Source: Planctomycetota bacterium
GTDB taxonomy: Bacteria > Planctomycetota > Planctomycetia > Pirellulales > Thermoguttaceae
Assembly: GCA_030612765.1 (NCBI GenBank)
Contig: JAUWNG010000002.1
Coordinates: 1-64,000, forward strand
DNA length: 64,000 bases
Reading direction: 5' to 3'
Notes under the pieces: generated by a model
The model's database searches: none
Told to the model about the DNA's origin: nothing
What the model saw: the letters and a program-made list of their open reading frames with translations, nothing else
Translations under genes and position numbers: made by a program
Shown: piece after piece, positions 1-64,000 of the stretch
How positions within the stretch are numbered: position 1 is the stretch's first letter
Layout: every line of letters starts with the position of its first letter

Positions 1-230
1 CGTCTTGACGGAAGAATCATGTTGTTCAAATACTCAATCGCCAAGTTTCAGACGACGCGAGGCAGTCTGGCACTTGCATAACAGCACCAACGAAACCTGC
101 TATCAATGACAGCATCGATCAATCTAGCGTTGTAGTATTAGGCGATCCCCTCCGTGGAATGTTCGCCGCCTATTGTCGCAAAAGCGGCCGTCGCGGGAAA
201 GAGCGATTTGATTTTGGCCGCGGCATTACA
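1..230. other. Left-edge non-coding stretch
   Basis: No gene can be called here. Plus-strand frame 1 is open from the window edge to a TAA at 79-81, so 26 codons of a gene tail are possible, but nothing in them is recognisable. The rest, up to the end of the oxidoreductase gene, shows no RNA gene or clear hairpin. Confidence 0.3.
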
Positions 231-1325
231 TTATAAACCACCCACGCCGACTTTTCTGGCCTTTAGCACCGGGTCCGCTTTCAGCGGCAGTTTCACGGCT
301 CGGCCGGTCTCGGCGGCCTTGTAAACGGCCAGGATCAGCTCCACCGAGCGGCGTCCTTCGGGGCCGTCGACCGACGGCTTCGTGCCATTCTTGATGGCCT
401 TCAGCACGTCCTGGAGTTGGCGTGTGTGGCCGTGGTGGCCGATGGCCTTCGGGTCCGCGGCCCCTCCTCCTCCGCTTTTTTGCCCGGCCATGGCGGCGTG
501 GATCGCGGCGTCGCGTTTCTTCTTCTTGGCGAAGTCCCACTTGACGATGTCTTCCTCCTCCATTACGGCCGATCCTTCGCTGCCGTGAATTTCGATGTGC
601 TTCAGATAGCCCGGATAGATCGCGGTGCTGGCCTCGATCATTCCGATGGCCCCGTTCTCAAAGGCGAGCGTTGCCTGGGCGACGTCTTCGACGGCGATTC
701 GCTTGTGGGCCAGAAGCCCGATCCGCGCGCGGACCTCGACCACCGGTCCCATCAACCAGAGCAGCAGATCGACGCTGTGGATGGCCTGGTTCATCAGTGC
801 CCCGCCGCCGTCGAGTTCCCACGTGCCGCGCCATGCGCCGCTGTCGTAGTAGCTCTGCGGCCGATACCACTTGACGATTGCATCGCCGACGGTAAGCCGT
901 CCGAAGCGACCCTGGTCCATTGCCCTGCGCAGCTCGACGCTCGAATCGTGGAACCGGGAGGGGAAGATGGTTGAGAGCGTCACGCCCGCCTTGCGACACT
1001 CGTCGATGATCCGATCGCAACGGCGGAGAGTGATTTCCAGGGGTTTCTCGACGATGACGTGCTTTCCCGCCCGCGCGGCGGCCACGGCCGGCTCGAGATG
1101 CGCCCCGCTGGGTGTGCCGATCATCACCACGTCGACCGCCGGATCGGCCAGCATCGCTTTCAGGTCGTGATAGGCCGTGCAACCGGTCTCCTCGGCCAAT
1201 TTGTCGGCGGCCGCGGGAACCGTGTCGCAGCAGGCCGCGAGCTTGGCCCCGCGAACGTCACCGATTGCCCGAGCGTGAAACCGGGCGATCATTCCGCAAC
1301 CGATAATTCCGAAACCGATGGGCAT
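231..1325 (-). CDS. Gfo/Idh/MocA family NAD(P)-dependent oxidoreductase
   Basis: A 364-residue protein, the usual length of this family. The N-terminus carries the Rossmann dinucleotide motif GIIGCGMI, and residues near 95 contain the EKP motif (VEKPLEIT) whose lysine acts in catalysis in the family. The C-terminal half fits the alpha/beta substrate domain (GGGALMNQAIHSVDLLLWL), including the usual histidine. Members oxidise or reduce sugars and cyclitols; the substrate cannot be read from sequence. The ATG at 1325 has a GGAGT ribosome site about 8 bases upstream. It lies after the pgsA and CPBP genes on the same strand but about 145 bases away, so co-transcription is uncertain. Confidence 0.9.
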   Translation of the reverse strand: MPIGFGIIGCGMIARFHARAIGDVRGAKLAACCDTVPAAADKLAEETGCTAYHDLKAMLADPAVDVVMIGTPSGAHLEPAVAAARAGKHVIVEKPLEITLRRCDRIIDECRKAGVTLSTIFPSRFHDSSVELRRAMDQGRFGRLTVGDAIVKWYRPQSYYDSGAWRGTWELDGGGALMNQAIHSVDLLLWLMGPVVEVRARIGLLAHKRIAVEDVAQATLAFENGAIGMIEASTAIYPGYLKHIEIHGSEGSAVMEEEDIVKWDFAKKKKRDAAIHAAMAGQKSGGGGAADPKAIGHHGHTRQLQDVLKAIKNGTKPSVDGPEGRRSVELILAVYKAAETGRAVKLPLKADPVLKARKVGVGGL

Positions 1326-1469
1326 GGAAAGTACTCCTCTGGATTGGATACTGTCACGATGGAAGCCGTTATTATAAAGGCGGAGGGCCAGCCGCCAAGG
1401 GCTGGCCGCTTATAGGGCCAAGCCACTTCAACGGAGGGCTGGCCGCTTTAGCGGCCAGTTTAGCGATAC

Positions 1470-2399
1470 TCAGAGCGATCCCAACCAGGCCAGCAGGAAA
1501 CTCGTCGCGTTCAACGAGGCGTGAAGTACAATCGCCGGAACGATGCGATGCGTGCGATAGAAAAGCGTTCCCAACACGAGGGCGAGAAGGAACAACGCAA
1601 TCGGATCGGCCGCCACGTATTTCGGCAGTAGAAGGACCAGTGCGAACTGGACCGCATAGATCGGCACGGCAACGGCCGCGAAGGCCGTCAGCCCTAGCCG
1701 GACGTCGCCGGGAACCGTGCTTGGCGACCAGCCGAAATCGGCGGCGGTCGCTCCCACCCGCCAGCGCAGCACGAACACGGCCAGGGCTACCGTCAGCAGC
1801 CCCGCTACCGAGTTGCCCGCCATCATGAATATCAGAAAACGCTTGTCGATCGGCGGTCCATCGACGCGGAAGTGCATCATGGCGAACAAGAACGAAGCCA
1901 ACGCAATCGGCATGAAGGCCCTTGGCAGCAATCGACGCAAGGTCGGCATCCGTCGCCGGTAGCGCCCTTCGAGCGATTCCAGCCAGCCTTGCAACACCAC
2001 CCGAAAGAGAAACTCCTCGGCCACCGGCGCGGCGACAATCACCGAAAAACCGCACAGCAACAGCACCCAAGCGTCTGCCTCGGCCATCAATTGCAAGGCG
2101 GCGTGCAACGTGCTTTCTTTGTCGGGGTCGTAAACGGCGGGGGTATGCACGACGTCGGCGCCAAGATACTTCGCGGCGGAAAACAGAACGCACGCCTGGG
2201 CGGCCAGAAAAATCAGCATCACGAACGACAAGTCCAGCGCCCCCCACGGCACGGGCCGACGCGGTTGATACGGGATCACCGGCCGGTGTTGCCGCCACCT
2301 GGCGAACGCCGCCGCCCACACCGCCACGAACGCCCAAATAGCCAACGCTGCCGTCGACAGAAGGAAAACGTCCGGAGAGAGTTTGGCGAAAAGGGGCAT
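1470..2399 (-). CDS. CPBP-family intramembrane metalloprotease
   Basis: A 309-residue multi-pass membrane protein with the three signatures of the CPBP/CAAX prenyl protease (Abi) family: EEFLFR (EExxxR), FAMMH (FxxxH) in the following helix, and HASLN (HxxxN) near the C-terminus. These residues form the metal and catalytic site within the membrane. Bacterial members process peptides or membrane proteins and some give bacteriocin immunity; the target here is unknown. The start lies 20 bases after the pgsA stop, so the two are probably co-transcribed. A 321-residue reading frame in another phase is an antiparallel-free shadow of this gene and was not called. Confidence 0.88.
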   Translation of the reverse strand: MPLFAKLSPDVFLLSTAALAIWAFVAVWAAAFARWRQHRPVIPYQPRRPVPWGALDLSFVMLIFLAAQACVLFSAAKYLGADVVHTPAVYDPDKESTLHAALQLMAEADAWVLLLCGFSVIVAAPVAEEFLFRVVLQGWLESLEGRYRRRMPTLRRLLPRAFMPIALASFLFAMMHFRVDGPPIDKRFLIFMMAGNSVAGLLTVALAVFVLRWRVGATAADFGWSPSTVPGDVRLGLTAFAAVAVPIYAVQFALVLLLPKYVAADPIALFLLALVLGTLFYRTHRIVPAIVLHASLNATSFLLAWLGSL

Positions 2400-2419
2400 G
2401 AAAAATTATTTCTCGGCGG

Positions 2420-2992
2420 TTATTCGGCCCGCAGCAGCCGCGCCGCCGCCCGCACGTAAACCCCGCCCGAATACACGGTCAACAGCACCGCCGACCAGAC
2501 GGACCCGACCATCAGCCACCAACACCACAGCGGCGCGTCGGTCTGGGGGGTTTCATACGACAGATAGAACAAACAAACGCCGCAGGCGACGCACTGCAAG
2601 ACCATCTTCAGTTTACCGGACATCTTCGCCGAGAAATCCCCTCCGCGCTGCTCGATGAAGCTTCTCAGGGTGGTAACCAGCAATTCGCGGCCGACGACGA
2701 TCACCACCATCCACGCCCTCAGACCCCACGGCGTTTCGATCATCGCGGGAATCGCCGCCAGAAGGATGAACGTGCCACAGACGATCACCTTGTCGGCGAA
2801 TGGATCGAGTATCCGGCCAAGCGTGGTGACCTGCCCATACTTACGGGCGTAATATCCATCCAGCCAGTCGGTGCTGGCCGCGATGATGAACAACCACAAG
2901 CTCGTGAAGTAATACTCTTGGACGATGAAACAGAACAGCACCACCGAAAGCAGCAGCCGCAGCGCGGTCAACTGGTTCGGCAGGTTGAACAT
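2420..2992 (-). CDS. pgsA: CDP-diacylglycerol--glycerol-3-phosphate 3-phosphatidyltransferase
   Basis: This enzyme makes phosphatidylglycerol phosphate, the first committed step to phosphatidylglycerol and cardiolipin, in the inner membrane. The CDP-alcohol phosphotransferase signature D-G-x2-A-R-x8-G-x3-D-x3-D is complete (DGYYAR, then G, then DPFAD). Several hydrophobic helices follow. The start at 2992 gives MFNLPNQLTALR, which matches the usual PgsA N-terminus, and a 190-residue protein. An upstream ATG at 3034 would add 14 residues without homology. It sits between rimO and the CPBP gene on the same strand. Confidence 0.9.
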   Translation of the reverse strand: MFNLPNQLTALRLLLSVVLFCFIVQEYYFTSLWLFIIAASTDWLDGYYARKYGQVTTLGRILDPFADKVIVCGTFILLAAIPAMIETPWGLRAWMVVIVVGRELLVTTLRSFIEQRGGDFSAKMSGKLKMVLQCVACGVCLFYLSYETPQTDAPLWCWWLMVGSVWSAVLLTVYSGGVYVRAAARLLRAE

Positions 2993-3083
2993 CGCCTTTC
3001 GTACGTTGTCTGGACGCAGGCCGTTGGAGTTCATGCCGGAAATCGCTTTTCAGTCAGTGTTGGATCGGTTTAGCGGCCGCCGG

Positions 3084-3145
3084 GGGTGGCACTGGCGTCT
3101 CGCCAATGCTTGGCCGGAACACGGGCAAGATGCCCGTGCCACCCA
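3084..3145. repeat. GGGTGGCAC palindromic element
   Basis: An imperfect palindrome between pgsA and rimO. It begins GGGTGGCACTGGCG and ends GCCCGTGCCACCC. Close relatives lie at 27600-27658 and 62600-62660, so this is a dispersed element rather than a gene-specific terminator. Confidence 0.75.
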
Positions 3146-3177
3146 TCGTAGTGATATCATCGGCGTGAAAGCCGGGA

Positions 3178-4527
3178 CTATGCAACCGCTATTAAATCAT
3201 AACCTTTCGCGGCGACAACCTCACAGGCGAGAATCTTCCCCGGCTCAAGCCCCTCGCCGGTCACGTAAACCTGTCCGTCCACCTCCGGGGCGTCGGCGTA
3301 TCCGCGACCGATATAGGCATGTTCCCGGCCCGGCACGCGGCGGTCGATTATCGCCTCCAACCGTTTTCCCACCCACGAAGCGTTCCACTCGAAGGTAATC
3401 TCCTGCTGCACGGCCATTAGCCGGTCGCGGCGGGCCACTCTTACGTCTTTTGGCACCTGCCCATCAAGCCCCTCGGATGGGGTTCCCGGCTCATCCCGGA
3501 AGTCGAATACTCCCAGCCGCTCGAACCGCCGCCGTCGGACAAACTCCACAAGCTCCTCGAATTGCTCCTCTGTCTCGCCCGGAAAACCGGTCATCATCGT
3601 GGTCCGCAAGACGAGCGACTCGATCCGCTCGCGCAGGCGGTCGATCAGTTTTTCGGTATCCTCGCGGCCGACGCGCCGTCCCATCCGCCGCAAAACCTCG
3701 TCGTTGATGTGTTGCAGAGGGATGTCGAGATACGGCAGGATTTTTTTCCCGCCGGCGATCGTTTCGATCAACTCATCGGTGACGTGCATCGGATACAGGT
3801 ACATCAACCGTATCCAATCCAAGTCCCGGACCTCGTCCAACCGGCGGAGGAGTTCGGCCAGCCGGGGACGGCCGTCGATGTCCAGGCCGTAGAACGTGGT
3901 GTCTTGGGCCACCAGGACCAATTCCCGCACGCCGTCGGCGGCCAACTCCTCGGCCTCGACCGCCACTTGATCGATCGACTTGCTGGAATATGGTCCGCGC
4001 ATACTCGGAATCGAACAGAAACCGCACGATCGGTTGCAGCCCTCGGCGATTTTCAGATAGGCCACGTGCGGCAATGTGATCCGCCGCCGATCGTTGTCCG
4101 GCAAGGGCGGGCTGGCCGGGGGGCGGAAAAGTGGTGAACAGGCCCCATTTTCTTTTTTCTCCAACTGACGCGCCGCCGCGGCAATCTCGTCCCGGGCGAA
4201 AACGCCGACCAACTGATCCAACTCGGGGTATTTCTCGAAAAGCGTCTCCCGATCGCGCTCGGCAAGGCAGCCGGCGACAATCACCCGCCGCAGCCGGCCC
4301 CGCTCCTTCAATCGCAACATCTCCTCGATCGTTTGATACGATTCAGCCCGGGCGTCGTCGATGAATCCGCAGGTGTTGACCACCGCCAGATCGGCGCCGT
4401 CCGCCTCGGCGACCATCCGGTATCCCTCTCGATGCAACAGGCCGGCCATTCGCTCGCTATCGACCAGATTCTTCGGGCAGCCGAGGCTTATCAGTGCGAA
4501 GGTGCGGCGGATATTTTCTTTTTTCAT
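3178..4527 (-). CDS. rimO: Ribosomal protein S12 methylthiotransferase
   Basis: RimO is a radical-SAM enzyme with two Fe-S clusters that adds a methylthio group to an aspartate of ribosomal protein S12. The 449 residues hold the UPF0004 domain (SLGCPKNLVDSE; cysteines at about 17, 52 and 86), the radical-SAM motif CNRSCGFC, and a C-terminal TRAM domain. SLGCPKN separates RimO from its tRNA-modifying relative MiaB. Length is normal. It is first of the pgsA/CPBP gene set on this strand. No good ribosome site precedes the ATG at 4527, where a dispersed repeat begins directly upstream. Confidence 0.94.
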   Translation of the reverse strand: MKKENIRRTFALISLGCPKNLVDSERMAGLLHREGYRMVAEADGADLAVVNTCGFIDDARAESYQTIEEMLRLKERGRLRRVIVAGCLAERDRETLFEKYPELDQLVGVFARDEIAAAARQLEKKENGACSPLFRPPASPPLPDNDRRRITLPHVAYLKIAEGCNRSCGFCSIPSMRGPYSSKSIDQVAVEAEELAADGVRELVLVAQDTTFYGLDIDGRPRLAELLRRLDEVRDLDWIRLMYLYPMHVTDELIETIAGGKKILPYLDIPLQHINDEVLRRMGRRVGREDTEKLIDRLRERIESLVLRTTMMTGFPGETEEQFEELVEFVRRRRFERLGVFDFRDEPGTPSEGLDGQVPKDVRVARRDRLMAVQQEITFEWNASWVGKRLEAIIDRRVPGREHAYIGRGYADAPEVDGQVYVTGEGLEPGKILACEVVAAKGYDLIAVA

Positions 4528-4530
4528 TTT

Positions 4531-4623
4531 TGTTTAGCCCCCGCGTCCACGCGGGATGAGAATAACGACGAGAGTATAAGATTACTATTGTTTAGCCCCC
4601 GCGTCCACGCGGGGTGAGAATAA
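4531..4623. repeat. Two direct copies of a TTTAGCCCCCGCG hairpin
   Basis: Copies at 4531-4565 and 4589-4623 share TTTAGCCCCCGCG, a CGCGGG arm and a TGAGAATAA tail. They fill the divergent gap between rimO and the next gene, the place where both promoters should lie. TTTAGCCC-type ends recur at 24064 and 52611. Confidence 0.75.
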
Positions 4624-4690
4624 TGCAACTTCCTCTTGCCCAATATCCCGGTTGCCGACATACTACGTCATCCTTTTTGATGAGGTGGTA

Positions 4691-7300
4691 ATGGCATCCG
4701 CGACTGCTCAGAATAGTCAAGCTACGGCAAGTGGCGAATCATTCGCCGCCGTTCCTACCCGGGCGGTGGTGATCCTTGTGGCCGGCATGGCGGCCGCGTG
4801 GTTTGCCGCCGGATCGACCGGCCTGCTCGGCCATCCATTGCGGCACGCGCTGACCTGGATCGCGCTGGCCGTTGCGATCGTGGCCGCATGGCCGGTGGAG
4901 ATACGCACATTCAGAATCTGGGCGGTTTTGGCCGTCGGAGCGATACTCGGATTCTCCTTCACCACGTCGCCGTTGCCGGCCGTAAACGTGTTGGCCGTCG
5001 CGGTGGTTCTGGCGGCGATCGCACAGGTCAGCCGCGGGTTGACCGCGCGGGTGGTCCTGCTCGGCGCGCTGGCCGCTATCGTGTTGGGATGCTTTCGTTT
5101 CGCCTGCGTCTCGATCCCGATTGTCTGGCACGCCGCCGACGGAGCCGGTTGTGCGTTGGGGCGATTGGCCGGTTGGTTGGCCGGCAGCCGCCTGGAAGTC
5201 GGCGCGACCTTCGGTGGAATCGACTTCCTGGTCCTCACGGCGGTCGTTTACGTGGGCTGGCTGATCTGCACGCCTCCGCCGCGCCGAACACGCGCGATTT
5301 GGGCCGCCGCGGCAATCATCGTCGGACAGATTGCATACCTGATCGTGCTGGCCAATTCGGAAAAGCTCCTCGCTCTTTTGCCCGAGACGATCGCCCCGCT
5401 GCAAGAAGGCAATAACCACGTCGGCCTCTGGACGTTGAGCAACGGACTGCGAACATCAATCCCCTGGAACCTGCCGCTGTTGGCGATGGCGATTCAGGGG
5501 GCGATTGTCGCGGTGATGGTCGGCTCGACGCGGTGGCTGCCGGTGGTCGAACTCAATCCGCGGGAATTGAAAAAGCGGCAAGAGAAGGAAGAGAAAGAGG
5601 ACATCCCCGGCTCGGTGCTGGCGATGGACATGCTGTTCCGCTTCGGTCCGGTGTTGCTGGCCACCGCGGCGGCGCTGTTCGCCACGTTGGCCGTAAACGG
5701 CTCGGACCTCGGCGGCAAGACGGTCGTCGCCAACCAACAGGGATACATGCTCGACTGGCTGAAGCCGCGGTACGATTCCGACGCCGAAGGCGATTACGGG
5801 ATGTTGCCCGTGTTGGTGAAGAGCTTGGGCGGAAAATTCGTCGTGTCGAAGGATCTCTCGGAGCAGGACCTTGCCGAAGCCGACGTTCTGCTGCTGATCC
5901 ATCCGGACCGGCCCTGGCCGCGGGAAACGCTCCAGCGGATTTGGGATTACGTGCGCCGCGGCGGGTCGTTGTTGTTGGCGGCCGATCCGGCCGTCAGCGT
6001 GGGCGAATCGCGCAGCAGATTCAACGAGGTGTTGGAACCGCTGGCGATGCGGGTCCGCTTCGACACGGCCGTTGCCCGCGCCGCAAACTGGGAACAATCG
6101 CTCCAGCTCACCTCTCATCCATCCGCCGTCGGTCTAAACGACTCGCGGAATCCGTTCGGTATGCAAGCGGGTTCGTCGCTTGACGCCGGCTGGCTTGCCC
6201 GGCCCGTGCTGACAGGTCGCTGGGGATGGAGCGAGCCGGGTAGCGACGCCGCCGCCAGCGGCATTTCGTCGTACAACGCCGGCGAACGCCTGGGAGACCT
6301 GACGTTGGCCGCCGAGCAACCCTTCGGCCGCGGGCGGGTTGTGGTTCTCGGCGGAACCACTCCCTTGCACAACGAGACACTCGCAAGCAGCTATCCTTTC
6401 GTCGGCCGGTTGTTGGGATATCTGGCCAATCGGCAGTCGAACCCCTGGGCGCTTTGGCGGCAGTTGTGTGCGTTGGCCGCGTTGGCGGCGATGGTCGTGT
6501 TGTTGGCCTGCCGTCTGGAAGCGTGGCAAATGATCCTCACCCCCTCGGTGTTGGCCGTGGCGTTGATCTGGTCCACGGCGGCCGGATACTGGTCCGCGCG
6601 AGTGCTGCCGGACGGAAGCCACCGTTCGCTGAACAACGTCGCTTACGTCGATGCCTCGCACCTGGAATCTTACAGCAGCGACATTTGGGCCGATCACGGA
6701 GTGGCCGGCCTGCTGCGCACGCTGATGCGCCACGGCTATCTGCCGCTGATGGCGCCGGACCTGAAGGCGGATCGTCTGGAGCGTTGTGGGCTGTTGATTT
6801 CGATCGGGCCGAATAGGGCTTTCTCGCCCGCCGAGCGCGACGCCCTCAGCGGTTTCGTCGGAGACGGCGGGACGTTGATCTGTCTGGTCGGCGCGGAGCA
6901 GGCCCGATCGAGCGAGCCGCTGTTGAAGGATTTCGGGATTCGAGTTCCATATTCACCTGTCCCGCCGGGCGACGACGCCCGCGAACCGACGCCGTTCGGC
7001 GGTGGAATAGCCGGTCAAACGGACTTCGGAGATATTGGCTTCTCCCATGCGGCATGGCCGGTGGAATCGATCGACGATGGAGCCGAAGAACTCGTCTATA
7101 GGACCGAAGGCGAAAATGAGTGGGCTTTAGTTCTCAGACGGTCGAGAGGCGGCGGATCGTTCGTCGTCGTCGGCGACACGCACAACGCCTGCAACTTGGT
7201 CAACACATTAAACGAAAAGGCTTCGATCAACTTCTGGCGATGGCTGATCAGTCGCGTGGTCGCCGGCCAGGCGCCGTGGGAGCCGCCGGACGAAAAATAG
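4691..7300 (+). CDS. Large membrane protein with DUF4350/GldG-like domains
   Basis: An 869-residue protein starting at ATG 4691, with GAGG five bases upstream. The first 270 residues hold about eight membrane helices. A short charged segment (KKRQEKEEKED) and another helix follow, then a soluble domain with RRGGSLLLAAD, typical of DUF4350/GATase-like proteins. Two more helices lead to a second copy of that domain (GDGGTLICLVG). The next gene has the same architecture. The role is unknown; related proteins occur with gliding or ABC-type membrane complexes. Segment order in the N-terminal part loosely recalls exosortases, but no CSG-type catalytic cysteine motif is present. Confidence 0.7.
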   Translation: MASATAQNSQATASGESFAAVPTRAVVILVAGMAAAWFAAGSTGLLGHPLRHALTWIALAVAIVAAWPVEIRTFRIWAVLAVGAILGFSFTTSPLPAVNVLAVAVVLAAIAQVSRGLTARVVLLGALAAIVLGCFRFACVSIPIVWHAADGAGCALGRLAGWLAGSRLEVGATFGGIDFLVLTAVVYVGWLICTPPPRRTRAIWAAAAIIVGQIAYLIVLANSEKLLALLPETIAPLQEGNNHVGLWTLSNGLRTSIPWNLPLLAMAIQGAIVAVMVGSTRWLPVVELNPRELKKRQEKEEKEDIPGSVLAMDMLFRFGPVLLATAAALFATLAVNGSDLGGKTVVANQQGYMLDWLKPRYDSDAEGDYGMLPVLVKSLGGKFVVSKDLSEQDLAEADVLLLIHPDRPWPRETLQRIWDYVRRGGSLLLAADPAVSVGESRSRFNEVLEPLAMRVRFDTAVARAANWEQSLQLTSHPSAVGLNDSRNPFGMQAGSSLDAGWLARPVLTGRWGWSEPGSDAAASGISSYNAGERLGDLTLAAEQPFGRGRVVVLGGTTPLHNETLASSYPFVGRLLGYLANRQSNPWALWRQLCALAALAAMVVLLACRLEAWQMILTPSVLAVALIWSTAAGYWSARVLPDGSHRSLNNVAYVDASHLESYSSDIWADHGVAGLLRTLMRHGYLPLMAPDLKADRLERCGLLISIGPNRAFSPAERDALSGFVGDGGTLICLVGAEQARSSEPLLKDFGIRVPYSPVPPGDDAREPTPFGGGIAGQTDFGDIGFSHAAWPVESIDDGAEELVYRTEGENEWALVLRRSRGGGSFVVVGDTHNACNLVNTLNEKASINFWRWLISRVVAGQAPWEPPDEK

Positions 7301-7365
7301 TTTAGCGGCCGTCGGCACGACGGCCATGAAGTACGCCACGGACCGCCGTGCCGGCGGCCGCTAAA
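7301..7365. repeat. TTTAGCGGCC hairpin between paired genes
   Basis: Two arms of about 23 bases (7301-7323 and 7343-7365) pair with two mismatches around a 19-base loop. The element starts directly after the stop codon of the upstream gene. No T tract follows, so it is more like a dispersed palindrome than a standard terminator. Confidence 0.7.
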
Positions 7366-7404
7366 CGGATACGACATTTATTGTCCGAGAGGGAAAATGG
7401 CATC

Positions 7405-10236
7405 GTGAATATTCGATTTTGGATCGCAGCGGCGCTGTTGGCCGGCTCCTGGCTGCTGGGGCTGAATTATTTCTATCCGATCAATCCCTGGGCGTGGTCG
7501 GTCGTGGTCGCGGCGGCCGTCTTGCTGTTGGGAAAGACCGACGGTGCATTGGGTGCCACTGCTGGCTTGTCCAGCAGTGCGGAAAACACGGTTGGGCAAG
7601 CCAACCGTGGCACCCGCGCGGCTTGGCCGATCGAGGCCCTCGCGCTGGTGCTGCTGCTGCCTGCCGCGTGGTTCGCCCCCTGGCCCTATCGAGCCGCGCC
7701 GCTGTTGATCGTGCTGGGGCTGGCTCTGCGGCTACTGCCGACCCGGCGGCGATGGGCCGACTGGCTGGCCGGCGGGGCCATCGCCGCCGGAGTGGTGATG
7801 TTCGTCCAGGCCCTGATTCTGGAAGTGTACATCACCCACACCGCCCGATCGCACGAGTTGCCTTGGCCGCTGCCCGACGCGCTGGCCGGAATCGCCACGC
7901 TGTTGGGTATCGACGCCGCGGCCGACGGATCGAACATCGTCATGCACTCGATGCGTCAGACACATCGGCTGGCCGCGACTTGGGAACTGTTGCTGGACCC
8001 GGCCACGCTGCTGTTTTTTGTCGGCGCGCTGGCGATGCTGCCAATGATAAAGCCGCGACCGGCGGTAGCGACCGGCGGCGCGACCGACGGTCGCGGCTTT
8101 ATGGCGGAGTGGCGAATATGGATCGGCGAACTGCGGATATTGACCCTGGTGGTGCTGGTCTGGCTGCCCGTGCGGGCGGGATTGTTGATGGCACTCTATC
8201 TGAACCGCGTGTTGCGCAGCGACGCGGATCGACCGCTGCACGCGATGAACCATTTCTTCTCGCCGTGGATGCTGCTTTTGCTGTTGGTCGTGCCGGTGTT
8301 GTTGGCGTGGCGGTTCGTGCGGCGTGTGGTTTCCTTGGAAGAACCAGTTTCCGACCACGCCGGGCAAGCCCGGCCGCTACACGAACAGCCTTCACACCCT
8401 TCCTCCCCTTCACACCCTTCACACCCTTCCTCCCCTTCATACCCTTCACACCCTTCACACCCTTCACACCCTTCCTCCCTCTTTCCCCTTTTCGCCTCCG
8501 CCGGGTTGATTGCGCTGGCGGTGGCGATCTTTACGGCGGCGATTTACTGGGATCCGCCGGGACGACGCAAGGACGGCCGCGTAATAGTCGTCGAACGGCA
8601 CTCCCAGTGGGAACCGACCACGAAGCCCTATGACACCACCTGGTTCGTCGAGCCAAAACTGTTCGACGAGGGGTCGGGCTACAACTACGCTCGCATCTAC
8701 CGCCACCTCGAACAGTTCTACGACGTGTCGCGGCTGTTGGAGACCGGCAAGATCGACGACGAAACCTTGGCCAAATGCGACGTGTTGATAATCAAAACTC
8801 CCACCGAGCGTTATAACCCCGAGGAAATCGAAGCGGTGTGGCGGTTCGTCAAGCAGGGGGGCGGGCTGCTGTTGATCGGCGAGCACACGAACTACGAGCG
8901 ATCGGCCACGGTCATCAACGACATCATCCGCCCGATGGGTTTCATCTTCCGCGACGACTTGCAGTTCAGCTTCAATCAGTCGCCCTACGAGCAAAGTTAT
9001 CTCGCGCCGACCGTCCCTCATCCGGTCGTACAGCACGTGCCGCCGATGGATTTCGCGGGGGCCTGCTCGATCGATCCGGGCGATAGCCGAGGCCGGCCGG
9101 TAATCGTCTGCACGGGGCTGTGGAGCATGGGGCCTGAATATCACCATAGCAATTTCTTTCCCGTTCCACAGCATTGTCCGGAAATGCGATACGGGGCCTT
9201 CGTTCAGGCGTGGGCGACGCGCTACGGACGCGGCCGAGTGTTGGCCTTCACCGACTCGACGATCTTCTCGAACTTCTGCGTTGGTCAGCCGGGCAAATCG
9301 GAGTTGATGCTGGGTATGGTTGAATGGCTCAACCACGCCAGCCCCTGGGCAGATCCGCGGCCGTGGCTGATCCTGCTGGGTATCCCGCCGCTGGCCGTCG
9401 GCGCGTGGATGGCGCGCGGTTTCGGTCGGGAGTGGCTCGCGCTGCTGGCCGCCGGTTCGTGCGGCTGGGTCGTTGGCTCGCTGGCGGTCATCGGTGCGCA
9501 CGGTTGGGCCATGCCCATCCCCAAACGCATTCACCCCGAGTGTCTCGTGGTCATCGATCGCACCACCTCGAACGTCCCCTTGGCCAAAGGGATGTACCCT
9601 CAAGGCAACGATGAGGGATACGGGATGTTGGAGGCATGGCTCTCCCGGCTGGATTGCCAATCCGTGCGCAAGGAAGGCCCCGAGGCATTCTCCGGCGACG
9701 TGCTGGTGGCCATTTGCCCGAGCCGGTCGGTGCCCGAGGAGTTCCGCCAGGCATTGGAAAAATACGTCGCCGAAGGCGGCCGACTGCTGGTAATCGACTC
9801 GCCCGAAAACTACGGTTCGACGGCCAACAGTCTACTCTGGCCGTTCGGATTGACGATTCATCGCGATCAGGCATGGATGGGAAAGCTAAGCACGGTCTTG
9901 CCGCTGCCGACGGTGGACATCGAGCAAGCCTGCGAAATCTCCGGCGGACAACCGCTGGCAAAGCTCGACAAACTTCCAGTGGCAACCCTGGTCCGCCACG
10001 GCAAGGGATCGGTCATGGCCGTCGGCTTCGGTTCGCTGTGGAACGACACACGGATGGGCGAGACCTGGGACGTCGAGCCAAACGCCACGGTTAAGGACCG
10101 CTATGATGTCCTATTCGGTCTGTTGCGGCCGTTTTTCCAGGGGCGCGAGTTTCCCTCCAAACAGTCGCCGAAGGCCGACGAAAGCGATGCCGAAATCCCC
10201 TCGATCCTAAAAGAATCAGGCCCGGCGGAGTTGTAA
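7405..10236 (+). CDS. Large membrane protein, paralogue of the preceding gene
   Basis: About 943 residues from a GTG at 7405, which has GAGAGGG about 11 bases upstream; a GTG at 7348 lies inside the hairpin and is less likely. The order matches the upstream gene: N-terminal helices, a DUF4350/GldG-like soluble domain (KQGGGLLLIGE), two helices, and a second such domain (AEGGRLLVIDSPEN). Function is unknown. Three repeat-derived segments lie in frame in the N-terminal part: a GGGTGCCAC-type element (7551-7615), a perfect palindrome (8047-8102) and a Ser-His-Pro stretch (8391-8480). They fall in linkers and do not interrupt the frame. Confidence 0.7.
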   Translation: MNIRFWIAAALLAGSWLLGLNYFYPINPWAWSVVVAAAVLLLGKTDGALGATAGLSSSAENTVGQANRGTRAAWPIEALALVLLLPAAWFAPWPYRAAPLLIVLGLALRLLPTRRRWADWLAGGAIAAGVVMFVQALILEVYITHTARSHELPWPLPDALAGIATLLGIDAAADGSNIVMHSMRQTHRLAATWELLLDPATLLFFVGALAMLPMIKPRPAVATGGATDGRGFMAEWRIWIGELRILTLVVLVWLPVRAGLLMALYLNRVLRSDADRPLHAMNHFFSPWMLLLLLVVPVLLAWRFVRRVVSLEEPVSDHAGQARPLHEQPSHPSSPSHPSHPSSPSYPSHPSHPSHPSSLFPLFASAGLIALAVAIFTAAIYWDPPGRRKDGRVIVVERHSQWEPTTKPYDTTWFVEPKLFDEGSGYNYARIYRHLEQFYDVSRLLETGKIDDETLAKCDVLIIKTPTERYNPEEIEAVWRFVKQGGGLLLIGEHTNYERSATVINDIIRPMGFIFRDDLQFSFNQSPYEQSYLAPTVPHPVVQHVPPMDFAGACSIDPGDSRGRPVIVCTGLWSMGPEYHHSNFFPVPQHCPEMRYGAFVQAWATRYGRGRVLAFTDSTIFSNFCVGQPGKSELMLGMVEWLNHASPWADPRPWLILLGIPPLAVGAWMARGFGREWLALLAAGSCGWVVGSLAVIGAHGWAMPIPKRIHPECLVVIDRTTSNVPLAKGMYPQGNDEGYGMLEAWLSRLDCQSVRKEGPEAFSGDVLVAICPSRSVPEEFRQALEKYVAEGGRLLVIDSPENYGSTANSLLWPFGLTIHRDQAWMGKLSTVLPLPTVDIEQACEISGGQPLAKLDKLPVATLVRHGKGSVMAVGFGSLWNDTRMGETWDVEPNATVKDRYDVLFGLLRPFFQGREFPSKQSPKADESDAEIPSILKESGPAEL
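7551..7615. repeat. In-frame copy of the GGGTGCCAC element core
   Basis: This matches the core of the 128 bp CTAA elements: GGGTGCCACTGCTGGCTTG on the left and GCCAACCGTGGCACCC on the right. The outer GTTGAAAAAG arms are missing. It encodes the peptide ATAGLSSSA inside the membrane protein. Confidence 0.8.
8047..8102. repeat. In-frame palindrome inside a coding sequence
   Basis: Perfect 15-base arms, ATAAAGCCGCGACCG at 8047-8061 and its complement at 8088-8102, flank a GC-rich centre with smaller repeats. It encodes IKPRPAVATGG and neighbours. Similar CCGCGACCGGCGGTAGCG text occurs near 62562 before rpoB. Confidence 0.8.
8391..8480. repeat. Nine-base tandem repeat coding Ser-His-Pro
   Basis: Units of CACACCCTT and CCTCCCCTT repeat about ten times without breaking the frame. 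The product is a low-complexity run of HPS/SPS triplets in a loop between membrane helices. Confidence 0.85.
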
Positions 10237-10261
10237 AGCGACTCGATGTGTAATAAATTCC

Positions 10262-10408
10262 GTTTCGTTTAACCTGGAGCCAACTCGTTTAACCTGGAGC
10301 CAACGGCGACAGGAAAGGTATTGCCTTACCCGCCATCGCCACCCTCCCGTCGCCGTTGGCTCCGGGTTAAACAACCCTCCCGTCGCCGTTGGCTCCGGGT
10401 TAAACGAG
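10262..10408. repeat. Paired direct and inverted repeats upstream of cysK
   Basis: Two 20-base copies of a unit with TTTAACCTGGAGCC lie at 10265-10284 and 10285-10304. Two inverted copies containing GGCTCCGGGTTAAAC lie at about 10355-10372 and 10391-10406. They would fold in the untranslated region just before cysK. Confidence 0.85.
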
Positions 10409-10434
10409 ATATGTGCTACATGAGGGACATTGTT

Positions 10435-11394
10435 ATGCAAACCGCCGATTCCGGCCGCGTTTTCGACGACATTACCCAGTGCATCGGCAATACGCCGCTG
10501 GTGCGGATGCGACGGATCACCGAAGGTTGCGCCGCCACGGTGGCAGGCAAACTGGAAAACCTCAACCCGCTTTGGAGCGTCAAGGACCGGATAGCCCGGG
10601 CAATGATCGACGCGGCGGAACAGGATGGGAAGATCACGAAAAACACCGTAATCGTCGAGCCGACCAGCGGCAACACCGGCATCGGACTGGCCTACGTCTG
10701 CGCCGCCCGCGGATACCGGCTCATGGTCACCATGCCGGAGAGCATGAGCATGGAGCGGCGTCGGCTGTTGAAGGCTCTCGGGGCGGAGATTGTACTGACG
10801 CCCGCCGCCGAAGGAATGCCCGGTGCGGTCCGCAAGGCCGAGGAATTGGCGGCGCGGAACCCGGATTACTACATGCCGCAGCAGTTTAAGAACCCCGCCA
10901 ACCCGGAAATCCATCGCCGCACGACAGCCGAGGAAATCTGGCGCGACACCGGCGGCCGGGTCGATCTGGTGGTCGCGGGCGTGGGTACCGGAGGGACTAT
11001 TACCGGCATCGGCGAGGCGCTCAAGCCGCGCAAGCCGACGCTCCGCATGGTGGCCGTAGAGCCGGCGGCCAGTCCGGTCATCAGCCAGCGGCTTGCCGGT
11101 GAGCCAATTCAGCCGGGCAAACACGCCATCCAGGGAATCGGCGCCGGATTCATTCCCGAAGTGTTGAATCTGGCGGTGATCGACGAAGTGATCCAGGTCC
11201 GCGACGGGGACGCGATGGAAACTGCTCGGCAACTGGCTCGGCTCGAGGGCTTCATGTGCGGAATAAGTTGCGGGGCGGCCGCTTGGGCGGCGCTGCAACT
11301 CGCCCGACGAAAGGAAAACGCCGGCAAACTGATAGTCGTCATCCTGCCAGACCTCGGCGAGCGATACCTCTCGACGAAACTGTTTTCCGAATGA
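10435..11394 (+). CDS. cysK: Cysteine synthase (O-acetylserine sulfhydrylase)
   Basis: A PLP enzyme that joins O-acetylserine and sulfide to give cysteine. The 319 residues show the PLP lysine in NPLWSVKDR (about residue 50), the substrate loop PTSGNTG and the phosphate-binding [10 protein letters not shown]. The ATG at 10435 is chosen because GAGGGA sits 7 bases upstream; in-frame ATGs at 10411 and 10420 add residues without homology. Upstream DNA is a set of inverted repeats. It converges with a protein of very high cysteine content, which may be coincidence. CysK versus CysM cannot be fully separated by eye. Confidence 0.92.
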
Positions 11395-11415
11395 TGGTAT
11401 ATTGATGCTGCCTTA

Positions 11416-11489
11416 ACGCCCCGCGACTGCGGTCGCGGGGGAATGGATTGCGGCATTTGGCGTCCCCCGCGACCGCAGTCGCGGGGCGT
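11416..11489. repeat. Long GC-rich palindrome after cysK
   Basis: Arms starting ACGCCCCGCGACTGCGGTCG and its complement pair over about 26 bases around a 22-base loop. It could end cysK transcription, but related text (CCCCGCGACCGCAGTCGCGG) at about 50041 shows it is a dispersed repeat. Confidence 0.75.
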
Positions 11490-11548
11490 TTGCCTTTTTC
11501 CGCATTGGATTTCCAACAATCAATAATCAATCCCAAGAAACGACAAAA

Positions 11549-11575
11549 CGGCCCGATCGACGTTCGACCGGGCCG
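11549..11575 (-). terminator. Intrinsic terminator of the Cys-rich gene
   Basis: A 12-base stem (CGGCCCGATCGA paired with TCGACCGGGCCG, one mismatch) is followed on the minus strand by TTTTGTCGTTT. It lies about 75 bases beyond the stop of the minus-strand Cys-rich gene. Confidence 0.7.
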
Positions 11576-11648
11576 CTTGTAATTGTGATAAAGGAGCTTG
11601 CTTAAAACTCGGATCGGGGGTGAGTCCAAGCGGTGCTCGATTATTCGC

Positions 11649-12065
11649 TCATTTGCAGGCGACCGGCGCGCAAGTCTTCACTTCCTCGCAGCACTCGACC
11701 ACACAGCAAGTCTTCGGACGGCAGGTTCGGGCCTTGCGGCAACGACGCGGCTTGCAAGTCTTCGGGCAGCACGTGGCTGGCTCACAGGTGACCGGAGCGC
11801 AAGTGGCCGGCGCGCAAGTCTTCGGACGGCATGTCCGGGCCTTGCGGCAACGACGCGGCTTGCAGGTCTTCGGGCAGCACGTGACTGGCTCACAAGTGGC
11901 CGGAGCGCAAGTGACAGGCTCGCAGGTGGCCGGAGCACACGTGGCAGGCTCGCACGTGGCCGGAGCACACGTTTTGTTAAACAGGCCCGCTTGGGCGTTG
12001 GAGACGCCGACCACCACCACTAAGGCGGCTACGGCCAACGCCGGCAACAAAATACGACGCAACAT
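11649..12065 (-). CDS. Secreted Cys-pentad repeat protein
   Basis: A 138-residue protein with a clear signal peptide (hydrophobic run to about residue 25, cut near SNAQA). The mature part is almost wholly five-residue units ending in cysteine: APATC, EPATC, EPVTC, PKTC, KPRRC. I count 25 cysteines in about 112 residues, with a larger block (CCPKTCKPRRC to RPKTC) occurring twice. No family is recognised. Regular spacing suggests a disulfide-linked or metal-binding extracellular structure. AGGAG precedes the ATG at 12065, and a terminator lies downstream. It converges on cysK. Confidence 0.8.
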   Translation of the reverse strand: MLRRILLPALAVAALVVVVGVSNAQAGLFNKTCAPATCEPATCAPATCEPVTCAPATCEPVTCCPKTCKPRRCRKARTCRPKTCAPATCAPVTCEPATCCPKTCKPRRCRKARTCRPKTCCVVECCEEVKTCAPVACK

Positions 12066-12533
12066 GGGAGGTACTCCTTTGTTAGGAAAGACCTTGTGGG
12101 ATACTCACGAAAAAACACACATGTAATGGTATCTGAGTCCAATCTACGTGTTGCTATCGACGGACGGCCCAAAAATCCTTAGCCATATCCCCTATTCCGT
12201 CCACAGCCCTCATATTTTCCATTACGTTTATAACGTCCATTCCGTGTATATCGCCTGCGGCGACATTATCCGCTCCCTTACGTGTGTCGGATGACGAAAA
12301 ATCGCCCGCCGAGCGGCATGGAAAAAACGCTGCGGGAAGGGGACAGGTCCATGTTTTCGGCCAACCGTTTGCCCGCGAAATGCGTTTTTCGGCCGAAAAA
12401 TGGACCAGTCCCCAGCCAACCCGTGAACGCTTACAATTGGAGCCATCCTCCGGCATAACCTATGCTTATATGTTGTTCGGTCAAACAATCATGGTTGGGA
12501 ATCCAGCCAACCACACTATTGGGGCATATCAAA
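12066..12533. other. Intergenic region with a dispersed palindrome
   Basis: This 468-base divergent gap must hold the promoters of the Cys-rich gene and the Hpt gene; no strong sigma-70 boxes stand out. The stretch 12339-12434 is a GGGGACAGGTCC...GGACCAGTCCCC palindrome followed by CCCGTGAACGCTTAC. The same palindrome is at 18397-18470. Confidence 0.6.
12339..12434. repeat. GGGGACAGGTCC palindrome with CCCGTGAAC end
   Basis: The outer arms are GGGGACAGGTCCAT and ATGGACCAGTCCCC, with CGGCCAA/TTCGGCCG inside. The right side ends CCCGTGAACGCTTAC, matching the right end of the 125 bp element at 63222-63346. A second copy lies at 18397-18490. Confidence 0.8.
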
Positions 12534-12875
12534 ATGATTCAGAAAAAGACCATTGAGGAGTGCATCTACTCTCGACTGGGGGGCAATCCGGAATTTGCGG
12601 ACATTCTCTGTTTGTTTGTCGAGGAGATGCCCGCCCGCGCGGCAAAGCTGCTCCGTCATCTGGACGAGGGAAACTGGGAGGAGTTGCGGCGAACCGCTCA
12701 TCAACTCAAAGGCACCGCCGGCAGCTACGGCTTCGAGCAGCTCTCACCGTCCGCGAACCGGGTGGAACGCGCCGTTCGCGACAACGAGCCGGAAGAACAG
12801 ATACGCGAGTCGGTACTGGAGTTGGTCGATCTATGCGGTCGCGTTCGGTGCGGCGTGCCGGCGCAAGATGAATAA
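12534..12875 (+). CDS. Hpt domain protein (histidine phosphotransfer)
   Basis: A 113-residue, single-domain protein. The motif AHQLKGTAGSYGF matches the Hpt consensus HxLKGxAxxxG, with the phospho-accepting histidine at about residue 56. Such proteins pass phosphate between hybrid kinases and response regulators. No kinase or regulator gene is adjacent, so its partners lie elsewhere. The ATG at 12534 gives the expected short helix before the four-helix bundle; an upstream start at 12462 adds unrelated residues. Confidence 0.87.
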   Translation: MIQKKTIEECIYSRLGGNPEFADILCLFVEEMPARAAKLLRHLDEGNWEELRRTAHQLKGTAGSYGFEQLSPSANRVERAVRDNEPEEQIRESVLELVDLCGRVRCGVPAQDE

Positions 12876-13101
12876 GGCCCTCCCAAAAACGCTGTGCAGC
12901 CGCCCCCCGGCTGCGCAAAATCCCCCAGCATAGCCGAGGGCGGCCGTGCTACAAAAAGTATTCCGGGGATTGAGAACTCCGCCGCCGGCTGGTAGACTCG
13001 CGTTCGCGCACCATTGGTCTTATTGCGGTCGATTGCCCTTTTTGTGGTTTGCCTGCGACAAATCTTGCGAAGCGGGGCGTTGCGTACAGTGAGGTGGCAA
13101 C

Positions 13102-14145
13102 TTGAGTCCAGCCTTTGGCTTCCTCTTGGTAATCTTGGCCGGCGTGCTCAACGGCAGCTTCGCCTTGCCCATGAAACGCACCACGAAGTGGGAATGGGAA
13201 AATACATGGCTGGTGTATTCAATCGTGGGTATGATGGTAGTCAATTGGGGCGTAGCTTTCGAGACCGTGCCCCAACTTGGCGAGGTCTATGCCCGCGCCG
13301 GTCTGGCCGCGATAGGCATGGTGTTTGTCTTCGGCTGCATCTGGGGCATCGCCAATATGCTCTTCGGCATAGGTATCCATCTGATCGGGATCGGTCTGAG
13401 TTTTCCGATCTGCATTGGGCTAAGCGCCGCGTTGGGGGCCCTTATCCCGATGGCGATGCATCCGGCGGTGTTCCGAACCCCAGGCGGCATCGCCATCACC
13501 CTGGGCGTAGTTCTGGTTTTGCTGAGCGTCGTTATCTGTGCGTTGGCGGGCATCCGGAAGGACGCGCAGATCGCGGGCGACGCGGCGAAGACCGGTCCTC
13601 GCAACGCGTCGGCCTCGCGTCGGCGGCTTGTGCAAGGGCTTATCGTGGTGACGTGTGCGGGACTGTTCGATCCGATGCTGAACTACGCCTTCGTCTTCGG
13701 CGAGGAAATCAAACGGCAGGCCCTGGCCTTGAATGCCGTCCTAGGGGCCGAGGCCGACGCGATTTGGGCCTTGGCTTTGACGGGGAGCTTCTGCGTGAAT
13801 GCCGTCTATTGTGGATATTTGCTGCATCGCAATGCCACTTGGTCGCGGTATCTCCGGAAAGGGACGCTAAGCCATTGGTGGTTGGCGGCGCTGATGGGGG
13901 TGATCTGGATGTCCTCGATTACCATTTACGGACGCGGCGCGACGATGATGGGTCCCTTGGGTGGCTCGATTGGCTGGGCCGTGTTCTACGGTTGCATCAT
14001 TCTCTCATCGAGCATGTGGGGAATCGTCTCGGGCGAGTGGCGCGGTGGAGAAGGACGGCCGTTGCGGACCATGTTTGCAGGACTTGGGGTGTTGCTGGTC
14101 GCGGTGGCCATCCTCGGCTGCGCGAACGCCCTGTCCACGGAATAG
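13102..14145 (+). CDS. RhaT-like sugar transporter (DMT superfamily)
   Basis: A 347-residue protein with about ten membrane helices. The opening (LAGVLNGSFALPMKRTTKWEWENTW, split here only for description) is characteristic of the L-rhamnose/proton symporter RhaT. RhaT imports rhamnose in enterobacteria, but planctomycete relatives sit beside varied catabolic genes, so the substrate is uncertain. The start is TTG at 13102 with GAGGTGG about 6 bases before. A DegT aminotransferase starts 24 bases downstream; a UroD-family and a FucI-like gene continue on the same strand. Confidence 0.85.
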   Translation: MSPAFGFLLVILAGVLNGSFALPMKRTTKWEWENTWLVYSIVGMMVVNWGVAFETVPQLGEVYARAGLAAIGMVFVFGCIWGIANMLFGIGIHLIGIGLSFPICIGLSAALGALIPMAMHPAVFRTPGGIAITLGVVLVLLSVVICALAGIRKDAQIAGDAAKTGPRNASASRRRLVQGLIVVTCAGLFDPMLNYAFVFGEEIKRQALALNAVLGAEADAIWALALTGSFCVNAVYCGYLLHRNATWSRYLRKGTLSHWWLAALMGVIWMSSITIYGRGATMMGPLGGSIGWAVFYGCIILSSSMWGIVSGEWRGGEGRPLRTMFAGLGVLLVAVAILGCANALSTE

Positions 14146-14169
14146 CTTGCAAGTAAAGGAGATAAAAAA

Positions 14170-15393
14170 ATGAAGATTTGTTGGCCGGACCCGTTTCCAG
14201 GCATTCACTGGTTGGACGAGCAGGAGGAGCAGGCGGTTTCCGACGTGCTCCGTCGCGGCTCGCTTTTCCGATATTACGGACTGCACGCGCCCCATCACGT
14301 TGAGACGTTCGAGGCCGTGGCCCGCCGGTTCTACGGCGCCAAACACGCCCTGGCCGTCAACAGCGGGACCGGCGCCTTGATAACCGCAATGACGGCCCTG
14401 GCGCTGGGGCCCGGATGCGAAGTCATCGTGCCGAGTTTCTTCTGGGTGGCCACCGTCGGCGCCGTGGTGCAGGCCAACGCCATACCCGTGTTGTGCGAAG
14501 TAGACGACTCGTTCACGATGGACCCCAAGGATCTGGAACGAAAAATCACGTCGCGGACCAGATTGATTATGCCCGTGCATATGGCCGGCGCGCCGTGCGA
14601 CATGGAGGCCATCATGGCCATTGCCGACCGGCACGGCATTCCGGTGCTGGAAGACTGTGCCCAAGGCAACGGCGGCGAGTTTCACGGCCGCAAGCTCGGC
14701 ACGTTCGGCAAGCTCGGCATGTTCAGCATGCAAATGAACAAGAACGTAACCGCCGGCGAAGGCGGTCTGCTGATTACCAACGACGAGAAGCTCTACGAGC
14801 GTTGCGTGTCGGCACACGATCTCGGCATTCCCTGGGTCAACGGGGCGCCGTGCGAAACCGGCTCCGACGCCGTCACGTGGGGTTGTGGGCGGCGGATGAG
14901 CGAGTTGTGCGGCTCCGTGGCCGCCGTCCAGTTGAAGAAGCTCCCGAAGATCGTCGACCAGATGCGGGCGTCCAAGCGGCGGATCAAGGCCCTGTTGCAG
15001 GGGACGGCGGGAATTCAGTTCCGCCGCCTCAACGACGAAGCCGGCGACACCGGACCGTTCCTCATCTTGACGCTCGACGACCCGCACCGGGCCGAAAAAG
15101 CCGCCGAACGACTGCGGGACGCCGGACTCGCAAGTGCCGTCCGCATCGCCGACTACGGCCTCCACGTCTATTATCATGTCCCAGGGCTGGTCCGCAAAGT
15201 GCCGCTGTCGCCGGCCGGGAATCCGTGGAGCCTGCCGCAGAATCAGGCGTCGGTTTACGACTATGAAAAGGGCGCCTGCCCGCAAAGCGACGCTCTGTTC
15301 GCCCGTTCGATCCTCATTCCCGTGCCGTCACGGCTCACGCTCGAGCAAGAACAGCAGGCCGCCGAAGCCATCCGAGCGGCGGTTGCTCCGTAA
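14170..15393 (+). CDS. DegT/DnrJ/EryC1/StrS family aminotransferase
   Basis: A 407-residue PLP enzyme of the family that adds amino groups to keto sugars or cyclitols. Key features are SGTGAL for cofactor phosphate, EDCAQ (about 161-165) and the PLP lysine in MNKNVTAGEGG (about K191). AAGGAG lies 8 bases before the ATG at 14170. It follows the transporter by 24 bases and is probably co-transcribed with it. The product may be an amino sugar or amino cyclitol, inferred only from the family. Confidence 0.9.
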   Translation: MKICWPDPFPGIHWLDEQEEQAVSDVLRRGSLFRYYGLHAPHHVETFEAVARRFYGAKHALAVNSGTGALITAMTALALGPGCEVIVPSFFWVATVGAVVQANAIPVLCEVDDSFTMDPKDLERKITSRTRLIMPVHMAGAPCDMEAIMAIADRHGIPVLEDCAQGNGGEFHGRKLGTFGKLGMFSMQMNKNVTAGEGGLLITNDEKLYERCVSAHDLGIPWVNGAPCETGSDAVTWGCGRRMSELCGSVAAVQLKKLPKIVDQMRASKRRIKALLQGTAGIQFRRLNDEAGDTGPFLILTLDDPHRAEKAAERLRDAGLASAVRIADYGLHVYYHVPGLVRKVPLSPAGNPWSLPQNQASVYDYEKGACPQSDALFARSILIPVPSRLTLEQEQQAAEAIRAAVAP

Positions 15394-15416
15394 TACACCC
15401 CAATCATGACCGATAG

Positions 15417-15544
<128 letters not shown>

Positions 15545-15560
15545 ATAAAGGAAACATCAA

Positions 15561-16799
15561 ATGAACTCTCGCGATCGAATTCGGGCCGTACTCGACGGCC
15601 AATCGCCCGATCATGTGCCGCTGACGACGTGGTGTTTCGGATTCCGTCCGCCCCAGCGGCTGCGATGGCAAACCGACGGCCGCGAGATCGAGTACTGGTA
15701 TACGCAACGGCTGGAGCACATCCACACGCTGCCGCAGCCGTGGGGCCTCGACGATGAACTGAGGCGGGCCAATGCCTGGCTGTCGCTGGGAATCGACGAC
15801 GTGCTGGATATCTCGGTGCCTTGGGCCTGCGATCCGGAAGTCTCGTGGGTCGATTCGGTGATCCCGCCGGGCGGCGCCGGCGGCGACGCCACGACGCCGG
15901 TCATGGTACGCGAGTACCAGACGCCGGCCGGCACGGTGCGGCATGCCGTCAAGAAGACGGCCGAGGGTCAGCCGGGATGGGTCGTTCAGCCCGACCACGT
16001 GCCGATCATCGAGGACTACAACATACCGCGGGCCGTCAAGCACGCCGTAACGGCGCCCGGCGACGTGCCCGCCATCAAGCACCTCTTCGCGCCTCCGAAT
16101 GCCGAACAACGCCGGCAATTTGCCTACCGTATGGCGACGATGAAAAAGGCCGCCGACGAGATGGGCTTGCTCGTACAGGCGTGGACGTCCTTCGGCATGG
16201 ACGCCGCCGTGTGGTTTACCGGCGTCGAAGGAGCCGTGCTCATGGCAATGGAGGAACCGGAAGCCTTCGGCCGGCTCCTCGACATCATCCGCGAAACCGA
16301 CTACGCGCGGACCGAGCTGGCGGCCGCTATGCCCGGGGTCGATATGGTCTGCCAGCGCGGATGGTATTCGTCGACCGACTTCTGGTCGCCGCGGCTGTTC
16401 GACCAATTCGTTTATCCGCAAGTGGCCGAGTTGGCCGCGCTGGCCCATCGACACGGAAAGAAGTTCGGCTACGTCATGACCACGGGCGTCAAGCTCCTCG
16501 GGCCGCGGCTGGCAGACGCCGGCGTGGACCTGCTCTACTTCGTCGATCCGATCCAAGACCAGATCACACTCGAGGAAGCCCGTGATTTGCTGGGCGACCG
16601 GATGACGCTCGTCGGAGGCACCAACGCCCTGAGCCTGACCGATGGCAACGCCCGGCGGATTCGCGACGAGGTCGAACGGGCCGTCGAGATTCTCGGCCCG
16701 ACCAACCGATTCATCCTGCATCCGGTGGACGCCGTCTTCCCGGATACGCCTTGGGAGGGAATCGAGTGTATGATCGAGGCATGGAAACAGTGCCGATAG
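15561..16799 (+). CDS. Uroporphyrinogen decarboxylase (URO-D) family protein
   Basis: A 412-residue protein of the URO-D superfamily, which includes HemE and corrinoid methyltransferases of the MtaA/CmuA type. The opening MNSRDRIRAVLDGQSPDHVP is typical of the non-HemE branch, which is abundant in planctomycetes. No zinc motif could be assigned with confidence. AAGGA is about 8 bases before the ATG. It lies between a DegT aminotransferase and a FucI-like gene, so a catabolic role is more likely than haem synthesis. Confidence 0.82.
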   Translation: MNSRDRIRAVLDGQSPDHVPLTTWCFGFRPPQRLRWQTDGREIEYWYTQRLEHIHTLPQPWGLDDELRRANAWLSLGIDDVLDISVPWACDPEVSWVDSVIPPGGAGGDATTPVMVREYQTPAGTVRHAVKKTAEGQPGWVVQPDHVPIIEDYNIPRAVKHAVTAPGDVPAIKHLFAPPNAEQRRQFAYRMATMKKAADEMGLLVQAWTSFGMDAAVWFTGVEGAVLMAMEEPEAFGRLLDIIRETDYARTELAAAMPGVDMVCQRGWYSSTDFWSPRLFDQFVYPQVAELAALAHRHGKKFGYVMTTGVKLLGPRLADAGVDLLYFVDPIQDQITLEEARDLLGDRMTLVGGTNALSLTDGNARRIRDEVERAVEILGPTNRFILHPVDAVFPDTPWEGIECMIEAWKQCR

Positions 16800-16861
16800 G
16801 GTTTGCGGCGCCGCTGGAGCAACTGAGTTTAGTAGTTTCAAGTTCTTGTGAGATTTGGCGT

Positions 16862-16929
16862 TCGTCGTTCTGAGCGTAGCGAAGAATCTCCTTGGCTGCC
16901 GATATCCTTCGCTACGCTCAGGATGACTT
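16862..16929. repeat. Short palindrome with GAGCGTAGCGAAG core
   Basis: TCTGAGCGTAGCGAAG and CTTCGCTACGCTCAG arms lie between the URO-D and FucI-like genes. The same core is inside the mobile elements at 45413-45553 and 63222-63346, here without recognisable outer ends. Confidence 0.8.
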
Positions 16930-16958
16930 GCTGAGGGAAAAAACCAGGAGTCGGAGAC

Positions 16959-18287
16959 ATGTCGGACGATAAAAACGCGTTGATTCCGCGGGTAGGCGTG
17001 GCCTCGCTTTCCAGCCCTCTGGAAGTCGGCGCGGATCGGGCTCCCCAGGCCGCCGCCGATCTGGCCGGCCTGCTCCGGGCCGCCGGCTGCCAGGTCGTTG
17101 AACTGGGGATGGTCGATCAGCCCGACAAGTCGTTGGCCGCGGGCAGGAAGCTGGCGGAGTCGCGCGCCCAGGCCGTCGCCGTCGTGGCCACAAGCTGGTT
17201 TGAAGACTACCTGGTCCTCGATCTCCTGGAGGAATGTGAACTCCCCATCCTCCTGTGGTCGCTACCCGGCATGGAGACCGGCGCACTGTGCGGCTGCCAA
17301 CAACTGACGGCCTACCTCCGTCAGCTTGACGTGCCGTGTCGTGGCGTTTACGGGCCGCTCGACTCGCCGGAAGGTCGAGCCGACGCAATACAGTTCCTCC
17401 GCGCAGCCGCGCTGCGGGCCAGACTGCGGCGGGCCCGAATCGGTCTGGCCGGACATCGCGTGGCCGGAATGACCGAGGTCTCGGTCAATGAGATCGGTCT
17501 AAAGAAGACCATCGGACCGCGGATCGTCCCTCTCGACCTGCCGCAGTTGCTCGCTCGGGCCAAAGAAATCCCCGACGAGCAAGTGCGGTCGCAATGGCAG
17601 GACATGGTGGCCTGTAGCGGTCGCTGCACAGTGGCGGAAGACGAGGGCCTGGACTGCATGAAAGTTCACGCCGCCGTGAAGGAACTGGTCGACCGGCATC
17701 GCCTCGACGCCCTGACTATCGGCTGTTATCCGCACCTGATGGGTCGCGTCTGCCTGGCTGCGTCGCTCTTGGCGGACGTGGGCGTTCCGCTGGCGTGTGA
17801 AGGGGATGCCAACGGCGCCGTGGGCCAACTCCTGCTGACCTGGTTGACCGGCCGGCCCACGCACAACACCGACTGGCTCGAACCGCTCGAAGACGGCAGT
17901 GTCGTATTCACCCACTGCGGATCGGGATCGTTCAGTCTGGCGGAACGCCGCGAGGACATCGTGCTTGGCCCGGTGCGGCTGATGAACCGCGGCGTCTGTG
18001 CCCTCTTCCCGGCTCGCCCCGGCCCCGTGACCCTGCTGAACCTTCTTCCACGCGACAGCGGCTACCAGGTCGCCGTCCTCGAGGGCGAGGCTCTGTCGAC
18101 CGGCATGGTGTTTCCCGGCAATCCCTTGCGGGTCCGCTTTCCCACGCATACCTCGCGGATCATCGACTGGATTTTCCAAGAGGGGATCGGCCACCACTGG
18201 ATGGCAGGCTATGGACACGTCGGGGGGGAAATTAGACAGTGGGCCCGGCTCTGCGGACCGGATTTGCGACTGGTCGATATTTCGTAG
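16959..18287 (+). CDS. L-fucose/L-arabinose isomerase-like protein
   Basis: A 442-residue protein that fits the FucI/AraA-like fold: an N-terminal Rossmann-like part and a C-terminal part with CEGDANGAVGQ, which resembles the metal-binding glutamate region of fucose isomerases. The family converts aldoses to ketoses, but many members have unknown substrates. GGAG precedes the ATG at 16959. It is the last gene of the 13.1-18.3 kb set. Its TAG stop lies inside a 19-base direct repeat that also carries the stop of the convergent phosphoglycerate kinase gene (second copy). Confidence 0.78.
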   Translation: MSDDKNALIPRVGVASLSSPLEVGADRAPQAAADLAGLLRAAGCQVVELGMVDQPDKSLAAGRKLAESRAQAVAVVATSWFEDYLVLDLLEECELPILLWSLPGMETGALCGCQQLTAYLRQLDVPCRGVYGPLDSPEGRADAIQFLRAAALRARLRRARIGLAGHRVAGMTEVSVNEIGLKKTIGPRIVPLDLPQLLARAKEIPDEQVRSQWQDMVACSGRCTVAEDEGLDCMKVHAAVKELVDRHRLDALTIGCYPHLMGRVCLAASLLADVGVPLACEGDANGAVGQLLLTWLTGRPTHNTDWLEPLEDGSVVFTHCGSGSFSLAERREDIVLGPVRLMNRGVCALFPARPGPVTLLNLLPRDSGYQVAVLEGEALSTGMVFPGNPLRVRFPTHTSRIIDWIFQEGIGHHWMAGYGHVGGEIRQWARLCGPDLRLVDIS

Positions 18288-18295
18288 TCTACTTG

Positions 18296-18494
18296 CGTTC
18301 ACAGGGGACTGTCCCAATTTTCGCGGCGCGAGGGACGTTGCCAGGCGAATTGACTTGACCGCCGCGAAAATGGGACTGTCCCCTTGGCGCCGCGGGAAGG
18401 GGACAGGTCCATGTTTTCGGCCAACGGTTCGTCGGCAAAATGCGTTTTTTCGCCGAAAAATGGACCAGTCCCCGACCGGCCCGTGAACGGTTGC
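18296..18494. mobile_element. Composite palindromic insertion between convergent genes
   Basis: A 199 bp insert flanked by the direct repeat ATATTTCGTAGTCTACTTG at 18277-18295 and 18495-18513. It contains two palindromes: 18302-18384 (GGGGACTGTCCCAATTTTCG type) and 18397-18470 (GGGGACAGGTCC type). The ends CGTTCAC and GTGAACG match the ends of the element at 63222-63346. Confidence 0.85.
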
Positions 18495-18506
18495 ATATTT
18501 CGTAGT

Positions 18507-19922
18507 CTACTTGTGCGGCGCGGGCCCCATACCCTCGGCGGCCATGCTGAGCGCCACCAGGTAAGGCACCGGCTCGCTGCCCAGGGCGCCGAGCACCGTG
18601 CCGCCGGCGGTGAAGCAATAGGCGACCCAGTCCGCCTGGCCGTATTTTTCCAATGCCTTGCCCCCCTCGCCGCCGCCGACGTACACCTTGATGCCGGCGT
18701 CGGTCATGCGTTTCAACTGGGCAATGAACCGCCGCGTTCCTTCCTCGAAGCGCGGATCCTCGAACATGCCGAATACGCCGTTATGAAAGACCACCGCCGC
18801 GGGGCGATCAGACTGGTGCGCGGCGATGAAATCGCTCACCGCCTTCTCGTATAGCTCGCTGGAGGCGGGACCGACGTCGAACTGTTGGTTGCCCGGCCCG
18901 ATAGCTTCCGAAACCCGGCCGTCCTGGAGCACGAAATCGACCGGCATGACGAACTCGATCCCCTTCGCCCGACCATCGGAGATCATCCGTTCGGCCTGTT
19001 CGATCCGCTCTCGGGGAATATAATACGGCTTGTCCCGGTGTTCGGGGTCTTCGGACAGTCCGATGTTGAAATCCGTGCCGTCGAGCCGGGCGGCCGCCTT
19101 TTTCAACGCTACCGCCAGCGAGCCGGCCGCAAGCACCGTGCGAATCGTTCCCCGGTCGATCATCGCTTGCAGATCGTCGAGCTTGTCGATCTTCAATCCG
19201 CTGAATACGACCATCCGCGCGCCCAGACATTCCTTCAAGTGGTCCTCGAATTGCTCCGCCTCGTACTTACCCAGCGCGACCTTTTCCATCGCGGCGGGCA
19301 CGACCACGCTGGAGACGTCGAGGCTGCCGGCCGAAAACGCCTCGTGGACGTACGCCTTGGCCACCTTCTCGGCAAACTGGTTGGCCAGCCGGGCCAACGC
19401 CGCGGCCAGCCGGGCCACGTCGTCCGGCTTGGCCTTCCAAAGCGCCCGCTCGATGTCGTACTTGCGGGTATTTTCCAGGACGATCACGCCGCCGGCCGGG
19501 CATCGGGCTATCGCCTCGGCCGCTTCATCCTTGATTGTCGTGCTCTCGGGATCGAGCCAGTCCGCGATGAACTCGACCCGGCAACCGAGGATTTCACCGA
19601 TCCGCGCGGCGACTTTGTCGAGCGATTTTTGCGGATCGCGGCCGATGTGCCCAAAGACGATCTGCTTCCATCCCCGCCTCCGGCCGAACTCCAGGGTCTC
19701 TTTCATCGACCGCAGGCGGATGTCTCCATCGCCGACGGCCGGCCCCGGTTTGGCGTCCACGTCGCCGCGTACCAGCACGGGCGTACCGGCGGGGAGCTTG
19801 CCCAAACATTCCAGACGCGGGATTTCGGCCAGATACTGTTCCAGGGTCAACTGCGGCTCGTTCGGCTCGCCCCCCAGCAGTTTGCGGCACCAAGCCGCCA
19901 TCGCTTCGGTCGTGATGGTCAT
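18507..19922 (-). CDS. pgk: Divergent phosphoglycerate kinase
   Basis: A 471-residue protein, longer than the usual 390-400. PGK landmarks are recognisable but altered: VRGDVDAKPG where RVDFNVP is normal, IVLENTRKY for the ENxRF strand, HEAFSAG for DAFGxAHR, HNGVFGMFED for WNGPMGVFE, VGGGEGGKAL for GGGDS and FTAGGTVLGAL for STGGGA. The enzyme normally makes ATP from 1,3-bisphosphoglycerate in glycolysis. So many changes at substrate positions raise the possibility of altered activity or a second PGK-like gene elsewhere. It converges with the FucI-like gene; a heptamer array lies next to its promoter side. Confidence 0.75.
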   Translation of the reverse strand: MTITTEAMAAWCRKLLGGEPNEPQLTLEQYLAEIPRLECLGKLPAGTPVLVRGDVDAKPGPAVGDGDIRLRSMKETLEFGRRRGWKQIVFGHIGRDPQKSLDKVAARIGEILGCRVEFIADWLDPESTTIKDEAAEAIARCPAGGVIVLENTRKYDIERALWKAKPDDVARLAAALARLANQFAEKVAKAYVHEAFSAGSLDVSSVVVPAAMEKVALGKYEAEQFEDHLKECLGARMVVFSGLKIDKLDDLQAMIDRGTIRTVLAAGSLAVALKKAAARLDGTDFNIGLSEDPEHRDKPYYIPRERIEQAERMISDGRAKGIEFVMPVDFVLQDGRVSEAIGPGNQQFDVGPASSELYEKAVSDFIAAHQSDRPAAVVFHNGVFGMFEDPRFEEGTRRFIAQLKRMTDAGIKVYVGGGEGGKALEKYGQADWVAYCFTAGGTVLGALGSEPVPYLVALSMAAEGMGPAPHK

Positions 19923-19971
19923 GATAGTATTCTCTGTGGTTTATTTTGTTGGTTGCTGATCGTTGGCGGCA

Positions 19972-20059
19972 AGTTATTGATTGCGAAACCGCAAGCGGCA
20001 CGGCTATACTTTTTCCACTACCCACTACCCACTACTCACTATCCACTATCCACTATCCA

Positions 20060-20063
<4 letters not shown>
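19972..20063. repeat. CCACTAY heptamer array with conserved tail
   Basis: TTGCGAAACCGCAAGCGGC (19981-19999) is followed by seven units of CCACTAC/CCACTAT at 20015-20063. An inverted copy of the same arrangement is at 24866-24983. Simpler arrays lie at 31175 and 31536. Confidence 0.85.
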
Positions 20064-22660
<2,597 letters not shown>

Positions 22661-22829
22661 TGTGATACTCTCCAAAATGTTCGGTGAAGTGTCGCGGACG
22701 CACCATTATTCGCAAACCGACGCTCCCCGTAAAGCTCGACTTCTTGACGGCATCTCGATTCGACGGAATAATAAAGGGCGATGTTCGCGTCCTCTTTGCC
22801 CAATCGACTTATTTTCACCAGTGTGCCCA

Positions 22830-24050
22830 ATGGCCGTCTTACGTTACGGGAACAATTCGAGCGTGGTGATTGAGCCGGCCGAAGGCCCCGGGCCGGATGT
22901 GCCGGAAACGCCTCAAGGCACTCCGCTGGCCGATCCCGGCGAGGCTACGTCGGCCGCGCTGCTGGAACCGCTCGATTATCCGCCGTTGGCAAAAAGCACG
23001 ACGCCCGGCGACCGCATCGTGCTGGCCCTGGACCGCGGAGTGCCCAAGGCGGAGGAGGTCACGGCCGCCGTCGTCCATGCGCTGGTCCGCTCCGGCGTCG
23101 GCGCCGACGGTATTACCGTCTTGTTTTCCCAGGCGGACGGAGACGTCGAGACGGAAGACCCTTGCCGGCTGGTCGACGCGGATCAACGCAGTCGCATTCG
23201 GGTGCTGGCCCACGACCCGGCCGACCGGAAACCGTTGGCGTATCTTGCCGCCGGCGAGGCGGGCGAGGCGATCCTCGTCAGCCGGGCCTTGCACGATGCG
23301 GACATGGTGCTGCCGATCGGCTGTTTACGCGACGATCTGTCGGCCGGATACTTCGGCATACACGGCGCCGTTTACCCGACGTTTTCCGACACCAAAACCA
23401 TCCAGCGGTTCCGCGGACTCGGATCGCTGCACACTTCGGGCGACCGCAAGCGGGAACTGACCGAGCGGGTCGATCACGTGGCCTGGCTGTTGGGCGTGAA
23501 TCTCACGATCCAGATAGTTCCGGGCGGCGGTGGGCGGATCATGCACGTCTTGGCCGGCCAGAGCGACTCGGTACGCCGTCGGGGGCGCGAACTGTACGAT
23601 GCCGCCTGGAGCCGGACGGTTTCGCGCCGGGCCGGTCTGGTCGTCGCGGCGATCGAAGGCCCCGCCGCCGAGCAGACGTGGGAGAACCTGGGGCAAGCGC
23701 TGCAGGTCGCGGGCAGTTTTGTCGAGGATGATGGCGCGATCGCCGTCTGTTGCGATCTGTCCACCCGGCCAGGCCCGGCAATGCGGCGTTTGGCGAGCGA
23801 GTCGTCGCGAGCCGAGTCCATGCGACACGTCAGCCGTCATCGTCAGGTAGACGCCCTGCCCGCCGCCCAACTCGCACACGCGCTGGACCGCAACAAGGTC
23901 TACCTGTTGAGCCGGCTCGCTCCCTCGACGGTCGATGATTTGAACATGGTGCCGCTCGAAAAGCCGGAGGAGTTGTCCCGTCTCGCCCGGCAACACTCCT
24001 CCTGCACCCTGCTGTCAAACGCACAATACATCACGCCCGTGATGGGATGA
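22830..24050 (+). CDS. LarA-like protein (DUF2088, nickel-dependent racemase family)
   Basis: A 406-residue protein related to lactate racemase LarA, which uses a nickel-pincer cofactor; members act on varied 2-hydroxy acids. The N-terminal half has the family patterns GDRIVLALDRGVP and DADMVLPIG. HGAVYPTFSD and HTSGDRKRE supply candidate metal or catalytic histidines, but exact matching was not possible. No larB, larC or larE gene is nearby. The ATG at 22830 gives a sensible N-terminus; the ribosome site is weak. It is divergent from the thioredoxin lipoprotein. Confidence 0.72.
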   Translation: MAVLRYGNNSSVVIEPAEGPGPDVPETPQGTPLADPGEATSAALLEPLDYPPLAKSTTPGDRIVLALDRGVPKAEEVTAAVVHALVRSGVGADGITVLFSQADGDVETEDPCRLVDADQRSRIRVLAHDPADRKPLAYLAAGEAGEAILVSRALHDADMVLPIGCLRDDLSAGYFGIHGAVYPTFSDTKTIQRFRGLGSLHTSGDRKRELTERVDHVAWLLGVNLTIQIVPGGGGRIMHVLAGQSDSVRRRGRELYDAAWSRTVSRRAGLVVAAIEGPAAEQTWENLGQALQVAGSFVEDDGAIAVCCDLSTRPGPAMRRLASESSRAESMRHVSRHRQVDALPAAQLAHALDRNKVYLLSRLAPSTVDDLNMVPLEKPEELSRLARQHSSCTLLSNAQYITPVMG

Positions 24051-24063
24051 AGAGAAACGCCAT

Positions 24064-24153
24064 TTAGCCCCGGGTGAATACACCCGGGGTACAATGTGTT
24101 GCACGCAACCGCCCGTCCCCGCCGTGTATTCACGGCGGGCTAAATAATAACGG
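24064..24153. repeat. TTTAGCCCCGGG palindromic element
   Basis: Starts ATTTAGCCCCGGGTGAATAC and ends CACGGCGGGCTAAAT, with inner hairpins. It separates the LarA-like gene from yggS. A TTTAGCCC element of the same type lies at 52611-52674. Confidence 0.75.
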
Positions 24154-24168
24154 CGAAATGTCATACTG

Positions 24169-24867
24169 ATGCAACTCAAAACGATTGCCGAAAACGTGGC
24201 TTGCATCCGCGAGCGGATCGCCCGTGCCGCCCAGCGAAGCGGCCGAGCGCCCGAACGGATCACATTGGTGGCGGTGACCAAATATGTTTCGGCCGAGATA
24301 GTCCGCCCGTTGGTCGCGGCCGGCTGTCTGGAACTTGGCGAGAGCCGCCCGCAACAGCTTTGGGAGAAGGCCGCCGCGCTGGCCGATCTGCCGATCCGCT
24401 GGCACATGATCGGCCATCTACAACGGAACAAGGTCCGCCGCACGTTGCCGCTGGTGACGATGATCCAGTCGGTGGACAGCCCACGGTTGCTCGCGGCGAT
24501 CGACGAAGAAGCGAGCGGAAAGGGACCGATCCCCGTTTTATTGGAAGTAAACGTCTCCGGCGAGTCGGCCAAGCATGGTTTCTCGCCCGACGAAATCGAG
24601 CCGCTTCTGGCGGAGTTGCCGAATTACGCGAACGTGTCGGTTCGCGGTTTGATGTGCATGGCCGCGTTGGAGGGCGGGCCGGAGCGAGCCAGGCGCGATT
24701 TCGCCGCACTCCGCCAACTCCGCGAGAACTTGCGACCGAGTTGCCCGCCGGGCGTCACGCTCGACGAGCTTTCGATGGGCATGAGCGGCGACTTCGAGGC
24801 GGCGATCGAAGAAGGGGCGACGATCGTGCGCGTCGGCTCCGCGCTGTTCGAGGGAGTGGATTATTAG
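24169..24867 (+). CDS. yggS: PLP homeostasis protein, YggS/PROSC family
   Basis: A 232-residue single-barrel PLP-binding protein. It shows LVAVTKYVS with the PLP lysine, GESRPQQLWEK, WHMIGHLQRNK, and LSMGMSGDFEAAIEEGATIVRVG, all family landmarks. YggS binds and balances cellular pyridoxal phosphate rather than acting as a racemase. It precedes yggU, an arrangement common in bacteria, although a repeat array separates them here. No strong ribosome site was seen before the ATG. Confidence 0.93.
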   Translation: MQLKTIAENVACIRERIARAAQRSGRAPERITLVAVTKYVSAEIVRPLVAAGCLELGESRPQQLWEKAAALADLPIRWHMIGHLQRNKVRRTLPLVTMIQSVDSPRLLAAIDEEASGKGPIPVLLEVNVSGESAKHGFSPDEIEPLLAELPNYANVSVRGLMCMAALEGGPERARRDFAALRQLRENLRPSCPPGVTLDELSMGMSGDFEAAIEEGATIVRVGSALFEGVDY

Positions 24868-24983
24868 TGGGTAGTGGGGAGTGGATAGTGGGTAGGGGAT
24901 AGTGGGTAGTTGATAGTGGGTAGTGGATAGTGGGTAGTGGGTAGTGAAATAAGTATCTCCGCCGCTTGCGGTTTCGCAACCAT
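24866..24983. repeat. GTAGTGG heptamer array with conserved tail
   Basis: About eleven GTAGTGG/ATAGTGG-like units (24866-24946) are followed by GCCGCTTGCGGTTTCGCAA. This is the inverse of the array at 19972-20063, including the spacer TATACTT/AAGTATC. It starts at the yggS stop codon. Confidence 0.85.
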
Positions 24984-25005
24984 TAACTTTTCATCATCGC
25001 AATTG

Positions 25006-25305
25006 ATGCTCAATCTCGAACCCCATCCCGACGGCACGATCCTCCCAGTACACGTCCATCCCGGCGCGCGTCGAAACGAAATCCGCGGCGTGCGGAACGG
25101 TCGATTAAAAATCGGCGTAACCCAAGCGCCCGAGAAGGGCAAGGCCAACAAAGCGGTGATCGAACTGCTCTCGAAGTCACTACGGCTGCGGAAATCGCAA
25201 ATCGAATTGCTTTCCGGCGAAACCTCGCGTCAGAAGCGTTTTGTCGTCGGCCTAAGTCCCCGGGAATTGTCCGAGCGGATCGAGCGTTGCTCAAAACCCG
25301 AATAG
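25006..25305 (+). CDS. yggU: YggU/DUF167 family protein
   Basis: A 99-residue protein with the family core: HPGARRNEIRGV, LKIGVTQAPEKGKANKAVIELLSK and LLSGETSRQKRFVV. The biochemical role of the family is unknown; it is a small alpha/beta protein often encoded beside yggS. The ATG at 25006 gives the normal length; a longer frame reads back into the repeat tail. Confidence 0.9.
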   Translation: MLNLEPHPDGTILPVHVHPGARRNEIRGVRNGRLKIGVTQAPEKGKANKAVIELLSKSLRLRKSQIELLSGETSRQKRFVVGLSPRELSERIERCSKPE

Positions 25306-25415
25306 CCCGCCGCGCGGCGTCAATCTGCCGACCTCCATGCCGGAAACGGCGTGAGGAAGAATCATATTGATCGATAGATAATCATTGGACTTATCCTCCC
25401 CTTCCGCACGGTGTC

Positions 25416-25443
25416 TTGACAGACCATGACAACCCTCTAGATT
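25416..25443 (+). promoter_or_regulatory. Candidate sigma-70 promoter for the TIR gene
   Basis: TTGACA at 25416-25421 and TAGATT at 25438-25443 are separated by 16 bases. This would leave an untranslated leader of about 145 bases before the TIR gene. Only the sequence match supports it. Confidence 0.35.
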
Positions 25444-25594
25444 GAGGGAGACCAAGAAGGGCCAGCAGTCACAAAGTCGAGTGGCAACTGATTACACGGA
25501 ATATACATGCAGGCTATGTCGAAACAATGACACCCGATCCCTTACAACTCCTCCCTTAAAACTTCCCTCACCGGAGATAGGCAAGACAAAAGTC

Positions 25595-27037
25595 ATGGCC
25601 GTACCGCAGAAACGATTCCAAGTTGCTTTGTCGTTCCCTGGGGAGAAACGGACAATTGTGAAACCGGTGGCTGACCATCTCGCAGCGATTTATGGAAAAG
25701 AACGGGTTCTGTACGACAAGTACCATGAGGCCGAATTCGCACAACCCGATTTGGATGTCCTCCTTCAGGAACTTTACCACGATCAATCCGAATTGATCGT
25801 CGTGTTCCTGTGCGCTGTCTACAATCAAAAGGATTGGTGCGGCCTGGAGTGGCGTGCTATTCGCGACCTTATCAAGCAACGGCACTTACATTGCGTCATG
25901 CTTTTGCGATTTGACAACTCAGATATCCCTGGACTGTATTCAATCGACGGTTACGTTGAGATTGGTGATCGCTCTCCGGAGGAAATCGGCGAACTCATAA
26001 TTCAACGCTTGCGCATCAACACAGAACGCAACGATTCTATTGGCGCTTCGTCTGCTACATCGGAAGCAGGTATTCCGCCTCTAGCGGTAACACGCGGAGA
26101 TTCAAAGGAAGAAACCGAGAGGGCAATGCATCATGGAATAACCTCACCCTCCACTTCCGACGATTATGAAGATGGTACTAACATACCTCGCGGTACGCCT
26201 TTTTATTTCCAGAGCTCCAGGACGACGGATTGGTATCTTCCGAGTAAATCGAAAGCTTCTACGGGGTGGAAAGAGCGGTGGGCGCGGCTGCGGGAACGAT
26301 TTGAGCAGATCATTGACCAGTGCCGTCCCATGTCGTGCGTTTTGATCGAAAAACGGATTCCCGCATATCCCAGAAACAACATCCAGTCCTGGCTGGATGT
26401 TGTTCCTGGAGGAGAGTTTGTTCAGTGTGGAGGTGGTCTAAGATGTGAGCCAAGCTTCTTATACACGCGCGAGCGTATGCCATTGTTTGGCAAATTCCCG
26501 ATTCGAGATGCTTATGGTACGCCCATCAGAAACAGTGCAGGAGAAGCGTTTGGCTTCCGTTTTGGCCTTTCTCGTCAGATTTTCTTTTATTCAGAGCAAA
26601 ATGACCTCCGGGAATCGCGCACATTTCCCGAGCCTCACTTATTCGAGTTGGCTAGTGATGGCACGGGACTCATTTATCAACTACCATCCAATGTGGCGAC
26701 TTCTTTGTGGCGTAACTGGCGGGTCGGCTTCTCTCGTGGGGACCATTCGGATGAGTACCTTTGGCTTGACGTACTCTTCGAGTTATCGTGGCAGCGCAAG
26801 CCAGGAGATGTGCTTTATACAACACGGCACGCATGGTTGGAGAATAGGTCGATTCAACTCGAAGGACAAGGACTTTTTCCCCGGTTGCCAGATATGTCGG
26901 TTTCCCCGGCATCGGTATCGTCGATACCAGCGGATAATGGCTATCCTGTGACATGGAAAGCTACAATTTCAGATGTGGCCAGGGCTTCGGTTATAGCCAT
27001 TGACGAGTTGCTCGAACGGGCAGGGGATACTTCATAA
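25595..27037 (+). CDS. TIR-domain protein with unknown C-terminal domain
   Basis: A 480-residue protein. Residues 1-150 form a TIR-like domain: FQVALSFPGEKR at the first strand, YGKERVLYDKY, a hydrophobic LIVVFLCAVY strand and CGLEWRAI, where the glutamate fits the NADase catalytic position of bacterial TIR proteins. A Ser/Thr-rich linker follows, then about 300 residues with no recognised family (LWRNWRVGFSRG and many aromatic strands). Composition is more AT-rich than neighbours, as in acquired genes. A defence role by NAD depletion or signalling is plausible from the family. The C-terminal part may sense a ligand, which is inference. No adjacent partner gene is seen. Confidence 0.75.
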   Translation: MAVPQKRFQVALSFPGEKRTIVKPVADHLAAIYGKERVLYDKYHEAEFAQPDLDVLLQELYHDQSELIVVFLCAVYNQKDWCGLEWRAIRDLIKQRHLHCVMLLRFDNSDIPGLYSIDGYVEIGDRSPEEIGELIIQRLRINTERNDSIGASSATSEAGIPPLAVTRGDSKEETERAMHHGITSPSTSDDYEDGTNIPRGTPFYFQSSRTTDWYLPSKSKASTGWKERWARLRERFEQIIDQCRPMSCVLIEKRIPAYPRNNIQSWLDVVPGGEFVQCGGGLRCEPSFLYTRERMPLFGKFPIRDAYGTPIRNSAGEAFGFRFGLSRQIFFYSEQNDLRESRTFPEPHLFELASDGTGLIYQLPSNVATSLWRNWRVGFSRGDHSDEYLWLDVLFELSWQRKPGDVLYTTRHAWLENRSIQLEGQGLFPRLPDMSVSPASVSSIPADNGYPVTWKATISDVARASVIAIDELLERAGDTS

Positions 27038-27144
27038 AGGGTTGAGACAGTGTTTCACCCTTCCTTTCCCCCCTAGCTGGCAATCATCTGCCTGCGTCAG
27101 CGTCACAATCGCCGCTTTTTTGACAAGAAACCTTGCCGAAGTTT

Positions 27145-27483
27145 TCAATCGCTCGAGGCTCGCTCATAGAGTATGATCCCTTCCTTGCGGATTTGTTCTC
27201 GCAGCGGCGCCGAGGCCTCGTTCCAATCGACCAGATCGACCGGCCGCAAGGTCAGCGCGGCGTCGTCCAGGTCGGCCAGGAACCTGATCCACGCGCCGTG
27301 TTGCGCTTCGGGGAAAACGAATGCCAGATCGAAGTCCGAGTTTTCTCGCGCGTCACCCCTGGCACGTGATCCGTAGAGAACCACCCGCTTAGGATCGACG
27401 GCGCGGACCCCCTGCTCCACCACCCGCCCGACGCTGACGGGAAGGATCGATTCGACAGCCAAGATGTCCGCCCGATTGCTCAT
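27145..27483 (-). CDS. Nucleotidyltransferase-domain protein (MNT type)
   Basis: A 112-residue protein with the polymerase-beta nucleotidyltransferase motif GSRARG followed by SDFDL, the two metal-binding aspartates. Proteins of this size usually pair with a HEPN toxin and adenylylate it (MntA-HepT type). No HEPN gene is visible on either side, so this copy appears orphaned. The start could instead be ATG 27516; neither has a good ribosome site. Confidence 0.8.
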   Translation of the reverse strand: MSNRADILAVESILPVSVGRVVEQGVRAVDPKRVVLYGSRARGDARENSDFDLAFVFPEAQHGAWIRFLADLDDAALTLRPVDLVDWNEASAPLREQIRKEGIILYERASSD

Positions 27484-27599
27484 GCCGCGCCCCCGCCTTG
27501 CCGACACCCTTACCATTCTGCAAGTCTATCACATAAATGGTCTTGAAAAAAGCCGGGAGAATCACGACGATCCAGCATCGCTTGCGGCGGTGTCAGGCT

Positions 27600-27658
27600 G
27601 GGTGGCACGGGCATCTTGCCCGTGCTCCAGCCAACACTGGCGAAACGTCGGCGCCACC
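27600..27658. repeat. GGTGGCAC palindromic element
   Basis: GGTGGCACGGGCATCTTGCC on the left and GGCGCCACC on the right. It is a relative, in inverted orientation, of 3084-3145 and 62600-62660. Confidence 0.65.
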
Positions 27659-27771
27659 GCAGCCAGTAGGACAGGTTGCCAACCCGTCCTACAGAGACCG
27701 GAGTCGATCTGGCATTCTTCGCCGTAGGGGGCTACAATCCACCGTCCCTTATTCTTTTCTGGAGGCGGATC

Positions 27772-30700
27772 ATGGCTGGCGATATTAACATTCGACCACC
27801 CCACCAAGCCGCCGCGATCGGATACCAACCCGTCAAGCGAAAAAAACGCCGACCGTGGCGGATTCCGGCGATGCTGGCAATGCTGGCGGCGCTGGTCTGG
27901 TTGCTGCCGGGCATCGTCGCCCATTCGCCACTGCTCGGCTGGATCGTCCGCAAGGCCACCGCCGACCTGAACGGCACGGTCTCGATCCAGTCGGTCTCGC
28001 TCGGTTGGTTCTCGCCCGTCACGGTCTCGGGCGTCGAGGTGAAAAACATCGAAGGCAAGACGGTCTTTTCGGCGCCCTTTCTCGGCAGCGAACGGTCGTT
28101 GACGGCGATGCTGCGCGATTCCAAAAATCTCGGTCGGTTCTACGTCCGCGGCCCGAAACTCTCGCTCGTGCTCCGCGACGACGGCAGCAACGTCGAGGAC
28201 TTGCTGGCAAAGTACCTGGCGCCGAAAGAAGAACCGCCGGACGAAGAATCTTTGGCCGATATCGGCTTCGCGTTGCGGATCGACGACGCCGGCCTGTTGA
28301 TTACCGACCAGCAAAGCGGCCGGAGTTGGCAGGTGGAGAAGCTATCGCTGGAGATCGACATGTCCGAAGGCCGCTGGGGAGCGATTTCGGCGAAGGTCTC
28401 GGCCGAGTTGCCCGACGCCCAGCGCCCCGGAAAGCTCGACGGCGAGGCGCGGATGGCATCCGGCGTGGGCGAGGCAACGCTGAATGTCACGGACGTTCCG
28501 CTGGCGATGTTCCGCGCGTTGGCGGCCCGGTTCGCGCCGGGAACGACGTTGGCCGGCCGGCTCTCCACGTCGGTGCGCGCGTCGTGGGGCGATAAATCGC
28601 CCGGCGGCAATCGACTGCAAGCCGACCTCAACATGGAATCATTCTCGCTGACCACGCCCAAACTCAAAACCGATCTGGTCGCGCTCGACCGCCTGCACGG
28701 CGTCTGCGAGGTCTCGTGGACTTCCGACCGCGTGGAGATCGAGAAGACGACGCTCGACTGCGACGTGGGCAGCTTCCTGTTTTCGGGCACGGTCCCGCTC
28801 GGCGACGCGGACGGAATCACGTTCAGCTCACTCATCCGTCAGCGGCAGGAGTTTGACGGCCGGTTGGACCTTGCCCGGCTTGCCCGTTTGTTGCCCGCCA
28901 CGCTCAATCTTCGCCAGGGGATGCGGATCGACTCGGGCCAGGTCCACTTGACCGCCAGCAGCCGGCCCGAGGCGCAGGGGATGGTCTGGCATGGACAATT
29001 GCAGGCCGCCGGGCTGGCCGCGGACGCCGGCGGGCGGCGAATCGCCTGGCAGCAGCCGATCCTGGCAATCTTCAAAGCGCACGATGGACCGCGGGGACCG
29101 GTGATCGACTCGCTGCGGTGCGAATCGGATTTCCTGAAGGTACACGCCGCCGGAACCGTGGATCGGTTGGACGCCTCTTTCACGTTCAGTCTCAAGCGGT
29201 TGGCCGAGCAGTTGGGCCAGTTCGTCGATCTCGGCGGCCTGCATCTTTCCGGCGAAGGTTCCGGCAACCTGAATTGGACGCGAACGCCGCAACAGCGGTT
29301 CAATGCCGGCGCGGAACTGCAAATCAACGACTTCCAACTGGCCACCGCCGGCCGACAAGCGTGGCGTGAGCAGAACTTGTCGGTCTCGCTGTCGGCCAAT
29401 GGTCAAACCGATCTTGGCAAAAAGACCCGCATCGACGCCGCCGCCCTGACGCTGAAAACCACGAGCGACCAGATCAAAGCGAGACTGACCGGGGCGGTCG
29501 CCGATCTGACCGACGGCGGCACGTGGCCGGTCCGCGTCGATATGCGGGGGCAGTTGCGGAACTGGCCGGCAAGGCTGGCCCCGTGGCTGCCGACCGGCGG
29601 CTGGCGGATCGGCGGCGGCTACACGCTGGAGGCCGAAGTGACGGCGGCGAAGGACAACGTTCAACTGCGGCAAATGAAACTCACGGCGGCGCCCCTGACC
29701 GTGGCCTCGAAATCGTTCAACGCCAACGAACCGCGGCTCAACGTGACAGCGGCCGGATCGTGGGACCGGCAACAGCGGCGTTTGCGGATCGACCGGGCCA
29801 ACCTCGACTGCGCGACCGTGGCCGTCGGGGCAAACAACCTGCTCGTCTCCATGCCCGAGTCGGGGGCGATGGAAATGGCCGGCTCATTCCACTATCAAAC
29901 CTTCGTGGGTCGGTTGAAGCAGTGGTTTTCCGACCCGGCCAAGCCGCCCTCCTGGCGCATTGCCGGGCAACTCAGGGGGACAGTCCAATTACAGCACTCG
30001 GACGGCACGATTCGCGGCAACACCGACGCCGAACTGCTCAATCTGGCCGTGATCGACTCCTCGGGCCAGCAGTTCCAGGAGCCGACCATTAAACTTTCGG
30101 CCGCCGGCGATTACGACGGCCGATCGAAAGTGCTGCAACTGGTGAATTTCAAGATCACTTCCAGCGCGCTGGCCGCCAGAGCGACGGGCCGCCTCGGACC
30201 GGTCGGCGACCATAACGAGGCGCAGATCGACGGAAAACTCCGCTACGACGTCGAACGGCTGGCCGGGCTGCTGCGGCCATACCTCGGCTCGGGCGTCGGA
30301 ATCACCGGACACGGCGAGTCGCCGATCTGGTATCGAGGACCGTTCTCGCTCGCCGCCGGCTCGGCCGCCGCCGGAATAAGCTGGGATTGGGCAAACGTGT
30401 ACGGGTTTCAGATCGGCCCCGGCGAGTTGAAGGCTGCGATGGCCGACGGCGCCGTGCGGATCGAACCGCTAGAGCTGGCCGTCAGCCGCGGCCGGATGCG
30501 CTTGGCCCCGCGCGTCCGATTGACGCCCGAGCCGATCGAGTTGACCCTGCCCGCCGGCCCGCTGATGGAGAAAGTGCAGATCGATCCGGCAATGTGCTCG
30601 TCGCTGTTGAAGTACATCGCCCCGGTGCTGGCCGACGTGACCAGCGCCCGGGGTTCGTTCTCGATCGTGCTGGACGCCTGTCGGATACCGCTGGCCGAGC

Positions 30701-31173
30701 CGAAGAAAAGCAACCTGGCCGGGCGGTTCCTGATCCATTCGGTGCAGATCGGTCCCGGGCCGCTGGTGCGCGAGTTGGCCATGCTGTTGGGCCGCGAGTC
30801 GCCCGCTCGGCTGCGACAGGAATCGGTCGTGGCGTTCCAGATGAAAAACGGCCGGGTATATCACAACAATCTGGAGTTGATCTTTCCCGACCTGACGATC
30901 CGTACCCAAGGCTCCGTCGGCTTTGACCAGACGTTGGACCTTTTGGCCGAGATGCCCATCCCGCCGAAATGGCTGGCCGGCAATCCGCTGGCCTCGAAGG
31001 CCCTGAGCGGCCAGGTCATCCGCATCCCCTTGAAAGGCACGCTCGGCAAACCGCAACTCGACCGCCGAGAGATTGAAAGGCTCAGTCGGCAGTTCATCAA
31101 AAAAGCCGCCGGAAACCTGCTCGAAGACGAATTGAACAAGCAACTGGACCGATTGTTCAGACCGCGGAAGTAA
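27772..31173 (+). CDS. AsmA-like envelope protein
   Basis: A 1133-residue protein with one N-terminal membrane helix (about residues 25-45) and a long beta-rich periplasmic part. The opening after the helix (VRKATADLNGTVSIQSVSLGW) and the repeated short strands are typical of the AsmA/TamB-like superfamily, whose members help move lipids or assemble the outer membrane. The C-terminal 250 residues (SLLKYIAPVLADVTSARGSF) fit the AsmA-like C-terminal region. GGAGG precedes the ATG at 27772. No partner gene adjoins it; a heptamer array starts right after the stop. Confidence 0.78.
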   Translation: MAGDINIRPPHQAAAIGYQPVKRKKRRPWRIPAMLAMLAALVWLLPGIVAHSPLLGWIVRKATADLNGTVSIQSVSLGWFSPVTVSGVEVKNIEGKTVFSAPFLGSERSLTAMLRDSKNLGRFYVRGPKLSLVLRDDGSNVEDLLAKYLAPKEEPPDEESLADIGFALRIDDAGLLITDQQSGRSWQVEKLSLEIDMSEGRWGAISAKVSAELPDAQRPGKLDGEARMASGVGEATLNVTDVPLAMFRALAARFAPGTTLAGRLSTSVRASWGDKSPGGNRLQADLNMESFSLTTPKLKTDLVALDRLHGVCEVSWTSDRVEIEKTTLDCDVGSFLFSGTVPLGDADGITFSSLIRQRQEFDGRLDLARLARLLPATLNLRQGMRIDSGQVHLTASSRPEAQGMVWHGQLQAAGLAADAGGRRIAWQQPILAIFKAHDGPRGPVIDSLRCESDFLKVHAAGTVDRLDASFTFSLKRLAEQLGQFVDLGGLHLSGEGSGNLNWTRTPQQRFNAGAELQINDFQLATAGRQAWREQNLSVSLSANGQTDLGKKTRIDAAALTLKTTSDQIKARLTGAVADLTDGGTWPVRVDMRGQLRNWPARLAPWLPTGGWRIGGGYTLEAEVTAAKDNVQLRQMKLTAAPLTVASKSFNANEPRLNVTAAGSWDRQQRRLRIDRANLDCATVAVGANNLLVSMPESGAMEMAGSFHYQTFVGRLKQWFSDPAKPPSWRIAGQLRGTVQLQHSDGTIRGNTDAELLNLAVIDSSGQQFQEPTIKLSAAGDYDGRSKVLQLVNFKITSSALAARATGRLGPVGDHNEAQIDGKLRYDVERLAGLLRPYLGSGVGITGHGESPIWYRGPFSLAAGSAAAGISWDWANVYGFQIGPGELKAAMADGAVRIEPLELAVSRGRMRLAPRVRLTPEPIELTLPAGPLMEKVQIDPAMCSSLLKYIAPVLADVTSARGSFSIVLDACRIPLAEPKKSNLAGRFLIHSVQIGPGPLVRELAMLLGRESPARLRQESVVAFQMKNGRVYHNNLELIFPDLTIRTQGSVGFDQTLDLLAEMPIPPKWLAGNPLASKALSGQVIRIPLKGTLGKPQLDRREIERLSRQFIKKAAGNLLEDELNKQLDRLFRPRK

Positions 31174-31174
31174 G

Positions 31175-31252
31175 TAGGATAGTGGATAGTGGATAGTGGG
31201 TAGTGGGTAGTGGAGAGGGGAGAGAGGAGAGGGGAGAGGGGAGAGTAGCTGC
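31175..31252. repeat. GTAGTGG heptamer and GGGAGA array
   Basis: About five ATAGTGG/GTAGTGG units are followed by GAGGGGAGA units and GTAGCTGCCGCTTGGC. It faces the oppositely oriented array at 31536-31589; a small zinc-ribbon gene lies between them. Confidence 0.8.
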
Positions 31253-31292
31253 CGCTTGGCTTTTTTACCACGATGTTGTGGGAGGTCCACGA

Positions 31293-31511
31293 ATGGCTTT
31301 GATTCAATGCCCGGAGTGCCAACATAACGTAAGTGATTCCGCTCTCGCTTGTCCGTCGTGTGGATACAAGCTCAAGGAATCGCATAGCGACGGATTCGCC
31401 AGGGAAGTGCGATCTGTTATTCGTTGTTTAAACATCGCGGTCTGGAGCCTTGCGATTGTCGGTGCAATTGGGCTCATTCTCGGCATCTGTTTTCATGCGT
31501 TAATGGACTAA
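31293..31511 (+). CDS. Small zinc-ribbon membrane protein
   Basis: A 72-residue protein. The N-terminus has CPECQHNVSDSALACPSCG, two CxxC pairs forming a zinc ribbon of the kind often annotated as zinc_ribbon_2. The C-terminus is one membrane helix (IAVWSLAIVGAIGLILGIC). GGGAGG lies 8 bases before the ATG. Function is unknown. The gene is flanked on both sides by heptamer arrays in opposite orientation. Confidence 0.8.
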   Translation: MALIQCPECQHNVSDSALACPSCGYKLKESHSDGFAREVRSVIRCLNIAVWSLAIVGAIGLILGICFHALMD

Positions 31512-31535
31512 CTGTTGTCCCAAACATCTTGATTC

Positions 31536-31589
31536 TCACTACCCACTACCCACTACCCACTCTCCATTATCCACTACCCACTATCCACT
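31536..31589. repeat. CACTACC heptamer array
   Basis: About seven CACTACC/CACTATC units between the zinc-ribbon gene and the MBL hydrolase gene. It is oriented opposite to the array at 31175-31252. Confidence 0.8.
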
Positions 31590-31599
31590 GACCACCACC

Positions 31600-32340
31600 A
31601 TGAAACTAATCCTCCTCGGAACCACCGGCTATCACCCAAACGACCGGCGGCATACGCCGTGCCTGCTGCTGCCGGAGTGCGGAGTGATGCTCGACGCGGG
31701 CACGGCCGTTTATCGAGCGGCGGAATACCTAACCACCGCGGAACTCGACATCTTTATCACCCACGCCCACATCGACCACGTCGTGGGCCTGACGTATCTG
31801 CACAGCGTCAATCGGGTCCATCCGCTGCGGCGGATCACCGTTCACGGGCTACCGGAGAAGTTGCGCGCGGTCGAGGAGCACCTGTTTTCCGAGTCGTTGT
31901 TTCCCACCCGTCCGCCGTTCGAGTGCCGGCCGTTGGCCGAGAGTTTTTCTTTATCCGAGGGTGGAAGGCTGACCCATTTTCCGCTCGAACATCAAGGCGG
32001 CTCGATCGGCTATCGTCTCGACTGGCCCGGGCGTTCGATGGCCTACGTGACCGACACCACGGCCGATTTGGACGCGGCCTACGTGGAAAAGATACGCGGC
32101 GTCGATCTGCTCGTGCATGAGTGTTATTTTTCCGACGATCAAGCCGAATGGTCGCGCAAGGTGGGCCACAGCCACACGACGTCGGTGGCCGAAGTCGCCC
32201 GGTGTGCCGGCGTCGGCCGCTTGGTGTTGGTCCATCTGAATCCGCTCTCGACGGCCGACGACCCGGTGGGCCTGGACGTTGCCCGCTCGATATTCCCCAA
32301 CACCATCCTCGGCGAGGACCGGCTGGAGTTGGAGTTTTAG
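31600..32340 (+). CDS. MBL-fold metallo-hydrolase (RNase Z-like)
   Basis: A 246-residue protein with the metallo-beta-lactamase motif THAHIDH (HxHxDH), a downstream histidine in LEHQGGS, the metal aspartate in YVTDTTAD, and a final GHSHT/HLNP region. The overall order matches the RNase Z/arylsulfatase-like branch of single-domain hydrolases. Substrate is unknown. The ATG follows a heptamer array directly, and the restriction island begins after its stop. Confidence 0.85.
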   Translation: MKLILLGTTGYHPNDRRHTPCLLLPECGVMLDAGTAVYRAAEYLTTAELDIFITHAHIDHVVGLTYLHSVNRVHPLRRITVHGLPEKLRAVEEHLFSESLFPTRPPFECRPLAESFSLSEGGRLTHFPLEHQGGSIGYRLDWPGRSMAYVTDTTADLDAAYVEKIRGVDLLVHECYFSDDQAEWSRKVGHSHTTSVAEVARCAGVGRLVLVHLNPLSTADDPVGLDVARSIFPNTILGEDRLELEF

Positions 32341-32450
32341 CGGCATCAACGTAGGGTGGGTCAACAGATCCCCGCGCGGTGAAAAACCGTACGCCTCCAA
32401 CACGGCGGCGTCCAACGCGGCGTGGGTGTCGTGGTTCGCCGCAATAGTCG

Positions 32451-32861
32451 TCAAGCCAGAAATTTTGCGATTCGCCGACGAAGCCGCTCCCGTTTTTGGG
32501 GCGTCGTTTGACATTCCCAGACGACCAACACATGCCAACCCTCTTGGCGCAGCTTACGGCTGGTTTGCTTGTCGCGTTCCGCGTTGCGGTGCAGCTTCGT
32601 CGTCCAGTAACGGCGTCGCGTGGACGGAACACGGCATCGCGGACACCCATGCAGATGCCAAAAGCAGCCGTGGATGTTGATGATTTTCCGCAAACGCGGA
32701 AAGACCATATCCGGCGTTCCCGGCAAGCCGCGAACGTGCAGACGATAGCGGTATCCCATCGCATGGACCAATCGCCGGACAACCATTTCCGGCATAGTGT
32801 CCTTCCCCTTCACCGCCGCCATGATGCGGGATCGCTCGGATCGGGATACCGTGTCGGTCAT
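32451..32861 (-). CDS. vsr: Very short patch repair endonuclease
   Basis: A 136-residue Vsr nuclease. Vsr nicks beside T:G mismatches made by deamination of 5-methylcytosine and normally works with a C5 methyltransferase. Visible motifs are SRIMAAVKGKDT, PGTPDMVFP with the catalytic aspartate, and HGCFWHLHGC, which binds zinc. It starts 9 bases after the stop of the upstream minus-strand gene and is likely co-transcribed. The methyltransferase it would accompany is broken at 36241-36843. Confidence 0.93.
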   Translation of the reverse strand: MTDTVSRSERSRIMAAVKGKDTMPEMVVRRLVHAMGYRYRLHVRGLPGTPDMVFPRLRKIINIHGCFWHLHGCPRCRVPSTRRRYWTTKLHRNAERDKQTSRKLRQEGWHVLVVWECQTTPQKRERLRRRIAKFLA

Positions 32862-32870
32862 GGCGGGATG

Positions 32871-33506
32871 TCACTCGGGCGGAATATCAACCAGAATCGC
32901 CTTATCACACGCCGCATCAATGACTCGCTGGTTATATCGACGGAATAAGTCAAGTACCACGTGATTGCGAGTGTAGTTGTGGTCGGCCTCCGTGAAGGAT
33001 GTACGCATCGAGATGTAAGTATCGAGAGGAAAAATCAAAGGCATTCGGCGGTCTGTTGATGTCTGCTTTGCCAACGACCGAAGTCGCGGCGTTTTTTTGC
33101 GTATTCGTCGGTTTCCCGTTGGTTGACCTGAGTTCATTGGCTCCTCAAGGGTCAACAACCTATGTTTGCACGCGTTCCGAAGTACCTCACTGTAGCCTGA
33201 AGGCACGATGATGATAATAGTGGATGAAAAGGAACTGAAGTCAACGGCTTTGTCCATTGCAGCGTCGTCTACGTCATGAAAATACACGTAGATGGTTTCA
33301 TGGAGACGCCACAGAACCTCGCCGCTCGTCTCCTCCAATATAAGTGTGAGAGGATGCTTGCATCCTGCCACGAGGAGTTCAAGTGCTGCACTGATTATGT
33401 GTTTGGCAAAATCCCTTTGGAGCGGAGGGGATGGTGCTAGCTCAAACAACTCGGTGACAATTGCGCCAGTAGCATACTGACTCCAATCTGGTCGCATTAC
33501 CAACAT
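32871..33506 (-). CDS. Unknown protein of the restriction island
   Basis: A 211-residue protein upstream of vsr. No nuclease motif can be pointed to with confidence. The C-terminal half has FTEADHNYTRNHVVLDLFRRY and ends DKAILVDIPPE. Proteins in this position beside vsr and dcm are often restriction-associated (some annotated DUF4928), so a restriction role is plausible but unproven. The start is placed at ATG 33506 because GGAG lies 8 bases upstream, inside the operator-like palindrome 33511-33531. Base composition is AT-rich. Confidence 0.65.
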   Translation of the reverse strand: MLVMRPDWSQYATGAIVTELFELAPSPPLQRDFAKHIISAALELLVAGCKHPLTLILEETSGEVLWRLHETIYVYFHDVDDAAMDKAVDFSSFSSTIIIIVPSGYSEVLRNACKHRLLTLEEPMNSGQPTGNRRIRKKTPRLRSLAKQTSTDRRMPLIFPLDTYISMRTSFTEADHNYTRNHVVLDLFRRYNQRVIDAACDKAILVDIPPE

Positions 33507-33510
33507 ATTG

Positions 33511-33531
33511 ATGCTCCTGATTTGGGAGCAT
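33511..33531. promoter_or_regulatory. Operator-like palindrome, box 1
   Basis: ATGCTCC-N6-GGGAGCAT. It includes the GGAG ribosome site of the minus-strand gene starting at 33506. Its layout matches box 2, with centres about 27 bases apart. Confidence 0.7.
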
Positions 33532-33538
33532 TCTAACA

Positions 33539-33557
33539 TGTTCCGATAATGGGAACA
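33539..33557. promoter_or_regulatory. Operator-like palindrome, box 2
   Basis: TGTTCC-N6-GGGAACA. It ends one base before the ATG of the XRE gene at 33558. Same half-site pattern (TGYTCC/GGGARCA) as box 1, as expected for binding sites of the XRE controller between divergent genes. Confidence 0.7.
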
Positions 33558-33842
33558 ATGGAAAAATCGACCCACACAACCGAATACATGGCCCTCCGAG
33601 CAGAACTATTCGCGGCCCGAAAGAACGCCGCCCTGTCCCAACGGGATTTGGCGGCAGTTCTCAAAGTCCCCCATAGTTGGGTGGCAAAGGTCGAGTCCGG
33701 TGAACGTCGGATTGATTTTGTCGAGTTTTGCTGGTTCCTCTCGGCCTGTGGGCTTGATCCAATCGCCGTGACGGAACGCTTGATGCATAAGTGGCGTATG
33801 CCCCGCTCCAAAGTTCGCGGCAAGGAGGGTGGGACAAAGTGA
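33558..33842 (+). CDS. XRE-family HTH regulator (controller-type)
   Basis: A 94-residue single-domain repressor. The helix-turn-helix reads LSQRDLAAVLKVPHSWVAKVESG, the classic Cro/C1 pattern. Small proteins of this type beside restriction genes act as controller (C) proteins that time nuclease expression. Two matching palindromes lie directly upstream. ATG 33549 is also possible but lies inside box 2. The stop overlaps the GTG start of the HNH gene (GTGA), indicating coupled translation. Confidence 0.82.
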   Translation: MEKSTHTTEYMALRAELFAARKNAALSQRDLAAVLKVPHSWVAKVESGERRIDFVEFCWFLSACGLDPIAVTERLMHKWRMPRSKVRGKEGGTK

Positions 33843-34441
33843 CCGCCACTGACGACGATTTTAGGCGCAAGATGCTGGCGACGGCCTTTCGGATGCCATC
33901 GTTCCAAACGATGGTGACTCGCAAATCAAGCATCACCAATGCTTTTGTGAATTCGGTGATTCCGGTTATTCCACCAACCCTCGACGAAATCGAGGAAGCG
34001 CTGTCCATACTCGGTATGGATCCGTCCAATGTGCGATGCGCGTATTGCGGGGACAAAAAATCAGAGTGGGACCATCTGCGGCCGTTGGTATTAAAACATC
34101 GACCAACCGGCTTCATTTCCGAGATTGCCAACCTTGTGCCGTCTTGCGGCAAGTGTAACCAAAGCAAGGGCAATAAGCCTTGGCGTACTTGGATGCAAAG
34201 TAGCAAGGGACTCTCGCCAAGTGCCCGTGGCATTGCTGATGTTGCAACTCGGATCACCCGCCTCGACAACTACGAAAAATGGCGGTCCCCTACAATCATT
34301 GATTTTGAAGATGTTCTAGGACGTGATGCGTGGGAACAGTATTGGTTGCTCTGGAAAAATGTCAATGACGAGTTGCGCAATTGCCAGGAAGTTGCTGATT
34401 CCATACGCGATAAGATAATTGAGGCATTGAGAAGCAAATAG
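33839..34441 (+). CDS. HNH endonuclease
   Basis: A 200-residue protein with an HNH zinc-finger nuclease domain in the middle: CAYCG, SEWDHLRPL (the catalytic His), EIANLVPSC and GKCNQSKGNK. The GTG at 33839 overlaps the XRE stop and has AAGGAGGG about 9 bases upstream, so the two genes form one unit. It is likely the restriction nuclease controlled by the XRE protein; its recognition site cannot be read from sequence. Confidence 0.85.
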   Translation: MTATDDDFRRKMLATAFRMPSFQTMVTRKSSITNAFVNSVIPVIPPTLDEIEEALSILGMDPSNVRCAYCGDKKSEWDHLRPLVLKHRPTGFISEIANLVPSCGKCNQSKGNKPWRTWMQSSKGLSPSARGIADVATRITRLDNYEKWRSPTIIDFEDVLGRDAWEQYWLLWKNVNDELRNCQEVADSIRDKIIEALRSK

Positions 34442-34480
34442 TCACAGTGAACATTCTACAATAATTAAGGTCGTAAAATT

Positions 34481-36187
34481 ATGTGTGCTAAGAATATCCG
34501 AACAGACCTGGATCGTATTGATATTAAGCTGCGCGGGATTGGTGATGCCATGAAGTCGTCCTGGCTTCAGGTGCCGCCATACCAGAGAGACTACGCATGG
34601 GAAAAGGATCAAGTAGAAGAACTTCTGGGTGACCTTGCGGAAGCCATTCGTGCTAATGAGCCCGAATACTTCTTAGGATCCATCGTCGTCTCGTCTGGAA
34701 CCTCGGAACGACTTCACGTGACTGATGGCCAACAGCGGTTGGCCACGGTGAGCATCATCATTGCGGCAATTCGAAATTATTTTTTTGCGAACGGAGAAAC
34801 GGAGTTGGCAACAGACTTAGAGAAGGAATTCCTGCTAAGTCGCCACCGCCGAACCCGGGAGCCGATTGCCCGACTTCACCTGAACACTCATGACAATGAC
34901 TACTACGATTTGGCAGTTCTGAGAAGGCCAGGCATTAAGGGGCCACCAACACCAGACGCGAGTTCGCACAAGAGGCTGCAGAAAGCTGTCGTGACCATAT
35001 CGGATTACATACAGAATCTCGCCAAGGTAAACCCCAAGACACCCGTGGACACGCTGCATGATTGGGTTGACTATCTTGAAAAACAGTGCAAGGTTATTTG
35101 GGTTACAGTCCCCGACGAGGGAAACGCTTTTACGATCTTCGAGACGCTCAATGATCGCGGGCTGGATTTGGCCATTTCGGACCTTCTGAAAAACTTTCTG
35201 TTTCAAAAAGCGGGAAGCCGTCTTGCGGAAGCGCAAGATCACTGGACCACAATGACTGGTATATTGGAGGCAACGAGTGAAGACGAGGTGCTAGTAACAT
35301 ATTTGCGACATTACTGGTCCTCAGTCCAAGGGCTTACTAGAGAACGAGATCTGTATAAGCGTGTCAAGCGGGGCGTGACCACAATTTCGGGAGCGGTAGA
35401 CCTTACGCGAGATTTAACTTCAAGTGCGGCCCGATACGCAGCTCTTTCCAACACCAGCCACGAGTTGTGGCGCCAATATGGTCCAACTACGCAAGGTCAT
35501 ATTGCGACCCTTAACCTGCTACGCATGATCCAGATGCGACCACTCCTTTTAGCAATCTTGGACGTATTTATCACGGCTGATGCAAAAAAGGCGATCAAGC
35601 TCTTGGTTGACTGCGCCGTTCGGATACTGATTGTTGGGGCTCGTGGTGGTAAAGTGGAGGTTGCATATTGTGACGCAGCTAAGAATATCAGAAATCAATC
35701 AGTGAAGAAAGCTTCGCAACTTCGCAAGCAGTTGGCCCAGATATTTCCCGCAGACGCCGCGTTCAGGGAGGAATTCGCCGTTGCCACTGTGTCAAAGACC
35801 TATCTTGTGAGATACTATCTGCGAGCTTTGGAGCAAGCGGCGAATAATAAGTCGCAACCGGAATTCGTGCCGAATCCAAATGTCGAGGACATCAATCTTG
35901 AGCATGTGATTCCTTTGCGCCCTGGAAGCAACTGGAATCATCTCAGTGACGACGTATGCCAGTCCCTGTACCGACGAATCGGCAACATGGCACTCCTGCA
36001 AAGCGATGCTAATTCAACCGCCGGGAACGCATCTTTTGCAGAAAAGAAGCAAGCATTGGCACAATCCGAGTACACATTGACAAAAAACATTGCTAAAGAG
36101 CCCTCGTGGACAGCGGACGAAGTAGCGAGCAGACAGAAAAAGCTTGCAGACCTAGCTGTTAAAACATGGTCGGGAAAGTTTTCTTAA
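34481..36187 (+). CDS. DUF262/DUF1524 protein (GmrSD-like nuclease)
   Basis: A 568-residue protein. The N-terminal DUF262 domain has PPYQRDYAWEKDQ and DGQQRLATV, the ParB/sulfiredoxin-like NTP-binding signature. The C-terminal DUF1524 domain has LEHVIPLRPG, RIGNMALL and NSTAGNASF, forming a His-Asn-Asn nuclease site. This pair is the design of GmrSD type IV restriction enzymes, which cut modified phage DNA, and of related phage-defence proteins. It begins 39 bases after the HNH gene. AAGG near the start is a weak ribosome site. Composition is AT-rich like the rest of the island. Confidence 0.87.
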   Translation: MCAKNIRTDLDRIDIKLRGIGDAMKSSWLQVPPYQRDYAWEKDQVEELLGDLAEAIRANEPEYFLGSIVVSSGTSERLHVTDGQQRLATVSIIIAAIRNYFFANGETELATDLEKEFLLSRHRRTREPIARLHLNTHDNDYYDLAVLRRPGIKGPPTPDASSHKRLQKAVVTISDYIQNLAKVNPKTPVDTLHDWVDYLEKQCKVIWVTVPDEGNAFTIFETLNDRGLDLAISDLLKNFLFQKAGSRLAEAQDHWTTMTGILEATSEDEVLVTYLRHYWSSVQGLTRERDLYKRVKRGVTTISGAVDLTRDLTSSAARYAALSNTSHELWRQYGPTTQGHIATLNLLRMIQMRPLLLAILDVFITADAKKAIKLLVDCAVRILIVGARGGKVEVAYCDAAKNIRNQSVKKASQLRKQLAQIFPADAAFREEFAVATVSKTYLVRYYLRALEQAANNKSQPEFVPNPNVEDINLEHVIPLRPGSNWNHLSDDVCQSLYRRIGNMALLQSDANSTAGNASFAEKKQALAQSEYTLTKNIAKEPSWTADEVASRQKKLADLAVKTWSGKFS

Positions 36188-36240
36188 TTCCATACGCTGG
36201 TCAATCGCAACCATGTTCCGCTAATTGCAGACAGACAGTG

Positions 36241-36843
36241 TTAAAGGCCGCATGTCGGCATGTCGTCCACCTTGAGCGTATGAATGTCGCCGACTACGAG
36301 GTGATTGTCTTTCGGCCAATTGTGCCGATACATCTCCGCTTTGTTGGGGTCGATGTCGTTGGCGAAAGCGACGCGGAAACCCTGTTTTTCCAACGCCAGA
36401 CGCACCAAACCGATACCCGCGAAAAACTCGCCGACCGCGAACGCCGACGAACGCTCGGCGGATCGGCGTTCGATGCAAAGGCGATATTTGCGCGTTCCCA
36501 GCCGTTCCAGGGCAAGAATATCGCCGTCCTCAACATGATGGCGCCGATAGAATCGTCCGATCCATTTTCGTTCGCGAAAATGGCTGCGCCGCCGACCGGT
36601 TTTTTTGTCGGTGGGGATGTCGGTGCGAATCGTTTCGTTCAGTCCGTCGAGAAACACCTCGAACTCGCCGCCGCCGTTTTTCGCCGAACGCCGGGACGGG
36701 CCGATGCAATCGGGCGGAAAAAAATCGTAATGTCCGTTGACATACAGATGGCTGTTCCGCAGATTTCCCGCCGTCACGCGAAGCAATCGTTTATTATCTC
36801 CAATCGTGCCGCTCACGGCCCCTGGCCCTCCCGGTGGCAACAT
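36241..36843 (-). pseudogene. C5 cytosine methyltransferase, 3' truncated
   Basis: This 200-residue frame keeps only the start of a DNA cytosine methyltransferase. Residues 30-120 resemble a B3/EcoRII-N-type DNA-binding domain (GEFEVFLDGLNETIRTD). Then come motif I (GEFFAGIGLVRLALE), motif II (ANDIDP) and GDIHTL. The protein stops right after VDDMPTCGL, just before motif IV with the catalytic Cys (PCQ in the family). The remaining 200-plus residues are absent from the window. The DUF262 gene ends 53 bases away. The gene cannot encode an active methylase. Confidence 0.85.
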
Positions 36844-36918
36844 CGCTATCCATGTCGAACTCCGTACATGCTAATTAGCGGCGTCCCCGCCGTCAATCCG
36901 GGAGAACCCGCAAAGTAC

Positions 36919-37015
36919 CGTAGGGCGCGTCCGCGACACACCTAAATTCCAACTCTGGAAAGCCTGACCTGTTTGTCCGTGGTGTATCGAGGACACACCC
37001 TACGGATTACTGTGG
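36919..37015. repeat. CCGTAGGG inverted repeat
   Basis: CCGTAGGGCGCGTCCGCGAC on the left, GGACACACCCTACGG on the right, with ACACACC/GGTGTAT inside. Likely another dispersed palindrome. Confidence 0.65.
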
Positions 37016-37102
37016 TCAACCGATGGCCTCTATTTTTGCGCTAACTTTCCAGAAAAGCATCCAAACCGGTTTTCGCGCGCTCAATTGGTTTTTCGGGGCC
37101 AA

Positions 37103-37164
37103 TTCAACCCGGCGCATCCAGGTTGATCAACCTGGCGCTTCAGGTTGATCAACCTGGGGTTGAA
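37103..37164. promoter_or_regulatory. Nested double palindrome, possible operator
   Basis: TTCAACCC and GGGTTGAA bracket two perfect palindromes: CCAGGTTGATCAACCTGG (37118-37135) and CAGGTTGATCAACCTG (37141-37156), about 22 bases between centres. Spacing near two helical turns suits tandem binding by a dimeric protein, but no regulator or nearby gene is tied to it. Confidence 0.5.
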
Positions 37165-37551
37165 CAGCACTTACGTTTTAAGCGCAGTCTCGTTGCGAAA
37201 TGAATAGCCCTGGTTTTAAGCGGTTCGAGAACATCGGCGGACGGCGGCGAATCGACGTAAGAGTTAACTGGCGAAATTGGGAATTTTTTCCAGTTAATTC
37301 CAACCGAAAAATCGACCTTAACCTTAATAACAACATCGGCTTGCGGCGACGATGCAAAAACTTTTGCAATCACCCCTCCTGCGGGGTATGCGCGACGAGG
37401 TCATTCTACCAGCCGAAAACGCCTGAAAAAAGGCTGTTTTCTGGCCGCCGGTATTTATGCACTTTTTCGCCTGGGGCTATGGCGGGTGCAAAAACCGCTT
37501 TTCACGCCCGAAATCAGCGGTCAGCGGGCATCCGCCACCTAATCACCCCGC

Positions 37552-37934
37552 GGGTGCATTCCGCACTTTGTAATGTGTAATGTTGTTTGCGGTGATTACT
37601 CTTTACCATCCGTTTTTCTCCGTATGCGGTACATGCCGAAAAAAATGACTGAAAGCATTATGTTTCCTTGGGCCGAAGGCCCTCCGGTTCTCCCAGCCCC
37701 GGGCAACGCCCTGTGGAAGGGTGGACGGCGCATCTGATTTTCCGGCCCCACGGGCCCACCGTTCCGCGCGGCGCACCCTTGGCCCGGTGGGCCGCCGCGC
37801 CCGTCTCGCGCGTCCGCTCCCCCGGGCGTTGCCCTGGGCTGGGTGAACGGCCGCCCCTTTGGGGCAACAATACACTAATGTCACGTAATGGAGAATGAAC
37901 CTCGAAACGTCCATGCAAAGTGCGGAATGCACCC
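37552..37934. mobile_element. 383 bp non-coding element with perfect ends
   Basis: GGGTGCATTCCGCACTTTG at the left end and its exact complement at the right. The 9-base duplication TCACCCCGC flanks it at 37543-37551 and 37935-37943. The interior carries a large GC-rich palindrome (GGGCAACGCCC at about 37701, GGGCGTTGCCC at 37823) and no gene. The right duplication contains the dnaA stop codon. Confidence 0.93.
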
Positions 37935-39386
37935 TCACCCCGCCGTCAGACGACACTCGACTTGACGAATGGCGTCGTCTACCGGCCAGCGACGCTCGGC
38001 CAGATCCATCGGTGAACCGGACGCCATCCAGCCGTCCACGCGCTTCTGCGCCGAGACGACCGTGCTGTGGCTGCGGCGGCCGAAGAAGTGGCCGATCTCG
38101 CTCAACGCGGCGCGGGTGTGCTTCCGGGCAAGCCACATCGCCAACATCCGCGGATGGCTCACCCGCTTCCCCCTGCCGCCCGATTGCAGACTGGACGGCT
38201 CGATGCCGAAAACCTCGCAAACGGCCTTTTCGATGTCGGGCAACCGCACGACGCGGGCGCTGCCGCGGATCAGATCGGCCAGCGCCTCTTCGGACATCTT
38301 CAACGAGATCGGCCGGCCCAACGCCTCGCCGGTCGCCTGCAACCGGCAAAGTGCGCCGGAAAGCTCTCGGGCGTGGTTCGTAAGCCGCGAGGCGACGTAC
38401 TGCTGGACCTCCGGCGGAACGTCGATCTTCATCCGCCGGGCCATCTGGGCAACAATCCCCAATCGCGTGGCGTAGTCGGGCGGCTCGATCCGGCAGACCA
38501 GCCCGCTCGATAGGCGAGTGGTCAGCTCCGGCCCCAGTTCGGCCAGTTCGGCGGGCGAACGGTCGGCCGCGAAGACCAACTGCCGCCCATCGCGGAGGAG
38601 ACCGTCGATCGTGTGCAGCAGTTCGATCTGCGTGGCACGTTTGCCGACGAAGAATTGCAGGTCGTCGAGTATCAGCACGCCAACGCCGCGGTACTTGCGG
38701 CGGAAGCTGGGCAGACCGCTGCCGCGCAACGCCTCGAGGAAGTAACTGGTGAACTGCTCGGCCGAAAGGTAGAGCGTGGACGTGCGGTTGTGCAACTTTC
38801 GGGCCGCCGACCAAATGCCCTCCAACAGATGGGTCTTGCCCACGCTGGTCGATCCGTGGAACATCAACGGGGTCAACTGGCCGGGTCGATTGACGATCAT
38901 CCGCGCCGAGGTGATTGCCAGCCGATTGGTTTCGCCCGTGACGAAGGTATCCAAGCTGGCGAATCGGCGTCGCGTCGTTGCGGGGGCCGCCGCGTGCAAC
39001 GGTGGGTTGGCGTGCCGTTGCTTGGAACAAGCAGTGCTTCTTTTGACGCCGTTTCCACACGGCTTCCGCGAAGCCGTGGCACACTCGCTGTCAGTCTGGT
39101 CAGGTTGCGTGGAATCCTCATCGCCGTCGCTGCCGGCGTCGTCGATATGAAACTCCAGCGACGGGGACTTGCCGAACACTTCGCGACACGCGTCCTCGAT
39201 ATGACGGCGGAAGTTCGTACGGATCCACTCCAAAAAAAACCGGCTGGGCGCGCCGATCCTCAACGCGCATCCGTCGAAGTCCAGCCGCGTCGCCGCGCCG
39301 AACCACAAATCGAATCGATCTTGCCCGACCTTATCGGCCAGCGAAGCTCGCAAAGCCGACACGATCTCCTTATCGTCCTTGGTCAC
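37935..39386 (-). CDS. dnaA: Chromosomal replication initiator protein DnaA
   Basis: DnaA binds the origin and opens the duplex. The 483 residues follow the family order: domain I (IVSALRASLADKVGQDRFDLWF), a variable linker, an AAA+ domain with Walker A STSVGKTHLL and Walker B LILDDLQFF, and domain IV with ARELSGALCRLQA and the HTH signature RRSHSTVVSAQKRV. Walker A is usually GGxGLGKTHLL, so STS is unusual. The start is GTG at 39386 with AAGGA about 12 bases upstream; a longer frame adds 113 residues of poor quality. dnaN is not adjacent. The stop lies in the target duplication of a 383 bp insertion. Confidence 0.92.
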   Translation of the reverse strand: MTKDDKEIVSALRASLADKVGQDRFDLWFGAATRLDFDGCALRIGAPSRFFLEWIRTNFRRHIEDACREVFGKSPSLEFHIDDAGSDGDEDSTQPDQTDSECATASRKPCGNGVKRSTACSKQRHANPPLHAAAPATTRRRFASLDTFVTGETNRLAITSARMIVNRPGQLTPLMFHGSTSVGKTHLLEGIWSAARKLHNRTSTLYLSAEQFTSYFLEALRGSGLPSFRRKYRGVGVLILDDLQFFVGKRATQIELLHTIDGLLRDGRQLVFAADRSPAELAELGPELTTRLSSGLVCRIEPPDYATRLGIVAQMARRMKIDVPPEVQQYVASRLTNHARELSGALCRLQATGEALGRPISLKMSEEALADLIRGSARVVRLPDIEKAVCEVFGIEPSSLQSGGRGKRVSHPRMLAMWLARKHTRAALSEIGHFFGRRSHSTVVSAQKRVDGWMASGSPMDLAERRWPVDDAIRQVECRLTAG

Positions 39387-39736
39387 TACAGGTGCATCCT
39401 TGGCACGAACGGCCTCAGTTGTTTTCAGAGAAGACCTGATTCTACAGATGCTAGCACCGCTGTCAAACGGGCTGGAAAGACCCGGCGATGGATTTTTTTC
39501 TCTTGCCGGTCCGACACGGTAAAATCCTCGGATTATGCCGTGTAAGAACCGATCGCAACGGGGGAAATATTTTTCGCTCGACCTCGGGCAACCGTGGAAA
39601 ACCTGTCGAGACGACGCCCGACGATAGGCGATAAACCCCTTGTCCGAACGGCACTTCCGCAAGACGGCCCAGGCAAGCTCACGAAAGGCAGGTTCCACGG
39701 GCCGTGCCGGACAATCTAAGGTCACATCATCGAAAC

Positions 39737-39761
39737 AGCCGGGGGCTAACAGCCCCCGGCT
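39737..39761. repeat. Perfect hairpin AGCCGGGGGCT
   Basis: An 11-base stem with AAC loop, followed by ATTTTCTTA on the plus strand. A sister hairpin with the same loop (AGCCGGCGGCT-AAC) is at 63187-63211, which points to a dispersed repeat rather than a terminator. Confidence 0.7.
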
Positions 39762-39843
39762 ATTTTCTTATCCAAAACTCAGGTTGACACATTAATATCG
39801 CCGCCTATGGGGGTGTGTCCATCAATATAGTCCCGCGTCGCAA

Positions 39844-39925
39844 GGGGGACAGTCCCATTTTCGCGGCGGTCAAGCGATTCTCCAAGGCAACGTTCCTCGC
39901 GCCGCGAAAATTGGGACAGTCCCCT
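39844..39925. repeat. 82 bp GGGGACAGTCCC palindrome
   Basis: Inverted copy of 18302-18384. Shared parts are GGGGACAGTCCCATTTTCGC, CGGCGGTCAAG, CAACGT and GCGCCGCGAAAATTGGGAC. Confidence 0.85.
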
Positions 39926-40050
39926 CCGTCGGAAGAATTTGCCTCGTCTGCACAATTTGGGCAAACTCTTGACAGGTGTCATAATCCCCTGCTATAATTA
40001 CCCCTGCCCTGATTGGTTTTGTCCCTTCCATCGGCGTTGCCATCCCTGCC

Positions 40051-40446
40051 ATGTTTCGTGCCCTTCGTAAACCGATCGCTTGGTTCTTGATCGCCTCGAT
40101 GGCGATGATAGCTGGTCTGGGCGAGGGGCTGCACTACATCCCCGGCTGCGGTCACGGCACCCCGGCCGGCAACCGGTTTTTTCTGTTGGGCATCAACTCG
40201 CCGGCTGCCAGCCATCCGACCGATGACGGGCAGCATTTGGAACGGCCCCAATCGGCGGGCATTCCGATCTACGACGAGAACCAGTGTGCGATCTGTTCCG
40301 CCGTCGGACAAAGATCCATAAAAGCCGACTTCTTCCAGTTCATATCGGTCGTGCCTCTGGTGCATGACCTGCCGGCGGTAGTGCTTCACGACGCGCCCAC
40401 CGCGACAGTATTTTTCTTCCAGGCCCGGGCGCCGCCGCTCGCCTAA
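40051..40446 (+). CDS. Small secreted protein of unknown function
   Basis: A 131-residue protein with a hydrophobic N-terminus (IAWFLIASMAMIAGLGEGLHY) that is a signal peptide or anchor. The middle has CGHG and ENQCAICSA, a CxxC pair, and several histidines, so metal binding is possible. It loosely resembles DUF2946-type proteins but the match is not firm. No ribosome site is clear, and neighbours give no hint. Confidence 0.55.
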   Translation: MFRALRKPIAWFLIASMAMIAGLGEGLHYIPGCGHGTPAGNRFFLLGINSPAASHPTDDGQHLERPQSAGIPIYDENQCAICSAVGQRSIKADFFQFISVVPLVHDLPAVVLHDAPTATVFFFQARAPPLA

Positions 40447-40713
40447 TTTAATTTATTGCCCGTCGGCGTGGCGGTCTGCGCGCACCGCGCATCTTACCCG
40501 GCCGTGCTGCAGCCATGCCTTTCCGACGTGGGTATCCGACGGTTTGCCGCGCGTTTTGCCGCAAACCGATCATACAGCCGTTTCCAACCTTGAGTTGGTT
40601 CAACGGTGGACATTTTTATTGCAGCAAAACATGAAAACATGTCGGACTGCACTTGATTGTTTTCATCCGGAAAATCATTTGAGATTATCAACCTTTATTA
40701 GAGGAACTAGATA

Positions 40714-41367
40714 ATGAAATCCTTGCTGACTTTACTAAGCATCGCCGTGGCTTTGACCATCTTGCCTTTGGTCGCCGAAGCCGAAGTTGTCAACGGCGTG
40801 AATTGGGCGGACGACGTGACCGCCTATGCTTCATACATCCAAAACTACGACGGCGCCTTAATGGACGTCGAAACCGAGTTTTGGGTCATCGGGGCACCAG
40901 ATGCCGACGTGAATGGCAACGGGTATGCCTGGGACTGGGGCACAGGCGACCTGGACTATGTGGCCGGCTGGCGAGGAGGCGCTGCGGACGAGTACATCAT
41001 CGTGTATTTCGACACCGGTTTGGTGGACGTCTTGGGCGATGATCTGACCATTTGCCTCTACAGCGGGCCGAAAGCCGATTGCACGGTGCTGGCCAGCACC
41101 AACGGCGCCAACTATACCTGGATCGGCTCGATCGGCGGCGGAACACCCGGATATCTCAGCAACGAGACGTTCGATTTCGACGGCCAATTTACCGGGGACG
41201 TGCATTATGTAAAAGTCCTCCGCGCTGAGAAAGGAAAGGACACTGGTATGTTCTTCGATGCCTTCGGCGGCACGGCCGTTCCCGAGCCGGGGACCATGAC
41301 GCTATTGTTTGCGGCCTTGGGGTTCGTCGCCGCGTGGCGGCGGAACAGGTCTCGAAAACCGCGATGA
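40714..41367 (+). CDS. PEP-CTERM sorting domain protein
   Basis: A 217-residue exported protein. It has a signal peptide (cut near VAEAE), a beta-rich body and a C-terminal PEP-CTERM tail: VPEPG, a hydrophobic helix ([15 protein letters not shown]), then RRNRSRK. Such tails are recognised by an exosortase that anchors or releases the protein at the cell surface. The body includes [21 protein letters not shown], similar to other planctomycete PEP-CTERM proteins. AGAGGAACTAG lies before the ATG. The exosortase itself is not identified in this window. Confidence 0.87.
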
Positions 41368-41473
41368 GTGTTTGTTTTTCAGCCTTATATATCCAGGCCC
41401 GCCCGGCACGAAACGTGCCGGACGGACCCGAGACATTTTTCCGATTGATTCCGCCATGGAAAGGGACGTGGCA

Positions 41474-42598
41474 ATGATGCATGCAACGACGATCAGTTAT
41501 GCCTCGGTCGGAACCTACAGGCCGGACATCCCGCCCGACACCGCGTGGACGCGGCGGCTAAACGGTTTTACCTTTCGCCGGCGGCTAAACGGTTTTACAC
41601 TTGTGGAACTATTGGTCGTGATAACGATCATCGGCATTCTGATCGCATTGCTGCTGCCGGCCGTGCAAGCGGCGCGGGAGGCCGCCCGGCGCGTCCAGTG
41701 CAGCAACAATCTCAAACAGCTCGGGCTGGCGCTGCACAATCGCGTCAGCGCCCGGGGCGATTTTCCCGGCCTTGGGGCCAAGCCGCCGGTGAGTTTCTCG
41801 ATCCTCGCGCGAATCCTGCCTTACGTGGAACAGGAGTCGTTGAACGATCTGATCGACTTCGACAAGCCCCTTTTGTTGGGCGGCGGCGGCAGCGCAGTCG
41901 TCAATCCGAAGCAGGCAAACGCGGCGCGGACGGTGGTCTCCATTTTCCTATGCCCCAGCGACTGCGGCAACACCCATTTCTCCAGCGTCATGAACTTTTC
42001 CGAAGACGATTATCTTTCGGCCGGCGCCAACTATGTGTCCTGCGGCGGCTCGGGAACGGGAACCAACTATGACCTCCGCTATCCCAGCGACGGGATGTTT
42101 TGGAGCAATTCGGCCGTTCAGTTCAGGGATTTGACAGACGGCACAAGTTGCACAATAATGATGTCCGAATCGCTGCGTGGCTCCGATTACGATTCTTTCG
42201 GCCCGGAACCTCAGGAAGCGGACCGCCAAATGGCCAACATGTGTAGCCAGTTCACGCTGAATTCCGATGGCCCGGGGTTGCAGGGAGTTTCCAACCCGGA
42301 CCTCGAAAGCATTGTATCCGGCGCGACCTACTGGCGAGGCATCCGGGGCGGGGCTTGGATATGGGGACGCGAGCCAATCACCACTTTTTCGGCCTACATG
42401 CCACCCAACACGCCGGTCCCCGACATGCATGCCAAAGGAACCGGATTCTTCGCCGCTCGGAGCTATCACCCAGGCGGCGTGAACGTGCTGTTCGCCGATG
42501 GCAGCGTTCGCTTTGTCAACGACACAATTCCACCGATCCTTTGGCGGGCGCTAAGCACCCGCGGCGGAGGCGAGATTACCAGTGGCGAGGCGATGTAG
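41474..42598 (+). CDS. DUF1559 prepilin-like protein
   Basis: A 374-residue protein of the planctomycete-expanded DUF1559 family. The N-terminal type IV pilin signature is [20 protein letters not shown], which a prepilin peptidase would cut after the glycine. The C-terminus has the family's [22 protein letters not shown] 41474 is chosen because AAAGGGA lies 7 bases upstream. An in-frame 27-base duplication repeats RRLNGFT just before the cleavage site. Function is probably pseudopilin-like surface display or secretion. Confidence 0.9.
41552..41598. repeat. In-frame tandem duplication at the pilin signal
   Basis: CGGCGGCTAAACGGTTTTAC occurs at 41552-41571 and 41579-41598, period 27 bases. It duplicates RRLNGFT nine residues upstream of the true signal. 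Confidence 0.9.
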
Positions 42599-42682
42599 CC
42601 CAGCCGCGCCCCCGGCTGGGAACAATTTTACGACCGAACACGGCCGAGGGCGGTCGTGCCACATGGAACAGAGGCGATATAG

Positions 42683-42779
<97 letters not shown>

Positions 42780-42811
42780 ATAAGCAATCGAGCACAAAAC
42801 AAGGAACCAAC

Positions 42812-43486
42812 ATGAAATTTCACAAAAAAGGCTTTACGTCGCTGCTGCTGTTTTTCGGCTTCTTGGCCCTTATTGTTTCGGGCGCCGTACTGTTCTCAAG
42901 TCCGAAAGGAAGGGTTGCGCATTGGACGAATTGGACCATGCTCGGACTGGACAAGGACTGCTGGGGATCGATACACGTCAATATCTCCGTGTTGATTCTC
43001 GTCGCCTCGGGGTTTCATTTGTATTTCAATTGGAAGCGATTCTGGGGATACGTCAAGAAGAACTCTCGTTGGGCGTTGAATCTTAAAATGGAACTTGCCG
43101 CCACCGCGTCGATTGCCGCTCTGATCGTTCTCGGGGCCGCATTGGTCGTCCCTCCTTTCAGTTCGATCATGGAACTCAATTCAGATATCCAGGCGTATTG
43201 GGAACGGACGTCGCCGCGGGCGCCAGCGCCCCACGCCGAAGATTTTCGTCTTACTCGCCTCGCCAAGACTATCGGACTGCCGGTCGAAAAAATCGTCGCG
43301 GTGCTTCGGCAAGAAGGATTCGATGTCAAGAATCGTTCAATGACCGTGCGCCAAATCGCCGAAAGTCGGGGGGTAGCGCCTAGCGACGTATACGAGGCGA
43401 TCACGAAGCACTTCAAAAAGCTGAAAAAATGCGGCGGCAAACGAGGCGAATGTCAAAGAAACCAAGATGAAAACGAGGCAAAATAG
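42812..43486 (+). CDS. DUF4405 membrane protein
   Basis: A 224-residue protein with three membrane helices. Histidines in WGSIHVNISVLILVASGFH fit the cytochrome-b-like haem-binding pattern of DUF4405. After the last helix comes a soluble tail with two short helical repeats (TRLAKTIGLPVEKIVAVLR and MTVRQIAESRGVAPSDVYE) resembling small helix-bundle domains. It ends in a basic segment. Function is unknown; membrane electron transfer is an inference from the histidines. Confidence 0.75.
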   Translation: MKFHKKGFTSLLLFFGFLALIVSGAVLFSSPKGRVAHWTNWTMLGLDKDCWGSIHVNISVLILVASGFHLYFNWKRFWGYVKKNSRWALNLKMELAATASIAALIVLGAALVVPPFSSIMELNSDIQAYWERTSPRAPAPHAEDFRLTRLAKTIGLPVEKIVAVLRQEGFDVKNRSMTVRQIAESRGVAPSDVYEAITKHFKKLKKCGGKRGECQRNQDENEAK

Positions 43487-43508
43487 ATTGCCGATTAGAA
43501 TTAGTTTC

Positions 43509-43620
43509 CGTTGCGGAAAGTAGGGTGGGTCAAGCGAAGCGCAGCCCCACCACGGTTTATCCTGCTGTTGGTGGGACTGCGCTTCGCTTGTCCCACCCTA
43601 CGCGGGCTTTTCCGCAACGG
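43509..43620. repeat. CCGTTGCGGAAA palindromic element
   Basis: CCGTTGCGGAAA at the left and TTTTCCGCAACGG at the right, with GTAGGGTGGG/CCCACCCTAC and CAAGCGAAGCGCAG/CTGCGCTTCGCTTG inside. GAATTAG occurs on both sides (43498-43504 and 43625-43631) but not directly at the ends. Confidence 0.75.
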
Positions 43621-43661
43621 CAACGAATTAGCAGCCGAAACGATAGTGTTTCAACGAGTTG

Positions 43662-43928
43662 CTATCGCTGTTTCCGCTTCAACTCGGCGTCGTGCTCTTT
43701 CAAGAACGCCTGCATTTCGTCGGCGAACGCCAGCAACCGCTCCCACTGCTCGACGTAGAGCGTGACCGGCATCCGTTGGAGTCCATAGAGACTCATTCCG
43801 CCTTTTAGGCTGACCTTGCAGTAGAGCGTGCTGCGTTTGGACGTTTCCAGTTCGGCAAGCAGCTTGGCGGCCTCATCGACCGACAGCTTTTTTGCCGCCA
43901 CCTTCGCCAGAATTTCTTCCTTCGTCAT
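43662..43928 (-). CDS. Small protein of unknown function
   Basis: An 88-residue acidic/basic helical protein: MTKEEILAKVAAKKLSVDEA, a short beta segment (STLYCKVSLKGGMSLYGL) and a C-terminal helix ending ELKRKQR. GGAGA lies 7 bases before the ATG. No family is recognised; the N-terminal helix recalls short-helix membrane-protein-associated domains, but this is too weak for a call. Confidence 0.6.
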   Translation of the reverse strand: MTKEEILAKVAAKKLSVDEAAKLLAELETSKRSTLYCKVSLKGGMSLYGLQRMPVTLYVEQWERLLAFADEMQAFLKEHDAELKRKQR

Positions 43929-44200
43929 GCTTGTTCTCCAGGGATTGTGCCGCGCGGCCTTCCGTGTGCCCAAGATAAGTCGGCCCGTCGGCTGCCCCAT
44001 CCTAGCGAAATCGTCGCGAATTCAACAGCACCCCTACGATCAACATTCGCTCGGCAAAACGAGGGCGAGAATTTTTCGCCCGCACACCCCCCCTCTGGTA
44101 AAAAATGGTGTATTCGACGGGATATTCAGCGGCGAGGGGAGGTGATTGGGTGGGCTGCGTAGAATACCGCACACTTTGCTAGTATAGTCATATATAAGCA

Positions 44201-45121
44201 ATGGACTCAGGTTATCGACTACTCGCCGCGAAATATATCCGCCGGCAGGCAAGACAACTCGCCGGACAATTGGACGGTGTCCGCGCGGCCGACGACATCG
44301 AGTTCGTCCATCGCGCTCGAGTCGCCACGCGACGGCTCCGCGCGGCGTTGGAAATGTTTGCCGACTGCTTTGCTCCCAAGTGGGTTAAGCGATGGCGGAA
44401 GGCAATCCGTCGGACGACCACCTCGCTGGGCGACGCCCGCGATCGGGACGTGCAAATCGAGTACCTTTGCGGCGTTCTCGCCGCGCTCGACTCGAAGGAG
44501 TGCGTGCCGGGCATCGCCGCCGTGATGGTCCGGTGGGAGCACGATCGACGGCGGTTGCAGCCCAAGGTCGTCAAGGCGATGGACCGCTTGCAGGCCAAGG
44601 GTATCTTGCGGGAGATGCGGCGAGAGACAAAGGCAATCCTGCGGCAATCGAAAACGGCGGCACAAGGTCCGCAAACTCCCGAGACCATAGCGCGGGCCGG
44701 ACGGCACATCCTCCGACGCATGGACCGGCTGCTTGAGCTTCAAGACAGCCTGGCCGATCCATACGACCGCGAGCGTCATCACGCCATGCGGATAGCCCTG
44801 AAACGGCTCCGTTACACCATGGAAATCTCCCAGCCCTTGTACTCCGGGCGGCTCGACGAGGCCATCAAGGCGATCAAGAGAGTGCAAACCCTGTTGGGCG
44901 ACGTCCACGATTGCGACGTTTGGCTGGAACACCTCGATGAGTTCGTTTCCGCGGAGCGCGGCCGGTTCCAGCGTTTGCGGCCGGGCATCGAGTATTTGCA
45001 AGAGGATCGGCGGAGCCGCCGTCGGCAGGCGTTTCGGGAGTTGGTGGAGTATTGGGCCGAGTTGGACGGACGGCGGTTTTGGGAAGAGTTGGCGTCCATA
45101 ACCGGCGGGAAACCTTTCTGA
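44201..45121 (+). CDS. CHAD domain protein
   Basis: A 306-residue, all-helical protein rich in Arg and Lys. It matches the CHAD domain (conserved histidine alpha-helical domain), which binds polyphosphate: FVHRARVATRRLRAALEMF, WRKAIRRTTTSLGDARDRDV, AMRIALKRLRYTMEIS and LLGDVHDCDVW. CHAD proteins often gather on polyphosphate granules. No CYTH phosphatase domain or ppk gene is next to it. Confidence 0.9.
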   Translation: MDSGYRLLAAKYIRRQARQLAGQLDGVRAADDIEFVHRARVATRRLRAALEMFADCFAPKWVKRWRKAIRRTTTSLGDARDRDVQIEYLCGVLAALDSKECVPGIAAVMVRWEHDRRRLQPKVVKAMDRLQAKGILREMRRETKAILRQSKTAAQGPQTPETIARAGRHILRRMDRLLELQDSLADPYDRERHHAMRIALKRLRYTMEISQPLYSGRLDEAIKAIKRVQTLLGDVHDCDVWLEHLDEFVSAERGRFQRLRPGIEYLQEDRRSRRRQAFRELVEYWAELDGRRFWEELASITGGKPF

Positions 45122-45145
45122 ATCCAATTGCCGCATTAGACCTAA

Positions 45146-45273
45146 CAGCCCGTGGAAAAAGGGTGCCACGGCTGGCTGGGCCAGCAGTGCATGGGGAAAA
45201 CTCCCGGGAAAACACTGCTGGACAAGCCAGCAGTGGCACCCAAACTCCCAAATCCGACTTTTTCAACGGGCTG
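45146..45273. mobile_element. 128 bp CTAA-family element
   Basis: CAGCCCGTGGAAAAAG on the left, CTTTTTCAACGGGCTG on the right, flanked by CTAA at 45142-45145 and 45274-45277. Same orientation and exactly the same length as 15417-15544. Confidence 0.92.
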
Positions 45274-45366
45274 CTAATGATTGGACCAGCCGGTCACGCA
45301 ATCGTGGGTTATGGTGGAGAGAATGTTTTTTCCCCGCCATAGAGCCATAACCATGAGGACTGGTCC

Positions 45367-45731
45367 ATGTGTAAGAGTTTACGTTTCATCGGCTTGGATG
45401 TCCACAAGGATTGTGTGCGGCCAGATTTTCTGGCAGGTTCGGTCATTCTGAGCGCAGCGAAGAATCTCGCCGACGCTGCCGGAAAAGCGAGATTCTTCGC
45501 TGCGCTCAGCAGTGACAAAAATGGCATAGCCGCCAGAAAATCTTGCCACACACCAAGGATTCGATCTTGATTGCCGTTGCCGAGGCCGGACGCGAGTCGG
45601 CGTATGTGCATGGTGAGATTGCCAACGACTGGGGTATTTTCGGAAAAACGCCGAGACGCTTGGCGAAAGGCCGCTTACTCCAATGCTGCCATGAAGCCGG
45701 GCCTTGCGGATATGCCCTCTGCCGAAAGATG
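45367..45731 (+). pseudogene. IS110-family transposase fragment, split by an insertion
   Basis: The fragment opens MCKSLRFIGLDVHKD, the catalytic DEDD/RuvC-like start of IS110 transposases. It is broken at HKD by a 141 bp element. If the element and one 8-base copy are removed, the frame reads FIGLDVHKDSILIAVAEAGR without a shift and continues YVHGEIANDWGIFGKTPRRL to CHEAGPCGYALCRK. Homology ends near 45731, so the remaining 200-plus residues are gone. The IS is therefore dead twice over. Confidence 0.85.
45413..45553. mobile_element. 141 bp element inserted in IS110 remnant
   Basis: Terminal inverted repeats of 22 bases (45413-45434 and 45532-45553) differ at two positions and end in TTTTCTGGC. 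CAAGGATT is duplicated at 45405-45412 and 45554-45561. The core has TCTGAGCGCAGCGAAG and its complement, also seen at 16862 and 63222. Confidence 0.93.
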
Positions 45732-46040
45732 AAAAAGGACGGACAACGGAACGTGCAACGGCGAGGCCGGAAGGAGGAATCCTCGCCCCCGGCTATTTGT
45801 ATGGCGTCGGCAGTGCAACAGCGGCTGTACCCCCTCCGTGGCGCTGTATTGCTGCGAACATGCGGCATTTTCCGCATTTCCGCCTCCTCGACCGCGATTG
45901 GTAAAGTGGAAATTGCTGGAAAAATTTGTCGCTTCCGTGGATAATAAGGGTTCAGCCATCCGCGGAGTTCGCGTGGGACAGGTTGGCAACCTGTCCTACA
46001 AAGGGCGAAGGACAAATCAGTACAGCAGGTTGTTGCGACA

Positions 46041-49000
46041 ATGATCCACAAACGATCGAGAAAACGGACCCGTGAAATCGGCGGAACCCGAAACCCGGCC
46101 CGGCGTAGACTTCCTTTCCACCGAGGGCTGTTCATCGAACCGCTCGAGTCCCGGCAGTTGCTCTCGGTAACGCTTTCCTCGATCGGCGGCCAATCGGTGT
46201 TCGCCGGCGCGCCGTTGAACGTCGCCCTGGACGGCGAATCGGAAAACCCGCTGAGCTACACCGTCGAGGTGAGCAACGCCAACCTGACAGCGACCGTTTT
46301 CGAGGACAACCCGAGCATTCGGATCGCCATCGACGACGACGCCAACGACATCCACGGAAACGTCACGATCCAACTGTTCGAGGATCTCGTGCCGGATACG
46401 GTCGACCGGATCATGGCCCTGATCGACAGCGGCTACTACGACGGTTTGACTTTCCATCGGATCATCGACGACTTTATGATCCAGGGCGGCGATCCAGACG
46501 GCGACGGGACCGGCGGCCCGGGCTTCCAGTTCGACGACGAGTTCACTTCCGAGCTGCAATTCACCAGTGCCGGCCTGCTGGCAATGGCCAACAGCGGCGA
46601 CGACACGAACGGCTCACAGTTCTTTATCACCCTCGCCGAAACCCGCTGGCTAGATTTCCAGCACACGATCTTCGGAATGGTCACCGAGGGAATGGACATC
46701 GTCGAGCAGCTTAGCGAGGTTTCCGTCGATGTGAGCCACGCCCCGCTGAGCGACGTTATTATGACCTCGGTCACGGTCGTCGACGACGTTGAGGACGCGG
46801 TCTTGCGGCTTTCCGCCTCCGACGGCGCCACCGGAACGGCCGACGTTACGGTTACCGTCACCGACACGGTTACGAGCGAAACGACCACCGAAACGTTCCA
46901 GGTTACGGTCGCCGCGGACACGACGAACAACTTGCCGTATCTGGAACAGATCGCTCCGATCATCACCGGCGTGAACACCCCGGTCACCGTCGACATACCC
47001 GCCACGGACGTGGAGGGTGACGAGATTACCTACTCGGCGTCGGTTTCTCCCGTCAATGCCAATCTTACCGTCTCGATCGACGAAAACACCGGCGAATTGA
47101 CCGTCACTCCGTCGAACGGCGTTTACGGCGTATTCAGCATTCTCGTGGGCGTGAGACAATCGACCAGCAACAACTGGGATACGCAGTACGTGCCCGTCTA
47201 CGTCAATCCCGCCCCGCCGACCGGCGTTGCCTTGGTCTCCACGTCCGACACGGGCGGGAGCGATTCGGACGCCGTCACGAATCTGAACAACTCGGCGGGC
47301 CAAACCCTGGAGTTCGAGATAGAAGGCGTTGCCATAGGCACGCTGGTCGAGTTGTTCGCCGACGGCGAACTGATCGGCCAAACCACCGCCGTGGGAACCA
47401 CCTTGACCATCGTCACCGACGGCACGACAACCCTGACCGACGGTACGCACGAGTTCACGGTCAAACAGACCCTATTGGACGAGGCGGTCGACGTCGGCAA
47501 CCTGGAAACGACCATCGATCTGGAAAGCGACTTCTCCACGCCCCTGACCGTTACGATCGATACCGTTGGGCCGGTTATCACTTCCAATCCGGTGACGACC
47601 GCCTACGAGGAAGAAACGTACATCCATCAAGTGTCGGCCGAGGACGACACCGGCGACGTTGCATTCAGTCTGGATCAGGCGCCGACCGGAATGACTATTG
47701 ATCCGGACACCGGACGGATCACCTGGACCTCCATCACCGGCGCGGGAACGACCGAACAGGTGGTCGTTAAGGTCGCCGACACGGCGGGCAACGTCGCCGA
47801 GCAGACCTTCGATCTCACGATTGCAGGCCCCAACACAACGCCGGTACTAACCCCCGCCGCTCCGGAAATCGGCGCTACCGATCAAAACACGACCACGACA
47901 TTCAGCTTGACCGCCACGTTCATCAACAACGGCGAAGGCACAACGATCATCACCGACGCCGACCAATCGGACGCCGTGGGCGGAATCGCCGTGGTCGGCC
48001 TTGCCGGCAACGGCGTCTGGTCATATTCGCTCGACGGCACGACGTTCACGGACATCGGCGACGTATCGGAGACTTCGGCGTTGTTGCTGCCCGCCGACGC
48101 CTCGTTGCGTTACACTCCGGACGGCGAAAACGGCGAAACGGCGACCATCAGCTACGCGGCCTGGGACGGGACCACGGGGCACGACGGCATTTCCGCGGTG
48201 GACACGACCTCCGGCGGCGATCATTCGGCCTTCAGCCTCGAGTCGGACACCGCCTCGTTGACCGTCACGACGGCCACCGGAAGCATCTCCGGCTTCGTCT
48301 ACGTCGACACCGACAACGACGGCCTGCGCGTCACGCCCGGCGGACAATCACACCTGGCAATGCAAGGCGTCGTCGTGCGGCTCCTGGCGGCGGATGGGGA
48401 AGGAAATTGGACGCAACTCTCAAGCGTATCGTCCGGGGCCGACGGCTCCTACCGCTTCGACAACCTGACCCCCGGAACCTACCGGATGCAAGAGGTTCAG
48501 CCGGCTGGATACCTCGACGGCAAGGATACCCTGGGAACAATCGGCGGCACGGTCCGCGGCGCGCTCGCGCAAGACCAATTCGAGATTCAACTGGGAGCGA
48601 ACGAAAACGCCGTCGAATACAACTTCGGTGAGCGAGGGCTGTTGCCCGGCTCTATCTCCTTGCGGTTTTGCCTGGCGTCCGCTCCCGCGATGCCCCAGAA
48701 CGTCACGCCCGTCGATACGGATCAGACTCCTCCGGCCGGATATTCGATTTCGGCCGACGATGGTCTGATCTCCGCCGCCGAGGCCGCGACTACCGGATTC
48801 ACATTCAGCGGCGCCGAAGTGGGCACGACCTACAACTACACGGTTGCCAGCAGCGGCGGAGCCGGCACGGCGAGCGGAACCGGCACGATTGTCTCCGCGA
48901 CGCAACAGGTTGCGAGCATCGACGTTTCCGCTCTTCCCGACGGCGAACTGACCTTCAGCGTGACTTTGACCGACGCGATGGGCAACACGGGCTTTGCCGC

Positions 49001-49937
49001 AACGGCCGCCGCCACGCTCGACCAGACCGCCCCAGCCGGTTATTCGGTCGGACTGAGCGACGACCGGATCGATGAAACCGAAGCCCCAAACACTTTCTTC
49101 CAAATCAGCGGCGGGGAAGTAGGCGCGGCTTTCAGCTATACAATCACCAGCGACGGCGGGGCCGGATCGGTCGCCGGCAACGGAACAATCACGTCCACGG
49201 CGCAAGTGATCTCCGGCATCGACGTCTCGGGACTGCCCGACGGCACGTTGACTTTCAGCGTCATCTTGACCGACGCGGCGGGCAACGTGGGCGCGGCCGA
49301 AACGGCCGCTACCACGCTCGACCAGGACGCACCGGCCGGCTATTCCATTACGACCGACGACGACCTGATCGGAGCCGCCGAGGCCGCCACTACCAGCTTT
49401 ACCTTCGCCGGCGCCGAGCCTGGCACAACCTACAACTACACCGTCACCAGCGCCGGCGGCGATGGAGAAGTTACCGGATCCGGGACGATTACTTCGGCCG
49501 ACGAGCAAGTGATGGGCATCGACGTCTCGAATCTGCCCGACGGAATCCTGACCTTCAGCGTCACACTGACCGACGCCGGCAACAAGACCGGCGCCGCCGT
49601 GACGGCCGCCGCCATGCTGGACAAGACGGCCCCGGCCGGTTACACCATCGCGCCCTACGACGACGTGGTCGATGCGGACACGGCGACGGACACCGGATTC
49701 TGGATCATTGACGCCGAGCCGTTCACAACCTACGTCTACACCATCACCAGCGACGGCGGCGAGGGATCGGTGACCGGATATGGAACGACTACCCTAAGCG
49801 ATTATCCCGTGAATGACATCGACGTATCTTCCTTGCCCGACGGGTTGTTGACCATCAGCGTCACGCTTATGGACGCCGCCGGCAACGTCGGCGTCGCCGC
49901 CACGGCCACCGCCACACTGGACCAAAGCGGCAGTTGA
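46041..49937 (+). CDS. LEPR-XLL surface protein with cyclophilin domain
   Basis: A 1298-residue predicted surface protein. FIEPLESRQLLSV near residue 35 is the planctomycete LEPR-XLL export/anchor signal. Residues 80-250 form a cyclophilin-type prolyl isomerase (HGNVTIQLFEDLVPDTV, DGLTFHRII, IQGGDPDGDG, NGSQFFITL). Then come cadherin/Ig-like regions, an SdrD-B-like domain (SISGFVYVDTDNDG) and four 100-residue Ig-like repeats at about 894-1293. Aspartate-rich composition suits calcium binding. It may fold or cross-bind other surface proteins. Confidence 0.85.
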   Translation: MIHKRSRKRTREIGGTRNPARRRLPFHRGLFIEPLESRQLLSVTLSSIGGQSVFAGAPLNVALDGESENPLSYTVEVSNANLTATVFEDNPSIRIAIDDDANDIHGNVTIQLFEDLVPDTVDRIMALIDSGYYDGLTFHRIIDDFMIQGGDPDGDGTGGPGFQFDDEFTSELQFTSAGLLAMANSGDDTNGSQFFITLAETRWLDFQHTIFGMVTEGMDIVEQLSEVSVDVSHAPLSDVIMTSVTVVDDVEDAVLRLSASDGATGTADVTVTVTDTVTSETTTETFQVTVAADTTNNLPYLEQIAPIITGVNTPVTVDIPATDVEGDEITYSASVSPVNANLTVSIDENTGELTVTPSNGVYGVFSILVGVRQSTSNNWDTQYVPVYVNPAPPTGVALVSTSDTGGSDSDAVTNLNNSAGQTLEFEIEGVAIGTLVELFADGELIGQTTAVGTTLTIVTDGTTTLTDGTHEFTVKQTLLDEAVDVGNLETTIDLESDFSTPLTVTIDTVGPVITSNPVTTAYEEETYIHQVSAEDDTGDVAFSLDQAPTGMTIDPDTGRITWTSITGAGTTEQVVVKVADTAGNVAEQTFDLTIAGPNTTPVLTPAAPEIGATDQNTTTTFSLTATFINNGEGTTIITDADQSDAVGGIAVVGLAGNGVWSYSLDGTTFTDIGDVSETSALLLPADASLRYTPDGENGETATISYAAWDGTTGHDGISAVDTTSGGDHSAFSLESDTASLTVTTATGSISGFVYVDTDNDGLRVTPGGQSHLAMQGVVVRLLAADGEGNWTQLSSVSSGADGSYRFDNLTPGTYRMQEVQPAGYLDGKDTLGTIGGTVRGALAQDQFEIQLGANENAVEYNFGERGLLPGSISLRFCLASAPAMPQNVTPVDTDQTPPAGYSISADDGLISAAEAATTGFTFSGAEVGTTYNYTVASSGGAGTASGTGTIVSATQQVASIDVSALPDGELTFSVTLTDAMGNTGFAATAAATLDQTAPAGYSVGLSDDRIDETEAPNTFFQISGGEVGAAFSYTITSDGGAGSVAGNGTITSTAQVISGIDVSGLPDGTLTFSVILTDAAGNVGAAETAATTLDQDAPAGYSITTDDDLIGAAEAATTSFTFAGAEPGTTYNYTVTSAGGDGEVTGSGTITSADEQVMGIDVSNLPDGILTFSVTLTDAGNKTGAAVTAAAMLDKTAPAGYTIAPYDDVVDADTATDTGFWIIDAEPFTTYVYTITSDGGEGSVTGYGTTTLSDYPVNDIDVSSLPDGLLTISVTLMDAAGNVGVAATATATLDQSGS
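48720..49919. repeat. Four tandem 300 bp repeats in the surface protein gene
   Basis: Units begin at 48720, 49020, 49320 and 49620, each with GAY(C/A)AG...GCCGGNTATTC and ending at ACGCTGG-like text. Length is exactly 300 bases, 100 residues each. Confidence 0.9.
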
Positions 49938-50125
49938 CGTTCGCACGGAGAGGTGTTTGCCGTTCATTGGGGCACGGAATAATAGTGTCTGGCAAACGCC
50001 CGCCGGCTGCGCCCGGCGGGGTGGAAAACAGCCGCAATTTCTCCCCGCGACCGCAGTCGCGGGGCGTTTCATCTCACCGACATTGGTTGTCTGAGAGTCA
50101 ATGAATGATTTTCGATACGCGTTCT

Positions 50126-51577
50126 TTAGTACCGATAGTCCAGGCCGAAGTTGAGTCCTTGCGCCCAGTAATCGGACACGATGAACTTGGCCTCTGGCGC
50201 CGGGTATCCGACCAGTGCGCCGGGCGGAAATTGAGACGGATTCAGATTCATGTCGATCTGATCGGCCGGCCGGGCAACCCGGCTCCAATAGAGGAACGTG
50301 TATCCGAAAGTGGCCTTCAGACGGGGCGTAAGATCGTAGCCGACGTTGATGCCCAATTCGGGGATTGCCGAGAAGCTGCTCTGCCGGCTCGTGCCGGAGT
50401 TGGTCGGAAGGGCCAACATCCCGTCGTTGTAAGTGACCGGTGCTTGCTGTGGGACCGCAACCGTCGTGGCGCCGGCGACGCGGAGACGGGATCGGGTGCC
50501 GCCCAAGGCGAGCTTGGCCAGAAACTCAAACGACAAACGGCGATGTCGGGTCTTGGCCGATATCCCCAACTCGCCACCGTGGAACTCGTTCTCGGCGCCG
50601 AACCAATCGGACGTGCCGATGACGGTCCCGATCGGAATGACTCCTACCCTGCCGATGTACGTCGTCGAGGAATCAACGGCCAGATTCTCGGCGAATCGGC
50701 TGTATCGGTAGCCGGCCAGAAAGTCCAACTGGCCGTTGCACCCGCGCACCACGACTTTCCGGTACAGCAACGCCAGCGACGTCAATTCATTGCTCACGGC
50801 GGCGTCCAGCCAGCCGGTTTGCTGGTTGGGGTAGGCAAGGATCACGGCGTCTTGTTGAAAGGCTTGGGCGTTGTAGAACGGTCTCGCCAGGATCGAATGG
50901 TCATTGCTGGTTTGCCGGTAATTCATCTTGCCGCTGCCGAAAAACAGGTAGGTTGCCTCGAACGCCTCGTCCCTGTAGGGCGACATCCAGCAGCCGAGCG
51001 TAAACCGGGCGCCGGATCGAATGCCCAGATCGACGCCGCGTCCGCCGATTAAAGTGCTTGTTCCCGGTAGCCCGAGGACGCCGGCTTGGTTCCGCGCCGT
51101 GCCGGCGACGCTGGTGGTCGCCAGCGGCGGCAGATTGGACGATTTGCCCCACCACATCAGATATTCGCCGCTGAACCAAAACCGACTGCGGAATGGATCG
51201 GGGCAGACGCCGATTTCGCACTCGCTCGGACAGCCCCATTCCTCGCTGCACGTTTGACTAAGACCGGCGACCGCGCCTTCCTCGGACCATTGGCCGATGC
51301 CTTCGTAGACCGGCGGCTCCGCTATTTGCCCCATCGGCCGAGCGATACGCTCGTATTGGCGCGGCGGTTGTTCCGTAGTGTAGCCGACCGGCTGCATTTC
51401 ACGGTGGACTTGCCACGGCGCGAGCGAGGCAACGTCGGATTCGGCCCGGAGCGGCGTCCCGCTAAGTATGCCGACAAGCGACAACACGCAGACAAGGCGT
51501 TGCGATCGAAATCGCAAACGGTCCGTCGCCGAGCGCGTACCGGCGGTGGGGGAAGTGCAAAACAGGGAGAACTGCAT
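50126..51577 (-). CDS. BBP7-family outer-membrane beta-barrel protein
   Basis: A 483-residue protein of the BBP7 family, found mainly in planctomycetes. It has a signal peptide (LVCVLSLVGILSGTPLRAE), a Cys-containing middle (CSEEWGCPSECEIGVCPDPF) and a barrel that opens with RFWFSGEYLMWWGKSSNLPP and ends with an aromatic residue strand (GLNFGLDYRY). The function is unknown; a porin or structural role is assumed. AGGA lies before the ATG at 51577. Confidence 0.88.
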   Translation of the reverse strand: MQFSLFCTSPTAGTRSATDRLRFRSQRLVCVLSLVGILSGTPLRAESDVASLAPWQVHREMQPVGYTTEQPPRQYERIARPMGQIAEPPVYEGIGQWSEEGAVAGLSQTCSEEWGCPSECEIGVCPDPFRSRFWFSGEYLMWWGKSSNLPPLATTSVAGTARNQAGVLGLPGTSTLIGGRGVDLGIRSGARFTLGCWMSPYRDEAFEATYLFFGSGKMNYRQTSNDHSILARPFYNAQAFQQDAVILAYPNQQTGWLDAAVSNELTSLALLYRKVVVRGCNGQLDFLAGYRYSRFAENLAVDSSTTYIGRVGVIPIGTVIGTSDWFGAENEFHGGELGISAKTRHRRLSFEFLAKLALGGTRSRLRVAGATTVAVPQQAPVTYNDGMLALPTNSGTSRQSSFSAIPELGINVGYDLTPRLKATFGYTFLYWSRVARPADQIDMNLNPSQFPPGALVGYPAPEAKFIVSDYWAQGLNFGLDYRY

Positions 51578-51773
51578 GGACTCGATCCTGCATTTGTAGT
51601 CCCCCCCATTGAAGACAACATAGATACGGACTGCACGGTTATCGGCAGTTTTCGGCCCGCACTTGAGACTTTTTCAGAGAAGTAGGCCGGGTCGCGACCC
51701 GGCACATTTTGGTAAACAACGCCGAGCAAATGCAAACAGTCGCTGGGGTGCAACCCGGCCTACTCATTCAGGT

Positions 51774-52562
51774 TCAGAGGCTCGAACACCAGCGGACGTG
51801 TTCGACCAAAGCCGCGTCGGGCCGGGCGAACATTGTCGCCAGACGGACCGAAAGCGGCGTCGCGACCCCGTTTCGTCGCAATTCGCCCAGATAGCTCCGC
51901 AGCAACTCCAAACACTCAGGCCGCGATTCCATCAGGAAATGGACCCACGCCCACGACTGCGCGTAATCGTCTTGCGTCATGTCTTGCGCGGCCGCAAGCT
52001 GCTCCAGACGCCGCAGGTCGGGCCGCCAGTTCTCGCGCTCGATACGCTCGGCAAGCAGTTCGAGGTGCGGGCGGTTGAGGCCCCGCCGGCCACGCGGAAC
52101 CTCAAAATACTCGGCGATTCCCTCGTCGAGCCACAGCGGGACGTTCGGCGCGACCGAGTGCAGATAGCCGTGCGTGACCTCGTGCCGCAAGTCCTCGGCC
52201 ATCCGGTCGCCCCACTGGGCGTAGACCGTCAGCCGTACGTCGGTCTCGACGAAAAACGCCCGGCGATCGGGAAATCCCGGATGATTCAGCCGCATGAACT
52301 TGTGAAACCGGTCGGGATTCTCGAACAAATACACGTGGATCGGCTCGTCGGAACGCGGCAGCGAAAGCCGCCGACACAATTCCGTCCGCTGCGCGGTCAG
52401 TTCCTCGAACAGCCGATGATGCGCGGAGAGCGGGAAATCACTGTGTATTTCCAGTTGTTCGCGGACCAGCGTGTTCCTCTCGGGCAGCGTCAGCCGGCCG
52501 GCCGGAGTCCCGGCGCAACCACCCGCTAATAGCACGGCAAGTATGACAGAAACCGATCGCAT
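51774..52562 (-). CDS. DUF1570 lipoprotein, predicted zinc metallopeptidase
   Basis: About 262 residues. The lipobox LLAGGC follows a short hydrophobic signal, supporting the ATG at 52562 over a longer frame from 52601. LRHEVTHGYLHS contains an HExTH zinc motif (HEVTH) with a downstream glutamate in WLDEGIAEYFE, the pattern of DUF1570/gluzincin-like proteins. It is probably anchored in the envelope and degrades an unknown target. Confidence 0.8.
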   Translation of the reverse strand: MRSVSVILAVLLAGGCAGTPAGRLTLPERNTLVREQLEIHSDFPLSAHHRLFEELTAQRTELCRRLSLPRSDEPIHVYLFENPDRFHKFMRLNHPGFPDRRAFFVETDVRLTVYAQWGDRMAEDLRHEVTHGYLHSVAPNVPLWLDEGIAEYFEVPRGRRGLNRPHLELLAERIERENWRPDLRRLEQLAAAQDMTQDDYAQSWAWVHFLMESRPECLELLRSYLGELRRNGVATPLSVRLATMFARPDAALVEHVRWCSSL

Positions 52563-52610
52563 GGGGGGAGGATAGTAGCAGATTCCCCCGCCGGTCGCCA
52601 TGCCGAAAAG

Positions 52611-52674
52611 TCATTTAGCCCCCGGTTAATACACCGGGGGCACGTCTGGCGCCCTTTTTCAACGGGCTAAATGA
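52611..52674. repeat. TCATTTAGCCC palindromic element
   Basis: TCATTTAGCCC at the left and GGGCTAAATGA at the right, with a CCCCGG stem and CCCTTTTTCAACGGGC inside. It contains the right-end sequence of the CTAA family, so it may be a fusion of two element types. Confidence 0.7.
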
Positions 52675-52693
52675 TGAACGTGCTCGATCCAAT

Positions 52694-53848
52694 TTACCCT
52701 CGATGGGCAATCAACTCGTCCAGTTCCGCCTTCAGCCGGTCGATTACTTCGTCGAAGGAGAACGCCCCGAGCGACGTTGTGCCGCGTTTCAGATTGACCG
52801 AGTTCGGACCGCACCAAAGTCCCAGGTCGGCGTGATCGGTCTCGCCGGGGCCGTTCACCCGGCACCCCATCACGGCGATGGTGATTGGATGCTCGGCCGC
52901 GTATCGTGTCGCTTCCCGCACGCGCATGGCAAGCTCGACGAACGCCTCGTTCTCGACCCGCGAGCAGCTCGGGCAACTGATGATGTTCAGTTTTGTAGGG
53001 TGCGTGAAACGCACCGCTTGGCTTCGATCGCCGCCGCCGGCCACGTCGGCCAAAATCTGCCGGCCGGCGGTGATTTCCTCGTGCTTCTGGGCCGCCGGGA
53101 CGGTCAATGAGACGCGGATCGTGTCGCCGATGCCCTCGGCCAGTAGCGGTTCGAGCGCGGAGCGGGTTTTCAGAATCCCTTCGGGCGGCATTCCGGCCTC
53201 GGTCACGCCCAGGTGCAGCGGCACGTCGGGCCGCCGGGCGGCAAAACGCCGGTTCACTTCCACTACCCGCGCTGGATCGGAATCCTTCAGCGACACGCAA
53301 TAGCGGACGAATCCCAGCCGGTCGAGTAGTTCGCAGTGTTCCAAGGCGCTTTCGAGCATCGCTTCGAGCGGGTCGGCGGCGTGCTTGTCGCGTTGATCGG
53401 GATCGACCGAGCCGCAATTCACGCCGACCCGCATCGCGCAATCATGCTCTCCGGCCACGTCTGCCAGGAAGCGGACCTTGTCCCGCCAAGGCCGCTCGCG
53501 CTGATAGTGATAGAGATGGCCCGGGTTGTAGCGAATCTTGTCGACCAGCGGAGCGACGTCGGCCGCCAACCGGTAGTTTTCTTGTAAATCGACGGAGAGA
53601 TTCACGTTCGGACAGCGGCGTCGGATTTCGGCCAGCGCCTCGCAATCGCGCTCGGAATCGGCGGCGATCCGCACGATGCCCGCCCCCGCCTTGGCCAACT
53701 GGCTGACCTGTGCGACGGTCGCCTCGACGTTGGTCGTTTTCGTGGCGCACATGCTCTGCACCACTACGGGATTGCCGCTGCCGATCGTCACCGAGCCGAC
53801 TTTCACGGATCGGGTGGGATTGCGGTCAGTTTTGGGGTCAGAGCGCAT
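52694..53848 (-). CDS. ispG: 4-hydroxy-3-methylbut-2-enyl diphosphate synthase
   Basis: IspG (GcpE) is the [4Fe-4S] enzyme of the MEP isoprenoid pathway. The 384 residues show [19 protein letters not shown] near the start, [10 protein letters not shown], and cluster cysteines in [10 protein letters not shown] and [11 protein letters not shown]. Length is that of the short bacterial form. The ATG and first nine codons are formed by a dispersed repeat (GGGGTCAGAGCGCAT read on the minus strand). No other dxs/dxr genes are nearby. Confidence 0.94.
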
Positions 53849-53936
53849 TTAGGGGAATTTGAGGGGAATTTGGGGTCAGAGCGCATTTAGTCAATAGCGA
53901 AACCGCACTAATGACTAATGGCGCTCTGACCCCAAG
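53834..53936. repeat. GGGGTCAGAGCGCATTTAG repeats
   Basis: Two direct copies (53834-53852 and 53872-53890) and one inverted CTAATGGCGCTCTGACCCC copy (53918-53936). GCGAAACCGC in the middle echoes the heptamer-array tail. The first copy provides the ispG start codon. Confidence 0.85.
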
Positions 53937-53940
53937 TCCA

Positions 53941-54186
53941 TCACGTGACAGCCATTTCCTTTGCGTTTTGGACGACGATTTTCGGGTTGGGATTTTTCGG
54001 CGGCACGGGCAGCCCTTTTTCCGCCAGAAGCGCCACGTGTTCCTTCATGCCCCACTTGGCCTGGTAAAGACAGTCTTCAATCGAGTGTCCGATGCCGGTG
54101 AAGCCCTCGATTTCCGTGGAATAGAAGCCGAAAAAGCTCGGGTCTTCGGTGGCTTCGATTACGAGCGAGTACGGTAGTTCGATCAT
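53941..54186 (-). CDS. hicB: HicB-family antitoxin
   Basis: An 81-residue protein with the HicB partial RNase-H fold: YSLVIEATEDPSFFGFYSTEIEGFTGIGHSIEDCLYQA is spread over the first half, and a C-terminal KGLPVPPKNP tail follows. HicB neutralises the HicA mRNA interferase. GAGGTG lies 5 bases before the ATG. Directly upstream is a 14-codon remnant of hicA, so this antitoxin has lost its toxin and may be decaying or acting as a free regulator. Confidence 0.82.
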   Translation of the reverse strand: MIELPYSLVIEATEDPSFFGFYSTEIEGFTGIGHSIEDCLYQAKWGMKEHVALLAEKGLPVPPKNPNPKIVVQNAKEMAVT

Positions 54187-54226
54187 AACATCACCTCACA
54201 GCATTCATTATGTGAGGTTGGCGGCT

Positions 54227-54271
54227 TTACCCGTCTTTTTCAAGGAGACGCACAACTTCGCTGAATTTCAA
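54227..54271 (-). pseudogene. hicA toxin remnant
   Basis: The TTG at 54271, with GGGAGG six bases upstream, opens MKFSEVVRLLEKDG and then meets TAA. This is the normal HicA N-terminus; the double-stranded RNA-binding body with its catalytic histidine is missing. About 40 bases later hicB begins. Position and order match hicAB operons. Confidence 0.75.
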
Positions 54272-54298
54272 TTGCAGCCTCCCTTTTTTATTGTTGTC

Positions 54299-57200
54299 CT
54301 ACTCCTCTTTGTTCGATGGCGCTTCCTCGTCGATGAACAAGCCCTCCAGCGAGGTGACGGCGGTTTGAGGCGCGGCCTCGGCAATCGAGCCGTTGCCCTG
54401 ATCGACCGGCGGCGGGGCGGCCGCGACTTGCTCGACTTCCGGTTTTTCGGGCGTTTCCAAGAGCGGGAAATGACGGGCCAAAACGTCTTCCTTCTCGGCC
54501 GTCAAGGTTTCCAACGCCTGCGGACGGATGCGGACCTCGGATTGCTGGAAGGTGTGGAAGCCGGTACCGGCCGGCACCAGGTGGCCGAGGATCACGTTCT
54601 CCTTCAGGCCCACCAGCGGATCGACCTTGCCGGCCAGCGAGGCCTCGGTCAACACCTTGGTGGTCTCCTGGAAGCTGGCGGCCGATATGAAGCTCGAGCT
54701 TTGCACCGCGGCCTTTGTGATGCCCAGCAGTTGGGTGCTGGCGGTGGCCATTGTCGGCTTGCTCCCCTTAACCGTCTCGCCGTCGAGGGCCTCGATCTGA
54801 GCGTTGACCTGTTCCACGACGTTGATCGGAACGATCGCTCCCAGCTCGAAATCGCCGTCCCCCTTCTCGGTGATTTTCAGGCACTTGGCCAATTCCTGGT
54901 TGACGGTGCGGAACTCGAACTTGTCCATCACGCTGCCGGGCAGCAAGGTAGTGTCGCCGATCGACTCGACGTAGACCTTCCGCAGCATTTGGGAGGCGAT
55001 GATCTCGATGTGCTTGTCGTTGATCTCCACCCGCTGACTGCGGTAGACGTTCTGGATTTCGCGGGTGAGGTATTGTTGGACGGCCTCCTCGCCGGAGATG
55101 CGTAGGATGTCGTGTGGCACCAGCGGCCCGTCGACCAATGCCTCGCCCGCCCGGACGAAAGTACCCGAGTGGACCCGCAAGTGTTTGCCGTGGGCGACGA
55201 GGTGTTCGCGTTCGATGCCGGCCTCGCTTTTGACGACAATGGTCCGTTTTCCGCGGCGTTTTTCGCCGAGGATTTCCACCACCCCGTCGATCTCGGCGAT
55301 CACGGAGGGATCCTTTGGCTTGCGGGCCTCGAAGATTTCCGTTACCCGCGGCAGACCGCCGGTGATGTCCTGGGTGCCGGAGACCTCGCGGGGCGTCTTG
55401 GCCAACACGATGCCGGCCGAAATGGTCCTCCCTTCCTGGACCTCGATATTGGCCTTTTCGGGCAGGTAGTAGAAGTCGAGAATCTTGCCGTTTGGGTCTT
55501 CCAGGACAATCTGCGGGTGCAGGTCGCCCTTGTATTCCGTGATGATGACGCGGACGTGGCCGCTGGGATCCTTTTCCGTGCGGATGGTTTCGCCGTCGAT
55601 GATGTCCTCGTAGCGTACCTTTCCGCCCACTTCAGCCAGGATGGGGATGCTGTGCGGATCCCATTGGCAGAGCACCGTTCCGGGTTGGACCTCCTGGTTT
55701 TCCTCGGCCAACAGGTTTGCACCCGCGGGGACTTCGTACTTTTCGAGTTCCCGACCTCTGGGATCGAGCAGGAGGACTTCGCCGTTGCGGGTCAGCACGA
55801 CTTGCTGTCCTTCGTCGTTGCGGACGACTTTCATGCGGGTGAACTGGACCACGCCGCCTTTCTTGGCGCGGATTTCGCTTTCCTCGACGGCGCGGGCCGC
55901 CGTGCCGCCGATATGGAACGTACGCATGGTCAACTGCGTGCCAGGCTCGCCGATGCTCTGGGCGGCAATGATTCCCACCGCCATGCCTTGCTCGACCAGC
56001 GCGCCGGTGGAAAGGTCCATGCCGTAGCACAGCGCACAGACGCCAAGCGAGGCGTCGCAGGTCATCGCGCTACGGACTTGGATCTTCTCCAGGCCCATCT
56101 CTTCGATCTTCCGGGCGATCTCCATCGTGATCAGTTCGTTTTCGCGGACGATCACCTCGTCGGTGATTGGGTTGACGATGTTAGTCCGGATTACGCGGCC
56201 CTTGATCGAGTCCGCCAGGCTGACTTCGACCTTCTCGCCGCGGTAGATCACTCCCTTGGTGAGTCCTTGGGTGGTGCCGCAGTCATGCAGGGTGATGACC
56301 ACGTTTTGGGCCACGTCGGCCAGTTTGCGGGTAAGGTAGCCGGAGTCGGCCGTTTTCAAGGCCGTATCGGCCAGACCCTTCCGGGCACCGTGGGTGGAAC
56401 TGAAGTATTCCAGAACGGTAAGCCCTTCGCGGAAGTTCGCCTTAATCGGCGTTTCGATGATCTTGCCCGAGGGCTTGGCCATCAAACCGCGCATGCCGGC
56501 CAACTGACGGATTTGCTCCACGCCGCCGCGGGCACCGGAGTGGGCCATCAAGAAAATCGGATTTACATAGCCGGGGAAGCGGCGGTCGTTCTCCAATTCC
56601 TGCATCATCTCGGTGGTGATCTGTTCGCGGGCGTGGGTCCAGGCGTCGAGCACCTGGTTGTAGCGCTCACCCTCGGTGATGATGCCGCGCTGGTAGAGCT
56701 TAAGTATCCGAAGGACCGATTTTTCGGCCGTCGCGATGATCTTCGTCTTGTTCGGCGGCGTGATAAGGTCGTCGGTGGCGAAGCTCAAACCGGAAAGTGT
56801 GCTTTGGCGGAAACCGACGCGGTTGAGAATGTCCAACAGGTCGATGGTCTTTCGCCGGCCGAGGATCTCGTGGCAGTCGGAGATCACCCCGGCCAAATCG
56901 CTTGACCGCAACGGGGTGTTGTAGTAGGGCATGCCTTCGGGGAGCGAACTGTTGAACAGCACGCGGCCGACGGTGGTTTGCACCAGTCCGCCCGGCTTGA
57001 CGCTCTGGTCTCCCTTGACGCGGCAGTTCTTCGGCAAACGCAAGGTGATCGAGGTGTGTGTGCCGACCACGCCCAGCGAATGCGCCAGCAGCACCTCTTC
57101 GACCGAGGCGAACTTCATGCCTTCCCCCTTGCTGCTGGGCAACGAGGCGGTGATGTAGTAGCAGCCCATCACCACGTCCTGCGAAGGGCTGATGATCGGC

Positions 57201-58687
57201 GCGCCGTTGGCGGGACTGAAAATGTTGTTCGTCGACATCAGCAAGGTGTGGGCCTCGACTTGGGCCTCGATCGACAGCGGCAAATGGACCGCCATCTGGT
57301 CGCCGTCGAAGTCGGCGTTAAAGCCCTTGCACACCAGCGGGTGGAGCTTGATGGCGTTTCCCTCGACCAGCACCGGCTCGAACCCCTGGATACCCATGCG
57401 GTGCAGCGTCGGGGCGCGATTCAGAAGCACGGGGTGGTTCTGGATCACCTCCTCCAGAATGTCCCACACCTCCTCGTCCTTCCGTTCCAACATCTTCTTG
57501 GCGCTCTTGATGGTGTCGGCGTGGCCGAGTTCCTTCAGACGGCGGATGATGAACGGCTGGTATAGCTCCAGCGCGATCTTCTTGGGCAGACCACACTGAT
57601 GCAGTCTGAGCGCCGGCCCGACGACGATCACGCTACGGGCGGAGTAATCGACGCGCTTACCCAGCAGGTTTTCGCGGAACCGGCCCTGCTTGCCCTTAAT
57701 CATGTCGGTCAGGGATTTCAACGGACGGTTGCTGCTGCCCAGCACCGGCCGCTTGCAGCGGTTGTTGTCGAACAAGGCGTCGACCGACTGTTGCAGCATC
57801 CGCTTCTCGTTGCGGATAATCACCTCCGGGGCATTCAGATCGACCAGCTTTTTCAGCCGGTTGTTCCGGTTGATGATCCGCCGATAGAGGTCGTTCAGAT
57901 CGCTGGTGGCGAAGTTGCCCGAGTCCAACAGGACCAGCGGGCGGAGATCGGGTGGAATCACCGGGACTACGTCGAGCACCGTCCACTCCGGCCGGTTGTC
58001 GCTGTCGCGGATCGCCTCGACGATCTTCAGCCGGTTGGTCAGGTCTTTCCGCTTTTGCTTGGAGTTGGTCTCGGCCAAATCCACGCGCAGGTCTTGCGAG
58101 AGTTTCACCAGGTCGAGGGCCACCAGCAGTTTGCGGATGGCCTCGGCACCCATGTCGGCTTCCCAACCGCCGTCGGGATATTGGGCGCGGGCGGCGCGGT
58201 ATTCCTCTTCGGTCAGCAACTGGCACACCTTCAGCGGCGTGCTGCCGTCGCTGCTGGTGACCACGTAGTCCTGAAAATAAACCACCTTTTCCAGGCTGGT
58301 GGTCTTCATGGCCAGCAGCGCGCCGAGCCGGCTGGGCATCGCCTTGAAAAACCAGATATGCACCACCGGCGCGGCAAGTTCGATGTGGCCCATCCGCTTG
58401 CGCCGTACGCGGCTGTGCGTGATCTTCACGCCGCAACGGTCGCAGATCATCCCCTTGTACTTCATCCCGCGGTACTTGCCGCAAGAACACTCCCAATCTT
58501 TTTCCGGTCCGAATATCCGCTCGCAGAACAGTCCGTCCTTCTCCGGCCGGTAGGTGCGGTAGTTGATCGTCTCCGGCTTCTTCACCTCGCCGAACGACCA
58601 GCTACGGATGTCGTGCGGCCGGGCGAGACTGATCTTCACCGACTTGTAATCGTTTATCCGATCGTATGTGCTTTCGCCGATACTCAC
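54299..58687 (-). CDS. rpoC: DNA-directed RNA polymerase subunit beta'
   Basis: The 1462-residue beta' subunit forms the catalytic centre of RNA polymerase. The absolutely conserved [12 protein letters not shown] magnesium motif is present, as are the N-terminal zinc finger cysteines ([16 protein letters not shown]) and the C-terminal zinc region ([13 protein letters not shown]). Length suits the non-insert bacterial form. The start is GTG at 58687 with AGGAG 8 bases upstream. It follows rpoB in the normal order, but a palindrome lies between them. Confidence 0.97.
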
Positions 58688-58719
58688 TGGAAATACTCCT
58701 TGGGGGCGGAGGCTATGTT

Positions 58720-58797
58720 AGGGGCTCGGGACTCGGGGCTCGGGACTCGGGAAAGCAACTCATTCCCGAACCCCGAGTCCCGAGTCCCGAATCCCCC
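58720..58797. repeat. CTCGGGACTCGGG palindrome between rpoB and rpoC
   Basis: GGGGCTCGGGACTC and CTCGGGACTCGGGAA on the left pair with TTCCCGAACCCCGAGTCC and its repeat on the right, a stem of about 33 bases. Confidence 0.85.
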
Positions 58798-62511
<3,714 letters not shown>

Positions 62512-62599
62512 AAGGGATCGCCCTCCTCGGGGGAATTTCAGCGCGAACTCGACGCACGGCCGCGACCGGCGGTAGCGGAGAACCGGCAGTCGCGGGTTT

Positions 62600-62660
62600 G
62601 GGTGGCACTGGCGTCTCGCCAGTGCAGGCCGGAGCACGGGCAAGATGCCCGTGCCACCCA
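62600..62660. repeat. GGGTGGCAC palindrome between rplL and rpoB
   Basis: GGTGGCACTGGCGTCTCGCC on the left and GCCCGTGCCACCC on the right. Same family as 3084-3145. A CGCGACCGGCGGTAGCG segment similar to the one at 8047 lies next to it, at about 62562. Confidence 0.8.
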
Positions 62661-62719
62661 TCCGCGTTTATACAGGCCGCGACTTTTTGGCCACGGTTTT
62701 ACAGCGGAACGAGCAACGA

Positions 62720-63127
62720 TCACTTGAGAGAAACCGTGCCTCCAGCTTCCTCCAGTTCGGTCTTCAGTTTTTCGGCGTCTTCCTTGGAGAGTCCTTCCTT
62801 GATTTTGGCGGGCACGCTCTCGACCAGATCCTTGGCCTCCTTCAGCCCCAAACTGGTCACGGCGCGGACCACTTTGATGACGCCGATTTTCTTGTCGCCG
62901 AATCCTTCCAGGACCACGTCGAAGTCAGTCTTCTCGGCCGCGGCGCCGCCGCCGTCTTCGGCCGGAGCGGCCATCATCACCGCGCCGCCGGCGGCCGGTT
63001 TGATGTCGTGGACCTCTTCGAGATAGTCGCTGAGTTCCTTGGCTTCCTTAAGGGTCAAGCCGACGATCTTCTCGCCAAGCTCTTGGGATAACGCGGAAAA
63101 TTCGCGGGGTGCTGCGTCTGTCGCCAT
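62720..63127 (-). CDS. rplL: Ribosomal protein L7/L12
   Basis: A 135-residue stalk protein that recruits translation factors. The N-terminal dimer region ([15 protein letters not shown]), an Ala/Gly hinge with acidic residues and the C-terminal domain ([38 protein letters not shown]) are all visible. It is slightly longer than the E. coli protein (121). AGGACAG precedes the ATG. A 125 bp insertion lies between it and rplJ. Confidence 0.96.
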
Positions 63128-63186
63128 GACAACATCTGTCCTTTCTCACACTCGGATCAATTTGTAGGTAATACGAACTTGCCAAT

Positions 63187-63211
63187 AGCCGGCGGCTAAC
63201 AGCCGCCGGAG
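63187..63211. repeat. AGCCGGCGGCT hairpin between rplJ and rplL
   Basis: A ten-base stem around loop AAC. It is a sister of 39737-39761. It lies between the 125 bp element and rplL. Confidence 0.75.
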
Positions 63212-63221
63212 TGTATTCATG

Positions 63222-63346
63222 GTAACCGTTCACGGGGCAACCGTCATTCTGAGCGTAGCGAAGAATCTCGTACGAGATCGCGGCGCATGCGAGATTCTTC
63301 GCTACGCTCAGCAGTGACGATGTTTTCCCTACCCGTGAATGGTTAC
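63222..63346. mobile_element. 125 bp element with 9-base target duplication
   Basis: GTAACCGTTCACGGG at the left, CCCGTGAATGGTTAC at the right (one mismatch), flanked by GTATTCATG at 63213-63221 and 63347-63355. The inside has TCTGAGCGTAGCGAAG and its complement, the same core as 45413-45553 but with different ends. Confidence 0.93.
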
Positions 63347-63372
63347 GTATTCATGTCTGAAATATGTCGCCG

Positions 63373-63924
63373 CTACGCGGCGGCCGGCTCTTCAACGTCG
63401 CCGGCGTCCTCTTCCTCGCCTATTTGTTCGATTTGGCTTGCCAAGGCGCCGCCGACTGAGTCCAACTGACCGGCCAACGTCGCGCCCGGAGAAAGTATCT
63501 GCCCCGAAATGATACTCAATTGCTCTTCGCGGCTGGGCCATTTGCTGATCTGTTCGACGCGGGCGGCGTCGAGGCACTCGCCGTCCATCATCCCGCCACG
63601 CGCTTGGAAGGGGGAATACTCCTTGTCCTTGGCCAGCTTGGCGACTTCCTTGGCCAGGCTGACGATGTCCTCGGCGCCCCAGCAGATCGCCGCGGTGTTT
63701 TCCAAGCCGGCAAACAGGGGAGCCAGCGGAGTGCCTTCGGTGGCTCGTGCCGCCAGGCTGTTCTTCACCACCATCACATGGATGTTTTTGTCGCGCAACG
63801 ACGCCCTCAACCGCGAGTTGGCGTTGGCGTCCAACCCGATCATGTTCACCAACAAAGCGTCTTGGACGTTTCCCAGCCGCCCGCGGAGGTGTTCCGAAAC
63901 CAGATTTTTTACGTACTTGCTCAT
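63373..63924 (-). CDS. rplJ: Ribosomal protein L10
   Basis: A 183-residue protein that anchors the L7/L12 stalk to the large subunit. The N-terminus (MSKYVKNLVSEHLRGRL) and the region SRLRASLRDKNIHVMVVKNSLAARA match L10. The acidic tail (EEEDAGDVEEPAAA) is common in planctomycetes. It begins the rplJ-rplL-rpoB-rpoC cluster visible here; rplA would be expected just outside the window. The region upstream has TCAGTTG/TCAGTAG repeats (63931-63952). Confidence 0.94.
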   Translation of the reverse strand: MSKYVKNLVSEHLRGRLGNVQDALLVNMIGLDANANSRLRASLRDKNIHVMVVKNSLAARATEGTPLAPLFAGLENTAAICWGAEDIVSLAKEVAKLAKDKEYSPFQARGGMMDGECLDAARVEQISKWPSREEQLSIISGQILSPGATLAGQLDSVGGALASQIEQIGEEEDAGDVEEPAAA

Positions 63925-64000
63925 GGTAGTCAGTTGTCAGTAGTCAGTTGTCAGCGGCGTGGACACCCGGAGCTAAACGGGAATGATTTATATTTGCATT

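Follow-up and report, generated by a model that had tools for sequence, protein, structure and literature searches.

The window, a 64,000-nucleotide stretch of planctomycete DNA, contains a strain-specific island of 4.7 kb (approximately 32,360-37,030) that is bounded by a gene for a metallo-beta-lactamase-fold protein on one side and by dnaA on the other. In a BLASTN alignment against the congener G002, positions 31537-32359 and the sequence from 37031 onward matched, with flanks ~95% identical, and between the same neighbours the congener carries another insert (2.4 kb) in place of the island; because such similar flanks enclose a different insert at the same site, we regard the island as real. 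The six genes named by an earlier sequence-only reading (vsr, an unknown gene, an XRE controller, an HNH nuclease, a DUF262/DUF1524 protein and a methyltransferase fragment) were all found on the strands it had given. The vsr gene (32451-32861, minus strand) is intact and encodes a T:G mismatch endonuclease (TIGR00632, E = 1.2e-41; PF03852) with the motifs LPGTPD and GCFWHLH; it shares 75% identity with its counterpart in the intact operon of genome G111, with dN 0.19 and dS 1.7. At the other end lies a truncated C5-methyltransferase (C5-MTase) gene (36241-36816, minus strand, alternative start 36843), which matched only positions 2-60 of the 324 of PF00145 in a profile search, comprises an N-terminal B3-like region and the motif I region, and shares 68% identity with residues 1-190 of the intact enzyme of G111 (M_G111; 489 aa). 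Intact homologues read ...GDIHAIPTDNVPMCSLFTASFPCNDLS (M_G111), and the window gene reads ...GDIHTLKVDDMPTCGL and then stops, ending ~7 residues short of the catalytic Cys, in agreement with the earlier claim that the protein halts before its catalytic motif; in this family the motif is FPCN, which corrects the FPCQ assumed earlier. The missing C-terminus was searched for within the window and no remainder was found, and the 87.6%-complete genome bin, searched for the intact methylase elsewhere that would count against the earlier reading, contained no intact C5-MTase. The gene sequence thus supports a dead methyltransferase.

The intact relatives of this locus are three-gene operons encoding a C5-MTase (M), a DUF4928 restriction enzyme (R) and Vsr (V), found in G111, G028, G139, G050 and other genomes. 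The intact cluster that was to be sought in relatives exists as far as the methyltransferase is concerned, but it has three genes, with DUF4928 where the island has HNH. Relative to the intact operon, the window lacks the C-terminal part of M and the N-terminal half of DUF4928. The unknown gene (32871-33506, minus strand, probable start 33506; 211 aa) is probably the surviving, diverged C-terminal half of that restriction enzyme, an assignment that is well supported while its homology lies at the detection limit: shuffle Z scores were 8.5 to the homologue at locus L022 and 6.0 to R of G028, hhalign was weak (probability 12%), no match was obtained against Pfam, and no close relatives were found in 60 related genomes or plasmids. 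Its AlphaFold model (pLDDT 86, from an alignment that already contained DUF4928) was closest to EcoT38I residues 168-350 by VIA-align (Z 10.0 over 164 residues), pointing to a PD-(D/E)XK fold of the EcoT38I/DUF4928 type in the predicted structure, and Foldseek alone gave no significant match for it. The conserved active-site Asp is present in 11/11 full-length R proteins and in 1/7 cassette-linked copies and is replaced in the window copy, whose active-site residues have been lost. The island shares with type II C5 restriction-modification (R-M) operons carrying DUF4928 and Vsr (G111, L120) the intact Vsr, recognised by TIGR00632, the N-terminal part of M, the probable C-terminal half of R, the gene order and the strand, but it differs in that M breaks off before FPCN, the N-terminal half of R is missing and the space between the two is occupied by foreign nuclease genes. 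A literature search on DUF4928 gave one passing mention.

Among these foreign genes, the XRE-family controller (33558-33842, plus strand; PF13560, E = 2e-9) likely has its true start at 33558, a start conserved among homologues (M-x-K-S-x-H), and its transcript is probably leaderless. Upstream lie two palindromes that are predicted operators (33513-33529 and 33540-33556), conserved across 14 planctomycete loci; the second follows a pattern with a chance expectation of 0.03 occurrences in the window. A sigma-70-like promoter overlaps them (TTGGGA at 33522-33527, a 17-bp spacer, GATAAT at 33545-33550), and this double-palindrome promoter is probably common to both divergent genes. The Cys4 HNH nuclease gene (33839-34441, plus strand, likely GTG start at 33839; PF01844, E = 2.4e-6) overlaps the XRE stop by 4 bp, and its translation is probably coupled to that of XRE. 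The residues CxxC...WDH...N...CxxCN are invariant over 50 homologues, and the AlphaFold model (pLDDT 95) has an HNH domain resembling those of Cas9, PacI and the Gme nicking enzyme (Z 4-6); fold searches matched the HNH domain alone (Cas9 type) and found no relative for the remainder. Like controller (C) protein R-M systems, the island has a small XRE gene that lies upstream of and overlaps a nuclease gene, with putative palindromic operators at its own promoter, but it differs from them in carrying no intact cognate methylase.

The HNH family is unnamed, mostly stand-alone and spread over many phyla, and in Planctomycetota it is accompanied by the XRE gene and the conserved double-palindrome promoter. 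A few HNH homologues do lie near a C5-MTase (L163, L064, L080). Outside planctomycetes, a C5-MTase is nearby in only ~6/69 loci, with no recurring neighbour, and among 113 proteins encoded next to solitary HNH genes, examined for a clue to function, no family occurred more than three times. On plasmids, homologues were found in two Hymenobacter records only, within metal-efflux operons, and the matches in phages were partial, most of them over the HNH motif alone. Because intact operons carry DUF4928 at its place and the HNH gene is mostly solitary elsewhere, we rejected HNH as the partner of the methyltransferase and conclude that it never was one. The proposal that the nuclease had lost its protection likewise finds no support, since its homologues are mostly solitary and several planctomycete genomes that carry XRE-HNH (G191, G308-G311) lack an intact C5-MTase. 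N6/N4 methyltransferases do occur in the bin (seven PF01555 and several PF02384 matches) and could protect against HNH, so that it might be an ordinary type II enzyme with cognate protection encoded elsewhere in the genome; we consider this quite improbable, as no methylase recurs as a neighbour of HNH across dozens of genomes, an uncommon situation for a type II enzyme. The overlapping genes, the repressor-first order and the strong putative autoregulatory palindromes would also suit a toxin-antitoxin-like or selfish addiction pair, with HNH as toxin and XRE as repressor or antitoxin, stabilising itself at the site of a former R-M addiction module. This reading is unlikely in our estimation: the nuclease of a type II toxin-antitoxin system would always be paired with its antitoxin, but in other phyla no gene matching this XRE lies next to the HNH homologues, and partner genes vary, and HNH therefore seems not to need XRE.

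Downstream, the DUF262/DUF1524 gene (34481-36187, plus strand; PF03235, E = 9e-35; PF07510, E = 3e-22) encodes both domains in a single chain with the motifs DGQQR and LEHVIP, and matches the PADLOC HEC-06 profile over nearly its full length (E = 7e-189). The protein is presumptively a GmrSD-like (HEC-06) modification-dependent nuclease, which would be consistent with a dead C5 methylase. It shares the one-chain DUF262 plus DUF1524 architecture and DGQQR with GmrSD and BrxU type IV enzymes and the PADLOC candidate HEC-06, but differs from them in its setting, downstream of XRE-HNH within an operon whose methylase is broken, and its substrate class is putative.

Comparable layouts recur. The same genome holds a second island with an M fragment, another HNH gene, an R C-terminus and vsr. 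In other planctomycete loci the XRE-HNH cassette lies between M residues 110-227 and R 120-310 followed by vsr (L013), between M 31-70 and R 130-313 followed by a vsr fragment (L025), or between M 1-64 and vsr (L011), and L028 and L012 combine XRE-HNH with R 133-316 and vsr. An M piece is kept in only 4/14 planctomycete XRE-HNH loci, so displacement of M is seen directly in those loci only. Half of the loci lack vsr, and seven of the 14 have vsr, whole or as a remnant, no more than ~2 kb from XRE-HNH. Several XRE-HNH loci have another divergent gene in place of the DUF4928 C-terminal half; a 184-aa gene at L011, tried as such a half, was rejected as a member of another divergent-gene family. 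The XRE-HNH tree indicates about one origin, yet a single clade was rejected for the cassette-linked vsr genes (AU p = 0.0007) and for the DUF4928 C-terminal genes (AU p = 4e-9), tests based on short, fast-evolving proteins and, for DUF4928, on a tree with long branches; given this discordance, similar replacements probably occurred several times, which is well supported, not proven. The recurrent position inside M-R-V operons, in both orientations, and the fact that the window's methylase gene breaks off directly ahead of its catalytic motif might suggest a homing-type endonuclease, targeting the conserved catalytic segment of C5 methylase genes and inserting a copy of itself there. We find this highly improbable: a homing endonuclease would be expected to insert cleanly at a single position and leave the rest of the gene complete, but here the break points vary (M residue ~64, 70, 190, 227), M and R are partly deleted and many HNH copies lie elsewhere. 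Ordinary decay, in which unrelated defence genes piled into a dead R-M system at a defence hot spot by dnaA while leftover vsr and MTase pieces have yet to disappear, would fit the different insert in the congener, and the evolutionary rate of the M fragment is close to that of its intact homologue, as expected of a recent break. Decay is nonetheless a rather doubtful account, because this layout is found again in other families, with vsr or its remnant so often near XRE-HNH, and because the reading frames of vsr, HNH and XRE are open and conserved.

Taken together, four observations read from sequence (the truncated methylase, the intact relatives with three genes, other planctomycetes with the same cut-and-replaced layout, and an HNH family usually without a methylase) make it fairly probable that the island is what remains of a type II R-M operon (C5 methyltransferase, DUF4928 PD-(D/E)XK restriction enzyme and Vsr) whose middle was replaced by nuclease genes independent of that methylase, namely the XRE-controlled HNH cassette and the GmrSD-like DUF262/DUF1524 gene. 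The sequence-only reading had proposed that a deletion turned a modification system into a modification-dependent one. Its elements stand in part, with the MTase dead, the operon relatives intact, no replacement C5-MTase in the bin and a DUF262/DUF1524 family that includes modification-dependent members; a simple deletion re-purposing one system does not, because HNH is mostly solitary, DUF4928 sits at its place in intact operons, and most of M and half of R were replaced, recurrently. Under the replacement reading, XRE would bind both palindromes and keep its own promoter nearly silent, so that little HNH is made; failure of repression (in a new host, upon infection or damage) would let HNH cut or nick DNA. 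The DUF262 protein would attack invading DNA with modified cytosines, and the host, with its own C5 methylase inactivated, would tolerate it. The intact Vsr may be retained for the remaining T:G mismatches or have been recruited to the new module. More tentatively, and with the odds against it, the XRE-HNH cassette, its nuclease belonging to an uncharacterised stand-alone family, may be mobile and may repeatedly take over C5 R-M operons, destroying the methylase but retaining Vsr and the catalytically dead restriction-enzyme domain as functional partners, to form a new methylase-free, self-limiting DNA defence module.

The locus suggests a route by which an R-M operon can end DNA modification without vanishing, the methylase being excised, apparently more than once, as Vsr and half of R stay with new nucleases. 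It also opens three questions to testing: which DNA the widespread HNH family cuts in the absence of a methylase, whether Vsr and a dead restriction-enzyme domain can be put to new use, and whether a cell can harbour a GmrSD-like enzyme precisely because C5 methylation has been lost. The earlier worry over Vsr lacking its methylase is reasonable, and the concern has experimental precedent (PMC12907096). Having vsr with no intact methylase beside it is a feature shared with the Neisseria Vsr next to a truncated methylase and with Caulobacter VsrA (PMC12907096), but the island differs from these cases in a bin in which no intact C5 methylase was found and in two further linked nucleases.

The window carries a block of ~4.7 kb between a metallo-beta-lactamase-fold gene and dnaA, on contig C25 of a genome bin (G000) that is 87.6% complete in 228 contigs and is taken as planctomycete from the close relatives of its HNH and operon in named records. 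The flanks of the congener G002 aligned to the window at ~95% (31537-32359 and from 37031), while a different 2.4-kb insert, with one 705-codon zinc-ribbon/TnsA-like ORF, occupied the same site; for this reason, the block is a genuine island, specific to the strain and placed in a hot spot. The congener's 705-aa ORF (L140:3799-5916) combines an AraC-type HTH, several zinc ribbons and a TnsA-like nuclease domain, and is possibly a homing-type element beside dnaA. Short, related intergenic repeats of the CCACTACCCACT type were also noted in the window (20015-20065, 24866-24946, 31177-31221 and 31550-31586) and in the congener.

Gene calls and family matches bore out the inventory of the sequence-only reading. 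The minus strand carries vsr (32861-32451), intact by motif, an ORF without a Pfam match (33506-32871), and a truncated C5 methyltransferase (MTase; 36816/36843-36241). Between these lie, on the plus strand, an XRE gene (33558-33842), an HNH gene intact by motif (33839-34441) and a DUF262/DUF1524 gene (34481-36187) whose protein contains DGQQR and LEHVIP. The MTase, described as stopping just before its catalytic motif, indeed matches only positions 2-60 of PF00145 and ends ~7 residues short of its relatives' catalytic Cys.

A search of 296 genomes of the order recovered full-length relatives of the MTase fragment, with the protein of G111 being 69% identical to it. Their neighborhoods showed the order MTase (~490-510 aa), a middle protein (~310-350 aa) and vsr, with the middle protein being DUF4928 (PF16280; PADLOC type II REase model), except for an HNH-type protein in G287 and a few loci without any middle protein. 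The nuclease with which this operon began is thus DUF4928 and not the HNH of the window. The window lacks the MTase's C-terminal part as well as the N-terminal half of DUF4928. A close relative of the ORF without a Pfam match was found in none of 60 related genomes. Shuffle tests linked this ORF to the divergent gene of locus L022 (Z 8.5) and to DUF4928 of the intact G028 operon (Z 6.0), colinearly at the C-terminus; hhalign support was weak. Its AlphaFold model (pLDDT 86), built on an alignment that already included DUF4928, has a core of helix, three strands, helix and strand; VIA-align ranked residues 168-350 of EcoT38I first (Z 10.0 over 164 residues), ahead of BspD6I, MspJI and BglII, and Foldseek alone returned no significant result for the model. 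A conserved Asp is present in all 11 full-length DUF4928 proteins and in one of seven cassette-linked copies, and is gone in the window; we read this gene as a dead restriction-enzyme domain.

Similar replacements were found around other XRE-HNH gene pairs (cassettes). Locus L013 carries, on one strand throughout, MTase residues 110-227, XRE, HNH, DUF4928 residues 120-310 and vsr; L025 has MTase 31-70, an inverted cassette, DUF4928 130-313 and a vsr remnant; and L011 has MTase 1-64, an inverted cassette, another gene and vsr. DUF4928 133-316 and vsr are retained in L012 and L028, and vsr in L023; no vsr was found in the stretch examined around the cassettes of L014, L021, L022, L024, L026, L027 and L029. 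The DUF262 gene, placed between HNH and the MTase stump in the window, has as positional counterparts a YhcG/DUF1016 nuclease gene in L022 and an AAA/DUF4143 gene in L024. A gene family (PTYNYxLY...LPEFG...) runs divergently from the cassette in ~5 planctomycete loci (L011:9218-9772, L014:2575-3039, L027:7279-7674, and upstream of XRE in L021 and L012), where it occupies the place held elsewhere by the DUF4928 C-terminal (DUF4928-C) gene; the L011 and L027 members had no Pfam match. A second, different beheaded-methylase island lies on contig C100 of the window's own genome (~17,000-19,800; L015:11011-13792). It holds an MTase fragment that breaks off at motif I, an HNH gene that is unrelated (PADLOC HNH, E=3e-84), a C-terminal piece of an HNH enzyme of the G287 type, and a vsr that is intact. 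At L129:9038-10894, another methylase stump, an internal MTase fragment, stands beside a different gene, for a protein of the NO VEIN C-terminal type, together with part of a vsr.

The best reading of the island is a type II R-M operon in which the methylase and half of the restriction enzyme gave way to a GmrSD-like gene and a cassette of XRE and HNH, as one case of a recurring replacement in Planctomycetota. The anatomy and recurrence of the replacement are well supported; any biochemical role of HNH, of the dead DUF4928 domain and of the retained Vsr is putative. A single event followed by descent does not fit: the XRE-paired group takes two changes in a tree of 86 HNH proteins, which a single origin would accommodate, but a single clade was rejected for cassette-adjoining vsr genes (AU P = 0.0007) and DUF4928-C proteins (AU P = 4e-9 for four proteins, 0.0017 for seven), trees built on short, fast-evolving proteins, which leaves the number of events uncertain. 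The window's vsr groups with the vsr of G111's intact operon (support 86/81) and shows dN 0.19 versus dS 1.7. Private changes were about equal in the stump and the intact gene (16/12, 20/12, 21/6 and 13/16 with four outgroups), which points to a fairly recent break or to a stump still under constraint.

Fourteen loci share ~50 bp before XRE with two palindromes of consensus GCTCCNATTTTGGGAGC and GCTCCNATAATCGGAGC, the second poorly conserved in L028 and L029. The window's first palindrome spans TTGGGA and its second GATAAT (17-bp spacer), with the XRE ATG immediately following; 0.03 chance occurrences of the second pattern are expected in the window. This arrangement suggests XRE autorepression and a leaderless start. 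The HNH model (pLDDT 95) has a long C-terminal helix and a Cys4 HNH domain resembling Cas9, PacI and the Gme nicking enzyme (Z 4-6). Scanning 84,980 species genomes gave 173 HNH relatives, of which 80 were kept, many 47-57% identical and from Gammaproteobacteria, Betaproteobacteria, Actinobacteria and Firmicutes; none of these adjoined an XRE like the window's. Two Hymenobacter plasmids carry HNH homologues (~36%) within heavy-metal efflux operons (L018:5965-6636, L019:5959-6630).

A C5 MTase lay within 8 kb of HNH in ~6 of 69 non-planctomycete loci, adjoining it in L163 and ~3 kb away with vsr in L064, and no neighbor family recurred more than three times among 113 neighboring proteins. Among mostly draft bins, no intact C5 MTase was found in five XRE-HNH genomes (G191, G308-G311), and others contained several. 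The sequence-only reading, whose observation was confirmed and whose interpretation found partial support, had considered that both Vsr and HNH would be dangerous without the methylase unless the nuclease targets modified DNA or another methylase exists. The concern over Vsr is sound: in Caulobacter, a Vsr-like protein is made to trigger SOS once cytosine methylation is lost, and fitness falls, and vsr genes adjoining truncated methylases are known in Neisseria (PMC12907096). The premise for HNH fails, because HNH was never the partner of this methylase. GmrSD and BrxU, studied members of the DUF262/DUF1524 family, cut modified-cytosine DNA (PMC10952713); such an enzyme could be safely tolerated in a cell without a C5 methylase, a fit with the dead methylase that need not be causal. 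N6/N4 methylases were found in the bin.

Follow-up and report, generated by a model that had tools for sequence, protein, structure and literature searches.

A probable ISKra4-type MITE enclosing a REPIN-like palindromic element at the 3′ end of dnaA in a planctomycete

The 383-bp element that adjoins the dnaA stop codon in the 64,000-nt stretch of planctomycete DNA analyzed here (the window) is very probably, judged from its sequence relationships, a MITE with ends of the ISKra4 family (Mutator-like DDE, p-MULT 4) that encloses a REPIN-like palindromic element. MITEs and REPINs are held to be separate kinds of non-autonomous bacterial DNA, which depend on DDE and Y1 (HUH) enzymes, respectively.

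The element occupies positions 37552–37934 and is bounded by perfect 19-bp inverted ends (TIRs) and a perfect 9-bp target duplication (TSD), so that coordinates and 19/19 complementarity confirm what an initial annotation of the window had described (Table 1). In sequence of the same composition, we expect ~3 × 10−4 perfect 19-bp inverted pairs within 600 bp of each other anywhere in 64 kb, and the chance expectation for a 9-bp repeat exactly at the outer edges of the TIR pair is ~6 × 10−6. The annotation was also right that the duplicated bases carry the dnaA stop codon: the TCA of the right TSD reads TGA on the minus strand. Folding of the 401 bp as DNA yields −103.7 kcal/mol, compared with −72.4 ± 4.0 kcal/mol for shuffled sequences (z −7.7), and the ORFs over the interior are mechanical only. 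The interior had been described as a GC-rich palindrome with no gene; the strong fold and the ORFs agree with this description, which missed that the palindrome belongs to an independent family of repeats associated with a Y1 transposase. No further copy of these ends or this core is present within the 64-kb window, and scans of the window with Rfam at gathering thresholds and for tRNAs returned nothing.

Table 1 Features of the element beside dnaA and of its target
Feature	Position	Strand	Basis
9-bp TSD, left copy TCACCCCGC	37543..37551	.	direct reading; second copy absent at the G002 empty site
Left TIR GGGTGCATTCCGCACTTTG	37552..37570	+	19/19 complementary to right end
Left spacer, TIR to core	37571..37669	.	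conserved among type A copies of G000/G002
REPIN-like core: outer hairpins 37670-37682 and 37853-37865, inverted arms, central hairpin 37743-37794	37670..37865	.	
Right spacer, core to right TIR	37866..37915	.	
Right TIR	37916..37934	-	19/19 complementary to left end
9-bp TSD, right copy TCACCCCGC	37935..37943	.	includes final two dnaA codons and TGA stop
dnaA, target neighbor	37935..39725	-	TIGR00362, three Pfam domains, G002 ortholog

The target gene matches TIGR00362 with 347.8 bits (cut-off 343.9; E 1 × 10−103) and contains the Pfam domains DnaA_N, Bac_DnaA, and Bac_DnaA_C; the start of the ORF was picked mechanically and probably lies too far upstream. Its final codons GCG GGG TGA are the same in a sister species. 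In G002, a genome of the same genus with a DnaA ortholog of 92% identity, the dnaA end ...GACGGCGGGGTGATTAG corresponds to the predicted pre-insertion junction with a single copy of the TSD, and no trace of a TIR is found at this locus (best match 7 mismatches). The element is likewise absent at dnaA in G001, the third member of the genus. Comparison of the dnaA 3′ end in relatives, as proposed in the annotation, thus yields an empty site and not the same 383 bp at the same place, the outcome named there as counting against an insertion. On this allelic comparison, the 383 bp is an insertion. Beyond the insertion point, G002 and the window agree over 4 uninterrupted bp (TTAG), differ over ~240 bp, and then match again for >40 bp; the ~240 bp of unlike sequence in G002, 4 bp past the dnaA stop region (L087), has a palindrome of its own (ACGGGTAAGC...GCTTACCC).

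The 19-base ends were sought elsewhere, and the home genome (G000, a 4.0-Mb MAG, 87.6% complete) contains 22 occurrences at ≤3 mismatches, some of them with TSDs, versus 0 for the reversed control. Type A copies on contigs C128 and C47 have their interior in common with the window element, where the former (C128:6501-6884) is flanked by the TSD GAGTAAAAC and the latter, an older copy, occupies the same place in G002. Type B copies on C95, C127, and C213 have only the ends in common with the window element. We gathered complete short TIR pairs from G000, G002, and G028/G063, resulting in 14 distinct elements. A TSD with agreement at 8–9 of 9 positions is present in 7 of the 14, compared with none of 182 mismatched pairings of left and right flanks; one further complete element has a 10-bp repeat, and in half of the 14 the TSD is degraded or missing. 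All 14 carry a palindromic core, drawn from at least two unrelated core families. Exact 19-base matches in named genomes fall nearly all in MAGs of Pirellulales/Planctomycetota; matches in Salinicoccus and Ca. Binatia are single, look like chance, and were set aside. By these sequence comparisons, the 19-bp ends define a multi-copy family with copies at unrelated sites and an empty allele. Many of the single TIRs are found close to the ends of contigs, at points where a type B copy has been split by another IS.

The ISKra4 group is characterized by inverted repeats of 18–39 bp with a terminal C and by direct repeats of 8–9 bp, and includes Planctomycetes among its hosts (Guerillot et al. 2014, PMC3942029); the family corresponds to p-MULT 4 of the prokaryotic Mutator-like DDE transposases (PMC3942029). 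The window element, with a 19-bp TIR starting GGG and a 9-bp TSD, falls within both ranges. A transposase at the 19-base ends, which the annotation had recommended looking for, adjoins them in a relative: in Planctomycetaceae bacterium S146_10 (WGDQ01000769), an ISKra4-like ORF follows the exact 19 bases at a distance of ~90 bp; it matches NF033572 with E 2 × 10−8, below the NCBIfam cut-off, and is incomplete because the contig stops within it. The same left end recurs with different flanks on another S146_10 contig, which begins inside it. The same 4.8-Mb genome contains a complete 1677-bp IS (G060 C555) with an ISKra4-type transposase (NF033572, E 3 × 10−37), whose TIRs GGGTGCAAGTCGCACTTTG and GGGTGCAGGTCGCACTTTG are 16/19 identical to the window TIR; no TSD is present at this complete IS. 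A further ISKra4-type IS in G039 is bounded by the TIR GGGTGCAGCCTGGACTTTG (L078), 15/19 identical to that of the window. The home genome, whose MAG is 87.6% complete, yielded no ISKra4-type transposase with the exact ends, and C204 holds only a C-terminal ISKra4 remnant followed by the related end GGGGTGCAGGAACGCACTTTTTT. From these resemblances we conclude that the element is an ISKra4-type MITE, an assignment that rests on relatives, with no partner in the home assembly. The dispersed ends with TSDs, the transposase beside the ends in a relative, and the empty site together bear out the view of the element as non-autonomous and inserted. Like ISKra4-family MITEs, it combines a TIR of 18–39 bp ending G/C and 9-bp direct repeats with a TIR common to ISKra4-type ISs and lacks an internal transposase; it differs from them in that its interior is a separate palindromic repeat instead of an internally deleted IS, and in that the exact autonomous partner is absent from its own assembly.

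Two observations concern the ISKra4-type ISs themselves. The frame of the transposase (G060 C555, L057, L075) breaks at a conserved T7-CCC run, and dropping one T joins the frames; frameshifted transposases have been described for the ISMich2 group (PMC3942029). In G056, twelve contig ends (including C36, C68, C69, and C73) break off after ~57 bp of a repeat that begins GGGTGCATCCTGCACTTTG; this repeat probably represents a multicopy ISKra4-type IS that the assembly lacks.

The 196-bp core of the element occurs at many sites of G000 without TIRs and with unrelated flanks. Its limits are set by its outer hairpins, GGGCCGAAGGCCC and GCCCCTTCGGGGC, and the standalone copies are sharp-ended. In the consensus fold of 23 aligned copies from three genomes, the inverted arms form a long stem, which is accompanied by a central hairpin and two outer hairpins. 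The fold comprises 57 pairs, for 10 of which at least one copy differs at both bases; since covariation contributes little and the alignment is highly conserved, we take the fold as support for a shared palindromic form and not as strong proof of selection on pairing. Matches to the core arms number 7–80 in each of G001, G004, G034, and G014; G001 and G014 have no TIR, and G034 has one with 3 mismatches. The type B core is likewise found without TIRs. As judged from its distribution, the core is an independent dispersed repeat, one copy of which lies inside the window element.

A gene for a Y1 transposase is linked to this core. On C215 of G000, an IS200-like Y1 gene (PF01797; NF033573) lies between two full cores; it contains one in-frame TAG near its start, and given this TAG the core may have lost its mobility in G000. 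Orthologs in G001 (85% identity), G034 (76%), and G028 (73%) have cores on both sides, and the ortholog in G004 (72%), which represents a fourth genus, is embedded in a core at its central hairpin, with the arrangement GGCCCAACGGGCCAACATTTCCT-ATG...TGA-GGAGAACGGTTGGCCC. The gene lies between atpA and atpG in G001, G034, and G028, which represent three genera; in G000 it is beside atpA, with the contig ending on the other side. It is single-copy per lineage, the next-best Y1 protein of each genome being <50% identical. Core arms are found in 5 of 5 genomes that carry the Y1 gene at ≥70% identity versus 6 of 55 others (Fisher p 8 × 10−5). Other Y1 genes are flanked by the type B core in G002, G006, and G004. 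The Y1 protein matches the NCBIfam model for IS200/IS605; no relative was found in the PDB.

Association of the core with a Y1 transposase gene at a stable atp location resembles the REPIN/RAYT pattern (Bertels and Rainey 2011, PMC3116915). In common with REPINs and RAYTs, (i) two REP-like hairpin arms are arranged in inverted orientation and occur in many dispersed copies, and (ii) a single-copy Y1 gene has the repeat on both sides and keeps its genomic position. Unlike REPINs, the core is 196–223 nt long with a third, central hairpin and with arms exceeding the 20–40 nt of a REP; its consensus ends without a GTAG/CGTC tag; the Y1 protein matches the IS200/IS605 model; and some core copies are enclosed by DDE-type ends. 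Because of the longer repeats, the missing GTAG/CGTC tag, and the IS200-type protein match, we call the core REPIN-like and not a REPIN. Palindromic derivatives of IS200/IS605 are similar in their Y1 HUH transposase and hairpin ends, and the Y1 gene within a core in G004 is arranged like an IS200-type element with a non-autonomous form; they differ in that the Y1 gene is present here once per lineage, syntenic between atpA and atpG, and not multicopy.

The most serious alternative, which we nevertheless consider unlikely, is an ordinary MITE with an internal palindrome of its own, where standalone cores are old copies that lack the ends and the Y1 genes are merely nearby. Cores on C8 and C179 do resemble type A remnants and keep pieces of the spacers. 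Most standalone cores, however, begin and end at the outer hairpins within unrelated flanks, the Y1 gene is placed between full TIR-less cores in four genomes and within a core in a fifth, and arm matches extend to G001, G004, G034, and G014, of which G001 and G014 have no TIR and G034 has the single 3-mismatch occurrence. That the ends derive from another family with 9-bp TSDs (IS4/IS5-like, for instance), so that the likeness to ISKra4 is coincidental, is very improbable. The transposase ORF next to the exact TIR is indeed partial and under the NCBIfam cut-off; against this stand the 19/19 identity beside that ORF in a 4.8-Mb genome with a second copy of the same end, the complete ISKra4-type IS with 16/19 identity in the same genome, the further one from another family with 15/19, and the agreement of repeat length, terminal G/C, and 9-bp direct repeat with the family description (PMC3942029). 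On the ISKra4 matches, we dropped an IS4/IS5-like origin of the TSD.

We see equally little reason to believe that the element is not a neutral insertion but has been retained beside dnaA because it serves a function there, for example by terminating transcription or regulating the gene. Its location directly after the stop codon and its strong fold could suggest such a role, which is opposed by the congener without an element at this site and by copies at unrelated sites that have only the ends in common. A terminator scan of the element in the direction of dnaA detected no stem with a T run after it, which counts against a role as dnaA terminator, and we consider this role unsupported. There is no sign that the location beside dnaA is more than incidental, and the insertion at dnaA is an ordinary one.

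If the element is a MITE with ISKra4-family ends and an enclosed REPIN-like core, an ISKra4-type transposase acting in trans would bind the 19-bp ends and move the 383 bp, the target would be cut at the dnaA stop codon with a 9-bp stagger, and repair would duplicate the target, so that dnaA keeps its stop. The core would have entered earlier, through the activity of the IS200-like Y1 enzyme or because two ends trapped it between them, and either of the two transposases could in principle mobilize it. Between elements of G000 and G028/G063, the TIR-to-core spacers are no more similar than shuffled sequences, nor do they resemble the subterminal part of the WGDQ IS beyond the level of shuffles. 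Since the spacers are dissimilar between these two groups and the cores of types A and B differ, cores probably became joined to these ends in two or three independent events; rapid spacer divergence could alternatively cause the difference between the G000 and G028/G063 groups.

We propose tentatively, and with more doubt than confidence, that in Pirellulales Y1-mobilized REPIN-like repeats have been repeatedly taken up by ISKra4-type ends as coupled systems and not by accident, a reading that covers type A (the genus of the window), type A′ (G028/G063), and type B. If true, such elements would be open to two mechanistically unrelated transposases, and the recurrence would mean that the two systems are coupled, through targeting or because elements that contain a hairpin spread better. 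Repeated joining, if true, would provide a natural experiment both on the spread of REPINs without their own enzyme and on the success of MITEs. The atp locus additionally provides a planctomycete example of a Y1 gene fixed in an operon together with its repeats. In the open-access literature, we found no title or abstract that describes such a composite under ISKra4 and MITE or as a chimera of MITE and REP/IS200.

The letters of the window core itself have to be read with care. Of its 14 private differences relative to other copies, 12 are A>C or T>G, compared with 11 of 113 differences in the dnaA comparison (p ~5 × 10−11), and contig C122 of G000 (L161 190-334) is garbled by the same A>C/T>G changes at the same central hairpin. 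Judged from this pattern, base-calling errors at the hairpin are the likeliest source of ~12 bases of the window core, which are for this reason unfit for dating the copy. A biological mutational burst was put aside, as C122 garbles alike at the same hairpin.

Type B palindromes, including those at the ends of C128 and C192 in G000, are themselves cut by other ISs at recurring positions: one of the interrupting ISs has an IS110-like start, MLYLGIDQHRKQ, and another interruption always follows ATAGCCCA.
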